The notes under the pieces were generated by a model that was not told the DNA's origin, made no database searches, and was given only the letters and a program-made list of their open reading frames with translations. A stretch of 64,000 bases of DNA from assembly GCA_024399015.1 (NCBI GenBank), contig JAKSIC010000002.1, positions 1-64,000 of the forward strand. The letters run 5' to 3'. Below, piece after piece: positions 1-64,000 of this stretch (within the stretch, counting starts at the first letter, position 1; each line of letters opens with the position of its first letter). The position numbers were made by a program, and so were the translations under genes. This DNA is from Fibrobacter sp. Lineage in GTDB: Bacteria > Fibrobacterota > Fibrobacteria > Fibrobacterales > Fibrobacteraceae.

Positions 1-197
1 ACATTCTCATAATGGGGCGTATCGGAAGTAGTAGCCTTCTTAGAACGTTTGATTTTGCCTTCGGCTATCAAGCGTTCTTTCTCTGCACGGATGCGTTCCA
101 ACAATACACTTGCTGGCTCGTCATTAGGATCCTGTGGTACGAGCTTACCATGAATAGCGAGGTCAAGTATCTTCTGACGTAATTTCTTTGTGTCCAT
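1..197 (-). CDS. hsdS: Type I restriction enzyme specificity subunit HsdS, N-terminal part, truncated by window edge
   Basis: The ATG lies at 197-195 and the frame stays open to base 1, giving about 65 residues. They begin MDTKKLRQKILDLAIHGKLV and continue with a charged helix (VLLERIRAEKERLIAEGKI). This is the usual N-terminus of HsdS proteins just before the first target-recognition domain. HsdS gives DNA specificity to the HsdRMS complex. The gene follows hsdM by 13 nt on the same strand, so it is the last known gene of the R-M operon. The recognition domains are outside the window, so specificity cannot be judged. Confidence 0.85.
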   Translation of the reverse strand, partial: MDTKKLRQKILDLAIHGKLVPQDPNDEPASVLLERIRAEKERLIAEGKIKRSKKATTSDTPHYEN

Positions 198-210
198 ACT
201 TTCCCTTTCG

Positions 211-4325
<4,115 letters not shown>

Positions 4326-4329
4326 ATTA

Positions 4330-5181
4330 CTATCGTTTTACAATGTTTCCTAGCTTATTGCCGTCCGAATCCTTCCAGTCATCCCAGCCATTACTTGGAC
4401 GACCAAGGACTATTCCACTAGCACCACTTGGACTTTCTATAGGTACATCGCTTTGCAGAACAATCTGACCTTTGTCTGTCTTGCAGTGTTCTTTGATAAA
4501 CTTTTCACGAGCGGTCTTAGGCTTGTAGCTCGCCACGACACCATTTGCAATTATACAGCCCTTGACAAGAACAAACTGTTTTGCGTTTTCATCGTAATAG
4601 CCAATTCCTTCCGCAGGGCGATCGGTTGCACGCACATAGAATAAATGTTTGGATTGAGGCTTTGCAACAGGAACGTCAAAAATACCGCAGCCATAGAAAC
4701 GAGTGAGCAATTGTATATCACGGAAGAATACCTCCATGTCATTGACTCGGAAGGGTGCAATATTTGGCTTACGGGGATTTGCTCCATTTAAGAGAGTAAA
4801 AGAATCAGCACTTTGAGCTGACTCAATTCCAAGATGTTCTAAGTATTTTACATCATCACCATATATCTTGTGATTGTCAGAGATAAACACTAGAGCTGTC
4901 TTCCAAAAGTCCTTCTTCTGGACATGGTCATTTTTACGGTTTGCAAAATCCGTAGTCTGACCGACATAAGCTTCAGGCTTCAAAGCGTTGGCATCACCAA
5001 GTAAAATGTAAAATGCCGGTTGACCAGCAATATCAGCTATACTATTGGCGATGTTAATCTCTTCACGGGGGATGACGTACAAGTGGCAAGTCGAATTTGC
5101 ACCCATATAGATGTTTCTAGCACCAAAAAGAGTTCCATCTATCAATTCGGTGTGGATAGTGAAGGCGTTTTTTGCACTCAT
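4330..5181 (-). CDS. GIY-YIG nuclease-like protein with C-terminal DUF4357
   Basis: 283 residues. The GIY-YIG core is recognisable as FYIL (57-60), YVGQT (72-76), R82 and H86. The C-terminus (about 225-283: ASGIVLGRPSNGWDDWKDSDGNKL) matches my recollection of the DUF4357 module. The middle is of unknown function. It is the first gene of the operon, with hsdR only 4 nt downstream. GIY-YIG/DUF4357 proteins are often found beside type I R-M genes, but their role (an accessory nuclease or modification sensor) is not established to my knowledge. The first GIY-YIG tyrosine is kept; the canonical glycine is replaced by phenylalanine. Confidence 0.75.
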   Translation of the reverse strand: MSAKNAFTIHTELIDGTLFGARNIYMGANSTCHLYVIPREEINIANSIADIAGQPAFYILLGDANALKPEAYVGQTTDFANRKNDHVQKKDFWKTALVFISDNHKIYGDDVKYLEHLGIESAQSADSFTLLNGANPRKPNIAPFRVNDMEVFFRDIQLLTRFYGCGIFDVPVAKPQSKHLFYVRATDRPAEGIGYYDENAKQFVLVKGCIIANGVVASYKPKTAREKFIKEHCKTDKGQIVLQSDVPIESPSGASGIVLGRPSNGWDDWKDSDGNKLGNIVKR

Positions 5182-5300
5182 GACTTTAGTTCCACTCTCG
5201 TAAATTTATCAATAACGATATAAATATACTCTCTTTTTTGAATTGGTCATTAAGGATTGCGGGCTAGCATTGCGTTTTTAGAGAAAACAAGACGTTCTTA

Positions 5301-5343
5301 TAGACAACGAGTCTCTAAAAATTGACGAACTTGTTTCTTCACA
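5301..5343. repeat. Isolated copy of the 43-bp repeat
   Basis: This 43-bp stretch aligns without gaps to the unit of the tandem array at 6044-6516, with 34 of 43 positions identical to the array consensus by hand alignment. Conserved blocks are tagacaa at its start and gaacttg.ttcttcaca at its end. It abuts the stop codon (5344-5346) of the neighbouring exported-protein gene, so that gene is bracketed by this copy and by the array. Confidence 0.7.
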
Positions 5344-5952
5344 TCACCGTTCTTCGTAATAGGCCTTTTTTCCGCTACCGCTTTCCCGAATTTCAACGTA
5401 TCCTTTTTGAGGTTTTTCTTTTGGAGTAGCAGATTTTCGCTGTTCGGGAATGTATATCGGACCTGGTCTATCATGAATCTTCTTCAGATTTACATCTAAG
5501 ATGAAAATAAATTCACCCTTTTCCTTGCGAAAATTCATTCCTGTCTTATTTCCCCAAGTCAAGGCTGCCATCATCTGGGTATCTTGCCACCGGCTCCATT
5601 CTCCGCCAACGGGTCTTGTTCGGTAGGAATTTCCCTGAATCCAAATCCTTCCCTTTATATCAATTCCATTCAGATGGTCTGCCTGGCTATATATTTTTTC
5701 CTGTCGATATTCTAGAGAACAATGGTCTATTTCATATTCAACGTCATTTGCGCGATATTGTGGCTGAAAGTAATAGCAACGCCCAGCCCTAGCATCGACT
5801 CGAACCTTCCCTGCGTAGATTTTACTTACAGCTTCAGCAATTGTCTGGCCTTTAGAATCCTTGATTTGCATAAAGAACGGCTTAAATCGAAATTCATAAG
5901 CCATTGAATAGGATGTAAGTATCAAAAACAGTGACAACAATATTTTTCTCAT
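5344..5952 (-). CDS. Exported protein of unknown function
   Basis: 202 residues. The N-terminus MRKILLSLFLILTSYSMAYEF is a typical signal peptide with likely cleavage near residue 18-19. The mature part is basic and rich in aromatic residues, with two cysteines and no domain I recognise. It ends in a Lys/Pro-rich tail (KSATPKEKPQKGY). The start has no Shine-Dalgarno but carries TATATT 6 nt upstream (5959-5964). The gene is flanked on its 3' side by one 43-bp repeat copy and on its 5' side by the 11-copy array, which suggests a mobile or recently rearranged locus. Confidence 0.6.
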   Translation of the reverse strand: MRKILLSLFLILTSYSMAYEFRFKPFFMQIKDSKGQTIAEAVSKIYAGKVRVDARAGRCYYFQPQYRANDVEYEIDHCSLEYRQEKIYSQADHLNGIDIKGRIWIQGNSYRTRPVGGEWSRWQDTQMMAALTWGNKTGMNFRKEKGEFIFILDVNLKKIHDRPGPIYIPEQRKSATPKEKPQKGYVEIRESGSGKKAYYEER

Positions 5953-5958
5953 AATCTG

Positions 5959-5964
5959 AATATA
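5959..5964 (-). promoter_or_regulatory. Candidate -10 box of a leaderless transcript
   Basis: TATATT ends 6 nt before the ATG at 5952 on the minus strand, and no Shine-Dalgarno is present. The distance fits transcription starting at the start codon. See the window-wide finding. Confidence 0.45.
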
Positions 5965-6043
5965 TCTCTTTTGTTACGCCATTTTTTGTCCTTGCCGTGT
6001 TTTTTGTTCTTTTTTTAAGAATCAGTATGTTAGATCACCGACC

Positions 6044-6516
6044 TAGACAAAGTATCTCCATGGATTGATGGGCCTGCAGCATCACCTAGACAAAGCGTCT
6101 ACACGGATTGAGGAACCTGCTTCTTCACATAGACATAGCATCTACACGGATTGAGGAACTTGCTTCTTCACATAGACATAGCGTCTTCACGAATTGAGGA
6201 ACTTGCTTCTTCACATAGACATAGCATCTTCACGGATTGAGGAACTTGCTTCTTCACATAGACAAAGCATCTCCACGGATTGAGGAACTTGCTTCTTCAC
6301 GTAGACAAAGCATCTCCACGAACTGAGGAACTTGCTTCTTCACGTAGACAAAGCATCTCCACGGATTGAGGAACTTGCTTCTTCACATAGACAAAGCATC
6401 TCCACGAATTAAGGAACTTGCTTCTTCACGTAGACAAAGCGTCTTCACGAATTGAGGAACTTGCTTCTCCACGTAGACAAAGCATCTCTACAGGTTCGTA
6501 GAGCAGCTTCTTCACC
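6044..6516. repeat. Tandem array of eleven 43-bp units
   Basis: Units start with tagac at 6044, 6087, 6130, 6173, 6216, 6259, 6302, 6345, 6388, 6431 and 6474, an exact 43-bp period. Central units differ at only a few positions; the first and last units are more diverged, as expected of an array maintained by unequal crossing-over or slippage. Each unit can pair aagca with tgctt around an inner cc/gg pair. 43 is not a multiple of three, and every frame meets a stop within three units, so the array is not coding. There are no spacers, so it is not CRISPR. Confidence 0.95.
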
Positions 6517-6805
6517 GAAATCAAGCTCCTTGCAAGTTTTTTTTTGAGGCAATCGATTCCAAATGGGAATATTTTCTTTTATAAAAAACGGCCTGCAAGC
6601 CCCGAAAAATCGGCGATTTTAGAAAAAAATTTGCGTGGTGCAAAATGGTTGCATCCTTTTTAGAAAATCTTCATTTACATACAAACTTTGTTTAGTTTTT
6701 TAAACTTTTCTTTAGCGGCGGACCCTTGTAGTTTAGTGATCAATGAGCCGGGAATTGCTCGGACAGATTGACCTAAACACCAACACTCTTTACGAGGGTA
6801 CCTAT

Positions 6806-7624
6806 ATGAAAAACGTTAACGCAATCAACTTCAACCGCATCACCAACGACGGCTTCATCGGTTTCCACAACAACGTGGCAACGGCAGCCGCATCCATCAA
6901 CCTCAAGGATGTCCGTTCCCAGCTGGACGCATACAAGGCAACCATCGGCAAGTTCTCCGACTACACCACCAGTGTGGCGGAGGCCGCGGCAAAGAAGGGC
7001 GCATCGGAACAGGATTCCAAGCGCACCATCGCATTCCGCAATTTCCGTGGAACGGTAAAGGTTCTCACAGGCTCCCTGGACCAGCAGCGTTCCGCCCTGG
7101 CCAAGGAAATCTGGGAATACGTAAAGGGCTACGGCAATGCTGGTTCCGTTGACCAGAAGAGCCTCACCGGCATCATCGAATCGGTCATTGCTAACGTCCA
7201 GGCGGTTATTGGCAAGGAAGAATATGCCGAGGCCCTGGCCGGGAGCGAACTGGAGCTTGCCTTCAACGCACTGAAGGAGGTGCAAGGCGCATTCGTCGAA
7301 GCCAACCAGATCCGTGCCGAAGAACGCCGCATCCGCGAGGAGACCACCAGCAAGAATCTCCGCAACGATTGCATCAGCGCCTTCCGCCAGCTGATTAACT
7401 TCGCACAGTACAACGCGGCCACCAAGGGTGACGAAAGTTGCATGGCCTTCATCGACAAGGTGAACGTATTCATCGCCAACAGCCGTTCCCTCTACAAGGC
7501 TCGCGCAAAGGCCCGTGCAAAGGCCCGCGAAGGAGCCACCCCGGAACCCCGTGACGCTGCCGCCCTCGCACTCCCGGTGAACGCCGCCGCAGGCGTTGCC
7601 GAAGGGAGGATTAATGCCGCATAG
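6806..7624 (+). CDS. Hypothetical protein, possibly DUF6261 family
   Basis: 272 residues from the ATG at 6806. I chose it over the in-frame ATG at 6743 because GAGGG (6794-6798) sits 7 nt upstream and the protein then begins MKNVNAINFNRITNDGFIGF. The N-terminal pattern and the all-helical, Ala/Glu/Lys-rich body resemble DUF6261 proteins of Bacteroidota, a match made from memory. The C-terminus is low-complexity: KARAKARAKAREG followed by an Ala-rich tail. No signal peptide or membrane segment. A strong terminator follows at 7665-7694, so it seems monocistronic. Function unknown. Confidence 0.7.
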   Translation: MKNVNAINFNRITNDGFIGFHNNVATAAASINLKDVRSQLDAYKATIGKFSDYTTSVAEAAAKKGASEQDSKRTIAFRNFRGTVKVLTGSLDQQRSALAKEIWEYVKGYGNAGSVDQKSLTGIIESVIANVQAVIGKEEYAEALAGSELELAFNALKEVQGAFVEANQIRAEERRIREETTSKNLRNDCISAFRQLINFAQYNAATKGDESCMAFIDKVNVFIANSRSLYKARAKARAKAREGATPEPRDAAALALPVNAAAGVAEGRINAA

Positions 7625-7664
7625 CAGCTACATAGAATACCGATTGCGCATCGCACATACAAAG

Positions 7665-7694
7665 ACACCCTGCCGACGCAGGGTGTTTTTTTTT
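7665..7694 (+). terminator. Rho-independent terminator after the 6806 gene
   Basis: acaccctgc (7665-7673) pairs perfectly with gcagggtgt (7678-7686) around a 4-nt loop, followed by a run of T to 7694. Confidence 0.9.
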
Positions 7695-7810
7695 GTTTCG
7701 TATGCCTCCGAACAAGCAAAACTCCCCTCATGTTCTCTTCGAAGAAAAAAATATGCAAGCCCTTTGACAAGGCCTCTTCAAAATCCTATATTATGGATGA
7801 GGATAATGCT

Positions 7811-7933
7811 ATGAAGCAGTTTACTACATCCGAAGCAAAGAAGCTTTTGAAAGACATTCTTGCCGAAAAAAAACAAAGGGCGGAATATTTCAAAGCCAAC
7901 GGTACTTTGAAGGGCTTTGCTCCCACAAAGTAG
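7811..7933 (+). CDS. Small basic protein, 40 residues, unknown
   Basis: The ATG at 7811 is preceded by a Shine-Dalgarno (GAGGA, 7799-7803) and by TATATT at 7787-7792, about 19 nt upstream of the ATG, which would give a short leader. The product MKQFTTSEAKKLLKDILAEK...KGFAPTK is helical, lysine-rich and soluble. Its last codons overlap or abut the start of the DUF6169-like gene, so the two are probably a bicistron. It could be an antitoxin-like or regulatory partner, but nothing in the sequence proves this. Confidence 0.6.
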   Translation: MKQFTTSEAKKLLKDILAEKKQRAEYFKANGTLKGFAPTK

Positions 7934-8426
7934 TTTTTTTGTGATTTATCCAGTAATTGAAGATTGCGACACCTTTTATTTTGAGACCGAAACTCAAAAT
8001 AAAATTTCTGTCGTATTCAATGATTTGACTTCACAATTCGAAGCAAACTTCCCCATTTTCTGCGTAGATATTTATCGTATTGAAAACAGTTCGCTGGCTA
8101 ACAAGCGTGTAAACGACCTTACCGGATGTAGCACTAGAGACACCATAGTTTCGATCATTCGAAACTTCCTGGACAAATTCGACAGTGCCCTAGTCGCGTT
8201 CATCGACACATCGACCGACAGTAAGGGGCGGGCAAGACACAGGCTTTTTCAGTCCTGGTTCCGTATGTATGGAGAAAATGAATTTTCCATCACCCCAAGA
8301 GAAATTTTCTTTAGCGAAACAGAATCCTATTCGTTCTTGATTATCCGCAAGTCTTATGCAAACGCAGACTCTATAATCGAGGCTTTTGACAACTTCATCA
8401 AGTTGGCCAATGAGGCTGAAGACTAG
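7917..8426 (+). CDS. DUF6169-like protein
   Basis: At most 169 residues. The start is unsure: TTG at 7917 overlaps the upstream 40-codon gene, while GTG at 7941 lies 7 nt after that gene's stop; neither has a strong Shine-Dalgarno. The pattern of an N-terminal beta region (YFETETQNKISVVF), then D-x(n)-TIVSIIRNFLDKF, then a CDSSD-like strand (ALVAFIDTSTD) and RHRLFQSWFRMYG resembles DUF6169 as I recall it. No signal peptide. Function unknown; translational coupling to the small upstream gene is likely. Confidence 0.6.
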   Translation: MLPQSSFFVIYPVIEDCDTFYFETETQNKISVVFNDLTSQFEANFPIFCVDIYRIENSSLANKRVNDLTGCSTRDTIVSIIRNFLDKFDSALVAFIDTSTDSKGRARHRLFQSWFRMYGENEFSITPREIFFSETESYSFLIIRKSYANADSIIEAFDNFIKLANEAED

Positions 8427-8827
8427 CGTTTTGCGTTAGGCCTGCAACCACTTGGCGCTTCAGCGCTTAGTGGGCCATGGTCCCCTTTAGGGGAGATAGT
8501 TACCCGTATGGGCCGAGACTTGCGAAGCATGGCTCGGTGAGCGAAGCGAGTACAGCCCGACCCCGGCGGCGGTTCCCTTTTGCGGTACCTGTGTGCCGGG
8601 GGAACGCCCGAAAGTCGAGAGCAACACGAGCACTTGTGTTCGTACGGCCGAGACGCATGGGAGTACGCTTGCGCCACGTCCAAGGACCTTTTACAAACAA
8701 AATTTGTAAAGTATTCAAATTTTGTAATTACGTAAAACTTACAGGAAAATAACCTATTGGTTACCCTGTTTTTTTTGGGGGGGCTCCGGCACCTTGGCGG
8801 GGTCAGCAGGCCATTTATCGAGGGGTT
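8427..8827. other. GC-rich structured intergenic region, candidate ncRNA or interspersed element
   Basis: 401 bp without a convincing gene. The first 270 bp are GC-rich, unlike the AT-rich spacers elsewhere, and full of self-complementary pieces: gcgct/agcgc (8452-8464), cccc-tttag-gggg near 8491-8503, ccgag/ctcgg (8513-8537) enclosing tgcgaagca, ccccggc/gccgggg (8563-8613), and aacac/gtgtt (8623-8640). From about 8700 the DNA turns AT-rich, then a T8G7 homopolymer run (8769-8783) precedes the ATP-grasp gene. Short frames through this region on both strands look like Arg-rich translations of structured RNA. Confidence 0.45.
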
Positions 8828-11368
8828 ATGGAAGTTTTGGCACGGCTTTTGCATTTATATGGTCGGAAGGCCGAACTTTCGGGCGACTTTTGGTTGATTA
8901 GTCCGAAATCCGGCAAAACGAATGGAATGAAAATGAGCTGTGTGGAAACAGAAATAACTAGCATGAGTTCGCAGGAGCTGGAGCACCGCTGCAAGCGACT
9001 CCGAAACGTGCTGGAAGAAAATGACCTTTCGTCGACAGTGGGCGTCAACCACAAGGGAACCGACCCCTTGCCCCTTGTGATTCGCCCCGACGAATGGTCC
9101 ATCATTGAAAAGGGTATCGCCCAGCGCGCCCGACTTTTCAACGCATTGGCCGCCGACATTTACGGCGAGCAGAAGCTTTGGAAAGAAGGCAAGTTGCCGG
9201 CGGCTTTGCTTTATGCAAACCCTGAATTTTTGCAAGTGGCCTGGAAGGTAAAACCTGCAGGCGACATCTATGTGCATCTTTCCGCATCAGACATCGTGCG
9301 TCTGGAAGACGGTTCCTACCGCGTGATGGCAGACCATCTGCAAGTCCCCGAAGGTTTGGGACGTGCGTTGGAAAACCGCATTGGCGTAAGCCGCGCCTTC
9401 CCGGAACTTTTCCGCAGCATGCGTACGGAGCGCCTGGCAGGATTCTTCAAGAAGTTGCTGGACTGCTTGGACGGATTGCAGGCTGAAATCGGAGCTGATG
9501 CCGCGCGAGGTTCGTCGCGGGCGGCAAGTGGCGAAGGTCGCGTGGTGATGCTGGCCAGCGGACCTGACAGCCCCCGCCGTGCAGAAGACGCGCTTCTCGC
9601 CCGCTACCTGGGAATTCCCCTAGTAGAAAACGACGACCTGGCCGTTCGCAACTTGCAAGTGTACATGAAGACCCTCATGGGCCTCAAGAAAATCGGCACC
9701 ATTTTCCGCCGTGTGGAAGACCGCATGTGCGACCCGTTGGAACTGCGCATCGACAGCGGCGAAGGTGCGGTGGGCCTTATCAGTACTGTTCGCGCAGGCA
9801 ATGTGGCCATTTCAAACTTTTTGGGTTCCGGCGTTCTGGAAACTCCCATGTTCACGCCCTACCTGCCAGAAATTTGCCGTACCTTGCTGGGCGAAGAGCT
9901 GTTGATTCCCGATGTGGAAACGGTCTGGCTCGGTGACGAATCCCGTCGTGACGAAGTGATGCGGGAACCGGAAAAATGGATTTTCAAGAAGGCCTTCCCG
10001 GAGAACGACAAACCCAAGACTTACGCCGCCATGACTTCTACGGCGCAGCTGGCCCTGTTGCAGACCTTGGAAGAAAATCCTGAAGCCTGGATCGCGGAGC
10101 GCTACGTGGAGGTTTCTACGGTGCCCGCCTACAAGGACGGAAAGTTTGTCACCGCAAAGGCTTCCATGCGAATCTTTGCAGTGAATACCATGCAGGGAAC
10201 ATCGGTAATGCCGGGTGGCCTCGGTATGTTCCAGCTGGTAGACGGAAGCCTTGCAACTTCCGCCGCAGAACCTGCCGACAAGGAAGTCGGAGAAAAGGAC
10301 ATCTGGGTTCTTTCCGAAAGACCTGTGCCGAACTTCTCGTTGTTGGCCCCTGCGGATCAAGTAGTCATGCCGTCGAGAGCTGGAGGCGATTTGCCTAGCC
10401 GCGCAGCAGAAAACTTGTTCCGCTTGGGTCGCGACCTGTCCGCATCCAACATGATGGCGCGAATCGCCCGCGGTATTGCCGTGCGCCTTTCCGACGAATC
10501 CTGGATGGAAATGCCGGAACTGCCCTGGATTTTGAAGGCGGGAATTTCTGACGGTTCGTTGTCCGGAATGGCTCAAGACCCGGAAAACGCATTGCGCTAC
10601 TTTATCCTGCGCAAGGACAACAAGTACGGCATGCAATGTTCCCTCACGGAAATCCGCGACTTGGCAGTACAGCTCCGCGATAGGATTTCCGAGGACCTGT
10701 GGCTGGCCTTGAACGGGTTCGGCGTGGCGGAAATGCCTGCTGGAAACGGTGCGGCAGCCCTATTGCCTTACCTGAAGTCCGTGCTTTCTGACAGTACGGC
10801 GGTGGCGGGCCTTGCGGCAGACTCCATGACCCGCGGCCACGAATGGCGTTTTCTTGAAATGGGTCGTCAGATCGAAAGCGCAATCCGTACGCTGCAATTG
10901 ATCAAGAGCCTTTTGAGCCGCGCCCCTGCCGATGAAATTACGAACCTGCGTTTACTGCAGGCTGTGCTTGAAATCGGTGACGGTCTCATGACATACCATC
11001 GTCGCTACGGCGGACGTTTGCAGGTGATTCCGGTTCTGGACTTGCTCCTTTCTGACGAATCCAACCCGCGAAGCGTCGCCTATCAGGTTGCACGTCTCCG
11101 CGAAGAGACGGAACATCTGCCGGGAAACAACCAGGGCGAAGCCGCCTTCTCCCCGCTGGATCTGGAATTGATGAGATTGCAGGCAGACCTGCGTCTTGCA
11201 AATATCGAAAGTCTTGTACAGGCAAACGGAAGTGAGCGAGAAACATTGACCAAACTGGTAGACGAAAAGATCGCATCCATTGAACATGTTGCTGAGTTGA
11301 TCAGCAGGCTCTACTTAAACCATGCACCAAGAACTGGCGTTGTTCACGCCATGGCAACAGAAGTGTAA
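8828..11368 (+). CDS. Circularly permuted ATP-grasp protein fused to an alpha-E (DUF403) domain
   Basis: 846 residues from ATG 8828. The first 40-odd residues do not look conserved, so the true start may be an internal ATG at 8927 or 8933. Residues about 55-520 match the type 2 circularly permuted ATP-grasp family (PLPLVIRPDEWSIIEKGIAQRARLFNALAADIYG; later DRMCDPLELR and WIFKKAF). From about 560 an alpha-E helical domain follows (SMTRGHEWRFLEMGRQIESAIRTLQLIKSL). ATP-grasp enzymes join a carboxylate to an amine via acyl phosphate. First gene of a four-gene cluster; the product is unknown. Confidence 0.85.
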   Translation: MEVLARLLHLYGRKAELSGDFWLISPKSGKTNGMKMSCVETEITSMSSQELEHRCKRLRNVLEENDLSSTVGVNHKGTDPLPLVIRPDEWSIIEKGIAQRARLFNALAADIYGEQKLWKEGKLPAALLYANPEFLQVAWKVKPAGDIYVHLSASDIVRLEDGSYRVMADHLQVPEGLGRALENRIGVSRAFPELFRSMRTERLAGFFKKLLDCLDGLQAEIGADAARGSSRAASGEGRVVMLASGPDSPRRAEDALLARYLGIPLVENDDLAVRNLQVYMKTLMGLKKIGTIFRRVEDRMCDPLELRIDSGEGAVGLISTVRAGNVAISNFLGSGVLETPMFTPYLPEICRTLLGEELLIPDVETVWLGDESRRDEVMREPEKWIFKKAFPENDKPKTYAAMTSTAQLALLQTLEENPEAWIAERYVEVSTVPAYKDGKFVTAKASMRIFAVNTMQGTSVMPGGLGMFQLVDGSLATSAAEPADKEVGEKDIWVLSERPVPNFSLLAPADQVVMPSRAGGDLPSRAAENLFRLGRDLSASNMMARIARGIAVRLSDESWMEMPELPWILKAGISDGSLSGMAQDPENALRYFILRKDNKYGMQCSLTEIRDLAVQLRDRISEDLWLALNGFGVAEMPAGNGAAALLPYLKSVLSDSTAVAGLAADSMTRGHEWRFLEMGRQIESAIRTLQLIKSLLSRAPADEITNLRLLQAVLEIGDGLMTYHRRYGGRLQVIPVLDLLLSDESNPRSVAYQVARLREETEHLPGNNQGEAAFSPLDLELMRLQADLRLANIESLVQANGSERETLTKLVDEKIASIEHVAELISRLYLNHAPRTGVVHAMATEV

Positions 11369-11378
11369 GGAGTTTAAG

Positions 11379-12254
11379 ATGCCTATTTATCAGATCGATC
11401 ACGAAACCGTCTACGACTATACACTGCCCGTATTGTATAGTAACCATTTGGCCTATATGCTGCCCCGCGCGGTACCTCGCCAGAACTGGATTTCCCACCG
11501 CATCGAAGTGGAACCCAATCCCACCGCAAGGCAGGAACGATTGGACATTTACGGGAACAGGGCTTTGGCCTTCAGCATTGAACAGGAACACGAACATTTC
11601 AGATTCAAGACAACCGGTGTCGTGGAAGTTAAGGCTGAAGAACCTCCTGCCCAAAGCCCCGCCTGGGAAGAAGTGGCAAAACTTTTGAAGTGCCCCTCGG
11701 ATAGCGACACTCTGGAAGCTTCCATGTATGCCTACTCTTCTCCCTTTGCAAATACCGACGACTCTGTTCGGAATTATGCATTGGAAAGTTTTCAGCCCGG
11801 CCGCCCTATTTTCGATAGCGCCAAGGAGCTGATGACCAGAATTTTTACGGACTGCGCTTACACACCGGGCGCAACCCGTATCGGAGCCCAGCCCCAGGAA
11901 ATCTTGCGTGGACGTAAAGGCGTCTGCCAGGATTTCGCACACCTGATGATCGGATGCCTGCGTTCGCTGCACCTGCCCTGCCGTTATATCAGCGGCTACC
12001 TGCGAACCCATCCACCCAAAGGTCAGCCGAAGCTGATTGGCGCAGATGCCACTCACGCTTGGGTCGCCACCTTCATACCAGGCCATGGCTGGGTTGAGTT
12101 TGACCCCACCAATAATGTTCTCGGAGGTGACGAGCATATTATCTTGGCCTGGGGACGCGACTTCGGCGATGTAAGCCCGCTAAAAGGCGTCATTACCGGA
12201 GGCGGAAACCCGATTCTAAAGGTCGGTGTAAACGTAGACGAATATACACCTTAA
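11379..12254 (+). CDS. Transglutaminase-like cysteine peptidase/amidase
   Basis: 291 residues from ATG 11379, chosen because AAGGAG (11368-11373) lies just upstream and the family begins with a similar YQIDHETVYDYTLPV beta segment. An in-frame ATG exists at 11322 inside the previous gene. The bacterial transglutaminase N-terminal domain (about 1-90) is followed by the transglut_core domain with the catalytic triad C183 (GVCQDFAHL), H226 (DATHAWVATF) and D242 (VEFDPTN). No signal peptide, so cytoplasmic. Such enzymes cut or remodel amide bonds; here it probably processes the product of the adjacent ATP-grasp ligases. Confidence 0.9.
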   Translation: MPIYQIDHETVYDYTLPVLYSNHLAYMLPRAVPRQNWISHRIEVEPNPTARQERLDIYGNRALAFSIEQEHEHFRFKTTGVVEVKAEEPPAQSPAWEEVAKLLKCPSDSDTLEASMYAYSSPFANTDDSVRNYALESFQPGRPIFDSAKELMTRIFTDCAYTPGATRIGAQPQEILRGRKGVCQDFAHLMIGCLRSLHLPCRYISGYLRTHPPKGQPKLIGADATHAWVATFIPGHGWVEFDPTNNVLGGDEHIILAWGRDFGDVSPLKGVITGGGNPILKVGVNVDEYTP

Positions 12255-12277
12255 AAAAACGAACACAAGGAAACATT

Positions 12278-13774
12278 ATGAAGTTCGGCAACTATAACAC
12301 AGAAGGATTCTACGATGAATTGTGTCTGCCTGACGGAACACCCCGTCCGTCGGCAGAACCGCTCATTACCCGTATTAACGAACTGCCGGAAGGTGAGCTG
12401 CAGCGTCGTCAGAAAGTTGCAGAGTCGGCTTTCTTCGACAACGGCATTACTTTCGCCGTTTACGGCAATAAGGATGGAAAGGACAAGATCATTCCTTTCG
12501 ATGTCATCCCCCGCATTGTCAGCGCCGGAGACTGGAAGCACCTAGATGCAGGCCTTCGCCAGCGTACCGAAGCTTTGAACTGTTTTCTGACGGACATTTA
12601 CAACGACCGCAAGATTCTTCGCGACAAGGTAGTACCCGAAAGCCTCATCAACACCTGCACCGCTTACCGCCCGCAGATGGAAGGCTTCGTTCCGCCCAAG
12701 GGAATCTGGGCACACATCACCGGTACCGACCTGGTTCGCGATACCGATGGCACCTTCTACGTGCTGGAAGACAACATGCGTTGCCCCAGTGGTGTTTCCT
12801 ACGTGTTGCAGAACCGACAGATTCTCAAGCGCACATTCCCCCAAGTGTTCAGCCATTGCAGCATCCGCCCTGTAGATGAATACTGCACCCGCCTCCGCAA
12901 GGCCCTGGAATACCTGGCCGATGGCGTCGCAGAGCCCAAGGTCGTCGTGCTGACCCCAGGTGTGTACAACTCCGCCTACTACGAACATTCCTATCTGGCT
13001 CAGCAGATGGGTGTTGATCTCGTCACCGGAAACGACTTGATTGTGCAGGACAAAAAGGTCTACGCCCGCACCACCCGCGGTCTGAAGCAGGTTCACGTGA
13101 TCTACCGCCGCGTGGATGACGAATTCTTGGATCCGCAGGTTTTTCGCCCGGATTCCTGCCTGGGTGTTCCCGGTTTGATGGAAGCCTACAAGGCCGGCAA
13201 CGTAGCTCTTGCCAACGCTCCCGGCTGCGGTGTCGCTGACGACAAGGCCATCTACACTTACGTTCCCCAGATCATCAAGTACTACCTGGGTGAAGAAGCC
13301 ATCATTCCCAACGTGCCCACCTTCGTCTGCGAAAACCCGAAGCACATGCAGCATGTGATTGACCACATTGAAAACATGGTGGTAAAGGCTGCCAGCGAAT
13401 CCGGTGGCTACGGCATGCTGGTTGGTCCCAAGTCCACCAAGGCAGAATGCGAAGCCTTCAAGGAAAAGATCAAGGCTAATCCCCGTAACTACATCGCACA
13501 GCCCATGATTTCCCTGAGCCGCGTGCCCTGCATTGTTGACGGAAACTTCGAAGGACGCCACGTGGATCTTCGCCCCTACATTGTGCAGGGCAAGGAAACC
13601 TACATCCTGCCGGGCGGCCTCACCCGCGTGGCCCTGAAGAAAGGTTCCATCGTGGTGAACAGTTCTCAGGGCGGTGGCTGTAAGGACACCTGGGTCATTG
13701 CCGAAAACGAGAAGGCTCCTGAACTTGGCCAAGCCAAGCAATGGATGGAACAACAACAGCAACAACAACAGTAA
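12278..13774 (+). CDS. Circularly permuted ATP-grasp ligase (DUF404/DUF407 type)
   Basis: 498 residues; ATG 12278 is preceded by AAGGA (12267-12271). The family hallmarks are clear: YDELCLPDGTPRPSAEPL, GITFAVYGNKDGKDKIIPFDVIPRIV, RTEALNCFLTDIYNDRKIL and VIYRRVDDEFLDPQVFRPDSCLGVPGLMEAYKAGNVALANAPG. Unlike the first gene it has no alpha-E domain, which is encoded separately by the next gene. It ends in a run of eight glutamines after MEQ, encoded by caa/cag repeats, which could vary in length by slippage. Predicted peptide- or amide-bond-forming enzyme of the same pathway. Confidence 0.92.
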   Translation: MKFGNYNTEGFYDELCLPDGTPRPSAEPLITRINELPEGELQRRQKVAESAFFDNGITFAVYGNKDGKDKIIPFDVIPRIVSAGDWKHLDAGLRQRTEALNCFLTDIYNDRKILRDKVVPESLINTCTAYRPQMEGFVPPKGIWAHITGTDLVRDTDGTFYVLEDNMRCPSGVSYVLQNRQILKRTFPQVFSHCSIRPVDEYCTRLRKALEYLADGVAEPKVVVLTPGVYNSAYYEHSYLAQQMGVDLVTGNDLIVQDKKVYARTTRGLKQVHVIYRRVDDEFLDPQVFRPDSCLGVPGLMEAYKAGNVALANAPGCGVADDKAIYTYVPQIIKYYLGEEAIIPNVPTFVCENPKHMQHVIDHIENMVVKAASESGGYGMLVGPKSTKAECEAFKEKIKANPRNYIAQPMISLSRVPCIVDGNFEGRHVDLRPYIVQGKETYILPGGLTRVALKKGSIVVNSSQGGGCKDTWVIAENEKAPELGQAKQWMEQQQQQQQ

Positions 13775-13822
13775 CGCGCTCCGCGCAGTTTAAACCACAA
13801 ATTTTATAACGGAGTTTTTATC

Positions 13823-14752
13823 ATGTTAAGCAGAGTTGCAGATTCCATTTACTGGTTGGGCCGTTACATTGAACGTGCAGAAAACGTGGCACGCGCCATC
13901 GATGTCAATCTTCAGTTGCAGCTGGACTTGCCCGGCGAAGAACGCCCCTGGGAACCGGTGATCCAGACCGCCGGTAACGCTGATGCCTTCTTCAAGAGCT
14001 ACGCCCACGTCTCTACCGAAAACGCCCTCACCTTCCTTACCTTCGATAAGGATAATCCCAGCAGCATTATTTCCTGCGTGGCCGCCGCCCGCGAAAACGC
14101 CCGCTGTGTCCGTGAGAGAATTTCCTCTGAATTGTGGATTGCCATCAACCAGTTCTATCTTAAGTTGAACGATCCCGAAATGCCCAAGCAGGCTTTAGCC
14201 GCACCCCACGCCTTCTACAACAGCGTGAAGGAATTCAGCCAGCTGACCGTAGGTATCATTCAGGGCACCATGACTCATGACGTAGCCTGGAACTTCGCAC
14301 GCCTGGGCACCATGATCGAACGCGCCGACCAGACCTCCCGAATTCTGGATGTGAAGTACTACATCCTTCTTCCGGATGTAAGCATGGTGGGCATGGCGCT
14401 GGATACCGTCCAGTGGAATGCCGTGCTCAAGAGCGTGGGCGCCTACGAAATGTTCCACCGCAAGAATTCCAATGTGACGCCCCAGAACGTTGCCGATTTC
14501 CTGCTGTTGAGCGAGGACTTCCCTAGATCTCTCCGCTACTGCTTGGAACAGGCCGAAATCAGCCTCAAGAATATTGCTTTCCCCGTAAAGAGCAACGCGG
14601 ACTCTCTCCGTCTTCTCGGGAAGATGCGTTCCGACATGGCTTTCTCCACCATCGAGGAAATCATCAAGAGCGGTCTTCACGAGAAGATTGAAGAAATGCA
14701 GGTGAACCTTTGCGACTTAGGCACACAAATCTGGAAGGACTTCTTCTGCTAG
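13823..14752 (+). CDS. Alpha-E domain protein (DUF403)
   Basis: 309 residues; ATG 13823 follows ACGGAG (13810-13815). The sequence MLSRVADSIYWLGRYIERAENVARAIDVN is the classic start of the alpha-E family, an all-helical domain with conserved acidic residues always found with circularly permuted ATP-grasp ligases. The exact biochemical role is unknown; it may be an accessory or substrate-binding partner. Last gene of the cluster, 48 nt after the ATP-grasp gene and followed by a strong terminator. Confidence 0.93.
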   Translation: MLSRVADSIYWLGRYIERAENVARAIDVNLQLQLDLPGEERPWEPVIQTAGNADAFFKSYAHVSTENALTFLTFDKDNPSSIISCVAAARENARCVRERISSELWIAINQFYLKLNDPEMPKQALAAPHAFYNSVKEFSQLTVGIIQGTMTHDVAWNFARLGTMIERADQTSRILDVKYYILLPDVSMVGMALDTVQWNAVLKSVGAYEMFHRKNSNVTPQNVADFLLLSEDFPRSLRYCLEQAEISLKNIAFPVKSNADSLRLLGKMRSDMAFSTIEEIIKSGLHEKIEEMQVNLCDLGTQIWKDFFC

Positions 14753-14825
14753 GGCCGCGCGGTTCCTAAAAAAATTGCTGATCCACACAGCAAAAAAGGC
14801 GCACTCCATTCCAAAAAAAGCGCCG

Positions 14826-14865
14826 CGGCAGGGATTTGGTAATGCACTTCCCTGCCGTTTTTGTT
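14826..14865 (+). terminator. Rho-independent terminator closing the ATP-grasp cluster
   Basis: cggcaggga (14826-14834) pairs with tccctgccg (14849-14857), followed by a T-rich tail. The tail runs into the palindrome upstream of the TIGR02147 gene. Confidence 0.88.
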
Positions 14866-14894
14866 TATAATACAGCCTGTATAATAAACAAAAA
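14858..14894. promoter_or_regulatory. Candidate operator: 37-bp palindrome upstream of the first TIGR02147 gene
   Basis: Two 18-bp arms with one mismatch (69/83) flank a single central base at 14876. The inner half-site, read toward the centre, is TTTGTTTATAATACAG. It ends 103 bp before the start codon of the regulator. A related palindrome with the same geometry stands before the second TIGR02147 gene (51775-51807). It could also form an RNA hairpin, but it lies after the terminator stem, in the promoter region. Confidence 0.6.
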
Positions 14895-14984
14895 TATTTT
14901 CATGATTTCATCATCAAAATCTTTGTTTTTAATATTTTTTAGAACTTTTGTATAACAATTCAACCGATTTCATGTTTCAAAGCC

Positions 14985-14990
14985 TATATT
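14985..14990 (+). promoter_or_regulatory. Candidate -10 box of a leaderless transcript
   Basis: TATATT ends exactly 7 nt before ATG 14998; no Shine-Dalgarno lies between. The second TIGR02147 gene has the same hexamer at the same distance. Confidence 0.55.
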
Positions 14991-14997
14991 TGATAAC

Positions 14998-15813
14998 ATG
15001 AAGAACATCACTTGTTACACTGATTTTCGCCAATATATGCGGGACTTCTACGAAGAACGCAAAAGAGTTTCCGCATTCTCCTGGCGTGAGTTCAATAAGC
15101 TGGCCGGATTCACCTCCCCCAATTTTTTGAAATTGGTTTGCGATGGAAAAAGCAAACTGAGCAAGGTAAAGATTGAGCCCGTGGCCCGAGCCATGAACCT
15201 TGTGGATTACGAAGCAAATTACTTCGCTCTTATGGTTTCCCTGGACAATGCAAGAACCGACGAAGCCCAAAAATCCATCCTCATGGAAATGGACGCCATC
15301 GCCAAGGAACATAAGGCCCGAGTTATCGACGGCGACACCTTTGAATTCTACCAGTCCTGGGAATACCCGGTTCTTCGAGAACTTGCTCCCATGATGCCTG
15401 GCGCAAAGCCCAAGGAAATGGCAACGGTCTGCAATGAAGAAATTTCCGCAGAAGACGTAAGCCGAATTTTGAAATTCTTGGTTAAGCGCGGTCTTTTGAA
15501 AACCGACGGCAACGGATCCTTTTCCCAAACCGAAAAAACACTCATCGGTTCCAAGGAAGCCCTTCCTCTGGCAATCAGATCCATGCACAAAACTATGGCA
15601 AACTTTGCAGAAAAGGCAGTGGACAAGTACCCAGCAGGAGAACGCCACTTCATGGGAATCACCATGGGCGTGAACGAAGAACTTTATGGTAAGGTGGTTG
15701 AAGAAATCGAACACTGCTGCAAGCGAATCAACGCAATCACCGCCAACAGCGAGAACCTGAATCAGGTGTACCGCATGAACATCCAATTTTTCCCGTTTAC
15801 AAAAAAAGTTTAG
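14998..15813 (+). CDS. TIGR02147/DUF4423 family protein, probable regulator
   Basis: 271 residues, the same length as the copy at 51896. The N-terminal part (about 1-75: YTDFRQYMRDFYEERKRVSAFSWREFNKLAGFTSPNFLKLVCDGKSKLS) looks like a helix-turn-helix region. The C-terminal DUF4423-like domain shares motifs with the second copy (ELAPMMPGAKPKEMA, EDVSRILKFLVKRGLL, RHFMGITMG). It is a paralogous family expanded in Fibrobacter. It is followed 10 nt later by a lipoprotein gene with a strong Shine-Dalgarno, so the pair is an operon. DNA binding and autoregulation through the upstream palindrome are inference. Confidence 0.9.
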   Translation: MKNITCYTDFRQYMRDFYEERKRVSAFSWREFNKLAGFTSPNFLKLVCDGKSKLSKVKIEPVARAMNLVDYEANYFALMVSLDNARTDEAQKSILMEMDAIAKEHKARVIDGDTFEFYQSWEYPVLRELAPMMPGAKPKEMATVCNEEISAEDVSRILKFLVKRGLLKTDGNGSFSQTEKTLIGSKEALPLAIRSMHKTMANFAEKAVDKYPAGERHFMGITMGVNEELYGKVVEEIEHCCKRINAITANSENLNQVYRMNIQFFPFTKKV

Positions 15814-15823
15814 GAGGCCCATC

Positions 15824-17047
15824 ATGAAAAAACTATTTATCCCGGCTGTCGCCTTGAGCCTACTCATTCTCTCCGCCTGTTCAGAAGATCAAAGCGCAGG
15901 CAATGTTATCGATCCCAACGCTATTGCAAACAACAGCTCTTCCAGCACAGAAAATCCCGTCGTAAGTTCAACCAGCACATTGGACGGCTTCGTTGTGAAT
16001 TTCGACGAAATCTACAAGTTCACAACAGAACCCACTGCCAGAAAGCAATATGAAACATACACCGTCGATACCTATGGTGCAGAAAACGCAGCCTCCGCAA
16101 GTTGTGCAACAAAAAGCGGGCAAGAATTGACCGGCGTTATCAAGATTAAAGACAACTTTATTATCAGAGCCTACTCCGGCAGAAACTTGAAGGCCGGCAT
16201 TGACCCTCTTGTCTATATGTTCCAAAAGACCTGCGTGCATTTCTACAACGATCTAGATTTCACGATTGACACCTTACGAGTCAACGGAAATAATTTCGAC
16301 TATGTCTGCATTACGGAATCAGAATACATGGATATTGATGAAACCATTTTCATGTTCGATGCAATAATGCCCTCAAACTGCAAAGAATTGGAAATTCAAG
16401 ATATTTATGATTCTCTAGCAGCCCTCAAGCCGACCATCATCACATTCCCTGAAGAAAATCTCGACACCATCACCATCGATACAACATCTAGAACCTTGGA
16501 AAACTACGCTTTCCAATATGCAAGACCCGAAGACCTATCCTTTGACAAACATGTCTTGATTTATTCAAGCAATATTGAATTCAATAAGAAATGTTTTGAA
16601 GCAATGGGTCGATACAAGGAATTAAGCAATGGAAACATCATCTTTGATTCCGAGCGCATTATGTCTATCGAAAAAGAAGCATTCCCAGCCTGTTTCCCAG
16701 AAACTGATTCCGTTGTTGGATTTTCCAAAATCAATACTTCTTGCAAGTATTATTTGGTACAAGCGGATGACGCAAATCAGCCAACCGGGCATGTACTCAC
16801 CAAGGTATCCAAGGACACCATTGAAGTAACAAACATTCATCCCAGCGGGGTATGCATAGCCACTAATATGTTCAACGCAGTCCACTTCCTTATTGAAGAT
16901 TGCGAAGGTATTTTTAACGAAAATGCTGCAATAAAATATAATGGGGCATACAGCAATCGTTGGAGCTGCGATGAGGAATACAACGAGCCACCCATCAATA
17001 TAAAATCCTACGGAGAATGGTACAGTGAAAGCTTGCTAGAAAATTAA
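15824..17047 (+). CDS. Lipoprotein of unknown function, paired with TIGR02147 regulator
   Basis: 407 residues; ATG follows AGGAGG (15812-15817). A signal peptide with lipobox LSAC puts the lipidated Cys near residue 19, followed by a Ser-rich linker (NNSSSSTENPVVSSTSTLDG). The mature protein has scattered cysteines (KTCVHF, PSNCKELE, KKCFEAMG, NTSCKYYL) that may form disulfides. No domain recognised. It resembles in style the lipoprotein at 50452-51687 beside the other TIGR02147 gene (SACSEDQSAGN against GCSEKETAGN). Likely outer-membrane or periplasmic-face anchored. Confidence 0.8.
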   Translation: MKKLFIPAVALSLLILSACSEDQSAGNVIDPNAIANNSSSSTENPVVSSTSTLDGFVVNFDEIYKFTTEPTARKQYETYTVDTYGAENAASASCATKSGQELTGVIKIKDNFIIRAYSGRNLKAGIDPLVYMFQKTCVHFYNDLDFTIDTLRVNGNNFDYVCITESEYMDIDETIFMFDAIMPSNCKELEIQDIYDSLAALKPTIITFPEENLDTITIDTTSRTLENYAFQYARPEDLSFDKHVLIYSSNIEFNKKCFEAMGRYKELSNGNIIFDSERIMSIEKEAFPACFPETDSVVGFSKINTSCKYYLVQADDANQPTGHVLTKVSKDTIEVTNIHPSGVCIATNMFNAVHFLIEDCEGIFNENAAIKYNGAYSNRWSCDEEYNEPPINIKSYGEWYSESLLEN

Positions 17048-17075
17048 TTACTCAAGTCACAAACCATTTACATAG

Positions 17076-17105
17076 CACCTCGTGATTAAAGCGAGGTGTT
17101 TTTTT
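17076..17105 (+). terminator. Rho-independent terminator
   Basis: cacctcg (17076-17082) pairs with cgaggtg (17092-17098), followed by seven T. It closes the regulator-lipoprotein operon. Confidence 0.9.
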
Positions 17106-17236
17106 GCAATACATCATTTACACATTGTAATACATTCTTTCTTTCTACAAAACTATTTTATCTTCAAAAGTCCATCCTTCCCATTTATTTTCTTATTTTT
17201 CATTCCGAAAATATTCATGGTTTAAGAGGAGAACAT

Positions 17237-17974
17237 ATGAGACCTTTGGAAATTGAAGAAAAGGAAAATGAGTTTTACATCTCCCTAGTCAACAAGCAGA
17301 ATAAAACCTACACTCTCACTGGTACTGAAAACATTTGGAAGGATGTCAACGTCTATTCCATCAAGCCCAAGCATTCCTCATACTACTACGCAGAAGTCAC
17401 AACAAAAAAAAGCATCTGCATGCACTTTACTATAGGCTACATTCTGTCCGATGTGAACGCCCTAACCAAAGTGGACAACCATGTTTCCGTTTCCTACGTT
17501 GTAGACCGAGGCGGCCGTATTTACGAACTGTTCAACGACAAGTATTGGAGCTATCATTTGGGACAAGGTACCATTGGAGGAAATTCCAACATGTCCAAGC
17601 AATCCATTGGCATTGAAATTTCCAACTACGGTCCTCTAAAGAATGTCAAGGGAAACATGATCGATGCCTACGGCGGTACTTACTGCTCCGAAGACGACTT
17701 TGCATTTTACGAAGAAATTCCCTTTAGAGAAAATCTGTACTTCGCCTCCATGACAGAAAGGCAGATTAACTCTACCGCCGCCTTGCTGAATCATCTTAGC
17801 AAGAAGCACGGTATTGCCTTGAATTTTAAAATGGACGAAAAGGTTTTCGCAAGCGATGCAGAGGCTAGAGCCTACAGCGGAATCTTCACCCACGCCAATG
17901 TTCGAAAAGACAAAAGCGACTGGCCCATGAGCGATTCTTACAAAGTCCTGATAGAACGAATTCAGGATTTGTAG
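17237..17974 (+). CDS. N-acetylmuramoyl-L-alanine amidase (Amidase_2 type)
   Basis: 245 residues from ATG 17237, chosen for the Shine-Dalgarno AAGAGGAG (17225-17232) just upstream; an upstream in-frame start would add an unrelated leader. The Amidase_2/PGRP-like fold is recognised by MHFTIGY with the first zinc histidine, VSYVVDRGGRIYELF, SIGIEISNYG, and HANVRKDKSDWP with the second zinc histidine and catalytic Lys region. It would cleave the amide between MurNAc and L-Ala in peptidoglycan. No signal peptide is visible, so it may act on cytoplasmic muropeptides or leave by another route. Monocistronic. Confidence 0.85.
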   Translation: MRPLEIEEKENEFYISLVNKQNKTYTLTGTENIWKDVNVYSIKPKHSSYYYAEVTTKKSICMHFTIGYILSDVNALTKVDNHVSVSYVVDRGGRIYELFNDKYWSYHLGQGTIGGNSNMSKQSIGIEISNYGPLKNVKGNMIDAYGGTYCSEDDFAFYEEIPFRENLYFASMTERQINSTAALLNHLSKKHGIALNFKMDEKVFASDAEARAYSGIFTHANVRKDKSDWPMSDSYKVLIERIQDL

Positions 17975-17984
17975 CAATCAAAGA

Positions 17985-18013
17985 AAAAAAGCTCCCATCT
18001 GGAGCTTTTTTTT
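17985..18013 (+). terminator. Rho-independent terminator after the amidase gene
   Basis: agctcc (17990-17995) pairs with ggagct (18001-18006), with A-run before and T-run after, so it may work in both directions for the convergent 18053 gene. Confidence 0.88.
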
Positions 18014-18052
18014 GCACAGTTTTACACGCTGCAGCGTCTGAAATATTTCGTT

Positions 18053-18319
18053 TTATAGAACGTACAGGCCCAGCACCGCGATCAAAGCCGCAAACACAGC
18101 AAAGACAGGCAACAGCAGCAATCCGCAGACGCATGCCACGCGGAAGTTCCACCAGGCAAGTTTACGGCGGCCCTTCTTTGTTTCTGCCAAGGCGTTCTGG
18201 CATTCGGGGCAGATATGCCCCAGCTTGTTGCGCACGCGCATGGCCATGTTGCTTTCCATGGGAGACATTCCCACCCGTTCCGTAAATTCCTTACCGCATT
18301 CTTTGCAATTACATTTCAT
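18053..18319 (-). CDS. Small zinc-ribbon membrane protein
   Basis: 88 residues. The N-terminus has CNCKECGKEF and HICPECQNAL, a four-cysteine zinc ribbon of the CxxC...CxxC kind. A basic linker (KKGRRKLAWW) and a hydrophobic C-terminus (VACVCGLLLLPVFAVFAALIAVLGLYVL) with one or two membrane passes follow. It starts 2 nt after the EamA gene's stop, so the two are co-transcribed. Function unknown; a membrane-anchored zinc ribbon. Confidence 0.75.
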   Translation of the reverse strand: MKCNCKECGKEFTERVGMSPMESNMAMRVRNKLGHICPECQNALAETKKGRRKLAWWNFRVACVCGLLLLPVFAVFAALIAVLGLYVL

Positions 18320-18321
18320 AA

Positions 18322-19215
18322 TCAGCCCTTTTTCTTGACAGTCAAAACAATGACTGACGCAAGCACAAGAATAATACCAAAGAAAAGTCGAGTGGTCAAT
18401 GTTTCACCGAAAACACAGACGCCAATTACCACAGCGGTCAAAGGTTCCAACCCACCCATAATTGCCGTAGGTGTGGATCCCACAATCTTCACGGCCTTGG
18501 CCATAAACACCAAGGAAAGAACCGTAGGAACAAAGCCAAGCATCAGCGCCCAACCATAAGATGACGGATTCTGCAATACCGGAGGCAAGCCGGAACCCCA
18601 AATAACTGAATAAAGAAGCAAGAACAAAAGGCAGAACATCATTACATACAGGGTAAGTTTCGTGGATCCCATTTTCAGGTCAGCCTTGTTCACCACAACA
18701 ATGTAGATCGCGTAAGCCAGCGAGGATACAAAGACCAGTAGCAATCCCATAAGGCTTAAGGTTGTGCCACCTTCCCCGCCCCGATACAAAAGTCCAATAC
18801 CCGCCAAAGACAAGGCGATGGCAGCAGCCACCGAGGCAGTGAGTTTTTCTTTGTAGAACGCCGCCATGATCAAGGCAACTTCCAGAGGGTACAAGAAGAG
18901 CAAGGTGCAGGCAAGACCTGCATCCATATAATTAAAGGACGCATAAAGTCCCAAGGCGCTAACAGCAAATAGAAAACCGAGAAAAGCCAAAGGAATTAAT
19001 TCCCGTTTTTTCACAGCGAAGTTGGAGCGATTAAAGCACATCAACAAGGCCAGCAAAACAATGGCTATGGAGAATCTGTAGCAAAGTACTGATTCCGGAG
19101 AAAGACCTTCGCGGTACAGGAACAGCGCACCCAACGGATTTGTTCCGTAGCAGATGGCTGCACTGCAACCGTAGAAAATTCCCTTGAGGGATTTAAGCTG
19201 CGTTTTGAACGACGT
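18322..19215 (-). CDS. EamA/DMT family transporter, non-canonical start (ACG) or start-less
   Basis: About 297 residues if begun at ACG 19215. The frame is ten-helix DMT-like, with two EamA repeats (last part LGFVPTVLSLVFMAKAVKIVGSTPTAIMGGLEPLTAVVIGVCVFGE). The first helix (KSLKGIFYGCSAAICYGTNPLGALFLYREG) is intact and in frame. However, no ATG, GTG or TTG occurs between it and the upstream TAA; the first TTG (19134) would remove helix 1. AGAAGG stands 8 nt before the ACG. It would export a small metabolite or amino acid. A decayed start codon is the alternative. Confidence 0.75.
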   Translation of the reverse strand, partial: TSFKTQLKSLKGIFYGCSAAICYGTNPLGALFLYREGLSPESVLCYRFSIAIVLLALLMCFNRSNFAVKKRELIPLAFLGFLFAVSALGLYASFNYMDAGLACTLLFLYPLEVALIMAAFYKEKLTASVAAAIALSLAGIGLLYRGGEGGTTLSLMGLLLVFVSSLAYAIYIVVVNKADLKMGSTKLTLYVMMFCLLFLLLYSVIWGSGLPPVLQNPSSYGWALMLGFVPTVLSLVFMAKAVKIVGSTPTAIMGGLEPLTAVVIGVCVFGETLTTRLFFGIILVLASVIVLTVKKKG

Positions 19216-19271
19216 AAAAACGACCTTCTTTTAGTGAGTCCCGAGCGGTATTACGTGAGCTACGACCGGTC

Positions 19272-22200
19272 TTAGATCGCGAATTTGGTAGCGTCGGCCA
19301 ACTGCACAGAAGCAATACGGGAGATACCCTTGATTTCCTGGGTAACACCGTAGAGCATGTCTGCTTCGGCCATGGTACGCTTGTTATGGGTAACCACGAT
19401 GAACAAGGTCTGCTTACTGAATTCACGGAGGAGGGCCATGAAGCGACCCACGTTTGCGTCATCAAGCGGACCGTCCACTTCGTCCAGCACGCAGTAGGGC
19501 GACGGTTTTTCCATGTAAATAGCAAAGAGAAGTGCCGTTGCGGTAAGAGCATGTTCACCACCGGAAAGAGCCTTGATGCCGCGCATCTTCTTACCGGTAG
19601 GACGAACGTTGATTTCAATATCCGCATCCAGAATGTCCATGGGCTTGCCCATGTCATCCACTTTTTCCACAAGGCTCATCTTGGTTTCGCCATTGAGGAA
19701 CAGCTTACTGAACACAAACTGGAAGTTCTTCTGGATTCTGTTGAAGGTTTCCAGGTAGCGGGTACGGGCAATATCATCAAGCTTGGTGATGGTACGGTCG
19801 AGTGAAGCGCGGGCACGGTCCAAATCGTCGAACTGCTTTTCCACTTCTTCCATGCGCTTCTTTTCGTCTTCGTAGTCTTCCATCACGTTGACGTTGACAG
19901 GGCCAAGGTCCTTGATCTTGCCGCGGAGTTCACGAATTTCACGATCAGCTTCGGGCTGGCTATATTCAACGCGTTCAACATCTTCGGGATTTGCGAGATC
20001 CACGGAGTATTCGTTGGTAACGCGTTCTACGAGGCGGTCCAAGTTAGCCTGCAAGGCTTCCTGACGGCGGCCCACTTCGTTCAAGTCCTTCATCTTTTCG
20101 ATCATTTCGTCGCGGAGATGGTTGACTTCGCTACGCCAATCTTCCAAGTCGCCAGAAACAAGTTCATACTTTTCGCGGGCAAGGTCACGCTGTTCTTCAA
20201 CTTCGCGAAGTTGGGAGTCCTTTGCCTGAACCTGGTCTGCAACAGAATTGCTTTCGCTTTCGTTCTTTTCGATGGCGGCAGCGTTCTGCACAAGTTCATC
20301 ATTACGGCTGCGAATAGAATTCTCGTGGAATTCAATCTGGTCAGCGATACTGCCCAAGCGGCTGGTATTCTGAGCAAGCTTTGCGTTCTTGTCCTGGGCG
20401 GCACGTTCCAAGTCGCGGACTTCTTCTTCCTTTTCGCGGAACAAGGTATCCTTTTCGCTCAGTTCGTCATTAACGCGAGCATACTCGTTTTCTGCGCGTT
20501 CCACAGCAGCCTGAGCTTCAGCCAATTCAGCATCGCTGTTCTTGGTTTCTTCTGCAGCCTGGATCTTGACCTGAGCATTGCGGACTTCGTTTTCAAGCTG
20601 AGCAAGACGACGGTCGCAACCGGAAATCACATTATTCTGAATGGAGATGCTTGCGTTTCCACCGCGGAGGGAATCCTGCTTTTCGCGAAGGTCATCCACC
20701 AAGGATTCCAACATGCTTGTATCTTCATCAACGAGATCCTGCAAGCGGGAAATTTCTTCTTCGGCAGCAACCACTTCGGACTGAACATCTTCCAAAAGTT
20801 TGGTGGCTTCTGCAATTTCATTCTTTCGGGAAAGTGCGCCAGAAGTTGCGGCACCGCTGCTGACCAAGCCGCTGGTACGGACAATGGCGTCGGGAGCCAC
20901 AAAGCACAAATCCTGTTCGCGCATATTCTTTGCAAAGGCAATGGCGGTCTGCAAGGAATCCACCACAAAGTAGCGGGAAAGAATTCCGGTGAGCCAAGGC
21001 TTGATTTCGTCATCAGCCTTCACAAACTGATTCAGGCAACCAACAACACCGGCACCATCCACAACGCCCTGGTAAGCAGGAGCAGCCTCGCCCACCAAGG
21101 CGAGCAAAGCCTTGCCCACATTGTAGTCCTTCATGGAATCCACAATGTTAACGGCATTGGAATCGCTAGAAACTATCACGGCATCCATCAAGTCGCCAAG
21201 AGCGGCTTCCACATAGGATGCGTATTCAGGAGAAGCTTCGATGCGTTCAGAAAGCAGGCCTCCAATCAAATCAGCCTTGTTTTCCTTAAGCCAGCGGCTA
21301 GCATCGGTACCTTCGTTGGCAACGCTCTGCAGCACGTCGATACGGGACTGCAAACGAGCTTCTTCATTCTTAAGATCCTGAAGCTTCTTCTGCTGTTCCT
21401 GAAGGTCAGAGCGGTCGCCTTCCAAACGTTCTTCACGAGTGGTCTTCTGTTCTGTCAGGCGTTCAATTTCAGCACTGGCTTCATCCATTCCAGTCTGAAT
21501 TTCGCGAAGAGCGTCTTCTGCTTCGGACTTCTGCTTCTGAATGGTTTCAATTTCAACATTCCACTTTTCCAAGTTGCCCTGAAGCAAAGCAGATTCGGCA
21601 TCCATACGTTCGAAGCGGCCACGCAAAGCGTTGGCGCGGTTCGTTGCCTGCAAGCGTTCGTTGGCCAAATCTCTAGACTGGGAACGAAGATCGTCCACCT
21701 TGTCGCGCATAACCTGCAAGATTTCGCGTTCACGCTCCAGCAAGGCGTTCATTTCATCGACGTCGCTATCGGAACCCAGCACGCGGTTTTCTTCTTCAAG
21801 GCGAGCCTGTTCTTCGGTAAGTTCGCGAACCTTTTCCTGGCTGCGGTTGATTTCTTCCTGAGCCTTTTCGTTGGCAGCTTCCAAGGCGGAAATTGTATCA
21901 CGGATACGACCAAGGGAGTTGTTCAAGTCATTCAACTCGATGGTGATGGACTGTACCTGACGTTCCAAGTCGCGGTAAGCGTTTTCGTCTTCGCTGATCA
22001 AGAGTTTCTTTTCGTCAATCTTGGTCTGAAGTTCGGTTGCCTTGGTCTTTGCAGATTCCACTTCGTGGTTCATGCGTCTGGTGGTGGTTTCCAAGGTGCT
22101 TACACCTTCACGCATGTCTTCAAACTTGTCAATACTTACGGAAAGGTCCAGTTCACGAAGGCGCTTGCTCAAGCGCTTGTATTCGTTGACCTTTTCCGCC

Positions 22201-22826
22201 TGGGTTTCGTACATACGTACAGAACGGCGAACGGCACGGAGGTTGTCTTCCACGCGTTCCATGTCCATCTGCACACGTTCCAGCTGGCGGCGGGTTTCCT
22301 TACGCTGCTGCTTGTACTTGCTAACGCCAGCAGCTTCTTCAAAAAGAATGCGGCGGTCGTCGGCCTTATCAGAAAGAACAGCCTTGATCATGTCGGCGTT
22401 CATCTGGGAATAGGTACTGGAACCGAGGCCGGAGTCAAAAAGCAAAGCGTGAACATCACGAAGACGGCATTCCTGGTTATTGATCAGGTATTCGCCGGAA
22501 CCATCGCGGTGAACACGACGGGTCACAATCACTTCAGAATATTCAGAGTTCAAAGTTCCATCGCTGTTGTCGATCACAATGGAAACTTCGGCAAGGCTCA
22601 TAGCGGCACGTTCTTCGGTACCGCTAAAGATCACGTCCTGCATCTTGCCCATACGAAGTGCTGCGGCCTTCTGTTCGCCAAGCACCCAGCGGATTGCATC
22701 CGTAATATTGGACTTACCACAACCGTTAGGACCCACAACGGCGGTAAGGCCCTTAGTGGGGAAATTCACTTCAGTTCTTTGAGCAAAGGACTTGAATCCA
22801 AAAATCTTTAACTTAGTTATCTGCAC
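19272..22826 (-). CDS. smc: Chromosome segregation ATPase SMC
   Basis: 1184 residues, full length. Walker A GPNGCGKS at 32-39, long coiled coil, hinge near 520-670 (with GLLSERIEASPEYASYVEAALGDLMDAVIV), second coiled coil, then the ABC signature LSGGEHALTATALLFAIY and Walker B YCVLDEVDGPLDD near the C-terminus. SMC forms the DNA-entrapping core of bacterial condensin with ScpA/ScpB, which are not in this window. The start is GTG at 22826 (MQITKLKIFGFKSF) without a clear Shine-Dalgarno; TATCTT lies 9 nt upstream. The EamA gene follows on the same strand after 56 nt. Confidence 0.96.
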   Translation of the reverse strand: MQITKLKIFGFKSFAQRTEVNFPTKGLTAVVGPNGCGKSNITDAIRWVLGEQKAAALRMGKMQDVIFSGTEERAAMSLAEVSIVIDNSDGTLNSEYSEVIVTRRVHRDGSGEYLINNQECRLRDVHALLFDSGLGSSTYSQMNADMIKAVLSDKADDRRILFEEAAGVSKYKQQRKETRRQLERVQMDMERVEDNLRAVRRSVRMYETQAEKVNEYKRLSKRLRELDLSVSIDKFEDMREGVSTLETTTRRMNHEVESAKTKATELQTKIDEKKLLISEDENAYRDLERQVQSITIELNDLNNSLGRIRDTISALEAANEKAQEEINRSQEKVRELTEEQARLEEENRVLGSDSDVDEMNALLEREREILQVMRDKVDDLRSQSRDLANERLQATNRANALRGRFERMDAESALLQGNLEKWNVEIETIQKQKSEAEDALREIQTGMDEASAEIERLTEQKTTREERLEGDRSDLQEQQKKLQDLKNEEARLQSRIDVLQSVANEGTDASRWLKENKADLIGGLLSERIEASPEYASYVEAALGDLMDAVIVSSDSNAVNIVDSMKDYNVGKALLALVGEAAPAYQGVVDGAGVVGCLNQFVKADDEIKPWLTGILSRYFVVDSLQTAIAFAKNMREQDLCFVAPDAIVRTSGLVSSGAATSGALSRKNEIAEATKLLEDVQSEVVAAEEEISRLQDLVDEDTSMLESLVDDLREKQDSLRGGNASISIQNNVISGCDRRLAQLENEVRNAQVKIQAAEETKNSDAELAEAQAAVERAENEYARVNDELSEKDTLFREKEEEVRDLERAAQDKNAKLAQNTSRLGSIADQIEFHENSIRSRNDELVQNAAAIEKNESESNSVADQVQAKDSQLREVEEQRDLAREKYELVSGDLEDWRSEVNHLRDEMIEKMKDLNEVGRRQEALQANLDRLVERVTNEYSVDLANPEDVERVEYSQPEADREIRELRGKIKDLGPVNVNVMEDYEDEKKRMEEVEKQFDDLDRARASLDRTITKLDDIARTRYLETFNRIQKNFQFVFSKLFLNGETKMSLVEKVDDMGKPMDILDADIEINVRPTGKKMRGIKALSGGEHALTATALLFAIYMEKPSPYCVLDEVDGPLDDANVGRFMALLREFSKQTLFIVVTHNKRTMAEADMLYGVTQEIKGISRIASVQLADATKFAI

Positions 22827-22855
22827 TGTTCAAACAAGATAGTTTTTCCGACAAG

Positions 22856-23242
22856 TTATCGGAACTTTAAAGCCAAGGAATCCCCTTCAGATTCCACCTT
22901 CAAGAAGAGGCTCCCCCCTTCCACTTCCATTTTCTTGACGAACTGCAAGGTTTCGCCAGAACCATCGGTTGACTTGGTGTAATTTACACGAAGAGTGAAT
23001 TTTCCGACCCAGTCGTTTTGAACAACGTGGCTACGTTCACCCGGCAAAAGTGTTTCAGCAATCCAACGCTGATAGTTGTCGCTTTCCATAGAGAAAATAT
23101 CTACAGAAAGCAACGTGCAGTCTTCCGTTGCGTTTTCAACCTGGAGCCTAGACTCAGTTTCTACAAACCAATGACTAAGACAGCCGGTCAAGCCAACGCA
23201 GCAAAGAAGCGTTGCGGCCAAATACAAGAATGACTTTTTCAT
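22856..23242 (-). CDS. Small lipoprotein, unknown
   Basis: 128 residues. Signal peptide with lipobox LTGC (MKKSFLYLAATLLCCVGLTGCLSHWFVETESRL). The short mature domain appears beta-rich, with no recognised family. It lies 2 nt downstream of the 23245 gene on the same strand and 29 nt before smc, so it is likely co-transcribed with its upstream neighbour. A surface or periplasmic accessory to that envelope protein is a guess. Confidence 0.75.
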   Translation of the reverse strand: MKKSFLYLAATLLCCVGLTGCLSHWFVETESRLQVENATEDCTLLSVDIFSMESDNYQRWIAETLLPGERSHVVQNDWVGKFTLRVNYTKSTDGSGETLQFVKKMEVEGGSLFLKVESEGDSLALKFR

Positions 23243-23244
23243 TC

Positions 23245-24471
23245 TTACCTACCGCCTCTTGCAGAGGTTCTTCCACCCCTTGCAGGAGTTCCGTCTTCGT
23301 AACGGACACCCTTAGCTTCAATGACACGAGGTTCCTTGGTCTGAACCGGGATAGTCTTGCTGGTTTCCGGAGCCTGATCCTTGTTCTTAATGGTCTTTGT
23401 GTTCTTTTCCATCGGAGCAGCCTTAGCACCGCCACGACCGAAGAGAAGACCATCGAAGGTAGCCAGATTGAACTTGAGTTCGGCAAGAACAGTACCCTTG
23501 GCACCAAAGAAATTTCTGTAATCAAAGGCGGCGTTGTAAGCGAAGCGGATGAACATCAGGTCCACTGCACCACCCCACAAAAGATCATCCTTACCAGCGA
23601 GTTTTCGACGACGGGTGCAGGTTGCTTCAAAGCCAAGCATCCTGGACGGATCCGGGTAATACTTCAAAGCGGCATAGTTCAGACCTGCTTCACGCAAATC
23701 AAAGGAGGCTTCGGCATAAAGACGCTGTTCGTAAAGGTTCTGTTCCCAAGTAAGGGTCAAGGAATCCTTTTCGCCCTTGGTGTTATACATCGCAAGAGCT
23801 ACGTTAGGCAAATAGGTCTGCCATCCAGAGGACTTGCCTCCATAGATGGCGCGGCTTTCAAGATCAAGAGCAAAGCGCATGCTACGCCAACGGTCTTCAA
23901 ACAAGCTGACCTGAGCGCTGGCAAAGCCCCAACGGGCGTGACCCCAGATGTAGGTCAAAGAGTCCTGTTCGCTGGAATAGACTTTTCCCACATGTTCCAC
24001 GTTCTGCTGCTGCATACCCATGGCCAAGGTAAAGTCCGCTTCGGAATTGGAGAAAACACCACCCCAGGTAAATACGGAGCGCAACAAGGAAAAACTATTG
24101 TACTTCGGATAGAAAAGGAAGTCCTCGCCATCCCAACCGGCACGGTCGACCCAGGCAAGAACGCCCAGATGAAGATGTTCGGCCACATTGCCTGTAACAA
24201 AGGCGGCGGCATGCTGCCTAAAGGCAAAACCTTCGTGGTCACCATATTCACTACGGAGCGGCAACTGGTCCGGAGCCGGCGTATAGTACATACCCAAGTC
24301 AAAATAGCCGCCACGGCCACCGCGCAAGACTTCGCCAATTTCCTTCAAATGACGGTCACGAGTAACGGCACCACCGGCAGAAAGATCTTCTGTCGTAACA
24401 GGGTCGGCAAAAACCACCGAGGCCATAGCCAAGGTGAGAATCAGTGTAGAAAAACTTTTCTTGAAAACCAT
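23245..24471 (-). CDS. Exported, probably outer-membrane, protein of unknown function
   Basis: 408 residues from ATG 24471; a TTG two codons upstream is less likely because TAAATT lies 6 nt before the ATG, in the leaderless pattern. The signal peptide (MVFKKSFSTLILTLAMASVVFA) precedes a body rich in alternating aromatic/aliphatic strands typical of an outer-membrane barrel (YFDLGMYYTPAP, WGHARWGFASAQVSLF, RFALDLESRAIYGG). The C-terminal 70 residues are a charged, Gly/Arg-rich tail (ARGGRTSARGGR). Divergent from the radical SAM gene at 24518 and followed by a lipoprotein gene. Confidence 0.7.
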   Translation of the reverse strand: MVFKKSFSTLILTLAMASVVFADPVTTEDLSAGGAVTRDRHLKEIGEVLRGGRGGYFDLGMYYTPAPDQLPLRSEYGDHEGFAFRQHAAAFVTGNVAEHLHLGVLAWVDRAGWDGEDFLFYPKYNSFSLLRSVFTWGGVFSNSEADFTLAMGMQQQNVEHVGKVYSSEQDSLTYIWGHARWGFASAQVSLFEDRWRSMRFALDLESRAIYGGKSSGWQTYLPNVALAMYNTKGEKDSLTLTWEQNLYEQRLYAEASFDLREAGLNYAALKYYPDPSRMLGFEATCTRRRKLAGKDDLLWGGAVDLMFIRFAYNAAFDYRNFFGAKGTVLAELKFNLATFDGLLFGRGGAKAAPMEKNTKTIKNKDQAPETSKTIPVQTKEPRVIEAKGVRYEDGTPARGGRTSARGGR

Positions 24472-24477
24472 ACCCAA

Positions 24478-24483
24478 AATTTA
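24478..24483 (-). promoter_or_regulatory. Candidate -10 box of a leaderless transcript
   Basis: TAAATT ends 6 nt before ATG 24471 (minus strand). It shares a 46-bp divergent promoter region with the radical SAM gene. Confidence 0.45.
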
Positions 24484-24504
24484 ACAAAAATAAAGAAGGG
24501 TTGC

Positions 24505-24510
24505 TATATT
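24505..24510 (+). promoter_or_regulatory. Candidate -10 box of a leaderless transcript
   Basis: TATATT ends exactly 7 nt before ATG 24518. A GAAGGG run (24495-24500) lies too far upstream of the ATG to act as Shine-Dalgarno. Confidence 0.5.
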
Positions 24511-24517
24511 TAAGTCT

Positions 24518-25417
24518 ATGACAGACCAAGATTTAGCGTTAATTGCAGCATGGAGTGACCACTCCCGACTTTGGAAGGACAACACCTGGGTTTACCCCGT
24601 TATTAGCCGCCGCGCCGGGGGCCTTTCCGTGGGTATAAATTTGAACCCGGATCACAAATGTTCCTTCTCCTGTGCCTACTGCCAAAGTGGTCCCCAGGAC
24701 GGTCATCCGTCCGTCGCCATCGACGTGGACGGCGTAGAAAGAGAGCTTCGTCAGTTCCTGGCATTTTATGAATGCGGTGAATTCGCTAAATGCGACTTTT
24801 TCGGCAACGTTCCCGCCGACAAAAAGATTATCAAGGACATTTGCCTTTCTGGCGACGGTGAATCCACCATCGTCAAGGAATTCCCCGAAGTTTGCAAGCG
24901 CATGCGCAAAATCCAGCAGGAATTTCAGACAAAGTATTCTACAGACGACACTAGCGGCCTAGGCAGTTTCAAGCTCCGTCTGATCACCAACGCCAGCCGC
25001 CTCGGTAACGATACCGTCGAACAGGCCCTGGATTCTCTGCTGGAAAGCAACGGCGAAATTTGGGCTAAGCTGGACGCAGGCACCGAAGAATGGTACAAGA
25101 AGGTTAACCGCTCCGCAGTAAAGTTCGACACCATCCTCGCCAACCTGGAAAAGGTTATCAAGCGCAGCCCCATCTGCATTCAGACCATGCAGTGCAGCAT
25201 TCAGGGCCAGCAGCCCAGCGAATCCGAAGTGGCGATGTACATCAAGAACCTGGAACGCATTTATCGCGCCGCCCCGCATAATTTCGTGGAAGTGCAACTG
25301 TACACGGTAATCCGTCAGACCATGATCCCGGACGTATTGCCTCTGCCCAAGGAGTTCCTGGAAGATACAGCAAAGAAGATTACGAAAGTTCTTCCCGTCC
25401 AGGTTCGAACATTCTAA
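24518..25417 (+). CDS. Radical SAM protein, COG0731-like
   Basis: 299 residues. The [4Fe-4S] cluster motif CxxxCxxC is C48-SFS-C52-AY-C55. LSGDGEST and LRLITNASRL match the glycine-rich SAM-binding strands. The layout resembles the COG0731 group (wyosine-synthase-like bacterial radical SAM proteins), whose bacterial substrate is generally unknown. Single gene, divergent from the envelope gene at 24471 and closed by a terminator. Cytoplasmic. The substrate cannot be told from the sequence. Confidence 0.85.
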   Translation: MTDQDLALIAAWSDHSRLWKDNTWVYPVISRRAGGLSVGINLNPDHKCSFSCAYCQSGPQDGHPSVAIDVDGVERELRQFLAFYECGEFAKCDFFGNVPADKKIIKDICLSGDGESTIVKEFPEVCKRMRKIQQEFQTKYSTDDTSGLGSFKLRLITNASRLGNDTVEQALDSLLESNGEIWAKLDAGTEEWYKKVNRSAVKFDTILANLEKVIKRSPICIQTMQCSIQGQQPSESEVAMYIKNLERIYRAAPHNFVEVQLYTVIRQTMIPDVLPLPKEFLEDTAKKITKVLPVQVRTF

Positions 25418-25442
25418 GGCTTTCCTTGAACGAAAAAAAAGA

Positions 25443-25466
25443 CCTGCTTAAAAGCAGGCCTTTTTT
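25443..25466 (+). terminator. Rho-independent terminator after the radical SAM gene
   Basis: cctgctt (25443-25449) pairs with aagcagg (25452-25458), preceded by eight A and followed by six T. Confidence 0.88.
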
Positions 25467-25494
25467 AATTTGAGTTTCGCGTCGCGCCGCAGCA

Positions 25495-25591
25495 TTCGCC
25501 TCTAGATCAGTGGCAGCCTTCGGCTGCGCTTCTCTGCGGCTCGGTCATAGGAACAAGCATGCTTGTTCCTGCGACTTTCGCCTTAGATCAG
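25495..25591. repeat. 16-bp direct repeat flanking a hairpin-rich insert at the ppa 3' end
   Basis: ttcgcctctagatcag (25495-25510) recurs as ttcgccttagatcag (25577-25591), one base shorter. The second copy contains the ppa stop codon. Between them lie 66 bp with gcagcc-ttc-ggctgc and a perfect 20-bp palindrome (25550-25569, half-site GGAACAAGCA). This arrangement resembles a small insertion with a duplicated target. Confidence 0.6.
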
Positions 25592-26173
25592 CTCTTCAGG
25601 CGGGAGATGGTCATTGCCTTCCGGTTCCTGGTAGCAGGTTTCCGGAATCTGCACCTGGTTCTGGAAGTAGGCGCGATGAGCCACAATCACCTTTTCACGG
25701 GCGAACTCAGCATTCATCCAATCACCAATCTGAACATCCTTGCCTTCCAATTCCTTGTAGTTCTGGAAGAAGTTCTTGGTAATGCGGAGGAACATCTGGT
25801 CCACGTCGGTAATGTCCTTGATGGGGCGCGGGTTGAACACGGGCACGCCGAGAACCTTGTAGTCCTTCTTGCCGCCGTCGGTCATATCCAAGGCTCCAAT
25901 CACACGGCAAGTGCAAACGGTACCAGTCATCATGGAAGCGGGGCTGTAAATCAGCATATCCAAAGCGTCGCCATCGTCAGCCTTGGTGCTGGGAATGAAA
26001 CCGTAGGTACAGGGATAGCTCATGGAGCTAAGCAAGCAACGGTCAAGACGGAACACGTGAAGGCGTTCGTCGTATTCATACTTCAGGTTGGTGTCCTTAC
26101 CGATTTCTACGACGCAATCCACTTCGTAGGGGTACTTCTTACCAATCGGCAAATCCAAATAGTTAATAGCCAT
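25583..26173 (-). CDS. ppa: Inorganic pyrophosphatase, family I
   Basis: 196 residues, with Shine-Dalgarno GGAG 5 nt before the ATG. Family I features are the substrate-binding VVEIGKDTNLKYEYD start, YPCTYGFIPST, and the metal motif DGDALDM, in which Ala takes the place usually held by Pro or Glu between the second Asp and Leu. It hydrolyses PPi to phosphate in the cytoplasm. Single gene. Its 3' end, including the stop codon, overlaps one copy of a duplicated 15-16 bp sequence. Confidence 0.93.
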   Translation of the reverse strand: MAINYLDLPIGKKYPYEVDCVVEIGKDTNLKYEYDERLHVFRLDRCLLSSMSYPCTYGFIPSTKADDGDALDMLIYSPASMMTGTVCTCRVIGALDMTDGGKKDYKVLGVPVFNPRPIKDITDVDQMFLRITKNFFQNYKELEGKDVQIGDWMNAEFAREKVIVAHRAYFQNQVQIPETCYQEPEGNDHLPPEELI

Positions 26174-26276
26174 TTATACTCCAAGGAGCCCACCTTGAGC
26201 TCACACATTTTTATACAAGTTTGTAACAAAAATTTAGCTTTTTGAAATAAAAAGTCAAGGGGCGAAGACAAACCCC

Positions 26277-26311
26277 ACTATTCGTCATTCGTAATTCATA
26301 CTTTGTAATTA
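26277..26311 (-). repeat. Heptad repeat tract, five 7-bp units
   Basis: Read on the minus strand: taattac, aaagtat, gaattac, gaatgac, gaatagt. It lies just 3' of the Omp85-like gene that ends at 26315. Same family as tracts at 39375 and 45004. Confidence 0.65.
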
Positions 26312-26314
26312 ATC

Positions 26315-27613
26315 TTAGCGGCTGCGCCAGCGTGCAGGAATGGTCTTGTCAAAGAGACCAAAGCTGAACTTAGGTTCACCCACATCGGGGCTGTAACCAA
26401 TTTCAAAACGGATTCGATCCAAGGCCGGAACGATCAGGTGAATACCACCATAGACAGCGCCTTCGTAATCGCTCCAGTTAGGCATTCCCTTGTCCCAAAG
26501 CAACCTACCATCAAAGCCAGCCACCAGCTGAATTCCATAGAAGAAATTAATTCCCAGTACGCTTGCGGAACGGCGTTCCATCAAGACAAAACGTTCTTCC
26601 AAGTTCAGCAAGGTTTCGTGAATACCGAGGTAAGTGGAATCGGGATCATGACCACGGAAAGTATTTGTACCACCCTGGTAGTACAAATCGTAATGACCAA
26701 CAGTTCCCGGACGATAACGGAACAAGGCTGTCGCCCCCGTGATGAACTTTCCAATGGTGTGATAGCCGCGGCCATCAAAAAGGACTTCCCAGTAATTTTC
26801 GCCCTTATGGTTTTCACCTACACCTGCCCCCACATGGGTCAGCATGTATTCCAGATAAACTCCGTTGCGGGTATCGATTCCCGCATCCCGGCGATCGATT
26901 TTAAAACCGAGGCCAACTTCGGGCAAGTGACCGACACCGCCTTCCAAGTAACGGTAGGCCCCCGTAAAGAGCAAGGCGAATTGAGAAGTCAAATCCCAGT
27001 TCAAGTCAAGGTCTGCAAGCCAGCTGGCATCCTGGAATTTGCGGAGGTTATCCCAGCTGTCGGTACGCAGGAATTCAAAGTTCCAGCCCACGGGCAAGCC
27101 CAGCAAATAAGGGGAACTTGCGTACAAGGCGTATTCATTGTTCTTGAGGAAGGGATCCACCGTGGTACGGTACTGAACCTCCACACGAACATCTTCGCCA
27201 GCCACATTCAAGTTGGCAAGGGCGACGCCAACCATCAATCCGTCGCGATCGGTGGTCTTTCCTGCAGGAGACGGGATCCAGCGGAAAATTTCCTGGAAGC
27301 GATAGGTCAACGCCACGGCGCCAGCGGAGGCCGGCTCACAGGTTGCGGAAATTTCCGTGAACAAATCCAGGTCCTGAAGTTTCAACTTTTCAGATTCAAA
27401 CTTCTTCCAGTCGAAAATCTCGCCCACCTTGTTCTGAAGTTCCCGTTCCACAACGCGGTTCTTCGTATGAACCAGGCCGTCAAATTTTATGGAGGAAATC
27501 ACAGAACCGTCGCTACATTCGGCAGCATAGACAGGAGATGCCACCCCAAGGGCGGCAGCGCTCCAAAGGGAAACGCCCATCGACAAACCCAAAATGCCAA
27601 GTAGTTTTTTCAT
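26315..27613 (-). CDS. Omp85-family outer-membrane protein with one POTRA-like domain
   Basis: 432 residues. Signal peptide to about residue 30 (SPVYAAECSD). The POTRA-like domain (SVISSIKFDGLVHTKNRVVERELQNKVGEIFDWKKFESEKLKLQDLDLFTEI, about 36-95) precedes a C-terminal beta-barrel (GGTNTFRGHDPDSTYLGIHETLLNLEERFVL carries the FxGY/RG-type Omp85 signature). Shorter than BamA, so closer to TamA/patatin-type or other single-POTRA members. It may insert or export an unknown partner. Single gene. Confidence 0.8.
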   Translation of the reverse strand: MKKLLGILGLSMGVSLWSAAALGVASPVYAAECSDGSVISSIKFDGLVHTKNRVVERELQNKVGEIFDWKKFESEKLKLQDLDLFTEISATCEPASAGAVALTYRFQEIFRWIPSPAGKTTDRDGLMVGVALANLNVAGEDVRVEVQYRTTVDPFLKNNEYALYASSPYLLGLPVGWNFEFLRTDSWDNLRKFQDASWLADLDLNWDLTSQFALLFTGAYRYLEGGVGHLPEVGLGFKIDRRDAGIDTRNGVYLEYMLTHVGAGVGENHKGENYWEVLFDGRGYHTIGKFITGATALFRYRPGTVGHYDLYYQGGTNTFRGHDPDSTYLGIHETLLNLEERFVLMERRSASVLGINFFYGIQLVAGFDGRLLWDKGMPNWSDYEGAVYGGIHLIVPALDRIRFEIGYSPDVGEPKFSFGLFDKTIPARWRSR

Positions 27614-27762
27614 GTTCTGTAACGTCCGGTCTTTCTTCTGCTAAAATTTAAAAATAATCCCTATTTATCCCAACAAAGTTTGACTTTTTAAAGACCTTAT
27701 TCTCTCGCCTCTTTTGGATTTTTTTATTTTTGGCACGTTACTAGAAATCTAGAGGTGTTTTT

Positions 27763-28227
27763 ATGTTAGATTTTCTCGCCAACAACTGGCCCTTTATCGT
27801 AGCAATCGTTCTGATTGTTCTCGTTATCTTTGTTATCCGTGGTGTCCGCAAGGCTCTCAAGGAAGGCGGTGGCGCTTTCAGTCTTGAAACCATCAAGAAG
27901 ACCACCGAGCCCAACTTCGCAGCCCTCAAGCAGAAATCCCAGGCTCTCCTGGCCGACGCCGACATGATTTGCGAAGTCAAGGAAGGCAGCAACTACGTTA
28001 TCCCCAAGAAGGAAGACCTGAAGCTCTTCCGCAACGCCCTCAAGCAGAAGTACAAGCTGGCCATGTTCCTGGTTCCGGGCACAAACAAGGTTGTGTACTT
28101 CTTCTGCAAGACCGACGCAGGTGTCAAGCGCCGTATCGAGAACCTGGTGATCAACCAGAAGTTCCGCGAAGGCAAGAAGCCCTACGTTGACGTTGCTACC
28201 GGCGAAAAGCTGAAGTATCCCCGTTAA
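27763..28227 (+). CDS. Membrane-anchored protein of unknown function
   Basis: 154 residues, with Shine-Dalgarno AGAGGTG (27750-27756). One N-terminal membrane helix (NWPFIVAIVLIVLVIFVIRGV, 8-28) is followed by a basic cytoplasmic domain with SLETIKKTTEPNFAALKQKSQALLADADMI and YKLAMFLVPGTNKVVYFFCKTDAGVKRRIENLV. No known domain recognised. Monocistronic, with a terminator at 28276-28300. Confidence 0.75.
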   Translation: MLDFLANNWPFIVAIVLIVLVIFVIRGVRKALKEGGGAFSLETIKKTTEPNFAALKQKSQALLADADMICEVKEGSNYVIPKKEDLKLFRNALKQKYKLAMFLVPGTNKVVYFFCKTDAGVKRRIENLVINQKFREGKKPYVDVATGEKLKYPR

Positions 28228-28232
28228 TAGGA

Positions 28233-28260
28233 TAAAGCGGAAAGCAGAAAGTTAAAAGGC
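28233..28260. repeat. Weak heptad tract, four units
   Basis: taaagcg, gaaagca, gaaagtt, aaaaggc: a 7-bp period immediately after the stop of the 27763 gene. It is related in form to the gaattac/gaggttc tracts but less regular. Confidence 0.4.
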
Positions 28261-28275
28261 TTTCGCAAAAAAATC

Positions 28276-28300
28276 GCGCGATGAAAGTCGCGCTTTTTTT
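28276..28300 (+). terminator. Rho-independent terminator
   Basis: gcgcga (28276-28281) pairs with tcgcgc (28288-28293) and is followed by seven T. Confidence 0.88.
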
Positions 28301-28329
28301 ATGAGTCACGAACAAAAGAATTGGTGCAA

Positions 28330-30969
28330 ATGTCCAGAACCTACAAAGACCTCGCCATTGCCGAAGAAGAGAGCAAGCTTGAAGCAGCCCTCCAGGAATC
28401 CAGGAACTTACTGGTGGAAGCCCCTACAGGCTCCGGTAAATCCTTGTTCATTCCTTGGTTCCTGAGCAAGCATTGCGAAGGTCGCGTTGTAGTTCTGCAA
28501 CCGAGACGCATTGCCGCCTTGGCCCTGGCACAGTATTCAGCAAAGTTGCATAACGAGCCCTGCGGCAAGACTATCGGTTACCAGTTTAGGCAGGACACTT
28601 GCAAAAGTGCATCCACCAAAATTTTGTTCCAGACCTACGGTAATTTTTTGCAGGAACTGCTCCACGGGAAAATGGATGCAGACTGGGTGGTGTTCGATGA
28701 ATACCATGAACGCAAAGCCGACATGGACTTGCTGTTCAGCTACTTATTGAGGTTCCAGGCCACAGGTTCCAGGGACCAGGTATCAAGCGACAAGACCGAA
28801 GGCAAATCAAAAAATACTCCGCAGGCAAAGAATGCGCCGCGGGTGGCGGTGATGTCTGCAAAGCTTAACCGCGAGGAAATGGAAACAGCTCTTGGTGTAA
28901 AGTGTCTGGAACTAGGCCATCCCCTTTATCCGGTTCAAATCATCAACCAGAATCCCATGGCAGGAAACACACAGGAAGCGGAAGTCATTCGCGCCTTGCG
29001 TACGCTGTACATGAACGGAATCTGGAAGACCACTTTAGTGTTCCTTCCGGGCAAGGGCGAAATCGCCAAGTGCCACAGTGCCGCAGAAGAAGCCTTGGGA
29101 AAGGTCGCTGAATACCTGGATTTGTTTGGCGGCCAGGACCGCGAAACCCAGGACAGAATTTTCGAAGAGACGGATCGTCCCCGAGTTATTTTCACGACGA
29201 ACATCGCGGAAACATCCATCACCGTTCCTAACGTTAGCGGTGTCGTAGATAGCGGCGTGGAACGCATTAGCGAGTACGACGACAGCGAAAAGGTCAACGT
29301 TCTTCGAACTGCAGCAATCTCTATGCAGAACGCCATCCAGCGCTCCGGACGTTCAGGCCGTACGCAGAATGGTTGCGCCATTCGCCTGTGGAGCGAAGAC
29401 GCAGAAAAGCGCATGCCCAAGGGAATCGTTCCCGAGGTCACACAAATCGAGCCCTCGGAATTTCTGTTACAGAAGGCAGCATTGGAAAAGAGGCTCCAGG
29501 CACCAGGGGCCAGGTCCGAGGCCGCAGAAAGCAACGCCGACAATAGCAATTTAATTCTGCCCACACCATTGCCCGCCAACCGCGAACAAACCGCCACAAA
29601 GTTGTTGCAAGATTTCGGCATGATTGTGGATGGCAAAATTACGGAACTAGGCCTCAAGGCAATTCGGTCTCCCATCGGCGATGTTTCCTTGGCATTGATT
29701 CTCGCTTCCGCAAAAAGCGCTGAGGACTTGTCAGACTTGATGCTTGCCGCCATGGCATGGATCCACTCCGGAACAGAAACGGTGCAGAAGTCCAAGGTTC
29801 CTTTGAACCTTATGACTTTAGCCCACGACACTCTTTCCAAGAGTATGAATGTGCCGCGAGAAGTTTCCTTGACACTCCGCCAGTTGATGGATTACAGAAA
29901 GGAGATTTTTGGAAGCGCCGCAAGTTCCACCACAAGCGCCGTGCAGGTTTCATCAGCAAGTTCCGCGCAGGACCTAAGCATCGTAAAGACTTTGCTTAAG
30001 GCATTCCCGGACCGTTTGGCAACGCCCACTGGGGACGTGTACAAATTGCCGAACCAGAACATCATTCGCTTGCAGGTAGCCGAAGCACCTCATGCGCTTC
30101 TCGCCATGTCCATGCTGCGCACCGGAGGCGGGAGCAAGTCTGAACTCCGCGTGAACCTTTATGTTCCCGTGGCCAAGGAACTTCTCGTCACCGCAGAAGC
30201 GAAAATCAGTTATGAACTGCTGTGGCGCAGCGGCCAGGAGCGTTTCATCGGAGTGGAAATTCAGAACGACGCAGATGGCCGCGAGCTCAGCCGCAAGGAA
30301 ATCCTCCCTCAGGAAGCCTCCCCCAAGGTTCTCGCTTCCCTCAAGGAGCTTACCGTAGACGCCTGGCGCGAAAAGCTGGAAAAGGAAAACTGGACCGGAC
30401 GCTACCTGACGGAAAATCTGCAAACGCTTCTCGTCAAGATGCGTCTCGCCGCGCAGTTCTATCCGGAATACGGCCTGCCGGAATTCAACGACGAAGACAT
30501 GGAGCTGATTTTTGACGAATTCGCCAACGGAATCTTTTTGCTCCGCGACTTGAACGAAGACCGTTACCGCGCAATCATCGAAGACTACTTCGGAAAGGGA
30601 ATGTTGCAATGGCTGAACAAGACCTTCCCCGACCACTTTATGCTTCCCAACGGCAAGCGCGCCCGCTACAGCTACCAGCAAGTAGAGCCCGCAGAACCAA
30701 GCACCACAGGAAGCGGCCTCATCACCCAAAGTGCCGAAGGTGTCCTCATTGAAATTTCCGCCCGCATCGAAGACTTCATGCAGTGCCGCGGCGAACATAA
30801 AATTGCAGATGGAAAACTGAAAGTCCGTTACGACATTCTTGCGCCCAACTTCAGAACCATCCAGAAGACATGGGACCTGACAGGATTCTGGCAGAACACC
30901 TATCCCGAAATAAGAAAGGAACTGAGGGGAAGATACCCCAAGCACCCATGGCCCGAGACTGTTATTTAG
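28330..30969 (+). CDS. hrpB: ATP-dependent helicase HrpB, with two heptad-repeat insertions
   Basis: 879 residues from ATG 28330 (TTG 28321 and GTG 28324 are in-frame alternatives; no clear Shine-Dalgarno). DEAH/DExH helicase: Walker A APTGSGKS, DExH box DEYHE, SAT-like MSAKL, motif VI QRSGRSGRTQNG, and the HrpB C-terminal domain. Two stretches interrupt the usual order: QATGSRDQVSSDKTEGKSKNTPQ between motifs II and III, and QAPGARSEAAESNADNSN after the motor. At DNA level each begins with exactly five 7-bp repeats (28749-28783, 29490-29524). Bacterial HrpB function is poorly known. Confidence 0.92.
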   Translation: MSRTYKDLAIAEEESKLEAALQESRNLLVEAPTGSGKSLFIPWFLSKHCEGRVVVLQPRRIAALALAQYSAKLHNEPCGKTIGYQFRQDTCKSASTKILFQTYGNFLQELLHGKMDADWVVFDEYHERKADMDLLFSYLLRFQATGSRDQVSSDKTEGKSKNTPQAKNAPRVAVMSAKLNREEMETALGVKCLELGHPLYPVQIINQNPMAGNTQEAEVIRALRTLYMNGIWKTTLVFLPGKGEIAKCHSAAEEALGKVAEYLDLFGGQDRETQDRIFEETDRPRVIFTTNIAETSITVPNVSGVVDSGVERISEYDDSEKVNVLRTAAISMQNAIQRSGRSGRTQNGCAIRLWSEDAEKRMPKGIVPEVTQIEPSEFLLQKAALEKRLQAPGARSEAAESNADNSNLILPTPLPANREQTATKLLQDFGMIVDGKITELGLKAIRSPIGDVSLALILASAKSAEDLSDLMLAAMAWIHSGTETVQKSKVPLNLMTLAHDTLSKSMNVPREVSLTLRQLMDYRKEIFGSAASSTTSAVQVSSASSAQDLSIVKTLLKAFPDRLATPTGDVYKLPNQNIIRLQVAEAPHALLAMSMLRTGGGSKSELRVNLYVPVAKELLVTAEAKISYELLWRSGQERFIGVEIQNDADGRELSRKEILPQEASPKVLASLKELTVDAWREKLEKENWTGRYLTENLQTLLVKMRLAAQFYPEYGLPEFNDEDMELIFDEFANGIFLLRDLNEDRYRAIIEDYFGKGMLQWLNKTFPDHFMLPNGKRARYSYQQVEPAEPSTTGSGLITQSAEGVLIEISARIEDFMQCRGEHKIADGKLKVRYDILAPNFRTIQKTWDLTGFWQNTYPEIRKELRGRYPKHPWPETVI
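28749..28783 (+). repeat. Heptad repeat tract inside hrpB, first copy
   Basis: gaggttc, caggcca, caggttc, cagggac, caggtat: five 7-bp units, read in the coding strand as part of a non-conserved loop between helicase motifs II and III. Confidence 0.75.
29490..29524 (+). repeat. Heptad repeat tract inside hrpB, second copy
   Basis: gaggctc, caggcac, caggggc, caggtcc, gaggccg: five 7-bp units within a low-complexity Ala/Ser/Asn linker of the protein. Confidence 0.75.
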
Positions 30970-30989
30970 CAGAATTTATGGCGGGACAT

Positions 30990-32384
30990 TTACGGATCAA
31001 CTTTGTACACAACCAAAGTCTTGCTGTACTCGTATCCCACAATCAACAATGCCGTTTTTTTCACCGGACTTATTTTAGACGGAATAAATAAAATTCCCTC
31101 GGGACCACGGTGTTTCGGATCCATGATATACTGAATCAACTTCGGTGACTTATATTTCGTTGCATCGAAAACAGCAATGGCGCCAGCACGTTCCAAGCCA
31201 ACAAAAACAAGGCGTTTGCCGTTGACAACACCATAGGTTACATTTTCCGGCTCACAGCCCTTATCATCACTACGTGTATCAATTTTCTTTTTGCCCTTCT
31301 TGGAATTCCAGTTAAAATATTCCGGAGTAAATTTCGCAGCAGCCTGTTCCAAGGCGTCTCCAGAGTCCCAAATTAGTTCACCTGACATTCCGTCAAAAAT
31401 ACTTATAGAGCGGGTCCCATAGGTGACCTTGCAACCCTTGGCTCCTTCGCAAGGATTTTTCTTTGCATAAGATTTCCATGCCGCAGGATCTTCCAGGCTT
31501 TCGCCCTCGTTGGCTGTAATCACAAAATTATTCTGTCCAACAGAGAACGCCTTGATACCATCAGGTTGACGTAAGCCGCGCATGTTCTCGTTCTTGATAT
31601 TGATGCGGCCATCCTTCACAGCGTCTAAGCCAAATCCTGGCTTGGAGTGATCCACATATCCCAAATCAAACACCGTATCGATCTTTGCAGCCTCAACATC
31701 AACGCGGGCCAAGGCATTGTTTTCTTGCAGGCTTACCCAAGCGTACTTAGAATCTTCCGAAACGGAAATGTACTCAGGTTCCACCGAAGCATCGTCAAAT
31801 TCAAGAATTGAAATTTTCGGGGCGAAGTTAGTCCCAGACTTTGCAAAATCAGAGCCAAATTCCAGAATCGCAACACTGCCCTTGGGATCAATTTTTCCAT
31901 CTTCGCTAGGTTCTCCTTCACAGGCCACCAGCAAGCGTTTTCCATCGGGAGTAAAGGTAACCATATCAGGATGATGTCCCACCTTGAATGTGGCAACCTT
32001 GCTCAAAGCAGAACCTTCGAACTTCAGAACTTCAACAAAGCCTTCAGCATGGGAGGGCTTTGCCAAAAGGCTAACTGCAACCAGGTTATCATAAACTGTT
32101 ACGCTAGTCGCTTCACCTTCCAAGGTAAATTCGGATTCCTTTTCCACTTTACCCTGGCCATCAATTTTGACGATTTCAAGAACATCTCCCTCGCCCACCA
32201 CAAACAAGCGCTGGGCTTCGGGCATGTAAGCCGCAATTTCTGCAGTCTTCAAATTTACAGAAGACACCGGAACAAAAAATGGATCAATATGCACATTCTG
32301 AGACTTCGCCACACCTTGCGCAAAGGCGCCTATCGTGCCAAAGGCAAAAGCAAGCCCTACAAAAATCCCCTTGCCCAAATCCAT
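30990..32384 (-). CDS. Exported choice-of-anchor I / beta-propeller protein
   Basis: 464 residues. Signal peptide MDLGKGIFVGLAFAFGTIGAFAQG. Repeated propeller strands include VGHHPDMVTFTPDGKRLLVACEGEPSEDG, EPEYISVSEDSKYAWVSLQENNALARVDV, PDGIKAF...FVITANEGE, and DPKHRGPEGILFI. These match the choice-of-anchor I family seen in secreted alkaline-phosphatase-like proteins. Predicted surface or periplasmic; ligand unknown. Last gene of an eight-gene operon, overlapping the 154-aa gene by one base. Confidence 0.8.
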   Translation of the reverse strand: MDLGKGIFVGLAFAFGTIGAFAQGVAKSQNVHIDPFFVPVSSVNLKTAEIAAYMPEAQRLFVVGEGDVLEIVKIDGQGKVEKESEFTLEGEATSVTVYDNLVAVSLLAKPSHAEGFVEVLKFEGSALSKVATFKVGHHPDMVTFTPDGKRLLVACEGEPSEDGKIDPKGSVAILEFGSDFAKSGTNFAPKISILEFDDASVEPEYISVSEDSKYAWVSLQENNALARVDVEAAKIDTVFDLGYVDHSKPGFGLDAVKDGRINIKNENMRGLRQPDGIKAFSVGQNNFVITANEGESLEDPAAWKSYAKKNPCEGAKGCKVTYGTRSISIFDGMSGELIWDSGDALEQAAAKFTPEYFNWNSKKGKKKIDTRSDDKGCEPENVTYGVVNGKRLVFVGLERAGAIAVFDATKYKSPKLIQYIMDPKHRGPEGILFIPSKISPVKKTALLIVGYEYSKTLVVYKVDP

Positions 32385-32848
32385 TACTTGCTATCGCCTG
32401 TTCCGAAAATCAAGTAGAAGATCAACATGCCTGCGCCAATACCACCAAGGAATGCGCCTGCAGCCATGGAAGAAGCCTGCAGCTTATCTTCCTGAGTCTG
32501 TTCCTTCTTCTTTTCATTAACACCGATGGAAACACTCAAGGCCTGAGCACAAAGAGCGTTGTCCTTCTTGATGGTTTCATAGCTCTGTTCCCAGTTTGCA
32601 GACTTAGCCTGTTCCACTTCAAGAGCCTTGCGGAGGGAGTCCTTATCGGCGGAGCAGCTTTCGGACTGAGCAGCCATAACGCTATCGCGAACAGCGATTT
32701 CTTCCTTCAGTTCATTTTCCACAGAAGGTGCGGCGTTTTCAACAGCAGTTTCAGCAGCACCTTCAGCGGGTGCGGCAGCCGGAGCCACTTCTGCAGCGAA
32801 AGCAAAAGCGGAAGCCAATACACAGGACAAAAGAATCTTCTTCAGCAT
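32384..32848 (-). CDS. Exported coiled-coil protein with C-terminal membrane segment
   Basis: 154 residues; Shine-Dalgarno AAGGAG. Signal peptide to about residue 18, then an Ala/Pro/Glu-rich linker (EVAPAAAPAEGAAETAVENAAPSVENE), a coiled coil with cysteines (SADKDSLRKALEVEQAKSANWEQSYETIKKDNALCAQAL), and a hydrophobic stretch SSMAAGAFLGGIGAGMLIFYLIFG near the C-terminus. Function unknown; probably spans or anchors in the membrane. Its stop overlaps the start of the propeller gene, suggesting the two products work together. Confidence 0.7.
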   Translation of the reverse strand: MLKKILLSCVLASAFAFAAEVAPAAAPAEGAAETAVENAAPSVENELKEEIAVRDSVMAAQSESCSADKDSLRKALEVEQAKSANWEQSYETIKKDNALCAQALSVSIGVNEKKKEQTQEDKLQASSMAAGAFLGGIGAGMLIFYLIFGTGDSK

Positions 32849-32857
32849 TTTTACTCC

Positions 32858-33817
32858 TTACATCTGAGCCTTGATGCGAGCCCAGCCTTCCTCCGGAATC
32901 TGGGCACCCATCACCTGCACCACTTCGTTGGAAACAACACTACCTAAGTTGCCGGCGCGTTCCATGTCCCAACCGTTCATATAACCATAAATGAATCCCG
33001 ATGCCCAAAGGTCGCCGGCGCCAGTGGTGTCGATTGCCTTGGCAGGGCCTGCCTGCACGCGAGTCACCTTGCCATCCTTAGCGATCAAGGCGCCACGCTT
33101 ACCAATCTTCACCACAGCCACCTTGGCCTTCTTGGCGAGAACATCCAGCGCAGCTTCTTCCTTAACGCCTGCGTAGGCGAAAGCTTCGTCTTCATTTGCA
33201 ATGATGATGTCAATCATCTTGTTTTCGAACAATTCATCAAAAGTCTTGCGGCAAGCATCCACCACGCCGAAAGAGCTAAAGTCCAAAGCAGTTTCTACAC
33301 CCAGAGAGCGAGCCAAGGTAAAGGACTTCTTGAAGCAATCCGCATTGAATGCACGATAGCCTTCAGCATAAAGCAAGGAAACATCGTCAAACAAAGCCGG
33401 TACAAAGTCTTCGGAAACCAGGAAGTCGGAAGCTCCAAGGAAAGTCCACATAGAGCGCTGAGCATCCGGTGTTACGGCGCTAAAGACGCAACCGGTAGCC
33501 ACATCGGAAATACCCATCTTGGATTCCACACCAGAATTCTTCAAATGGTTCTGGAACAAGTCACCCAGTTCATCCTTAGCCACCTTGCTAATGAAAGCGG
33601 CACGGCCACCAAGCTTTGCAACGCCCACCATGGTATTGCAGGTAGAGCCACCCGGCACGCGGATCGGCTTTTCAAGACTACCCAAGAACTTTTCCATCTG
33701 GGGCCAATCCACCATGTTCATGCCGCCCTTCTGAACGCCCTGTGCTGCGATCCATTCATCGCTCACGTTTGCCAAAACATCAACCAGGGCTGCGCCCATA
33801 CCGAGAACTTTCTTCAT
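32858..33817 (-). CDS. PfkB-family carbohydrate/nucleoside kinase
   Basis: 319 residues. N-terminal GMGAALVDVLANV, PGGSTCNTMVGVAKLGG (about 55-71), and C-terminal signature DTTGAGDLWASGF with catalytic Asp269 in GAGD. The form is close to adenosine-kinase-like PfkB members of Bacteroidota-type genomes. It phosphorylates a sugar or nucleoside using ATP; the substrate is not decided by sequence alone. Start and rhomboid stop overlap as TAATG, so translation is coupled. Confidence 0.85.
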   Translation of the reverse strand: MKKVLGMGAALVDVLANVSDEWIAAQGVQKGGMNMVDWPQMEKFLGSLEKPIRVPGGSTCNTMVGVAKLGGRAAFISKVAKDELGDLFQNHLKNSGVESKMGISDVATGCVFSAVTPDAQRSMWTFLGASDFLVSEDFVPALFDDVSLLYAEGYRAFNADCFKKSFTLARSLGVETALDFSSFGVVDACRKTFDELFENKMIDIIIANEDEAFAYAGVKEEAALDVLAKKAKVAVVKIGKRGALIAKDGKVTRVQAGPAKAIDTTGAGDLWASGFIYGYMNGWDMERAGNLGSVVSNEVVQVMGAQIPEEGWARIKAQM

Positions 33818-34731
33818 TACATTCCTCCGCGACGGCGACGAATTCTATCGCCCGCTTTCAACAAAAATTGACGTTCAGAATCAGACAAGGATTGGATACC
33901 GTCCCTGTTGACCTTCTTTAAAATTTCATCCATACGTTTTTCTTCGTCAACGTAGAATACCTCGCCTTCAAGAACTTCTGGTTCCTTGGCATCGTCGGCG
34001 TCTCCAGAATCCTGAGACTTTTCACGAGAACGACCACCATCGTTCATCTTGAATTTGGGACCACGAGCACGGTCAACGCCTTCACGGGCCTTGCTCAAGA
34101 AGCCATCCAGGCCGCCGTTGAAGAAGTACATATAAAGGAATCCGCCCACAACGCCGCCCAAGTGAGCAAGATGAGCAATGCCATCACCGGAAGGAGCCAT
34201 GAACACGTCAATGGCAACCATGACCCACATGGCGTACTTAATCTTCATGGGGAAAAACATGAACATCAAAATCACGCGTTCCGGGAAGAACTTGTAGTAG
34301 GCAACGAAAACGCCCATCAAGGCACCGGAAGCACCGATAATCGGATTGTTGCTCAAGCCGAGAATGCACATGACCAAGCTGAACACCGCAGCGAAAACAC
34401 CGCAGAACAAATACATGGCGGTAAAGTGCTTTGTGCCCATCCAGTCAGCCACTTCGCTACCGAACATCCAAAGCATCATCATGTTAAACAGGAAATGCCA
34501 GAAATCCACATGAACGAACATGTAGGTTCCATAACGCCAAATCTGCAGAGGATCCGTCGGGAAGAATGCGCCAAAGAAAGTGATATACTCACGAAGATTG
34601 GCGTAACCATAACCCGGCAAATTCAGGTGGAAGCCCAGGATTCCACCAACAAAGAAAGCAAGGCCAAAAACCACGGCATTGATAATCAGCAATACACGAA
34701 GGGGCTTCGGCAAAAATCTAAAAGGTCTCAT
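33817..34731 (-). CDS. Rhomboid-family intramembrane serine protease
   Basis: 304 residues. Six or more membrane helices; catalytic Ser135 in GASGALMG and His190 in AHLGGVVGG; the WRYGTYMFVHVDFWHFLFNMMMLW region carries the conserved loop-1 and HxxxN elements. The C-terminal 100 residues are a charged soluble tail (KFKMNDGGRSREKSQDSGDADD...RQFLLKAGDRIRRRRGGM). It should cleave membrane proteins within the bilayer. It overlaps coaD by 4 nt upstream and pfkB by 1 nt downstream. Confidence 0.92.
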   Translation of the reverse strand: MRPFRFLPKPLRVLLIINAVVFGLAFFVGGILGFHLNLPGYGYANLREYITFFGAFFPTDPLQIWRYGTYMFVHVDFWHFLFNMMMLWMFGSEVADWMGTKHFTAMYLFCGVFAAVFSLVMCILGLSNNPIIGASGALMGVFVAYYKFFPERVILMFMFFPMKIKYAMWVMVAIDVFMAPSGDGIAHLAHLGGVVGGFLYMYFFNGGLDGFLSKAREGVDRARGPKFKMNDGGRSREKSQDSGDADDAKEPEVLEGEVFYVDEEKRMDEILKKVNRDGIQSLSDSERQFLLKAGDRIRRRRGGM

Positions 34732-35252
34732 TTCTTGGGGCCTCCAAATCCATCAACAACCAGCGGCAAAATTTCTGCAGGGACATACTTGGAAAGTTTC
34801 TTGCGACCTGCCGCAGTCTTTGCAATACCGCACTTCAACAATTCACGAACCACTGTACTGCTCACAGCCAAATGTTCGGGAGCAGAAGCCAGGTACACCG
34901 ATTCGCAATCAGGATACAAAGTCTTGTTATTCCAACCTACAGAAAGTTCGTAATCCATGTCGGAACCATTGCGAACGCCGCGAAGCAAATAGCGGGCGCC
35001 AACCTTCTGCATAAATTCCACAGTCAAGCCAGAAAACTCAGCAACCTTGACGTTATGAATATTCTTGCAGGACTTACGGACAAAATCAATACGATTCTCT
35101 AAAGAGAACAGGCAATTCTTGGAAGCATTCACCGCCACCAAAATCCAAAGTTCATCAAACATCGCTGCAGCGCGTTTTGCGATATCCAAATGGCCCACAG
35201 TAAAGGGGTCAAAGGATCCGGCAAACACAGCAATCTTTTTCTTAGAATTCAT
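34728..35252 (-). CDS. coaD: Phosphopantetheine adenylyltransferase
   Basis: 174 residues. Nucleotidyltransferase motif TVGH at 18-21 in AVFAGSFDPFTVGHLDI; RYLLRGVRNGSDMDYE and the ISSTxxR-like VSSTVVRELL are all typical of CoaD. It makes dephospho-CoA from 4'-phosphopantetheine and ATP in coenzyme A synthesis. It lies 9 nt after rsmD; rsmD-coaD adjacency is common in bacteria, which supports both calls. Confidence 0.95.
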   Translation of the reverse strand: MNSKKKIAVFAGSFDPFTVGHLDIAKRAAAMFDELWILVAVNASKNCLFSLENRIDFVRKSCKNIHNVKVAEFSGLTVEFMQKVGARYLLRGVRNGSDMDYELSVGWNNKTLYPDCESVYLASAPEHLAVSSTVVRELLKCGIAKTAAGRKKLSKYVPAEILPLVVDGFGGPKK

Positions 35253-35261
35253 ACCTGTAAA

Positions 35262-35816
35262 CTACAAAACCTTACGATAGATAAGCAAGGAGGATTCGCC
35301 GTACTTTCTGATTTTCAACAGATCTTCAGCCTCGGCTTCCTTGGCCCATGCCGGCAGATTCTTGGTAGGAGCCTCAAACACAGCAACACCACCAGGGTTC
35401 AGCCAATCCCAGAAATTACGTAAGTCCGGGTAAGCCATATCCTTGAAAGGCGGATCTGCATAAATCAGGTCGAAACCTTCATCCTTGCAAAGAGCTTCCT
35501 TGGACAAAGTCAAAACGCTGGTTTCTAACAAATTAAGTTTTGATTCCAGGGACAACGCCTTGTAGGCCTGCAGCACAAGCTTTGCCTGAACCTTGGCCAT
35601 TTCAACAGCGGTAACAGAAGCAGCACCGCGGCTCAAAGCCTCGATGCCCATGATTCCCGTGCCGGCAAAAAGATCCAGCACACGGAAATTTTCCACACCC
35701 TGAAGAATATTGAATAGAGCTTCCCTGGTACGAGACGCTGTAGGCCTCGTCTTTGAAGTATCAGGAGAAGGAACATTCCTTCCCCTCATGCTGCCGCCGG
35801 TAATACGAATGGACAT
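35262..35816 (-). CDS. rsmD: 16S rRNA (guanine966-N2)-methyltransferase
   Basis: 184 residues from ATG 35816 (a TTG three codons earlier is possible). RITGGSMRGRNV start, RPTASRTREALFNIL, SAM motif DLFAGTG at 48-54, and catalytic DPPF near residue 128 are diagnostic for RsmD. It methylates G966 of 16S rRNA on the assembled 30S subunit. It is embedded between the PilN-like gene (12 nt gap) and coaD. Confidence 0.94.
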   Translation of the reverse strand: MSIRITGGSMRGRNVPSPDTSKTRPTASRTREALFNILQGVENFRVLDLFAGTGIMGIEALSRGAASVTAVEMAKVQAKLVLQAYKALSLESKLNLLETSVLTLSKEALCKDEGFDLIYADPPFKDMAYPDLRNFWDWLNPGGVAVFEAPTKNLPAWAKEAEAEDLLKIRKYGESSLLIYRKVL

Positions 35817-35828
35817 GGAGCCCAACGA

Positions 35829-36842
35829 TTACGGAACGACGTACATTTCGAAACGGATGGAAGAAACCAGGTCTCTCTTGGCCTGCTTCATTTCAATGCT
35901 AGACACACCTACGCGAAGCGGAGATGCTGCGTAAGCTGCAATGAAGTTCTGCAAATCGCTGAAGTCAGACGGAGAAGTGGAATTGAAGGTATAGCGCTTG
36001 TAGACGCCGAAGTCTTCAATCTGCGGCTTATCCAAGCCTCCCAGTTGAACCTTGTTTGCACCAGCCAAAGTCTTCAAGGCCTTGATTTCTGCATTCACAT
36101 CGGCAGAGGTCACAAAGCTTGCCACGGACTTCAGGTTCACGTTGTTCACGTTGTACTGACCGAATGCGGTAATGTCTGTTGCAGGAGCGTTTTCCGGCAG
36201 AGGCGGAGTCTTGAAGTTGGAGCTTACAGACTTGACGCGGTCAAGGAAGCTACGCTGGGAGTTCGGGTTCAAGGAAACACCGCGAACATAGAAGTAGTTG
36301 GGAGCCTGATAAATACAGTCAGAGAAGCCAACGTCGTCCGGAGTTGCAGTATTCAAGAAAGCAATGAACTGACCCAAGGAAGCCTTCTGGTAAGACATTT
36401 TTTCCAGCGGCAAGTAGGAGTTGTAGTCCGTGCGGTTGTTGTTGTACAGAGCCTGCGGATTGATTTCACCAACCACCTGCTTGATGGTCATGGTTTCACG
36501 CTGACGCTGGATAACAGCGGCGTTACTTGCTTCGGCTTCCAACGCACCACCGGCGGAAGTCTTCTGGCTTGCGCTCATAGCCAATGCGGTACGGCTGGGG
36601 TCTTCTGCGCCAATCAAGGACAGGTACGGTTCAGGCAGAACACCCTGCAAAGCAACAGGAACACCAAATACGCTGAGGAAGCAGCTGAAGCCAACTACGG
36701 CAAACAGAGCGGCGACAGCAACAGTCAGAGCCTTCTTACGGCCCTTCTTCTTGATATCGTCAAGACTGGTAACGTTAACCGGGGAAACGGTTTCAACGAC
36801 GGTCAGTCGTTCGGCGGCTTCCATCAAATTCAAATGAATCAT
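35829..36842 (-). CDS. PilN/GspL-like membrane protein
   Basis: 337 residues. A cytoplasmic N-terminus (HLNLMEAAERL, similar to the NLL element by which PilN binds PilM) is followed by a single membrane helix (KALTVAVAALFAVVGFSCFLSVFGV, about 37-61) and a periplasmic region. It starts inside the end of the PilM-like gene (4-nt overlap), which supports the pairing. It probably forms the inner-membrane alignment complex of a type IV pilus or type II secretion-like machine. Direct sequence similarity is weak; the call rests mostly on topology and context. Confidence 0.6.
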   Translation of the reverse strand: MIHLNLMEAAERLTVVETVSPVNVTSLDDIKKKGRKKALTVAVAALFAVVGFSCFLSVFGVPVALQGVLPEPYLSLIGAEDPSRTALAMSASQKTSAGGALEAEASNAAVIQRQRETMTIKQVVGEINPQALYNNNRTDYNSYLPLEKMSYQKASLGQFIAFLNTATPDDVGFSDCIYQAPNYFYVRGVSLNPNSQRSFLDRVKSVSSNFKTPPLPENAPATDITAFGQYNVNNVNLKSVASFVTSADVNAEIKALKTLAGANKVQLGGLDKPQIEDFGVYKRYTFNSTSPSDFSDLQNFIAAYAASPLRVGVSSIEMKQAKRDLVSSIRFEMYVVP

Positions 36843-37753
36843 ACACCCTCCATCACGTTAAGGGCTGCGCCGATAGCTGCAGTGCAGTTCAATACGGCGA
36901 CAGAATCTTCAGCCTCCACAGGCAGACGCAGGTTGGAGAAGGAGTCCATCAGGGCAAGCTGGCATTCGGGGAGCTTGTTGCGGAGGTTCTCAACGAACAT
37001 CAAGTCAGAGGCCATTTCACCGCAAAGGTGAATGTGGTTAGTTACGATAGCGGCATTTTCAGAACGAGCGACTTCGATCTGTTCTGCAATACCATCTGCC
37101 AAAATCTGGTAAGCTTCTTCGCGAGTCTTGTTCACCAAGGAGAGAGTAGATACGCAACGCAGAGCCTGCAGGTTATCCTTGGTCAGCCAAATCATGGTCA
37201 CGCCGGCAAAGTCAGCCTTGACGACGCATTCCAGTTCGTTCATGTTTTCAGCGAAGTCCATCAGGTTCATCATGGAGAGGACGTCCACATCCATGGCCTT
37301 CGGAGCCAAAGCCTTATTACGGAAGCCCTTACGGAGGTTATCGATCCATTCCTGACGGACGGCAATCAGCATTACCGTGTAACCCAGGTTGTCGTCGCCA
37401 CCCATAATCTGGTAGTCCACCACATAGGCGCCAACATCGGCATTGGTAATCAGGGAGACGTACCACTGCAGGTAGTCATCCAAAGTCTTGGCAGCTTCGG
37501 GAGGTACAAAAACCTGGCGAATGATGGAACGGAAAGCCGGAATACAGACGGAAACGGCTTCGACCTTTTCGATCTGGCTGTATTCCATCCAGCCCTGAAG
37601 CACAGTTTCGAACGCATAGACGTCTGCCAGGGGGCTTGTTTCGGTTTCGAGAACGGCGGTCTTGAGAACGCGACGTTCAACGGAATCCACAAGAGCCACC
37701 TTCAGGGAGGCGTCTCCGACTTCAATACCTAGGTATAACTTCGTATCACTCAT
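36839..37753 (-). CDS. PilM-like actin-fold protein
   Basis: 304 residues. Actin-like phosphate-1 segment YLGIEVGDASLKVALVD at the start, then VEAVSVCIPAFRSIIRQVFVPPEAAKTLDDYLQWYV, corresponding to the PilM/GspL cytoplasmic pattern. Later AFETVLQGW and IHLCGEMASDLMFVENLRNKLP match the adenosine region. First gene of an eight-gene operon. Cytoplasmic anchor for the PilN-like protein encoded next. Confidence 0.75.
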   Translation of the reverse strand: MSDTKLYLGIEVGDASLKVALVDSVERRVLKTAVLETETSPLADVYAFETVLQGWMEYSQIEKVEAVSVCIPAFRSIIRQVFVPPEAAKTLDDYLQWYVSLITNADVGAYVVDYQIMGGDDNLGYTVMLIAVRQEWIDNLRKGFRNKALAPKAMDVDVLSMMNLMDFAENMNELECVVKADFAGVTMIWLTKDNLQALRCVSTLSLVNKTREEAYQILADGIAEQIEVARSENAAIVTNHIHLCGEMASDLMFVENLRNKLPECQLALMDSFSNLRLPVEAEDSVAVLNCTAAIGAALNVMEGV

Positions 37754-37791
37754 AATATCAACGACTTAGAAGAGTTTTTATCATCAAAAAT

Positions 37792-38277
37792 TTAATCAAA
37801 AATCACCCCAGGAAGTATGCTTTCCAACTTTTTCTTGCCAATTCCGGGCACTTTTTCAAGGTCTTTTGACGTTTTAAAGGGGCCAAAGGCCTCCCGGCGG
37901 GCAATAATCTTCTCCGCAAGCTTGGGCCCAACCCCATTTAGCGCACAAAGATCTTCCGCAGATGCCTCATTTATACGCAACGGCAACGCCACTTTTTTCT
38001 TCTTTTTGGCGTGTTTTGAGGGAGATTTTTCACTTTTTGAAACTGCGGAATCTTGTAAAAGAGCCTCAGAGCCCCCTGTATCATTAGTTACTTTGTTTGT
38101 AACAAAACCGGCGGCAGGAGTTTTAAAGTCGCCGGCAGGCGCCACCTGAGGCTGTGCTACATCTTCAATTTGAATACTTTCGATGGACGGGAGCCCCCAA
38201 GGAAGAATCCGGACTACGACTCCAACAACAAAAAGGCAAAAAGCCAGATAAAGGACTTTTCTTTCAGGAGCGTTCAT
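37792..38277 (-). CDS. ComEA-like helix-hairpin-helix protein
   Basis: 161 residues from ATG 38277, chosen because GAGG lies 6 nt upstream; a GTG at 38310 is the alternative. A membrane helix at the N-terminus (KVLYLAFCLFVVGVVVRILPWG), a Ser/Lys-rich linker with a KKKKK stretch, and a C-terminal double HhH (LRINEASAEDLCALNGVGPKLAEKIIARREAFGPFKTSKDLEKVPGIGKKKLESI) fit ComEA, a DNA receptor for uptake. Last in gatC-kdsB-comEA. Confidence 0.85.
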   Translation of the reverse strand: MNAPERKVLYLAFCLFVVGVVVRILPWGLPSIESIQIEDVAQPQVAPAGDFKTPAAGFVTNKVTNDTGGSEALLQDSAVSKSEKSPSKHAKKKKKVALPLRINEASAEDLCALNGVGPKLAEKIIARREAFGPFKTSKDLEKVPGIGKKKLESILPGVIFD

Positions 38278-38321
38278 AAGCGCCTCGACCTTTCGGAAAG
38301 AAGGCGCCACAGACTTTGAGA

Positions 38322-39023
38322 CTATCGAAGATTTTTCAGGGTGCGTTCCACCGATTCCACATCGGAGGGCACGTCCACAGAAATGGAGGCAAAGGGACTT
38401 TGCACTATGCGAATCGGGCGGCGGCCCATAATACGCATCTGTTCCAAAGAACGTTCCAGTTCCACAGGACTCTGGGGAAGCGACGCGAATTCATCGCGAG
38501 CCGCTCTGGAGTAGGCATAAATGCCTTGGTGCTGGAACCAACGAGGAGCCTCTTCTTCGGGTACAGTCCTAGTAAAGTCTACGGCATAACCATCTTTCAC
38601 TAAAACTTTAACAACCGTCTTGAGTTGAGCTTCTGCAGGATTCAGAGGGCAGGCCACCGTCACCCAGCAGTCGGGATGTTCTTCAAGATCCCTGGCAACA
38701 TTGATCAAGACGTTCGGTTCAACCAAGGGCTCGTCACCCTGAAGGTTTACAACCAGGTCCAAATCTAAGGCTCTAGCCGCATCGGCAACGCGGTCGGAAC
38801 CAGTAAAAGCAGGGCCGGTCAAGATAAACTCGAAACCAGCCCTAGAAACTATTTCAGCAATTTGTTCGGAATCTGTAGCGCAGACAATGCGGTCAAAGCA
38901 CTCTGCCAACAGAGCCCTTTCCATGGTGCGCACGATCATTTCCTTGCCTGCGATTTTTACAAGAGGCTTTCCAGGATACCTGGAGGAACCCATGCGGGCA
39001 GGAATGATGCAATGTACAGCCAT
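38322..39023 (-). CDS. kdsB: 3-deoxy-manno-octulosonate cytidylyltransferase
   Basis: 233 residues. IIPARMGSSRYPGKPLVKIAGKEMI at the N-terminus, VNLQGDEPLVEP and RWFQHQGIYAYSR are KdsB motifs. It activates KDO as CMP-KDO for lipid A core assembly, so the organism makes LPS. It lies 23 nt after gatC; a TAGCTT box 6 nt before its ATG suggests it may also have its own promoter. Confidence 0.95.
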   Translation of the reverse strand: MAVHCIIPARMGSSRYPGKPLVKIAGKEMIVRTMERALLAECFDRIVCATDSEQIAEIVSRAGFEFILTGPAFTGSDRVADAARALDLDLVVNLQGDEPLVEPNVLINVARDLEEHPDCWVTVACPLNPAEAQLKTVVKVLVKDGYAVDFTRTVPEEEAPRWFQHQGIYAYSRAARDEFASLPQSPVELERSLEQMRIMGRRPIRIVQSPFASISVDVPSDVESVERTLKNLR

Positions 39024-39029
39024 GGATAT

Positions 39030-39035
39030 AAGCTA
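39030..39035 (-). promoter_or_regulatory. Possible -10 box of a leaderless kdsB transcript
   Basis: TAGCTT ends 6 nt before ATG 39023. Weaker than the others of this class. Confidence 0.3.
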
Positions 39036-39046
39036 ACGCTTGGCGA

Positions 39047-39334
39047 TTAGCCGCCAATAACCTTAGGAATTGCGAAGTGATCGTTTTCCACAGCAGGAGC
39101 GTTGGCGAAAGCCTGATCCAGGGAGAAACCCTGAACAGGAACGTCTTCACGGAGAATGGTTGCGCCATTTTCCACAGCAGTCATGGGTTCGACGTTGGAG
39201 AGGTCCAAAGCCTTGAGAGCTTCGAGATGGTTCAACATCTTGTCCAAGTGGCCCTTCAAAGCCGGGATTTCTTCTTCAGAAACGCTCAGGCGGGAGAGCT
39301 TAGCCAATTTCAAAACTTCTTCACGTTCAAGCAT
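39047..39334 (-). CDS. gatC: Asp/Glu-tRNA amidotransferase subunit C
   Basis: 95 residues with Shine-Dalgarno GAGG. LKLAKLSRLSVSEEEIPALKGHLDKMLNHLEALKALDLSNVEPM and LREDVP are the GatC pattern. GatC stabilises the GatAB transamidase that makes Gln-tRNA or Asn-tRNA from misacylated forms. gatA and gatB are not adjacent. First gene of the gatC-kdsB-comEA group; a heptad tract lies 41 nt upstream. Confidence 0.93.
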   Translation of the reverse strand: MLEREEVLKLAKLSRLSVSEEEIPALKGHLDKMLNHLEALKALDLSNVEPMTAVENGATILREDVPVQGFSLDQAFANAPAVENDHFAIPKVIGG

Positions 39335-39374
39335 AATGCCTCACAATTATTACGTAGGACAATGTAGCAAAAAT

Positions 39375-39409
39375 TAGGTTCCAGGTTCCAGGTTCCAGGT
39401 CCCAGGCAG
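39375..39409 (+). repeat. Heptad repeat tract, five 7-bp units
   Basis: taggttc, caggttc, caggttc, caggtcc, caggcag. It occupies the spacer between the uvrD stop codon and the gatC start. Confidence 0.8.
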
Positions 39410-39416
39410 CTGTTTT

Positions 39417-41951
39417 TTAGCCGAGGATTTGCAGGGCGGCGTACTTCAGCACGATGGTTCTTGTAGTTCCGTCACCGAAGCGCACATCCACACGTGCATT
39501 TTCACCAGTGCCGGAGCAACCCGTAATGGTCCCTACCCCATACTTGATGTGGCGGACCTTTACGCCCGGACGGTAAGGATTCTCGCTGTACTCGTCGTAC
39601 ACCACACGGGGACCGCTGGGAGCCGCAGGCGTAGGTGCTGCCACCTTGATGGGGTTGCGGTAAACAATATGCTTATCGTTCTTTCTGATAGAAGCAGGCA
39701 CTGCACCAGGGCGATTATAGGACGAGGTGCGGCCAGAGCCGCCAAATCCACTAGATCCGCCAAAACCGCTGGATCCGCCGGAGGAGAAGCCGGAATAGGA
39801 GCGACGCGGGAGTGGAGGAGGCAAGTTGGGACGACTGGGGCGGGAATATCCACCGCGGTCCTGATTGAAGTCATCGTTTCCGAAGCCACCGCCAAAGCTA
39901 TTGCCGAAGCCGCCGAAGTCAGTACACGGGGTAAAGTCTACAACAGAGGGATCCAGTTCCTTCAAGAATCGGGACGGTGCGAAGGGGCGGATGTTTCCCT
40001 GGAAGAACCTGCGTTCCGCATGGTACAGGTAAAGTTTCTTCTCGGCGCGGGTGCAGCCCACGTAGAACAGGCGGCGCTCTTCTTCCATCTGCTCGTTCAT
40101 CTGCTGGCTGGACATGGTCATGGAGCCGCGGACCAGCGGGAAGATTTCTTCATCACAGCCCGCGATGTGGACGGTATTGAATTCCAGACCCTTGGCCATG
40201 TGGATGGTCATGAGGGTAACCATACCCTTGGAAGTGTCCACCTTCTTGTCGCCATCGGTAAGGAGGGAAATATCCTGGAGGAAGGCGTCCAAAGTCGCAC
40301 CCGGATGTTCTTCGTCGAATTCACGGATGGCGTTCACCATTTCGTCCAAGTTACCGATGCGTTCGTCGGCAGTAATTTCATCTTCCTTGCGGAGGAATTC
40401 CTTATAGCCCACATCGTTGATAATCTTTTCTGCGAGAATGGGCAGCGGAGTTTCGCCTGCGGCAATCAAGGATTTCCATCCCAGCACCAAGTCCGTAAAG
40501 CCCTTCAGCTTGGGAGCGGCACGGCCAACGGAGTTCGCTTCGGCAAGAAGAATCTGCCAGAAGGTTCCTTCCCCATTGCGTTCCTTTTCAAGAATGCCTT
40601 CCACCGTAGTCTTGCCGATGGCGCGGGGCGGAGTATTGATAACGCGAAGGTGTGCAGCATCGTCACGTTCATTTGCAAGAACGCGGAGGTAAGCCAACAC
40701 ATCCTTGATTTCCTTACGGTCCCAGAATCGTGTGCCGCCAAAAATCACCGACGGAATGCGGCGATCGTTCAAAGCCTTTTCCAAGGCTCGGGACTGGGCG
40801 TTGGTTCTGTAGAACACCGCAGTCTTGGAGAAATATTCCGGACCAGCCTTGGCAATGTTGTCTGCAATGGTGCTTGCCTCGGAACGGTCATCCATAAAGT
40901 GACGCACGTGAATCAGTTCACCAGCTTCTTCCTTGGAGAACACCACCTTCTGCATTTCTTCAGGGCGGATATTGTGTGCAATCACGGAACCTGCGCCCTT
41001 CACGATGTTTGCTGTAGAACGGTAGTTGCGTTCCAACTTCACAATGGTCACCGGAGCAAAGTCTCGATGGAAGTTGCGGATGATCTTGATGTTTGCACCG
41101 CGCCAGCCATAAATACTCTGGTCGTCGTCACCCACCACCGTCACGTTCTTCTGTTCGTTGATGAGCAACTTCAAAAGTTCGTACTGGACATCGTTGGTAT
41201 CCTGGTATTCGTCCACCACCACATACTTGAAGCGGGTCGCCAGCTGGTTGGCCAGTTCAGGAACCTTCTGCAACAAGGCTACCGTGTTGAACAGCAAGTC
41301 GTCAAAGTCCATGGCGTTGGATTCCAGCAACTTCTTCTGGTACTGGCCGTAAAGATGGGCGTAACGTTCCTGGTCGCCGTATTCAGCCAGCTGCGCCGCC
41401 ACTTCGGGAGTCTGCAACTGGGCGATTCCACCCTTGTACAAAATAGAGTTCTTGTAGCGGGAAATGGCGGCGTGAAGTTTCTTTACTTCGGACACGTCAA
41501 AGTCATCACCCAGTTCGTTCTTCAGGATTTCCTTGAGAATACGCTTCTGGTCGTCGTCATCGTAAATGGAGAAATTGCCGTCGTACCAGCGGCCATTCGG
41601 GCCCGCCATTTTCTGGACAACCTTTTCCAAAGAAAGGCAACGTTTCAACAAACGGAGACAGATGGAGTGGAAGGTTCCCATCCAGGAAAAATTTTCGCGA
41701 CTATCCAGCAGCTTCTGGATACGGTCCTTCATTTCACGGGCGGCCTTGTTGGTAAAGGTCACCGCAAGGATTCGTTCCGGATCCACGCCATGAAAGGAAA
41801 CAAGGTGGGCAATCTTGTAAGTGATGCAACGGGTCTTTCCCGAACCTGCACCAGCAAGGATCAGCATCGGGCCATCAATCTTTTTTGCAGCAGCGGACTG
41901 CTCTGCATTCAGCTCTCGATCAAGTACACCAGCATCAACAATATTCGCCAT
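39417..41951 (-). CDS. uvrD: UvrD/PcrA-type DNA helicase
   Basis: 844 residues, with Shine-Dalgarno GGAG. SF1 helicase: Q motif LNAEQSAA, Walker A AGAGSGKT at 33-40, DEYQDTN, GDDDQSIYGWRGA, TIHMAKGLEF and VGCTRAEKKLYL. It acts in nucleotide excision and mismatch repair and clears RNA polymerase and recombinase filaments. Between the motor and the C-terminal Tudor-like end (VKHIKYGVGTITGCSGTGENARVDVRF) lies an unusual Gly/Ser/Phe-rich linker of about 75 residues (GFGNSFGGGFGN..., SSGFGGSSGFGGSG). Confidence 0.95.
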   Translation of the reverse strand: MANIVDAGVLDRELNAEQSAAAKKIDGPMLILAGAGSGKTRCITYKIAHLVSFHGVDPERILAVTFTNKAAREMKDRIQKLLDSRENFSWMGTFHSICLRLLKRCLSLEKVVQKMAGPNGRWYDGNFSIYDDDDQKRILKEILKNELGDDFDVSEVKKLHAAISRYKNSILYKGGIAQLQTPEVAAQLAEYGDQERYAHLYGQYQKKLLESNAMDFDDLLFNTVALLQKVPELANQLATRFKYVVVDEYQDTNDVQYELLKLLINEQKNVTVVGDDDQSIYGWRGANIKIIRNFHRDFAPVTIVKLERNYRSTANIVKGAGSVIAHNIRPEEMQKVVFSKEEAGELIHVRHFMDDRSEASTIADNIAKAGPEYFSKTAVFYRTNAQSRALEKALNDRRIPSVIFGGTRFWDRKEIKDVLAYLRVLANERDDAAHLRVINTPPRAIGKTTVEGILEKERNGEGTFWQILLAEANSVGRAAPKLKGFTDLVLGWKSLIAAGETPLPILAEKIINDVGYKEFLRKEDEITADERIGNLDEMVNAIREFDEEHPGATLDAFLQDISLLTDGDKKVDTSKGMVTLMTIHMAKGLEFNTVHIAGCDEEIFPLVRGSMTMSSQQMNEQMEEERRLFYVGCTRAEKKLYLYHAERRFFQGNIRPFAPSRFLKELDPSVVDFTPCTDFGGFGNSFGGGFGNDDFNQDRGGYSRPSRPNLPPPLPRRSYSGFSSGGSSGFGGSSGFGGSGRTSSYNRPGAVPASIRKNDKHIVYRNPIKVAAPTPAAPSGPRVVYDEYSENPYRPGVKVRHIKYGVGTITGCSGTGENARVDVRFGDGTTRTIVLKYAALQILG

Positions 41952-41990
41952 AAGACTCCAAAACTTCTATACAAATGTGCAATATAACAA

Positions 41991-42018
41991 AAACTCCCAA
42001 CCTTGTGGTCGGGAGTTT
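41991..42018 (-). terminator. Rho-independent terminator after the GspE/PilB gene
   Basis: aaactccc (41991-41998) pairs with gggagttt (42011-42018). On the minus strand the stem is followed by a T-run (41986-41993). Confidence 0.8.
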
Positions 42019-42043
42019 AAATTTTATGGAACCTTAGATGGAA

Positions 42044-43978
42044 TTACACATCATCGGCGGCAGAAGCACCCACAGCCTGTTCGAGAGTGGTAATGCCCTG
42101 CAGAGCCTTGGAAATACCGTCCATACGCAGAGTGATCATATCGCATTCCTGCATAGCGGCACGCTTGATCACGTCACCGGAAGAACGCTTGATAATCAGG
42201 TTACGCACAGTTTCGTTCGGCACCAGGAATTCGTAAATACCGGCACGACCCTTGTAACCAGAACCATCGCACTTGTCACAGCCCTTACCGTGGTAGAACT
42301 GCATGTCCGGAGTGAGGTGGAGTTCGTCGCGCATTTCCTGGGAAATTTCGCAAGGTTCCTTACAGTACTTACAAATACGGCGCACAAGTCGCTGAGCCAA
42401 CACGCCCTTGATAGCGGTAGACACAAGGAAGGGTTCCAGGCCCATTTCCAAAAGACGAGGGAATGCGCCAGCGGCATCGTTGGTATGGAGCGTACTAAAG
42501 ACCAAGTGACCCGTCAATGCAGCTTCGATAGCCATTGAAGAAGTTTCCTGGTCACGCATTTCACCGATCATGATCACGTCAGGGTCCTGACGGAGCAAGG
42601 CACGAATGCCCGCGGCAAACGTAAACCCGGCCGCATTGTTGATCTGCCCCTGGTTGACGCCGTCGATATTCAATTCCACAGGGTCTTCCATGGTAGAAAT
42701 GTTAATAGTACTATCAAGAATTTCACCAATAGATGCGTAAAGCGTAGTAGACTTACCGGAACCCGTAGGACCGGTAACCAGCACAATGCCGTTAGGAGCG
42801 TTAATGGCGTCGATGAACTGCTTGAGAACGCGGGGGTCGAAGCCCATGTCCTTCAGCGGGAACTGGCCAGAGTTCGGGTTCAAGATACGCATAACGATCT
42901 TTTCGCAAACACCGCGCTTACGGAGAGAAATCGGGAAAGAAGACACACGAAGGTCAACTTCGGAGCCTTTGTATCGCACCGTGAAACGACCATCCAAGGG
43001 CTTACGCTTTTCAGCAATATCCATCTTGGAAAGAAGCTTGATACGGGACAAGATCTGCGGCATCAAGCGAGCCGGAATGGGAGCCATGACCTGAAGGTCA
43101 CCATCGATACGGTAACGGAGCTTCAGGAAGGTTTCCTGAGGTTCCAGGTGAATATCGGAAGCCTTACGGGCAATAGCTTCGTGAATCAAGGTGGTCACGA
43201 TCTTAACAACCTGGCGACCTTCTTCGTCGGAAAGTTCTTCTTCCTGGCCGCCCTGACCGCGCTCCACGGTTTCAAGTTCTTCGTCCTTGGAATCGGCAAT
43301 AAGGTCTGCCAAGGTTTCTTCGGAACCGCCACCATGGCCGGCAAACACGCGTTCAATAGCCTTCTGGACATCGGCTTCGGAGGCCATGACAATGTCCACT
43401 TCCATCTTCACCTTGAACTTGATGATGCTGATGGTACGCATGTTGGTGGGGTCGGTCATTGCAATGGTCAAGGTGGGGCGAGCGGCGGATCGTTCGTCTT
43501 CCGGCTTCTGCATGAACAGAGGCACCACCTTGTACTGCTTACAAAGGTCTTCCGGCAAATAGGTGTAGGCATCGCCGTCGATGGCGAAAGTTTCCAGCTT
43601 AACGTACGGAACTTCGAACTGCCTAGAAAGAATTTCAATAAGACGTTCTTCCGGCATGTAGCCCAAGTCCACCAAGGTACGTCCAAGACGCTTACCCGTA
43701 GTCTTCTGGGTTTCCAAAGCCTTGTTCAACTGTTCTTCGTTGATATAACCCTGAGCCAAGAGCATTTCACCGATACGCATCTTGGTTGCGGACTGCATCT
43801 GGACACCCAGAATGCTAGTCAAGGTATCTTCGCTTACCATGCCCAAGCGAACAAGGATCTTACTCAACATAAGCCCGGTACGCTTATGTTCCGCCATGGC
43901 GTGTTCCAACTGGTCTTCGTCCAAGACACCTTGGCGAAGGAGCAGCTGGCCCAAATTCATCTTCGTACTGTTAATCAT
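42044..43978 (-). CDS. Type II secretion / type IV pilus assembly ATPase (GspE/PilB)
   Basis: 644 residues from ATG 43978, which overlaps the thiL stop as ATGA. Two N-terminal MshEN (c-di-GMP-binding type) repeats are visible: LGQLLLRQGVLDEDQLEHAMAEHKRTGLMLSKILVRLG and IGEMLLAQGYINEEQLNKALETQKTTGKRLGRTLVDLG. Then come Walker A GPTGSGKSTTLYA, the Asp box, RQDPDVIMIGEMRD, and a four-cysteine zinc site (CKYC...CDKC). It powers pilus extension or secretion at the inner membrane. The PilM/PilN-like genes are in another operon. Confidence 0.93.
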   Translation of the reverse strand: MINSTKMNLGQLLLRQGVLDEDQLEHAMAEHKRTGLMLSKILVRLGMVSEDTLTSILGVQMQSATKMRIGEMLLAQGYINEEQLNKALETQKTTGKRLGRTLVDLGYMPEERLIEILSRQFEVPYVKLETFAIDGDAYTYLPEDLCKQYKVVPLFMQKPEDERSAARPTLTIAMTDPTNMRTISIIKFKVKMEVDIVMASEADVQKAIERVFAGHGGGSEETLADLIADSKDEELETVERGQGGQEEELSDEEGRQVVKIVTTLIHEAIARKASDIHLEPQETFLKLRYRIDGDLQVMAPIPARLMPQILSRIKLLSKMDIAEKRKPLDGRFTVRYKGSEVDLRVSSFPISLRKRGVCEKIVMRILNPNSGQFPLKDMGFDPRVLKQFIDAINAPNGIVLVTGPTGSGKSTTLYASIGEILDSTINISTMEDPVELNIDGVNQGQINNAAGFTFAAGIRALLRQDPDVIMIGEMRDQETSSMAIEAALTGHLVFSTLHTNDAAGAFPRLLEMGLEPFLVSTAIKGVLAQRLVRRICKYCKEPCEISQEMRDELHLTPDMQFYHGKGCDKCDGSGYKGRAGIYEFLVPNETVRNLIIKRSSGDVIKRAAMQECDMITLRMDGISKALQGITTLEQAVGASAADDV

Positions 43979-44964
43979 AAATGCGACCATGCTCGCGGTT
44001 CAACGAGCTTCTTTTCTCCATCTTGGCAAAGCATATAGACTTGAGAGCCATTGGAAGAACCAACTGCACGCCCAATCCTACAAACCTTACCCAAACATTT
44101 ATTTTCACCGTTAAATATAATTTCTGGTACAGAATTGGCAAACAGCAGTTGATATTCCTCACCCCCATTCATTGCAAATTTCAAGGGGTCAATTCCGTAA
44201 TATTCGCTCATTCGCACCACTTCGGGATCGATGGGCAATAATTTTTCGTCAATTTCGATGGAAACGTTTGATGCCAAAGCCAAATGGTTCAACTCCGAGG
44301 ACAATCCGTCGCTCAGGTCCATGCAAGCACCATAGGCTCCTAGACGAACCAGTTCCGCGCCGGCGCACTCCGCAATTCTCGGGTTCAGGTGGTACTCCAC
44401 CAAGGAAGGAAACTTGTCCGCATCCTCGGGATGGTTCATCAAGATCCAAAGCCCCGCATCGGACTTGCCCAGAGTCCCGTTTACATACAAATTATCATCC
44501 GACTTTACCGCAGAACGGACCAGTGGTTTCTCCCCTGCCAAGGTTCCCAAAAGGGTTGTAGAAAAAACGCCTTCCTCACCAGAAACAGTATCGCCACCGA
44601 TCAAGGTTATGCCACGTTTTGCAAAGCCTTCGGAAAGAGCTGCACGAACCCTGTCGCAAGTTTCTGCAGACCAGTTTTTATTGAGACAAAGTCCTAAAAA
44701 GGCAATCTTCGGCACGGCACCCATGGAGGAAATATCCGACACGTTGGATACGATATGCTTTTCGACCGCCTGTTCCGGAGTAGACCAGTCCAAACGGAAA
44801 TGAGTGTTCTCCACGGAAAGATCCTTGGTTGCCACCCAGCCATCGAAAATGGCGGCGTCATCCCCCACCCCGAGCCAACAGCGCTTTGCGGGAGCATCCT
44901 CCTTCAGAGGAGCTGCATTTTTGAGCAACTTATCGATAAACTGAAATTCGCCAAGATTAATCAT
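43975..44964 (-). CDS. thiL: Thiamine-monophosphate kinase
   Basis: 329 residues from ATG 44964 (MINLGEFQFIDKLL); a longer start would translate heptad repeat DNA. GVGDDAAIF, NVSDISSMGAVP, GGDTVSGEEG, MDLSDGLSSELNHLA and NGGEEYQLLF are ThiL signatures. It phosphorylates thiamine phosphate to the cofactor thiamine diphosphate. Its untranslated leader and probable Shine-Dalgarno (GGAG about 11 nt upstream) lie inside a heptad repeat tract, so repeat changes could affect expression. Coupled to the pilus ATPase gene by a 4-nt overlap. Confidence 0.93.
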   Translation of the reverse strand: MINLGEFQFIDKLLKNAAPLKEDAPAKRCWLGVGDDAAIFDGWVATKDLSVENTHFRLDWSTPEQAVEKHIVSNVSDISSMGAVPKIAFLGLCLNKNWSAETCDRVRAALSEGFAKRGITLIGGDTVSGEEGVFSTTLLGTLAGEKPLVRSAVKSDDNLYVNGTLGKSDAGLWILMNHPEDADKFPSLVEYHLNPRIAECAGAELVRLGAYGACMDLSDGLSSELNHLALASNVSIEIDEKLLPIDPEVVRMSEYYGIDPLKFAMNGGEEYQLLFANSVPEIIFNGENKCLGKVCRIGRAVGSSNGSQVYMLCQDGEKKLVEPRAWSHL

Positions 44965-44999
44965 CAGGCACGAGGCTCCAGGCATGAGGTTCGAGACAA
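44965..44999 (+). repeat. Heptad repeat tract abutting the thiL start codon
   Basis: caggcac, gaggctc, caggcat, gaggttc, gagacaa: five 7-bp units directly against the ATG of thiL (minus strand). Confidence 0.75.
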
Positions 45000-45003
45000 A
45001 ATA

Positions 45004-45059
45004 TAATTACGAATTACGAGGTATAAGGTACGAGGTTCGAGGCTCGAGGCTCGAGACTT
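45004..45059 (+). repeat. Heptad repeat tract, eight 7-bp units
   Basis: taattac, gaattac, gaggtat, aaggtac, gaggttc, gaggctc, gaggctc, gagactt. The tract blends the gaattac and gaggttc types and so links the two classes. Confidence 0.8.
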
Positions 45060-45084
45060 ATAATCGCGCCGTAGGCGACTGGAT

Positions 45085-45119
45085 TGCTCTCATAATTCGT
45101 AAATAGTACCTCGTAATTG
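45085..45119 (-). repeat. Heptad repeat tract in inverted orientation, five units
   Basis: On the minus strand: caattac, gaggtac, tatttac, gaattat, gagagca. It faces the tract at 45004-45059, so transcripts could fold back. Confidence 0.65.
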
Positions 45120-45183
45120 CGCCACACAGCCACAATAGGGTCGAAAACCTCGCAAACTTTTTTTCACATAAGGATAAAAAATC

Positions 45184-45189
45184 TAAATT
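45184..45189 (+). promoter_or_regulatory. Candidate -10 box of a leaderless transcript
   Basis: TAAATT ends exactly 7 nt before ATG 45197, with no Shine-Dalgarno. Confidence 0.5.
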
Positions 45190-45196
45190 AAAGCGC

Positions 45197-45628
45197 ATGG
45201 GACACATTTTCTTCATAGCGCCGTCTTCTCCAGGTAGCCTGGACAAGCTTAGCCAATGGACCTTCCGTTGGCTTTTGGAGCATGGAGATCTGGCAGAAGA
45301 TGCCACCATGTACACCTGCAATTCCATCGAAGACGCAACCAGTCTTTTGGACTCAGCTCTGATTGTAGGCCAGTCCCCGGCACTGATCATCCTTGACCAC
45401 GCCGACCGCCCCACTGACCAAAACCTGAAGTTCAGCAAGATGCTCCACGACAGCATCCCTGAATCCTGGCTTGTGGAAATCGTTCCCGACTCCATGCCGG
45501 TTCCTGCAAACGACGAAGAGAACCTGTACTGGGTCCGCCGCCCCGTAAGCGAAGAGGAATGGTTCAACACTTTGGAAATGGTGCTTTTGAAGAATGGTTC
45601 TCCCCAATGGGCACAGAACGATTTCTAG
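45197..45628 (+). CDS. Hypothetical protein, possibly degenerate receiver-like fold
   Basis: 143 residues, no signal peptide or membrane helix. The order IFFIAPSSPG, then SPALIILDHADRP, then SWLVEIVP, then YWVRRPVSEEEWFNTLEMVL recalls the beta-alpha layout of response-regulator receiver domains, with D near the phosphorylation position and RRP in place of KP. This similarity is weak and may be chance. A TIM-barrel protein gene follows after 32 nt and may be co-transcribed. Confidence 0.6.
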   Translation: MGHIFFIAPSSPGSLDKLSQWTFRWLLEHGDLAEDATMYTCNSIEDATSLLDSALIVGQSPALIILDHADRPTDQNLKFSKMLHDSIPESWLVEIVPDSMPVPANDEENLYWVRRPVSEEEWFNTLEMVLLKNGSPQWAQNDF

Positions 45629-45660
45629 TAAACGATTTTTAGTCCACCCGCGGATTTATC

Positions 45661-46671
45661 ATGGAAGTTGTAAAGATTAAAGGCGTAAGCTACTTTGGCG
45701 TACGTTCCCCCAAGCACGTTCTTGCAGACATGAAGGACATCAAGGCTGCAGGCTTCAACGCCGTTCTCCACACATGGAGCGAAGAAGACCAGCAATACTA
45801 CTTCGGCACCATGAAGGAAATCGTGGACGCTTCCGCCGATCTGGGTCTGAACGTGTATGTAAACCCCTGGGGCGTAGGACGCGTGTTCGGCGGCGAAGCT
45901 TATTCGGAACTCACCGCCCGCGATCACGACATGTGCCAGGTGGCTCTGGACGGCAAGCCCAAGGTTGCTGCCTGCCCCAATCATCCCAAGTTCCGCGAAT
46001 ATATGCACAAGTGGATTGAATCCGTGTGCAATACCAAGGTAAACACCATCTTCTGGGACGAGCCCCACTTCTATTTCGAGAAGGGCGGTCTCAGCAACTG
46101 GAGTTGCCTCTGCCCCGTCTGCTGCGACAAGTTCAAGGACCGTTTCGGCTATGACATGCCTGCGGCCACCTTTGACCAGATGCAGCCGGAGCAGGCTCGC
46201 GACGTTCTACGGTTCCGCGAAGACAGCCTCATCGACTTCCTGAAGGAAATGACTGAAGATGTTCACGCCCACGGCAAGCGCAACTGCGTGTGCATGCTGC
46301 CGCCCTGGTTCCCCGCAGGCCTGGACGACTGGAGCAAGGTGGCCCGCTTGGAATCCGTAGACGAAGTAGCCAGCGATCCCTACTGGGAAAAAGGCGCCAC
46401 CGAGGAATGGGTCCGCGAGAAGTATGCGGAAACCGCCAAGAAGCTGACCGATGTGGCCAAGCAGTACGGCAAAGCTGTGCAGATGTGGATCAAGGCCTAC
46501 CAGATCGAAGGTGGCCGAGAAAAGGATCTGGCAATTGCAGTGGAGGAAAGTCGTGCCGCCGGTATAGACAACATTTTCGCCTGGAGCTACCGCGGTACCG
46601 AAACCTTGAGCTGGCTCAAGTCCGACGATCCCGATGCTGTGGCCAAGGCCTTCCGCGACGCATTGAAGTAG
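45661..46671 (+). CDS. Putative glycoside-hydrolase-like TIM-barrel protein
   Basis: 336 residues. The strand-helix rhythm and motifs GVRSPKHVLADMKDIKAAGFNAVLHTWSEED, LGLNVYVNPWGVGRVFGG, TIFWDEPHFYF, SCLCPVCCDKFKDRFG, and GIDNIFAWSYRG suggest a TIM barrel of the kind found in glycoside-hydrolase-like proteins, with D/E in WDEPH as a possible catalytic acid. A CxCPxCC cluster could bind metal. No signal peptide, so cytoplasmic. The exact family and substrate are not known to me. Confidence 0.65.
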   Translation: MEVVKIKGVSYFGVRSPKHVLADMKDIKAAGFNAVLHTWSEEDQQYYFGTMKEIVDASADLGLNVYVNPWGVGRVFGGEAYSELTARDHDMCQVALDGKPKVAACPNHPKFREYMHKWIESVCNTKVNTIFWDEPHFYFEKGGLSNWSCLCPVCCDKFKDRFGYDMPAATFDQMQPEQARDVLRFREDSLIDFLKEMTEDVHAHGKRNCVCMLPPWFPAGLDDWSKVARLESVDEVASDPYWEKGATEEWVREKYAETAKKLTDVAKQYGKAVQMWIKAYQIEGGREKDLAIAVEESRAAGIDNIFAWSYRGTETLSWLKSDDPDAVAKAFRDALK

Positions 46672-46675
46672 CCAC

Positions 46676-46698
46676 AAAAAAGAGCCGCATTCGCGGCC
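46676..46698 (-). terminator. Rho-independent terminator after the radical SAM/SPASM gene
   Basis: gccgc (46684-46688) pairs with gcggc (46693-46697). On the minus strand it is followed by TC and six T (46676-46681). Confidence 0.75.
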
Positions 46699-46703
46699 CT
46701 GAT

Positions 46704-47720
46704 TTACTCTACCTTAAATCGGCAAGATTCGCATTTAGCAGTCTTGCCGTTTTTGATGTCCTGGCGGACTCTTGCGGTTTCCGTCTCCATGGAATGGACT
46801 CCGTCAAAAATATTCAGAGTCTCGAAACCATCGGCAGGGCAACCCTTCAGATGACCATCGGGCCACAAGTAGTAAGTGTTGGTCGCAAAGCGGCAGGGCA
46901 AGCCGCGGCGGTTTGCAACAAGTTTCAGGAACACATCCTTGAAATAGCAGAACTTGTTTCGCCAAAGCTTGCGGTTACGCCAGACGGACTTCAGCTTTTC
47001 CTTGCTGACCGTGTGGGGATAATCCAGCAGAACTCCACTACCCTTCAGAATTTCCTGGACCTCGTTCAGAACGCTATGGACCTTGGCGGCAACCGCCGGG
47101 TCGTTCATATCCAGCTGTTCCTTGTGAAGGTAGTCGTGGTCCATGGAGTTCAGCCACTGGATGTTGAAAGCAGAAACCTGCAAGCGCTTGAGCCAGCGGG
47201 CAATATCCGGAAGACCGTCCAAGGTATCCTTCATGGCAATGGCGGTCACAATCAGATGGGGGCGTTTCTTCTGCTTCAGGCGTGCTTCGGCAAAAGCCTC
47301 GATATTCCCCACCACCTTCTGGAACTGTTCCGCGGTTACGCCGCACCATTTCGTATAAATTTCCGGATCCAGGGAATCCATGGAAATGAACAGGCGGTCG
47401 ATGGGAGAATTCAAAATCTGGTTGCGGTGCGCCTCGTTCAAAGCCAGGGCATTGGTCACCATGGACACGTCGGGAGTCTTCACCGTGCGGCGGAGGATTT
47501 CCATGACCTCGACGAACTTGGCGTTCATCAAAGGTTCGCCGGCGCAGCTCAAGAACATGGACCAGCAGTTCTTTTCGGCATACTGGAACACAGGTTCAAA
47601 CTGTTCCAGAGGGAAAGAAACCTTGGTCTTGGGATCCAGGCTGGCATTGTCGCAGTAATGGCAACGAAAATTGCAGCGGGTATCCAAATCCAAACGCAGG
47701 TCGATCTTTTTCTTAAGCAT
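46704..47720 (-). CDS. Radical SAM protein with SPASM-like C-terminus
   Basis: 338 residues. The cluster motif is C16-NFR-C20-HY-C23. CAGEPLMN and VTNALAL are the usual SAM-domain elements. The C-terminus has extra cysteines (PCRFATNTYYLWPDGHLKGCPADG, KCESCRFKVE) typical of auxiliary [4Fe-4S] sites in SPASM proteins, which modify peptides or proteins. No adjacent precursor peptide was seen. The start has TATTTT 6 nt upstream and no Shine-Dalgarno. Confidence 0.85.
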   Translation of the reverse strand: MLKKKIDLRLDLDTRCNFRCHYCDNASLDPKTKVSFPLEQFEPVFQYAEKNCWSMFLSCAGEPLMNAKFVEVMEILRRTVKTPDVSMVTNALALNEAHRNQILNSPIDRLFISMDSLDPEIYTKWCGVTAEQFQKVVGNIEAFAEARLKQKKRPHLIVTAIAMKDTLDGLPDIARWLKRLQVSAFNIQWLNSMDHDYLHKEQLDMNDPAVAAKVHSVLNEVQEILKGSGVLLDYPHTVSKEKLKSVWRNRKLWRNKFCYFKDVFLKLVANRRGLPCRFATNTYYLWPDGHLKGCPADGFETLNIFDGVHSMETETARVRQDIKNGKTAKCESCRFKVE

Positions 47721-47726
47721 GAACTG

Positions 47727-47732
47727 AAAATA
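47727..47732 (-). promoter_or_regulatory. Candidate -10 box of a leaderless transcript
   Basis: TATTTT ends 6 nt before ATG 47720. It sits just beyond the efp terminator stem. Confidence 0.45.
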
Positions 47733-47767
47733 GAAAAAAGCCCCTGCTTTGAGCTGAGGCTTTTTCT
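47733..47767 (-). terminator. Rho-independent terminator after efp
   Basis: aaaaagcc (47735-47742) pairs with ggcttttt (47758-47765); A-run and T-run on the two sides make it symmetrical. Confidence 0.8.
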
Positions 47768-47789
47768 TAATTCTCTTTCGAGGAGCTAA

Positions 47790-48356
47790 TTACTTAGCGC
47801 GTTCCAAGTAAGAACCGTCGCGGGTATCCACGCGGATCTTGGTGTTGTTTTCGATGAACAGCGGAATCATAACCTTAGCGCCAGTTTCAACGGTGCATTC
47901 ACGGAGAACGTTACCGCTGGTGTTGCCCTGGACAGCCGGAGGAGCGTCGATGATCATGAGGTCAACGAAGGTCGGCGGAATGACTTCAATAGCCTTTCCA
48001 TCCCACCAGGTCACTTCAACGGTAGCACCGTCGAGGAGCCACATTTCTGCGCCATTGAGAGCTTCCTTAGGAATTTCAACCATTTCCATGGTTTCGCCAT
48101 CCATGAAGTACCAGTTGGAACCGTCATTGTAGCTGTAGGTCATTTCGCCATAAGTAACGTCTGCTTCTTCAACAGTGTCACCGCTCTTCCAGGTGCGTTC
48201 GAGAGTACGGCCGGTAACCAGGTTCTTGATACGAACGCGGTTGAAAGCCTGGCCCTTACCCGGCTTCACAAACTGGTTTTCAATGATTTCATACGGCTGA
48301 CCATCAACCATGATCTTGAGCTTCTTACGGAATTCGTTGGTGCTTACAGTACCCAT
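47790..48356 (-). CDS. efp: Elongation factor P
   Basis: 188 residues with Shine-Dalgarno AAGAGGA. Three-domain EF-P: N-terminal KOW-like part with FVKPGKGQAFNRVRIKNL, where K34 at the tip is the residue that is lysylated, and the C-terminal motif DTRDGSYLERAK. It rescues ribosomes stalled at polyproline. The divergent neighbour encodes the lysine 2,3-aminomutase EpmB, so this EF-P is very probably beta-lysylated at K34. EpmA is not in the window. Confidence 0.96.
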   Translation of the reverse strand: MGTVSTNEFRKKLKIMVDGQPYEIIENQFVKPGKGQAFNRVRIKNLVTGRTLERTWKSGDTVEEADVTYGEMTYSYNDGSNWYFMDGETMEMVEIPKEALNGAEMWLLDGATVEVTWWDGKAIEVIPPTFVDLMIIDAPPAVQGNTSGNVLRECTVETGAKVMIPLFIENNTKIRVDTRDGSYLERAK

Positions 48357-48400
48357 ATTATCCTCTTTTTGATATTTATGTTGCTAAATTTAATAATATA

Positions 48401-49375
48401 ATGGAACAAGCTCCCCTCGTATTCACGCAAATTTCCGACTTTTTGGAGTATTTAGGCCCTGATTTCAAGGCTTTGATTGCAAATACCCCCTATTTAGCCA
48501 ACACGGACCTCACCCCCACGTTCCCTTTCTGCTGTTCCAGGCACTATGCCGACCTGATCAAGCAGGCAAAGAACCCGGCGGCCCTTTTGCGTGAAGTTCT
48601 ACCCACAAAGGAAGAATACCTGGACGTTCCCGGTTTCACCGACGACCCGGTTGGCGATATACCCGCGGGCAAGAACGAATGCGTCATCCAGAAATACGAG
48701 AAGCGCGCCCTCATTATGACAACCGCCACCTGCGGTGTGCGCTGCAGGTTCTGCTTCCGCAGGAACTACCCCTTCCAGAATACGCCCAGCATCGACGTTA
48801 TGGTGGGCAGCTGGCTGGACACCCACTCCGACGTGTGGGAAGTGATCTTGTCCGGAGGCGACCCGCTGACCCTTTCGCCTACAGCATTCCAGAACCTGAT
48901 CGAAACAATCAGTGACCATTCCTCGGTGACGACCTTGCGCATCCACAGCCGCCTGCCGGTGATGCGCCCCGACCTGGTGGAAAAACATTTTGAATTCCTT
49001 AGGGACATGCCCGCCCGATTCGATTGCGTACTGGTAAGCCACGTAGACCATCCCGACGAACTGGACGAAGAAAGCATGAACATTTTCGGCCAGCTGAAAT
49101 ACAGTGGCTGGACCTTATTGAACCAGAGCGTTCTGCTGAAAGGTGTCAACGACAGCGCCGACACCTTGGAAAAACTGAGCCGCAAGCTTTTCGAACAGGG
49201 CGTCCTCCCCTACTACCTGCACCAGCTGGACCACGCCAAGGGTGTGGCCCACTACGAAGTCAGCGACGAAAAGGCAAAGTCCCTTATCGAAGAAATCCGC
49301 ACCAAGCTCCCCGGCTACCAAGTGCCCAAGCTGGTCCGCGAAATCGCCGGCGAAAAAAGCAAGACGCCGGTGTAA
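48401..49375 (+). CDS. epmB: EF-P beta-lysylation protein / lysine 2,3-aminomutase family
   Basis: 324 residues. Radical SAM motif C111-GVR-C115-RF-C118 in CGVRCRFCFRRNYPF; ILSGGDPLTL; LRIHSRLPVMRP; PYYLHQLDHAKGVAHYEV, all as in the KamA/EpmB family. It converts (S)-alpha-lysine to (R)-beta-lysine, which EpmA attaches to EF-P. Divergent from efp over a 44-bp shared region. Length fits EpmB better than clostridial KamA (about 416). No Shine-Dalgarno; TAAATT lies 10 nt before the ATG. Confidence 0.92.
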   Translation: MEQAPLVFTQISDFLEYLGPDFKALIANTPYLANTDLTPTFPFCCSRHYADLIKQAKNPAALLREVLPTKEEYLDVPGFTDDPVGDIPAGKNECVIQKYEKRALIMTTATCGVRCRFCFRRNYPFQNTPSIDVMVGSWLDTHSDVWEVILSGGDPLTLSPTAFQNLIETISDHSSVTTLRIHSRLPVMRPDLVEKHFEFLRDMPARFDCVLVSHVDHPDELDEESMNIFGQLKYSGWTLLNQSVLLKGVNDSADTLEKLSRKLFEQGVLPYYLHQLDHAKGVAHYEVSDEKAKSLIEEIRTKLPGYQVPKLVREIAGEKSKTPV

Positions 49376-49453
49376 AACCGACGTCAAATTTCCGGATTCA
49401 AGCTAAAAAAAAGAATTAGTTTATATATAAAGTATCGTTTAGTAATATTCTTC

Positions 49454-50380
49454 TCATTCAAAATCCTTTATACAACGGACAGATATTCGCCAATCAGGAT
49501 TTGCAGCTTCGTTCCCAAAGGAATTCCCGCCCCAAAAATTCATAACCCAGGAATCAGACACGATTTTACCACGGTAGTTATCATTAGACCAAAAACGGGT
49601 CAAGTGTCCTAGAAGATAAAGTTCGTCGGATTTTTCTAAATAACTACCAGCAGGAACGGCATTGAATCCGTAGCGGTTCGTTCCAACAAGCGCATCTTCG
49701 TTCCCCTGAACAATGATTGTACTGGGCTTAAGATATTCGCTCCAGAGGCTATCCGTTTTCAAGCTGGTCCCTACATTTTCACAACCATTATCCTCGGTAA
49801 CAAACAACCACATTTCCTTCCATTCTTCAGAAGTAGGAATGTGAAATCCTTCGGGGCAGGCAGTCTGAGCATCCTTCCAGGTATAATAGCGACCCACCAC
49901 ATTAAACAATTCGCCATCGGGAGCAATGGATTTTTCCGTCTTGAAACGGAGATTCTCGGCAAACCATGTCTGCGAACCAATCCTTGTCAGCCGATAGACA
50001 TAACCATCCCGAGGATCAGTGAAGAATTCGTATTCAAACGGCTTTATGGGAGGTTTTTCTTCACAAAGAATTTCTGTTGCTGAAAGCCACTGATGCTCAC
50101 TGCAGTAATAGTCTGCATTTTCACTTGCCACAAAGGTTGGAACGTCATTCTTTCCGATATAGTCACAAGGTGGTAAATCACCCAACGTGGCAACAGTATC
50201 GACTACAAGATCGTAAAGACAATCATCGTCACATTCTAAGCCATCGTCTGTACCATAGGCACAGGCAATATGCTGCACCGACCAGAAGCAAGCCAACACA
50301 CCCGAAAACACCTTGGACTTGTCCGTCCAAAAAAACGCCGTAACAAATGCCATTAGTTTTCGGATGATATTTCTAATCAT
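49454..50380 (-). CDS. FISUMP-domain protein (Fibrobacter major paralogous domain)
   Basis: 308 residues. The N-terminus has a hydrophobic stretch that may act as a signal or anchor (VFSGVLACFWSVQHIACAYG). The C-terminal 190 residues carry the domain named after Fibrobacter succinogenes: DPRDGYVYRLTRIGSQTWFAENLRF, GRYYTWKDAQTACPEGFHIPTSEEWKEMW, LVGTNRYGFNAVPAGSY and FWSNDNY...SVRCIKD. Typically found in surface or secreted proteins of unknown role. It lies 71 nt after the lipoprotein gene on the same strand. Confidence 0.88.
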   Translation of the reverse strand: MIRNIIRKLMAFVTAFFWTDKSKVFSGVLACFWSVQHIACAYGTDDGLECDDDCLYDLVVDTVATLGDLPPCDYIGKNDVPTFVASENADYYCSEHQWLSATEILCEEKPPIKPFEYEFFTDPRDGYVYRLTRIGSQTWFAENLRFKTEKSIAPDGELFNVVGRYYTWKDAQTACPEGFHIPTSEEWKEMWLFVTEDNGCENVGTSLKTDSLWSEYLKPSTIIVQGNEDALVGTNRYGFNAVPAGSYLEKSDELYLLGHLTRFWSNDNYRGKIVSDSWVMNFWGGNSFGNEAANPDWRISVRCIKDFE

Positions 50381-50451
50381 GATTGCCTTGAATTTCCAAA
50401 CTTTTCACTCTATGCGTCAAACCAGTTTTCAATTTTCAAAGGAAAACCTTC

Positions 50452-51687
50452 CTATTCCGCACAATTGGTTTTCAGTTCCAGCGCGCGTTCATACAGGTAA
50501 TGCTTTGCAGAAACAGAAGGCTCAAAGTTTTTATCGCAGGTCCAATATCTGATTTCATCACTCTGCAGATGTTCTGTCAATACGCCCTCATTTTCTGTAC
50601 ATTGACTACTAAATTTCGGGACATATTCTTCATCAATTGATTCGTGGTGATGGGAGTAAATTACAAGGCGTTCCACAGAATTTACGGACGGTCCTTTCAT
50701 GAACAAATATTGTTGGAAAATAACAATATCATATCCATCCGTAACATCATAAACAAGACCTATTTGTGGTTCGTTCACATAAACAACACACGAGCGCAAA
50801 CCATCAGCGCTAAAGTATTTATGAACAAAGGTTCGTTCTTCTGTAAAGTCAATTTCATACCAAAGTACTCCGCGATGATCTCGGCGAGCAAAGGAATCGA
50901 CCTTTACTTCAGGCTTATACGACTCAAGAATTTGTTGCGGAGTCATGGAACTTTCTTCCGCATAGATTTCTTCCATAGAATATGATCTTGCCGAGGAACT
51001 GTAAGGTTCCTTTTCTTCATAAAAAGGATCTTCACTGGAGGAACTTTCCATCGGTTCAAATCCGCTAGAAACACCGGAAGGACCTGCATCAGGAAGCGTT
51101 GCAGACTCGAAGTGTCCAGATGTCGGTTTTCCAGAATTCGCGCCAGCCAACTTGTCGCAAACAGAAACAAAGCGTCTCTCGAATTCCGAAAGTTCTTCAT
51201 CAAAATTACGTTCGCCCGCCCGTTCTACGCGACACAAAACATCAAAGGATTTTTCACTGCAGTTTTCGTTTTCATCCAGCAAGGTTGCATCGTCAGCAAG
51301 GCATTCCTCAGAAATATCCTTCCATAGGGAATTGCACATGTCGTAAGACGCAACCGACTGGGCACTTGAATAAGTAAGCACGCCCCTGCCTACAATCTTA
51401 AATGCAGCAGTAAAGACAATTTCACCCACGGTACACGAACCTTGCGCACCCTGTTCTTCTTGATAAACACGCACAACTGTTCTACCGAGAAGATTTTCGC
51501 TAGACGGTTTTGTGGTGAAGATAATTTCATGTATTTCAGAAGAACTTTGCGGCACCACAGAACTGGACGATTCCACTTCGCCGATGGTATTGGATTCAGT
51601 GGCGTTGCCCGCCGTTTCCTTTTCGGAGCAGCCAAACACTACAAAAAACAAGGCTATCGTTAATACCAGCGAACAAAAAATCTTCAT
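50452..51687 (-). CDS. Lipoprotein of unknown function, divergent from TIGR02147 regulator
   Basis: 411 residues. Lipobox VFGC (Cys20), then NATESNTIGEVESSSSVVPQSSSE linker; a second Ser/Glu-rich section in the middle (MESSSSEDPFYEEKEPYSSSARSYS). The mature part has many cysteines, possibly disulfides. No known domain. TAAATT lies 6 nt before the ATG and no Shine-Dalgarno is seen. Its promoter shares the intergenic region with the palindrome at 51775-51807, so the regulator may control it. Confidence 0.8.
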   Translation of the reverse strand: MKIFCSLVLTIALFFVVFGCSEKETAGNATESNTIGEVESSSSVVPQSSSEIHEIIFTTKPSSENLLGRTVVRVYQEEQGAQGSCTVGEIVFTAAFKIVGRGVLTYSSAQSVASYDMCNSLWKDISEECLADDATLLDENENCSEKSFDVLCRVERAGERNFDEELSEFERRFVSVCDKLAGANSGKPTSGHFESATLPDAGPSGVSSGFEPMESSSSEDPFYEEKEPYSSSARSYSMEEIYAEESSMTPQQILESYKPEVKVDSFARRDHRGVLWYEIDFTEERTFVHKYFSADGLRSCVVYVNEPQIGLVYDVTDGYDIVIFQQYLFMKGPSVNSVERLVIYSHHHESIDEEYVPKFSSQCTENEGVLTEHLQSDEIRYWTCDKNFEPSVSAKHYLYERALELKTNCAE

Positions 51688-51693
51688 ACCCTA

Positions 51694-51699
51694 AATTTA
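51694..51699 (-). promoter_or_regulatory. Candidate -10 box of a leaderless transcript
   Basis: TAAATT ends 6 nt before ATG 51687 (minus strand). Confidence 0.45.
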
Positions 51700-51774
51700 G
51701 GCTTTTTGAGGGCGTTAAACACTGTTGTAGTCCCGCACATTCTTCGCATTCTTTACCTCACTGGCATTTTTCAC

Positions 51775-51807
51775 TTTCTATATGATTCATAATGAATCAT
51801 ATAGAAA
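51775..51807. promoter_or_regulatory. Candidate operator: 33-bp perfect palindrome between divergent genes
   Basis: Two perfect 16-bp arms around a single base at 51791; half-site toward the centre TTTCTATATGATTCAT. It ends 88 bp before the TIGR02147 start codon and lies 88 bp from the lipoprotein start on the other side, near the middle of the divergent region. The half-site matches that at 14860-14875 at 11 of 16 positions. Confidence 0.7.
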
Positions 51808-51882
51808 AACTTTTTTCAAGAATTTATTTCAAAGTCAATTTCCCAACACATTTTAATAATCCGAATTGACAAATCAAAAAAC

Positions 51883-51888
51883 TATATT
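51883..51888 (+). promoter_or_regulatory. Candidate -10 box of a leaderless transcript
   Basis: TATATT ends exactly 7 nt before ATG 51896, identical to the arrangement before the first TIGR02147 gene. A TTGACA at 51866-51871 is too close for a standard -35. Confidence 0.5.
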
Positions 51889-51895
51889 CAAATCC

Positions 51896-52711
51896 ATGAA
51901 ATCCATCTTTGGCTACAGTGACTTTCGAGATTACATCAGGGATTATTTTGAGGAACGCAAGAAACATTCCACTTTCTCCTGGCGTGAATTCAACAGATTA
52001 GCAGGATTTTCATCGCCAAACTACTTGAAACTTGTTTGCGACGGGAAAAGCAAGCTGAGCAAGAAAAGGGCAGGATTCGTTGCAGCCGCAATGAATTTGT
52101 CCGCCAGCGAACAGGAATTCTTTGAGCTGATGGTCGCCATCGACAACACCACTAATGAAGCCTATCGGAAAACATTGACTTTAGAATTGTGCAAAATGGC
52201 ACGCAAGTCAAAAGCCCGCATTATCGATGCCGATGCCTACATTTTTTACGAATCCTGGAAGTACCCGGCCCTTCGCGAATTGGCCCCCTTGATGCCTGGA
52301 GCAAGTTCCAAGGAAATCGCAGATGTCTGCCACGAAAAAATTTGCGCTGAGGATGTTGAAAACACTCTGCAGTTTTTGGTGAAAGCCGGCTTCCTGGAAA
52401 AGGATAATAAGGGACGCTACACGCAAACGGACGCAAATGTGACCGGTTCCAAGGAAAGTCTCCCCCGCGCCATGTGCGAAATGCAGCGTCAAATGGCGGC
52501 TCTCGCCGAAAAGGCCATCGGCAAGTTTTCAAAGGACGAACGCCACTTTCTAGGAATCACCTGCGGCTGCGACGAGGAAACCTACAAGAAAGTAACCGCC
52601 GAACTAGAGGATTGTCGCGACCGAATCACAGCCATCACTTCCGCCGCCAAGAACATCAATCAAGTGTTTCGAATCAACCTGCAAATGTTTCCCCTAACAA
52701 AGAAAGTGTAG
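51896..52711 (+). CDS. TIGR02147/DUF4423 family protein, probable regulator, second copy
   Basis: 271 residues from ATG 51896, chosen because it aligns with the start of the first copy and gives the same length; an upstream TTG at 51866 is less likely. Shared segments include YSDFRDYIRDYFEERKKHSTFSWREFNRLAGFSSPNYLKLVCDGKSKLS and RELAPLMPGASSKEIADVC, and both end with FPLTKKV or FPFTKKV. About half the residues are identical by eye. It is followed 23 nt later by a lipoprotein gene and is divergent from another. Confidence 0.9.
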   Translation: MKSIFGYSDFRDYIRDYFEERKKHSTFSWREFNRLAGFSSPNYLKLVCDGKSKLSKKRAGFVAAAMNLSASEQEFFELMVAIDNTTNEAYRKTLTLELCKMARKSKARIIDADAYIFYESWKYPALRELAPLMPGASSKEIADVCHEKICAEDVENTLQFLVKAGFLEKDNKGRYTQTDANVTGSKESLPRAMCEMQRQMAALAEKAIGKFSKDERHFLGITCGCDEETYKKVTAELEDCRDRITAITSAAKNINQVFRINLQMFPLTKKV

Positions 52712-52734
52712 AAAATTTAGCAAGGAAAAGCCTT

Positions 52735-53223
52735 ATGAAAAAAATCCTATTCATTGTCGTCGGATCCATTGCGGTAGCTATTACAGGCTGCGCAAAGCAG
52801 TACATGCTCAACGATCCTGAACTGTACAATCAATACATGACCCGCAATTATGGGCATTCCAAGGCGGCATGTTATAACGCAGTCAAGGCCATGCTTGCCG
52901 ACGAAAAAATTCCTATTGCCAAGGATGAACCCGAAAAAGGAAAACTGGTGACAGAGAAATTCAAGGCCATGTCGGTTGTAACGGGCAACATCCAAACATA
53001 CAATGGGCAGGGCACAGTCTCTGCTCAGAAATTAAACCTCAGTTTTAAATATTGGATCCACGTTACCGGTGACGAAACCTCTTGTACTGTTAAAATGACT
53101 AAGCTTAGAATGTGGATGAACGATGGCGAAGCCGAATGGGTGCGCCCGGATGACGCCGGCAAAATGACATGGGACCCGATGTTCCGCTCCATCGGGGAGC
53201 AGTTGGAAGACGACAACGAATAA
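52735..53223 (+). CDS. Small lipoprotein downstream of TIGR02147 regulator
   Basis: 162 residues from ATG 52735, with Shine-Dalgarno AAGGAAAAG. Lipobox ITGC in MKKILFIVVGSIAVAITGCAKQY. The mature domain (YNAVKAMLADEKIPIAKDEPEKGKLVTEKFKA...LSFKYWIHVTGDETSCTVKMTKLRMWMN) has the helix-strand pattern of small outer-membrane lipoproteins that mix a BamC/NlpB-like fold. The family is not identified. Probably an operon with the regulator. Confidence 0.75.
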   Translation: MKKILFIVVGSIAVAITGCAKQYMLNDPELYNQYMTRNYGHSKAACYNAVKAMLADEKIPIAKDEPEKGKLVTEKFKAMSVVTGNIQTYNGQGTVSAQKLNLSFKYWIHVTGDETSCTVKMTKLRMWMNDGEAEWVRPDDAGKMTWDPMFRSIGEQLEDDNE

Positions 53224-53261
53224 ACCCCTCTACAAAAAGAGAGATTTTTAAAATTCGTGAA

Positions 53262-53289
53262 GAAACATACAAAAAGATTTGTATGTTTC
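53262..53289. terminator. Hairpin between convergent genes, likely two-way terminator
   Basis: gaaacatacaaa (53262-53273) pairs perfectly with tttgtatgtttc (53278-53289). It lies between the 53223 and 53303 gene ends. The T-run after it is poor, so termination strength is uncertain. Confidence 0.55.
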
Positions 53290-53302
53290 GTGATTTTGTT
53301 CA

Positions 53303-54727
53303 CTAGAACAACGTCTTCACGCCAAACCCGATAATGCCATCTAGGAAGTTGCAACCGTTCCGCATGGCATAATAGAGATTGATGCTCCAGTTCTTACGAT
53401 ACTGGGTAAAGGCTATGCCGTAGTCCTGTTCACGGGCCCAGCCATGTTCTGCTCCGGAACGGCGATATAAGCCAGGCTGGTAGAAAAGTTCTATGCTCAG
53501 GTCGTAACCGTCCTGCCACATGACCGCCAGTTCAGAATAGCCGTAAGCGCGGGTACGCACCGCCTGGTAACCCATTCCCTTGAAACTATCCATGCCGCCC
53601 AAAGCAAACAAATCGGTGCGTTTCAGTTTTCCATCGGAGGGGAAAATTCCTCCAGCCACGCCAGAAATGCGGCTGATAAAATTTTTATAGATGGGCTGGT
53701 AACGCACGACACTGGCCTTCGCCAAAAGGAAATTATCCAAGGAATCGGGGCGATCCATTTTATAAGACAATTTACCGTCTATCCGCCAGCCATCGCGAGG
53801 CAAGGCGAAACGATCCAGGGAAACGTAAGACACTTCAAGAGAGGAATACTTATTGTCTTCGCTGACGCCGACAAAGACTCCAATGCTAAAATCAAATCCG
53901 ATATCACGGGTAACACCGATTTCACCGTACAAAATACGTTCAATAGATTCTGCAGAAGCTGAATCCTCGTTGGAATTTTCGGAATCCGCGTCAGACGCCG
54001 TAACCGTTTCTTCGTTGAACATGCCGCGGGCAACCACGTTCCAGGAGGTTCCAAAAATCCAAGGTTCCTTGTAAGAGCCATCCAAATGGCGGGAATCATC
54101 ACCAATGAAACCTTCCAACTGCAGGTCACGAGCCGTTCCCAGAATGTTATAGAGGTTCACGTTGATCTGGCCTTCCCAAGCGTTTCCTTCGCTGGAGTAG
54201 GTCAGCAAAGCTTCCGCCTCGGAAACGGCGGCAGCCCTCATGTGGAATACAGGCACAATGCGATTTCGCGTCGGGTCACGGAACATCTGGGCGGGCGCAG
54301 TTCTCTCATAATATCCTAAGCGAGAAAGTTTGCGGTCCGCACGTTCCAAATCCGTCGGGGAAACATAGGCGCCCGCTTCCAAGCCCGCCAGTTTTGCAAA
54401 CGCCTCGGGCTTCGTCTTCCCCGCCTCCAGATTCTCGGCAGGCGCCCAAACCCAGGCGGCCCCGCGGTTCAATTGAACAGTCAACGCGCCAGCAGAATCT
54501 ACAGAGCCTTCCACCACAGCACCAAGGAAACCGCGGTTTTCGTAATAACGTTCCAGCTTCTGGGCTGCACTGCGCCAGCCATCGCAGGGCGCACCTACCG
54601 CAGACTGCATTTCCGTTTCGTCAAAGTCAGAATGTTCCCCAGACCAGACAATCTTCTGGATACGGCACTGACCGCCAAAAGCCAGTACGCTAGACATCAA
54701 GAAAATTGCCAGTCCTATATACTTCAT
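53303..54727 (-). CDS. Omp85-family outer-membrane protein
   Basis: 474 residues. Signal peptide to about residue 19. POTRA-like repeats (CRIQKIVWSGEHSDFDETEMQSAVGAPCDGWRSAAQKLERYYENRGFLGAVVEGSV and LERADRKLSRLGYYERTAPAQMFRDPTRN) lead to a C-terminal beta-barrel with the signature LFALGGMDSFKGMGYQAVRTRAYGYSELA. A Ser/Asp/Glu-rich loop interrupts the barrel (TASDADSENSNEDSASAES). Probably last gene of the mglA operon, after 109 nt that hold two dispersed repeats. Second Omp85-like protein in the window (other at 26315). Confidence 0.82.
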   Translation of the reverse strand: MKYIGLAIFLMSSVLAFGGQCRIQKIVWSGEHSDFDETEMQSAVGAPCDGWRSAAQKLERYYENRGFLGAVVEGSVDSAGALTVQLNRGAAWVWAPAENLEAGKTKPEAFAKLAGLEAGAYVSPTDLERADRKLSRLGYYERTAPAQMFRDPTRNRIVPVFHMRAAAVSEAEALLTYSSEGNAWEGQINVNLYNILGTARDLQLEGFIGDDSRHLDGSYKEPWIFGTSWNVVARGMFNEETVTASDADSENSNEDSASAESIERILYGEIGVTRDIGFDFSIGVFVGVSEDNKYSSLEVSYVSLDRFALPRDGWRIDGKLSYKMDRPDSLDNFLLAKASVVRYQPIYKNFISRISGVAGGIFPSDGKLKRTDLFALGGMDSFKGMGYQAVRTRAYGYSELAVMWQDGYDLSIELFYQPGLYRRSGAEHGWAREQDYGIAFTQYRKNWSINLYYAMRNGCNFLDGIIGFGVKTLF

Positions 54728-54741
54728 TTTAACACCGCTTC

Positions 54742-54828
54742 GATTGCCACGCCCTCACGGGCTCGCAATGACACTCCTTGTTTTCAATTCTGCTTTGATT
54801 GCCACGTCGCTACGCTCCTCGCAATGAC
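54742..54828. repeat. Two copies of a short dispersed palindromic repeat
   Basis: gattgccacg...ctcgcaatgac occurs at 54742-54772 and again at 54797-54828 in the same orientation. Each can form an attgc/gcaat hairpin. Similar GATTGCCACG/CTCGCAATGAC elements are, from memory, scattered in many bacterial genomes. They lie between the two outer-membrane genes of the operon. Confidence 0.75.
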
Positions 54829-54836
54829 ATCCTTCA

Positions 54837-57686
54837 CTAAAAATACGCCTTCGCTTCTGTGCTCAGTTTCTGGAAAGCATTTTCTTCTGCATCGCCGAAT
54901 CGCAGCACATAGTTGCAACCTAAAGAAATAAAGTTATTCAAATCCAAAGACACCGAAAGTTCCAAACGATAGGTCGTTCCGTCATTGTAGCCAGACATCA
55001 CCTGGTAAGGTGTAGTGGAGCCGCCCTTATCCACATTGATCACAGAGAAGTTGGCAAAGGCGTTCACCTTCTTCTGTCGGTTATAGCCCACGCGTAAAGC
55101 GCCTTCCCACAAGTCCGCCTCAAAGTCAAGATTCACCCCATCGTCGCCAACACCCTTGCGGTAACGGCCCAAAGGCTGCACAAAGAAACCGTTCATAAAA
55201 TCAAGGCGGTACTTCAAAGTTCCATCATAAATATTCCAGTTCCACTTTTGCAACGCCGACAATTCCTCGTCCTGCAACAAAAGTTCCGCACCCACGAAAT
55301 GATCAGGATTTATCTGGTAGCCGCCTTCAATATTGTGGGACAAAATCTTTTCGTAATAGGAAATGGAGGACAACTTTTTATCGTAATCAAGGCCCGGCTT
55401 ATACGCCACATTGATTCCCGCAGGATGAGTCCAGTCCAGCAAACCTTCAAAAGAAATTCTGCCCGACGTGGCGCGCATCAATTGGCTTTTGGTCATAGGC
55501 GGGAAATAGATGGTTCGGCCCGTGGTATCGTTGCCTTCGCTGGAAACAGAACCGCCGATAGTCACATCACGCAAAAAACCGTTCTTGATTCCAAACATGG
55601 CACCAGGATTCCAGCGGATGTCCAAGCTGAAGGACGCATCAGAAGCGCGCACAGCCCCCACGGAATCGTTTCGTCCCTGGCCTTCATAAACAAAGTCGCC
55701 ATTGTCCACGCCTTCGATATACGTTCCCGTAAGGCTGTCATAGCGAACGTCGCCGGTACCAGGCGCCACCGCCTTATAAACCGCCGTATAAATCTGTTCT
55801 TCCGTCAGGCCCAACTTGTAATTCACCGTTCCGTGCAACCCGATATTTTCGTGACCGAATTTTCCATTCAAGTCGCCCACCCAGGAATTATCCGCGCCGG
55901 AAGAATCCTTCACAATTCGTTCGTACTGCAGCAAATGGGAAACAGAAAAATAGCGGCTATTGTAATTTGCTTCCTGGAGCCATGTGGCGGCCTTCAGGGA
56001 ATCTTGCCAATCTGCGCCAAAGCTATCGCCGCGGCGTTTCGCAATCTTTCCGCCAACAGATTCCTTCACCTCGCCCTTGTCAAGGTAAATTCCGAAACCG
56101 CCACTTGATTTACCGTAAAGCACTTCGTCGGAAATTTCATTCAATCCGTTATCAAGGTTCGACGCACCACTAGAAAATTCATAGTTAATTTCCGTATAGC
56201 GGAAATCCATGGTGCCAAAGGGCCGCACCACTCCCTTGTCAAACACAGATTTCAGCGTTGCTTGATAGCGTTCCTTTTCCTGATTCTGGAAACTTGCCAC
56301 ATGGGTAAAGGCCAAGTCGCTATGGGCGCTGCGACCTTTATGGGAAAGAGTCAAATTCACTCTGGAGGAATTCCAACTTTCGTCGCCGTTACGACGGTAT
56401 CCCCAGGAAGCGTTACCGAACCAGCCGCCACCCAGGCGCATTCTCAGCGCAAACTCGTCGTGAATTAAATCATCATCAAGCAATGCACCATCAGCATCCG
56501 TCAAGTCCCAATCATCCAGAAGCCGGTAAGCGTTCCAATCCAAGTCGGAACCTTGATTTTCAAGGATGTCGAAGCCTTGCTGCACTCGGTTTCCGTAAAC
56601 AGAAAGCGCTACCGGCAAATGGGAAAGGTTCTGTGTAGAATCCGAAGTAATATACCAGCGGACCGCCTTTCCTTCGGGGCCGCCAACATCATGAGATGCC
56701 GTATTGGAATCAGCACGATTCACGGCCACTTCCACATCGGCATAGAATTGCTTATTCCATTGGGTTCGCAAGCGTGCGCCAAAGCGATCATTTTGCGTGG
56801 GGTGAGCCAGGGAGTCTCGAGCCTCCCCCGCCAAGCGGAATCCAGAAACGTCCAAGTACAAGTTGGGATGTCTGTATTTTGCCGCTGCTCCGTACAAAGT
56901 AAAAGTCTGGTCTTCCTCGTAGGCATCGTATTCTACGCGAATTTCATCATCGATGGTCGGCACCAGGGAGCCCTTAAAATCCAGCATGCCACCCGCATAA
57001 TTCACCACGTAGTCTACGCCACGTTTCAGCTTACGTCCGTTAAACCAAATCGTTTCCGACTGGGGAACCACGGAAATAAAACCTCCCGAGGCGTCCAGAG
57101 AGTAACCTTCACGCTGGCCGCTGACACCGTTGATGACCCTGTTAAAATGTTGAACTTCGTCGGATCCATAGACACCCTTGACTTCAGCTTCACCACCGCC
57201 AAAATTCCCATGAACTCCCGCCATGACGCCCAAGGAACTTCTATCCAGGGAATACAAACCCATGGATTCATCGGACCAAGTCAGGTCACCTAAATGCAAA
57301 AAGGTATGAGGAGTCTGGACCCTGAAATAAATCTGGTCCACTTCACGCAACGTAGCCGTGGTCTGGTCCCCCGCCTTGCGGCCCACATCAGACAAAAGAG
57401 CGTCAATGACAACATCATCAGTCAGGCGGCCTTGAATGGACAGGCGCAATTCCTGGTCCACCTGGGTTCCACCGTCGCCCACCGTAATCTGCATGGTCTT
57501 GTAACCGTGGGTTTCCAGGGAGTCCTTACGTTGTACAGAATCTGCCGTTACCGCATTAGGAACAACATAATCCTCGCCCCGAACCAGCACCGACGGATCC
57601 CAAACTGGCAAGGAATTCACATCCATGCCAAACGCAAAAGTCGTCAAAAGAAAAAGTCCCAAGCCTGTGCGTCGGGACATCGCCAT
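54837..57686 (-). CDS. Large outer-membrane beta-barrel protein of unknown function
   Basis: 949 residues. Signal peptide MAMSRRTGLGLFLLTTFAFG. The N-terminal segment (about 30-250) includes IQGRLTDDVVIDALLSDVG and ETIWFNGRKLKRGVDYVVNYAGGMLDFKGSLVPTIDDEIRVEYDAY, reminiscent of repeated beta segments in SprA-type or gliding/secretion outer-membrane proteins. The rest is long amphipathic strands consistent with a large barrel. Its ATG overlaps the DUF2914 gene's stop by one base, so it is in the mglA operon. Role in secretion or motility is inference. Confidence 0.75.
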   Translation of the reverse strand: MAMSRRTGLGLFLLTTFAFGMDVNSLPVWDPSVLVRGEDYVVPNAVTADSVQRKDSLETHGYKTMQITVGDGGTQVDQELRLSIQGRLTDDVVIDALLSDVGRKAGDQTTATLREVDQIYFRVQTPHTFLHLGDLTWSDESMGLYSLDRSSLGVMAGVHGNFGGGEAEVKGVYGSDEVQHFNRVINGVSGQREGYSLDASGGFISVVPQSETIWFNGRKLKRGVDYVVNYAGGMLDFKGSLVPTIDDEIRVEYDAYEEDQTFTLYGAAAKYRHPNLYLDVSGFRLAGEARDSLAHPTQNDRFGARLRTQWNKQFYADVEVAVNRADSNTASHDVGGPEGKAVRWYITSDSTQNLSHLPVALSVYGNRVQQGFDILENQGSDLDWNAYRLLDDWDLTDADGALLDDDLIHDEFALRMRLGGGWFGNASWGYRRNGDESWNSSRVNLTLSHKGRSAHSDLAFTHVASFQNQEKERYQATLKSVFDKGVVRPFGTMDFRYTEINYEFSSGASNLDNGLNEISDEVLYGKSSGGFGIYLDKGEVKESVGGKIAKRRGDSFGADWQDSLKAATWLQEANYNSRYFSVSHLLQYERIVKDSSGADNSWVGDLNGKFGHENIGLHGTVNYKLGLTEEQIYTAVYKAVAPGTGDVRYDSLTGTYIEGVDNGDFVYEGQGRNDSVGAVRASDASFSLDIRWNPGAMFGIKNGFLRDVTIGGSVSSEGNDTTGRTIYFPPMTKSQLMRATSGRISFEGLLDWTHPAGINVAYKPGLDYDKKLSSISYYEKILSHNIEGGYQINPDHFVGAELLLQDEELSALQKWNWNIYDGTLKYRLDFMNGFFVQPLGRYRKGVGDDGVNLDFEADLWEGALRVGYNRQKKVNAFANFSVINVDKGGSTTPYQVMSGYNDGTTYRLELSVSLDLNNFISLGCNYVLRFGDAEENAFQKLSTEAKAYF

Positions 57687-58147
57687 TACCTATGAATGGG
57701 TTCTACGACAAACTGTCTTGTGGAAAGCAACTTGTGGCCCACCACCAAGTCTACGCTCCATTCACCAGGTTTCAGCAAGTTGGGAACGATGGTCGTAAGG
57801 CACACGTCCTGGGACATGTTGCAGGCAGATTTCTGAATGGTGTCGGCACCGTTGAACCAGATATGCATCAAGGTATCGGCACCAAGCTGTGCTGCAGAAG
57901 AAACCGTGGAGTAGTAATAGAGGCGTGTTCCTTCTTCGAACACGCTATCTACACCGAAAGGAGTTCCGTTCACAATATGGCTACACACCACGCTTTGAGC
58001 GAGAGTCAATTCGGTTTCTACAGTTTCTTGAACGGTGGTATTGCCCAGGGCAATAATGATAAGGCGATGGATAAGGAATCCCAAAAAGACAGCAATCACA
58101 ATGATTGTCGTCTTCCGCAAATTACGTAGCGGCGGGAGCTTAGCCAC
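57686..58147 (-). CDS. DUF2914-type membrane-anchored protein
   Basis: 153 residues. A basic N-terminus and one membrane helix (TTIIVIAVFLGFLIHRLIIIALG, 13-35) precede a periplasmic domain with GTRLYYYSTVSSAAQLGADTLMHIWFNGADTIQ and LLKPGEWSVDLVVGHKLLSTRQFVVEP, matching the DUF2914 pattern as I recall it. Its function is unknown. It lies 8 nt after the roadblock gene and overlaps the next gene by one base. Confidence 0.78.
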   Translation of the reverse strand: MAKLPPLRNLRKTTIIVIAVFLGFLIHRLIIIALGNTTVQETVETELTLAQSVVCSHIVNGTPFGVDSVFEEGTRLYYYSTVSSAAQLGADTLMHIWFNGADTIQKSACNMSQDVCLTTIVPNLLKPGEWSVDLVVGHKLLSTRQFVVEPIHR

Positions 58148-58155
58148 AGAGCCTC

Positions 58156-58575
58156 CTAGCGAACCAGGCGGCTAGTATTCTGGGTAAAGGCAGGAACAGC
58201 GTCTACAAGCTTTTCAACGAGCAGGCGGTTGAAGTCCTCGATGCGGTTCGGAAGCTTGGAGCCCGGGAAGATCTGGACCAACAGGAGGGCCTGGTCTACC
58301 GGAGCGATGTAGATGGAACGATTTTCGCCGGAATAAGAAACGGCGTTGAAGTTTTCACCACCAAGCATCATACCGACCTGGCTTGCAGAGTCGAAGGAAG
58401 CTGTGCTCAAGACAGCAAGCGGAGTAGCGTCGACACCAAGAGAACCCACTTCGGCAATAATGGAACCATCGCGATGGCAAAGCACGATATATTCGGCCTT
58501 GACACTAGCCTGGTAGGCAGACATCAAGCGACGGACCTTGTCAGCGTCATCAGAATAAATGGTAAAATCACTCAT
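58156..58575 (-). CDS. Roadblock/LC7 domain protein (MglB-like)
   Basis: 139 residues, single roadblock domain: SAYQASVKAEYIVLCHRDGSIIAEVG, LAVLSTASFDSASQVGMMLGG, SIYIAPVDQALLLVQIFPG. Proteins of this type act as GTPase-activating partners of MglA-like GTPases. It begins 22 nt after the MglA-like gene, which strongly supports a partner role. Cytoplasmic. Confidence 0.88.
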   Translation of the reverse strand: MSDFTIYSDDADKVRRLMSAYQASVKAEYIVLCHRDGSIIAEVGSLGVDATPLAVLSTASFDSASQVGMMLGGENFNAVSYSGENRSIYIAPVDQALLLVQIFPGSKLPNRIEDFNRLLVEKLVDAVPAFTQNTSRLVR

Positions 58576-58597
58576 ATCTTAGCCTCTTTAAAATGGG

Positions 58598-59548
58598 TTA
58601 CTTCTTCTTGGGAACGTACGGACGCAATTCGATTTCGTCATCGCCTTCGTTATTGGGCTTGGCAACGTCGCGGCCAAAGGTAGGCATACGCGGAACAGGA
58701 GCGGCGGCGCGAGGACGACCGAAGGGAGAGGATGTAGCTCCCTTCTGGAACAGACCTGCCCCGGCAGTTGCCGGCTGAGCGGGAGCTGCGCTAGGCGGCT
58801 TCGCTGCGAAAGAAGGCATACGGAAGGGAGATGCACCAGGTGCGGGCTGCTGCGGCTGAGCCGGAGCTGCGGGAGCAGCCTTGACGGAAACACCTTCCTT
58901 GGTGAGGGACACATCGTGAACGCCAGTGTTGTTGGCGGTGGCTGCAGCCTGATGCAAGAAGCCCTGCTTGACGTTAAACTTTTCGATGACCAGCATAGCG
59001 ATGGTCTTAAGAGTGGTCACAACACCCTTACCGTTATGGGCGGTGGCCGGGAAGAACGGCACGCTACGGGGATTAAGCTCGGCGTTCAATTCGTCGAGAG
59101 TAAAGACGTTGTCCATATCGCGCTTGTTGTACTGGAGCACGAAGGGCATATCGTCAAGATCCATGCCGTAGTCCTGGAGGTTCTGGCGGAGGTTCTGCAA
59201 GCTTTCCAAGTTTTCAGCCTGACGAGAACGCTGGGAGTCGGCAACGAACACGATACCGTCTACACCGCGAAGCACCAGCTTACGGGTACTGTTATAATAG
59301 ACCTGACCCGGCACAGTATAGAGCTGGAAACGAGTCTTGAAGCCCTTGATATCGCCGAGGTTCAACGGCAAGAAGTCAAAGAACAAAGTACGGTCACCTT
59401 CGGTAGCGAGGGACACCATGTCGGTACGCTTGTCCTGAGGCATCTTCTGGTGGATCACCTGCAAATTGGTGGTCTTACCACTAAGACCCGGGCCATAATA
59501 AACAACTTTACAACTAATTTCTCTTGTAGCAAAATTAATCGAAGACAT
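58598..59548 (-). CDS. mglA: MglA-like small GTPase with long C-terminal tail
   Basis: 316 residues from ATG 59548, with AAGGA 7 nt upstream. G1 motif GPGLSGKT at 19-26, G3 TVPGQ at 78-82, G4 NKRD at 141-144; the GTPase domain ends near 200. A further 110 residues are rich in Ala, Pro and Gly (AAPAAPAQPQQPAPGASPF...), ending in a basic KKK. MglA sets cell polarity and drives gliding or pilus switching in Myxococcus. The tail is unusual: myxobacterial MglA stops after about 195 residues. First gene of an operon. Confidence 0.88.
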   Translation of the reverse strand: MSSINFATREISCKVVYYGPGLSGKTTNLQVIHQKMPQDKRTDMVSLATEGDRTLFFDFLPLNLGDIKGFKTRFQLYTVPGQVYYNSTRKLVLRGVDGIVFVADSQRSRQAENLESLQNLRQNLQDYGMDLDDMPFVLQYNKRDMDNVFTLDELNAELNPRSVPFFPATAHNGKGVVTTLKTIAMLVIEKFNVKQGFLHQAAATANNTGVHDVSLTKEGVSVKAAPAAPAQPQQPAPGASPFRMPSFAAKPPSAAPAQPATAGAGLFQKGATSSPFGRPRAAAPVPRMPTFGRDVAKPNNEGDDEIELRPYVPKKK

Positions 59549-59841
59549 TATACATCCTTGATATTTTCTGCAGAACAATCTAATAAAAGAAAAAGCATTC
59601 TATCACGTCAAATTGCGAAAAAAGCCCTTTATTTGGCAAAAATTCGCGAATTTATTATTCCAATTGAGAAAGGTTTCTTCCTGAATACGGAAGGAACCCT
59701 TTATTTTTTTGTACGTCGCGCTATTATTCTTTTTTTCAGACGCGAAATAAAATATTTTATAAACACAGAAAAGACCAGAGTATTAAAACATACTCTGGCA
59801 CATTTCCTAAAAACGATTGCTAAAATCGAAGGGCTTCGCGA
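59549..59841. other. 293-bp AT-rich spacer between mglA and rpsT
   Basis: It contains the rpsT terminator hairpin at 59775-59798 and a second imperfect hairpin (ggtttcttcc...ggaaggaacc, about 59669-59695) with a T-run on its plus-strand side. The mglA promoter should lie between these and 59548, on the minus strand. I see no gene in it. Confidence 0.5.
59765..59798 (-). terminator. Rho-independent terminator after rpsT
   Basis: ccagagta (59775-59782) pairs with tactctgg (59791-59798); on the minus strand a T-rich stretch (59765-59772) follows the stem. Confidence 0.82.
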
Positions 59842-60102
59842 TTAAGCGAGGCTGTTAACGATCTTTGCAGCCTTTGCCTTGTAGTTGGCAGCGCGATTTG
59901 CGCAGAAACCGGCACGATGCTTGGAAGCAGCCTTATCGAGCTGGCTGAACAAGTTCGGCAATTCCTTCAAAGCTTCTTCCTTAGTAGCAGCAGAACGGAT
60001 AGCCTTCAAGCTGGTACGGATGGCAGAGCGAGCGGAACGGTTCATAGCATTGGCCTTTTCGGCCTGGAGCAAACGCTTTTTGCAAGATTTGTGTTGAGGC
60101 AC
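59842..60102 (-). CDS. rpsT: 30S ribosomal protein S20
   Basis: 86 residues starting at GTG 60102, with GGAG 8 nt upstream. PQHKSCKKRLLQAEKANAMNRSARSAIRTSLKAI and KLDKAASKHRAGFCANRAANYKAKAAKIVNSL-type helices match S20. It binds the 5' domain of 16S rRNA. Single gene with its own terminator. The GTG start may reflect the known tendency of rpsT to use weak initiation for autoregulation. Confidence 0.94.
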   Translation of the reverse strand: MPQHKSCKKRLLQAEKANAMNRSARSAIRTSLKAIRSAATKEEALKELPNLFSQLDKAASKHRAGFCANRAANYKAKAAKIVNSLA

Positions 60103-60191
60103 CTTATTATCTCCGGGTGAAAACCTACTTAAAAATGTTGGCTCAAAGTTAGTAAATGTTTGAAATATTTCAAGGGGTCACGAAAATTTTC

Positions 60192-60197
60192 TATTTT
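60192..60197 (+). promoter_or_regulatory. Candidate -10 box of a leaderless transcript
   Basis: TATTTT ends exactly 7 nt before ATG 60205; no Shine-Dalgarno. Confidence 0.5.
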
Positions 60198-60204
60198 TTG
60201 GCCC

Positions 60205-61311
60205 ATGATTCCCTTTGTAAACCTTGTTGCACAACGAAATACGTACCGAAAAGAATTCGAGGAAATTGAGAAAAATGTCCTGGAAAGCGGTTATTTCATT
60301 GGCGGTAGCCAGGTTGCAAATCTAGAAAAAGAGCTTTCAGAATACATCGGAGCTCACGGAAAACAGGGTAAAAACGTCCAAACCATTGCTTGCGGCAGTG
60401 GCACCGATGCCCTGACCATCGCCCTGATGGCCCTCGGATTGAGCGCCGGAGACGAGGTTATTGTACCCGACTTCACCTTTATTGCCCCGGCGGAATGCGT
60501 GGCTTTTTTAGGTGGAACGCCCAGATTTGCCGACATCGACATCCAGACCCTGCAGATTTCGCCGGTCAGCGTAGAAAAACTGATCACCCCAAAGACCAAG
60601 GGTATTATCGCCGTAAACCTTTTCGGCCAGTGCGTCCCCTTTGCAGAACTGCGCAAAATCGCCGAAAAACATAATCTTTGGATTATCGAGGACTCCGCCC
60701 AGGCCTTCGGCGCCACCCAGAACGGCAGAGCAGCCTGCACTTTCGGCGACATCGCCATTACCAGTTTCTACCCCACCAAGCCCCTGGGTTGCTACGGCGA
60801 CGGCGGCGCCTTGTTTACCTGCAGCGAAACTTTGGCAGAAAAAATCCGTATGATTGCAAATCACGGCAGCAAGGGGCACTACAAACACGAGATTATCGGC
60901 GTCAACAGCAGGCTGGACGCTTTACAGGCAGCCATTTTGCGGGTAAAGCTTCGCCATTTAGATGAGGAATTGAAAGTCCGTCAGCAAAATGCCGCCAAGT
61001 ACGACGATTTTTTCAAGAACTGGGAGGGGGTTGTTCCACAGAAGACCGCCGAAGGCAACACAAGTACCGTGGCCCAGTATACGCTTCTGGTTCAGGATCG
61101 AGACGCTTTTATCGCCAAGCTTAACGCCGCCCAGGTTCCGTACTGCATCCACTACCCCGCCACCTTGCATAGCCAGAAATGCTTTGCAGAGGAAGACGTT
61201 GCGGCCCCAAACGCCACCTTGGCAACCAGGCAAGCCATCAGCCTTCCGGTATGCGCCTTCACCGACGTTGACGAAATAATTCGACGTATACAGACGCAAA
61301 CAAAAGTCTAA
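60205..61311 (+). CDS. DegT/DnrJ/EryC1/StrS family PLP aminotransferase
   Basis: 368 residues from ATG 60205; an upstream ATG (60160) would add a non-conserved leader and ignore the TATTTT box. FVNLVAQRNTYRKEFEEIEKNVLESGYFIGG, ACGSGTDALTIALMALGLSAGDEVIVPDFTFIAPAECV, and SFYPTKPLGCYGDGGALF with the PLP-binding Lys are diagnostic. It transaminates a nucleotide-linked keto-sugar, as in O-antigen or capsule amino-sugar synthesis (WbpE/VioA-like). No other sugar genes adjoin it. The MATE gene follows after 45 nt. Confidence 0.9.
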   Translation: MIPFVNLVAQRNTYRKEFEEIEKNVLESGYFIGGSQVANLEKELSEYIGAHGKQGKNVQTIACGSGTDALTIALMALGLSAGDEVIVPDFTFIAPAECVAFLGGTPRFADIDIQTLQISPVSVEKLITPKTKGIIAVNLFGQCVPFAELRKIAEKHNLWIIEDSAQAFGATQNGRAACTFGDIAITSFYPTKPLGCYGDGGALFTCSETLAEKIRMIANHGSKGHYKHEIIGVNSRLDALQAAILRVKLRHLDEELKVRQQNAAKYDDFFKNWEGVVPQKTAEGNTSTVAQYTLLVQDRDAFIAKLNAAQVPYCIHYPATLHSQKCFAEEDVAAPNATLATRQAISLPVCAFTDVDEIIRRIQTQTKV

Positions 61312-61343
61312 AAAACACCCTACAAAGCCCCTTCGCTAATTGC

Positions 61344-61349
61344 TAAAAT
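61344..61349 (+). promoter_or_regulatory. Candidate -10 box of a leaderless transcript
   Basis: TAAAAT ends exactly 7 nt before ATG 61357; no Shine-Dalgarno. Confidence 0.5.
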
Positions 61350-61356
61350 TGGCGCC

Positions 61357-62691
61357 ATGAAAGGGACTCAAGTCAAAGACCGTTCTCTCCTCAGCCTCTC
61401 GTGGCCGCTGATATTCACCTTCGCCGTGAATATGATCCAGCCCATGATGGACAGCTGGTTCTTGTCACGAACTTCCGAAGAAGCTGCCGCAGGCGTCGGT
61501 GCATTGATGCCCGTTCTCGCAGCCTTGTTTACCGCCATCAACGCATTCTCCCAGGCAGGAGCAAGCATCGCCTCCCAGTACATGGGCGCCGAGCAGAACA
61601 GTCACGCCCGCTCCACCAAGACCATGGTGCTTTGCGGAAGCTTGATGGTCGGCCTTCTGATGACTTTAGCCATCATTCCCTTGTCCGGGCGCATTCCCGT
61701 TTGGATGGGCCTGCAGGGCGCACCTGTTATTTATGCCCAGCAGTTCATGTCGGTGGTGGCATTCGGCTTTGCCTTCAGGGCGCTGCAGTCCTCCCTCACT
61801 GCCTTTGTGGCGACCCACGGTCTTACGGTCTGGAACCTCATCGGAAACACAATCACCATCGTAAGCAACGCCATCATGAACTACATCTTCCTGGAAGGCC
61901 TCTTTGGGCTTCCCAAGATGGGAGCCAAGGGCGTGGGCCTGGCAACTGCACTTTCCTGGTTGATTTCCTCCGCTATTCTCTGGTGTGTACTGCGCTACAA
62001 GGCTCAGCACAAGACCCACCGCCGCGACCTGAAGCGTTCCCGCATCATCCTTCCCGACTGGATCCGCATCGGTTTTCCTGCTGCAGCGGAACCCATCAGT
62101 TTTCAGCTGTTCAACGTGTTCATTACCGCCATGGTGGCACACATCGGAACGCTGGCCATGACCGCCCGAGTATTCGCCGGGAACTTCGCCGCCTTGTCTG
62201 TAATTCTCGGGAGCGGCCTCGGTAACGGAAACCAGATTCTGGTCGCCCACCTGGTTGGCGCAATGGAATTCAAGACCGCCGACCAGCGTGTTCACCAGAC
62301 CATTCTCATCAGCTGCATTAGCGGACTTATTTTGTCTGTAATCATGGCACTTTGCGGTACTCACCTCATTGGCGTCTTTACGGACAATCCCGAGGTCATT
62401 GCCCTAGGCCAGATGTGCCTTTGGTGCGACGTGGCGGTGCAACCCTTCAAGGCTGTAAACTTTGTTCTAACCACATCCATGCGAGCCGCTGGCGATTCCA
62501 AGTTCCCCGCATTTGTCGGAAGCGGAATGATGTGGACTTTGGGCGTAGGCACAGCACTGTTCCTGGCGTTCGTTCTTGACCTTGGCCTTCCCGGTCTTTG
62601 GCTGGGCATGGCTGCCGACGAATTCTACAGATCCATCGCAAACTACTACCGTTGGCGCAGCGGAAAGTGGCAGAGCAAGGCCGTGGTTTAA
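61357..62691 (+). CDS. MATE family multidrug/metabolite exporter
   Basis: 444 residues with about twelve hydrophobic segments in two MATE repeats (WPLIFTFAVNMIQPMMDSWFLSRTSEEAAAGVGALMPVLAALFTAINAFSQAGASIASQYMGA; later PAAAEPISFQLFNVFITAMVAHIG and VAVQPFKAVNFVLTTSMRAAGDSKFPAFVG). It exports cations, drugs or metabolites using an ion gradient. Substrate unknown. dnaG follows after 70 nt with its own -10-like box. Confidence 0.92.
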   Translation: MKGTQVKDRSLLSLSWPLIFTFAVNMIQPMMDSWFLSRTSEEAAAGVGALMPVLAALFTAINAFSQAGASIASQYMGAEQNSHARSTKTMVLCGSLMVGLLMTLAIIPLSGRIPVWMGLQGAPVIYAQQFMSVVAFGFAFRALQSSLTAFVATHGLTVWNLIGNTITIVSNAIMNYIFLEGLFGLPKMGAKGVGLATALSWLISSAILWCVLRYKAQHKTHRRDLKRSRIILPDWIRIGFPAAAEPISFQLFNVFITAMVAHIGTLAMTARVFAGNFAALSVILGSGLGNGNQILVAHLVGAMEFKTADQRVHQTILISCISGLILSVIMALCGTHLIGVFTDNPEVIALGQMCLWCDVAVQPFKAVNFVLTTSMRAAGDSKFPAFVGSGMMWTLGVGTALFLAFVLDLGLPGLWLGMAADEFYRSIANYYRWRSGKWQSKAVV

Positions 62692-62748
62692 GCCTCGCAA
62701 ATGGTCTCTGAGAACGTCGCGGCAAAAAACGCGGACCTCGACTTTTTC

Positions 62749-62754
62749 TATCTT
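62749..62754 (+). promoter_or_regulatory. Candidate -10 box of a leaderless dnaG transcript
   Basis: TATCTT ends exactly 7 nt before GTG 62762; no Shine-Dalgarno. Confidence 0.5.
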
Positions 62755-62761
62755 TGCCGCC

Positions 62762-64000
62762 GTGGCTTTTTACTCTAACGAAATCATCCAACAGCTAAAA
62801 ACTCAAACGGACATCGCGACCGTCATTGAGAATTTTGTGCCGTTGAAACGTTCCGGCAATGGACGTTATCTTGGAGTATGCCCTTTTCACAACGACCGTT
62901 CCCCATCAATGAATGTGAACCCCAGTTTGGGCATTTACAAGTGTTTCGCCTGTGGTGCCGCCGGTGACGTTTTCAAGTTCGTCCAGGAACACGAAAAGCT
63001 GGACTTCAAGGGAGCCGTGGAATGGGTTGCCAATTACACAGGTTTTGCCCTTCCCTCTTTAGGCGCTCCGGAAAATGCCGAAGTCGTCGAAGAACGCGAA
63101 AAGGTTCGTCGCCTCAATGAACTTGCCTGCCAGTGGTTTGAGCAACAACTCACCATGAGCCAAAAGGCCCAGGCCTATTTGAATAGTCGCCACATTACCG
63201 AGGAAACCCGTCAGCGTTTCCATATCGGCTACGCGCCCGACGGTCGTGAAGGGTTTATCAGCTTTGCAGTAAAGAACGGTTTTTCGCCCCTGGACTGCGT
63301 GAAGGCAGGCCTTGCCGTTGAAAAGGAACACGGAGGCATTTCCGACAAGTTCCGCGATCGTTTGATGATCGCCATCCAGAACATTTCTGGAATGATCGTA
63401 GCCTTCGGTGGCCGCGACCTCAGCGAAAACAAGGACCCGAATTTTAAGCCGGCAAAATACATGAACAGTCCGGAATCCGCCCTTTACCACAAGAGCGACA
63501 TTCTTTTCGGATTGAATCATAGCCGCCAGAGCATCGCCAAGGAAGACGCGGTCATCATCGTGGAAGGCTACTTCGACATGATCAGCCTTTTCCAGGGAGG
63601 CGTCACCAACGTGGTTGCAGCCTCTGGAACCGCCTTGACCGAAACCCACGCCAGCATTCTGGCCCGTTACGCCAAAACAGCCTACTTGGTTTTTGACGGC
63701 GACGCTGCAGGTCAAAAGGCAACCTTGCGCAGTTTGGAAATCGTGCTTCCCAAGGGAATCGCCCCACGAGTGTTTGCATTGTCCCGTCCGGACGGCACCA
63801 AGATCGACCCCGACAACTTTGTAAACGAACAGGGTCCCGAAGCATTTAGAAACGCTTTGTCCACCGCCGACGACTGGCTCAACTATCTGGCCAGCCAAAA
63901 GGATTTGCGCCGCCCCGAAGAAAGGGCAAACTTTGTAAGCTACGCCAAGTCCCTGGTAAAGAGCATTGGCGATCGTGAACTTCAGAACCAATACCTGAAG
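62762..64000 (+). CDS. dnaG: DNA primase, truncated by window edge
   Basis: 413 codons from GTG 62762 to the window end, frame still open. The N-terminus VAFYSNEIIQQLKTQTDIATVIENFVPL matches DnaG. The zinc site is C40, H43, C61, C64 (CPFHNDRSP...YKCFACG). The core has RFRDRLMIAIQNISGMIVAFGGR, YMNSPES and the TOPRIM motifs EGYFD (268-272) and DGDAAG (312-317). It makes RNA primers for replication. The C-terminal DnaB-binding domain lies beyond the window. Neighbouring rpoD, often next to dnaG, cannot be seen. Confidence 0.96.
   Translation, partial: MAFYSNEIIQQLKTQTDIATVIENFVPLKRSGNGRYLGVCPFHNDRSPSMNVNPSLGIYKCFACGAAGDVFKFVQEHEKLDFKGAVEWVANYTGFALPSLGAPENAEVVEEREKVRRLNELACQWFEQQLTMSQKAQAYLNSRHITEETRQRFHIGYAPDGREGFISFAVKNGFSPLDCVKAGLAVEKEHGGISDKFRDRLMIAIQNISGMIVAFGGRDLSENKDPNFKPAKYMNSPESALYHKSDILFGLNHSRQSIAKEDAVIIVEGYFDMISLFQGGVTNVVAASGTALTETHASILARYAKTAYLVFDGDAAGQKATLRSLEIVLPKGIAPRVFALSRPDGTKIDPDNFVNEQGPEAFRNALSTADDWLNYLASQKDLRRPEERANFVSYAKSLVKSIGDRELQNQYLK

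Follow-up and report, generated by a model that had tools for sequence, protein, structure and literature searches.

The window analyzed here is a 64,000-nt stretch of a Fibrobacter sp. contig in which a 33-bp palindrome separates two divergently oriented genes, one for a member of the TIGR02147 family on the plus strand and one for a lipoprotein on the minus strand. The features of the locus are as follows.

49454–50380, minus strand: FISUMP protein (TIGR02145, 136 bits; PF09603, 80 bits)
50452–51687, minus strand: divergent lipoprotein, 411 aa, with N- and C-domains that resemble parts of other lipoproteins
51692–51699, minus strand: inferred −10-like box of the lipoprotein promoter, TAAATTTA, 12 nt before the ATG and 92 bp from the dyad center; conserved
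51775–51807, no strand: perfect palindrome in this genome with 16-nt arms and a 1-nt center; proposed TIGR02147 operator
51776–51789, no strand: left conserved arm, TTCTATATGATTCA, identical in 14 of 14 columns across five genomes
51790–51792, no strand: variable 3-nt center, conserved in none of its 3 columns
51793–51806, no strand: right conserved arm, TGAATCATATAGAA, identical in 12 of 14 columns, the first 12 invariant
51883–51888, plus strand: inferred −10 box of the TIGR02147 promoter, TATATT, 13 nt before the ATG and 92 bp from the dyad center; conserved in five genomes
51896–52711, plus strand: TIGR02147/DUF4423 protein, 271 aa, with an XRE-type HTH and a winged helix (profiles, AlphaFold2, Foldseek); proposed binder of the dyad
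52735–53223, plus strand: small lipoprotein, 162 aa, encoded 23 nt past the end of the regulator gene, with a lipobox in its sequence

The product of 51896–52711 is a full-length member of the TIGR02147/DUF4423 family, which has been named but is uncharacterized: it matches TIGR02147 with 261 bits over positions 1 to 272 of 272 (curated cutoff, 50) and PF14394, the C-terminal DUF4423 profile, with 87 bits (cutoff, 30). The AlphaFold2 model (pLDDT, 87) has an XRE-like N-terminal HTH of five helices, for which the HTH of DdrO (6rnz) was the best match in Foldseek, with a probability of 1.00 and 1.9 Å over 65 residues, but with a weak E value of 0.45. The DUF4423 part was modeled as a MarR-like winged helix. 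The Foldseek matches are partial throughout. No full-length structural match was found by Foldseek or by a PDB sequence search, and the latter returned nothing beyond weak HTH matches. The TIGR02147 profile has matches in all 80 Fibrobacter genomes searched, with 26 copies in this genome and 39 in another.

Downstream of the regulator, the small lipoprotein gene is probably part of the same operon. Across the genus, nearly all TIGR02147 genes (114 of 145 by a crude test) have a lipoprotein gene directly behind them, at −11 to about +25 nt and often overlapping; in the window, a relative of these trailing lipoproteins sits divergently instead. The N-domain of this divergent lipoprotein resembles lipoproteins encoded directly behind other TIGR02147 genes, and its C-domain (residues 253 to 409) resembles the N-domain of FISUMP lipoproteins encoded behind MKPISDY-type TIGR02147 genes. 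The FISUMP gene downstream probably shares the operon of the divergent lipoprotein. FISUMP proteins (TIGR02145, Fib_succ_major) occur in high copy, at 17 to 119 per genome, and have been suggested to be cellulose binding or cohesin-like (PMC4704652). We found no description of how FISUMP genes are regulated in the literature searched.

The palindrome, TTTCTATATGATTCAT A ATGAATCATATAGAAA, is the strongest in the 64-kb window by palindrome scan, and the first-pass annotation had its arms, center, and coordinates exactly right. The distance of 88 bp that it gave to each start codon is correct on the TIGR02147 side (ATG at 51896); on the lipoprotein side (ATG on the minus strand, first base at 51687) the gap is 87 nt. 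Measured from its center, the dyad lies about 104 to 105 bp from either start codon. Shuffling ruled out a chance origin: perfect arms reached at most 12 nt in 20 Markov-shuffled versions of the window, compared to 16 nt in the real sequence, and when only the intergenic region was shuffled, arms of at least 11 nt arose in 24 of 20,000 cases. By pattern search, the method behind all genome-wide counts given here, there are no further copies in the same genome at up to 3 mismatches, which rules out a repetitive element. Weak 23-mer matches at C1:379936 (2 mismatches) and C5:991 (3 mismatches) look incidental, the former lying inside a long open frame.

An alternative is that the palindrome acts as RNA, with a hairpin in the TIGR02147 leader serving as an intrinsic terminator or as an attenuator. 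It would fold into a 15-bp hairpin (−16.7 kcal/mol; z score, −5.2), and a T6 run lies on the plus strand 3 nt past the stem (AACTTTTTTC), an arrangement that is terminator-like by consensus scan. The first-pass annotation had called a terminator unlikely on the grounds that no T-run follows the palindrome. That reason was mistaken, but its conclusion holds for others: the stem is A/T-rich with 3 G-C pairs, and the palindrome lies upstream of both divergent starts, so that neither strand has an annotated gene whose transcription would run into it. The conserved −10 boxes, 12 to 13 nt from each ATG, lie downstream of the palindrome, and other sites of its class have no consistent T-run. A search of Rfam returned no family at or near threshold. 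Position, stem composition, and the inconsistent T-run ruled out a terminator or attenuator as a candidate, and we regard any role as RNA as very improbable.

Both flanking genes are kept in divergent orientation in four other Fibrobacter genomes, and the dyad is present in all of them as TTCTATATGATTCA-N3-TGAATCATATAG(AA). The named relatives are Fibrobacter metagenome-assembled genomes from horse faeces. Over the same five-genome alignment in which the arms are so strongly conserved, 21 of 60 columns of the left spacer are identical. None of the three central nucleotides is conserved, which makes the conserved unit approximately 14+3+14 rather than 16+1+16; it is better written as TTCTATATGATTCA-N3-TGAATCATATAGAA. 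Comparison with orthologous loci had been proposed as a check on the palindrome, with its loss among relatives that retain the genes counting against a function. All five genomes with both genes also have the palindrome, and it withstands this comparison because the dyad has been kept while its center and the left spacer have diverged.

Similar dyads precede TIGR02147 genes throughout the genus. Dyads with at least 10 of 12 positions paired were found within a 110-bp upstream stretch for 48 of 154 TIGR02147 genes, compared to 4 of 154 after shuffling. Class A dyads, which include those of the window and of the MKPISDY clade, have CTATAT outer arms and an N3 center, and class B dyads follow the pattern ATNATAC-N5-GTATNAT. 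The class A pattern CTATATGNNTCANNNTGANNCATATAG, at up to 3 mismatches, is present in 39 of the 80 genomes (one genome for the reversed control), and the class B pattern ATNATACANNNTGTATNAT, matched exactly, occurs in 44 of 80 (no matches for the reversed control). When one locus per genome is counted, 25 of 30 class B sites lie 94 to 126 bp before a TIGR02147 start, and 22 of 29 class A sites stand before a gene for a TIGR02147 protein, a FISUMP protein, or a lipoprotein. As would be expected of an operator, the site class recurs before members of the regulator family and is rare elsewhere. On the other side, many TIGR02147 paralogues, including most of the 26 in this genome, lack a recognizable dyad of the class. 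Several genomes carry a single class A site between a divergent TIGR02147 gene and a FISUMP lipoprotein gene, as in the window, and the divergent layout of regulator and lipoprotein around one dyad is also found in a second, distant clade. In the same regions of several genomes, additional class A sites lie ahead of separate FISUMP operons.

Some genomes have several copies inside 10 kb around FISUMP clusters, as might be seen if the dyad were the end of a mobile element or a site for site-specific recombination, for example in promoter inversion or FISUMP shuffling. Against this, there is one dyad per intergenic region at a fixed distance from the start codon, no inverted pair flanks a promoter, and the palindrome of the window is single in its own genome at the threshold given above. 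The sequence of the dyad also co-varies with the DNA-binding domain of the neighboring gene, as set out below, and a mobile-element end or recombination site is to our minds very improbable.

The arm sequence of the dyad, which we call its flavor, differs between paralogues, and this variation was used to ask which protein reads the site. Among 70 TIGR02147 genes with a dyad, differences between arm sequences correlated with differences between HTH domains (r = 0.77; partial r = 0.69 with the remainder of the protein controlled for) and less with differences between the remaining parts of the proteins (r = 0.49; partial r = 0.10 given the HTH). Control stretches from the same upstream regions gave r values of 0.19 to 0.47, and the dyad center gave 0.09. 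When each protein cluster was represented by a single gene (22 genes), r was 0.72, a value reached in none of 5,000 Mantel permutations; the gene pairs are phylogenetically non-independent, and the correlation is strong evidence that falls short of formal proof. Site specificity tracks the DNA-binding domain, as it would for an operator (r of 0.77 versus 0.49), and this co-variation suggests indirectly that the N-terminal XRE-type HTH may read DNA in a sequence-specific manner. Within helix 3, residue 42 shows an association with flavor. The window clade and L120 share one recognition helix, SPNYLKLVCDGKSKLSK, but the L120 dyad has a different flavor (GTATAAT). Since an identical helix accompanies two flavors, specificity cannot lie in helix 3 alone, and a simple one-residue recognition code was not established.

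Class B promoters add a third copy of the half-site at a fixed position of approximately −50 relative to the ATG, directly ahead of the −35 box (TTGAC at −36); this copy matches at 7 of 7 positions in nearly all genes. It is present in L036, L049, L040, and approximately 45 further upstream regions of TIGR02147 genes, and its flavor follows that of the dyad: GATAC dyads are accompanied by GTATCAT, AACAC dyads by GTGTTAT, and most of the rest by GTATAAT. The simple explanation to which this points is that one DNA-binding protein reads all three copies. An RNA hairpin is unable to explain the third half-site because it is present as a single copy, and such flavor-matched single half-sites exist without any hairpin. 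A search of the window clade for a promoter-proximal third half-site found none, with 4 to 5 of 7 matching positions at best.

One further possibility is that a different regulator binds the dyads of many TIGR02147 and FISUMP promoters and that the TIGR02147 proteins are mere targets. One dyad class is indeed common to many promoters, including those of FISUMP operons without an adjacent TIGR02147 gene. Such a regulator is nonetheless unlikely, given that flavors track the neighboring HTH (partial r of 0.69, with controls at 0.18 to 0.44) and not the rest of the protein (0.10). The distribution of the window flavor also argues against it. At up to 1 mismatch, this flavor occurs in 7 of 80 genomes. 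Five of them have the orthologous regulator, and in the other two, G032 and G033, the sites lie near contig ends (in G032, the lipoprotein orthologue is itself cut by the contig end). The TIGR02147 protein encoded at 51896–52711 is, in contrast, very likely to be the protein that binds the dyad.

The first-pass annotation had suggested that the position of the palindrome would allow a single regulator to govern the lipoprotein together with its own operon. Conservation of the dyad, its recurrence at fixed distances, and its co-variation with the HTH all support that suggestion, as does the recurrence of the divergent layout in a second clade. We consider it likely that 51775–51807 is the operator of the adjacent TIGR02147 regulator, serving the regulator's own promoter as well as the lipoprotein-FISUMP operon; that the regulator acts on both divergent promoters is probable, if a little less so. 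In the proposed mechanism, the regulator would bind as a dimer, with each subunit reading one 14-bp half-site through its N-terminal XRE-type HTH and the 3 nt between the half-sites going unread. A single site would then control two divergent operons, one encoding the TIGR02147 protein and the small lipoprotein and the other encoding the lipoprotein and FISUMP surface proteins.

The −10 boxes were inferred from sequence alone, and relative to them the dyad is predicted to lie upstream of both promoters and not to overlap either. Of the 87 TIGR02147 genes with dyads, 69 have an inferred −10 box 12 to 13 nt ahead of the start codon. At this spacing, transcription would begin on or beside the ATG, so that leaderless mRNAs are predicted for many TIGR02147 genes and for the lipoprotein of the window. 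FISUMP targets are predicted to have longer leaders. Many class B promoters have a −35 box; the TIGR02147 promoter of the window clade has no match to one at the right spacing (2 of 6 positions). Across clades, the distance from the dyad to the −10 box falls into four classes, of which one is dominant (~78 to 80, 92, 98 to 101, and 109 to 113 bp).

We lean toward a protein that acts mainly as an upstream activator, because the site seems too far upstream to block RNA polymerase, because the promoter of the window clade lacks a −35 box, and because the distance classes are spaced by approximately one helical turn. Sites of CRP-type class I activators are upstream dyads placed at steps of about one helical turn. 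The resemblance to them is by analogy and is limited to these distance steps, of which four classes were seen with one dominant; the proteins are unrelated.

It is also conceivable, though less probable, that the TIGR02147 protein is a repressor that binds the same dyad, perhaps with looping, and keeps both operons shut until a signal releases it. Autoregulation through divergent operators is commonly repressive, and the dyad of the sister class and the half-site abutting its −35 box are about seven helical turns apart, which would fit a repression loop. In the window clade, however, the dyad center lies ~92 bp upstream of both −10 boxes without a promoter-proximal half-site, and the lack of a −35 box at the right spacing suggests that polymerase needs help rather than blocking. 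The operators of XRE-family HTH repressors, such as those of the lambda-repressor type, share with this site a dimer-type dyad beside the regulator gene, with conserved arms and a variable center. They differ in that they overlap the promoter, whereas this site is ~104 bp upstream of the start codon, and the regulator differs from XRE-family repressors in its extra winged helix and the absence of a full-length structural match.

There is nothing unusual in a palindromic operator beside the gene of its regulator. New, as far as the limited literature searched goes, are its assignment to this family, the flavors specific to individual paralogues, and the connection with FISUMP operons: that literature yielded no operator, target, or function for TIGR02147 or DUF4423 (PF14394), mentioning the latter and not the former. 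Judging from the sequence comparisons, the dyad is very probably part of a large, undescribed control system of Fibrobacter in which each copy of the regulator would have its own matching site and would often control surface lipoproteins. TIGR02147 and its dyad are thus a candidate regulator and operator for FISUMP genes, which lie downstream in the controlled operon both here and in other genomes. The family gains a predicted DNA site and a specificity rule open to testing through the exchange of arms or of HTH domains. With FISUMP proteins, for which cellulose binding has been proposed, in the target set, the regulation of surface proteins becomes testable in a main cellulose degrader of the rumen and gut.

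That the paired lipoprotein senses and signals is a guess. We also speculate that Fibrobacter may run dozens of parallel channels, each made up of a TIGR02147 regulator, a lipoprotein whose gene lies directly behind that of the regulator or, as in the window, divergent from it, and a dyad of its own flavor, and each insulated from the others by coevolution of HTH and operator, in which the lipoprotein reports an outside cue, such as plant-wall polymers, and FISUMP genes are switched on. If so, Fibrobacter would have its own lineage-specific equivalent of the systems by which Bacteroidota sense polysaccharides.

Several further sites were observed in the course of the analysis. The second-best palindrome of the window (14858–14894) is a class B dyad, ATAATACAGCCTGTATAAT, upstream of the other TIGR02147 gene of the window (14998–15813), which has a near half-site, GTATAAC, at −48 and a lipoprotein gene behind it. 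Class A sites at L207 2294, L208 2433, L211 11309, L213 2391, L214 405, L218 3071, L224 2427, and L225 2560 are among those adjoining genes whose products start with MEFLDREEESKRL or MKLIERTxYLDTLKN and, by inspection only, resemble ATPases. A flavor written CTATATGCCTCAGGGTGAGGCGTATGG occurs at L226 2722, where it precedes a FISUMP gene, and at G032:C15:1258 and G032:C23:3540. In L217, a site of the window flavor lies just ahead of a gene for a TonB C-terminal-domain protein (PF03544; 3064–4346), hinting at regulon members other than FISUMP. Within the window, a hairpin with 12-bp arms at 53262–53289 separates the small lipoprotein gene (end at 53223) from a convergent minus-strand gene (end at 53303) and is probably a bidirectional terminator.
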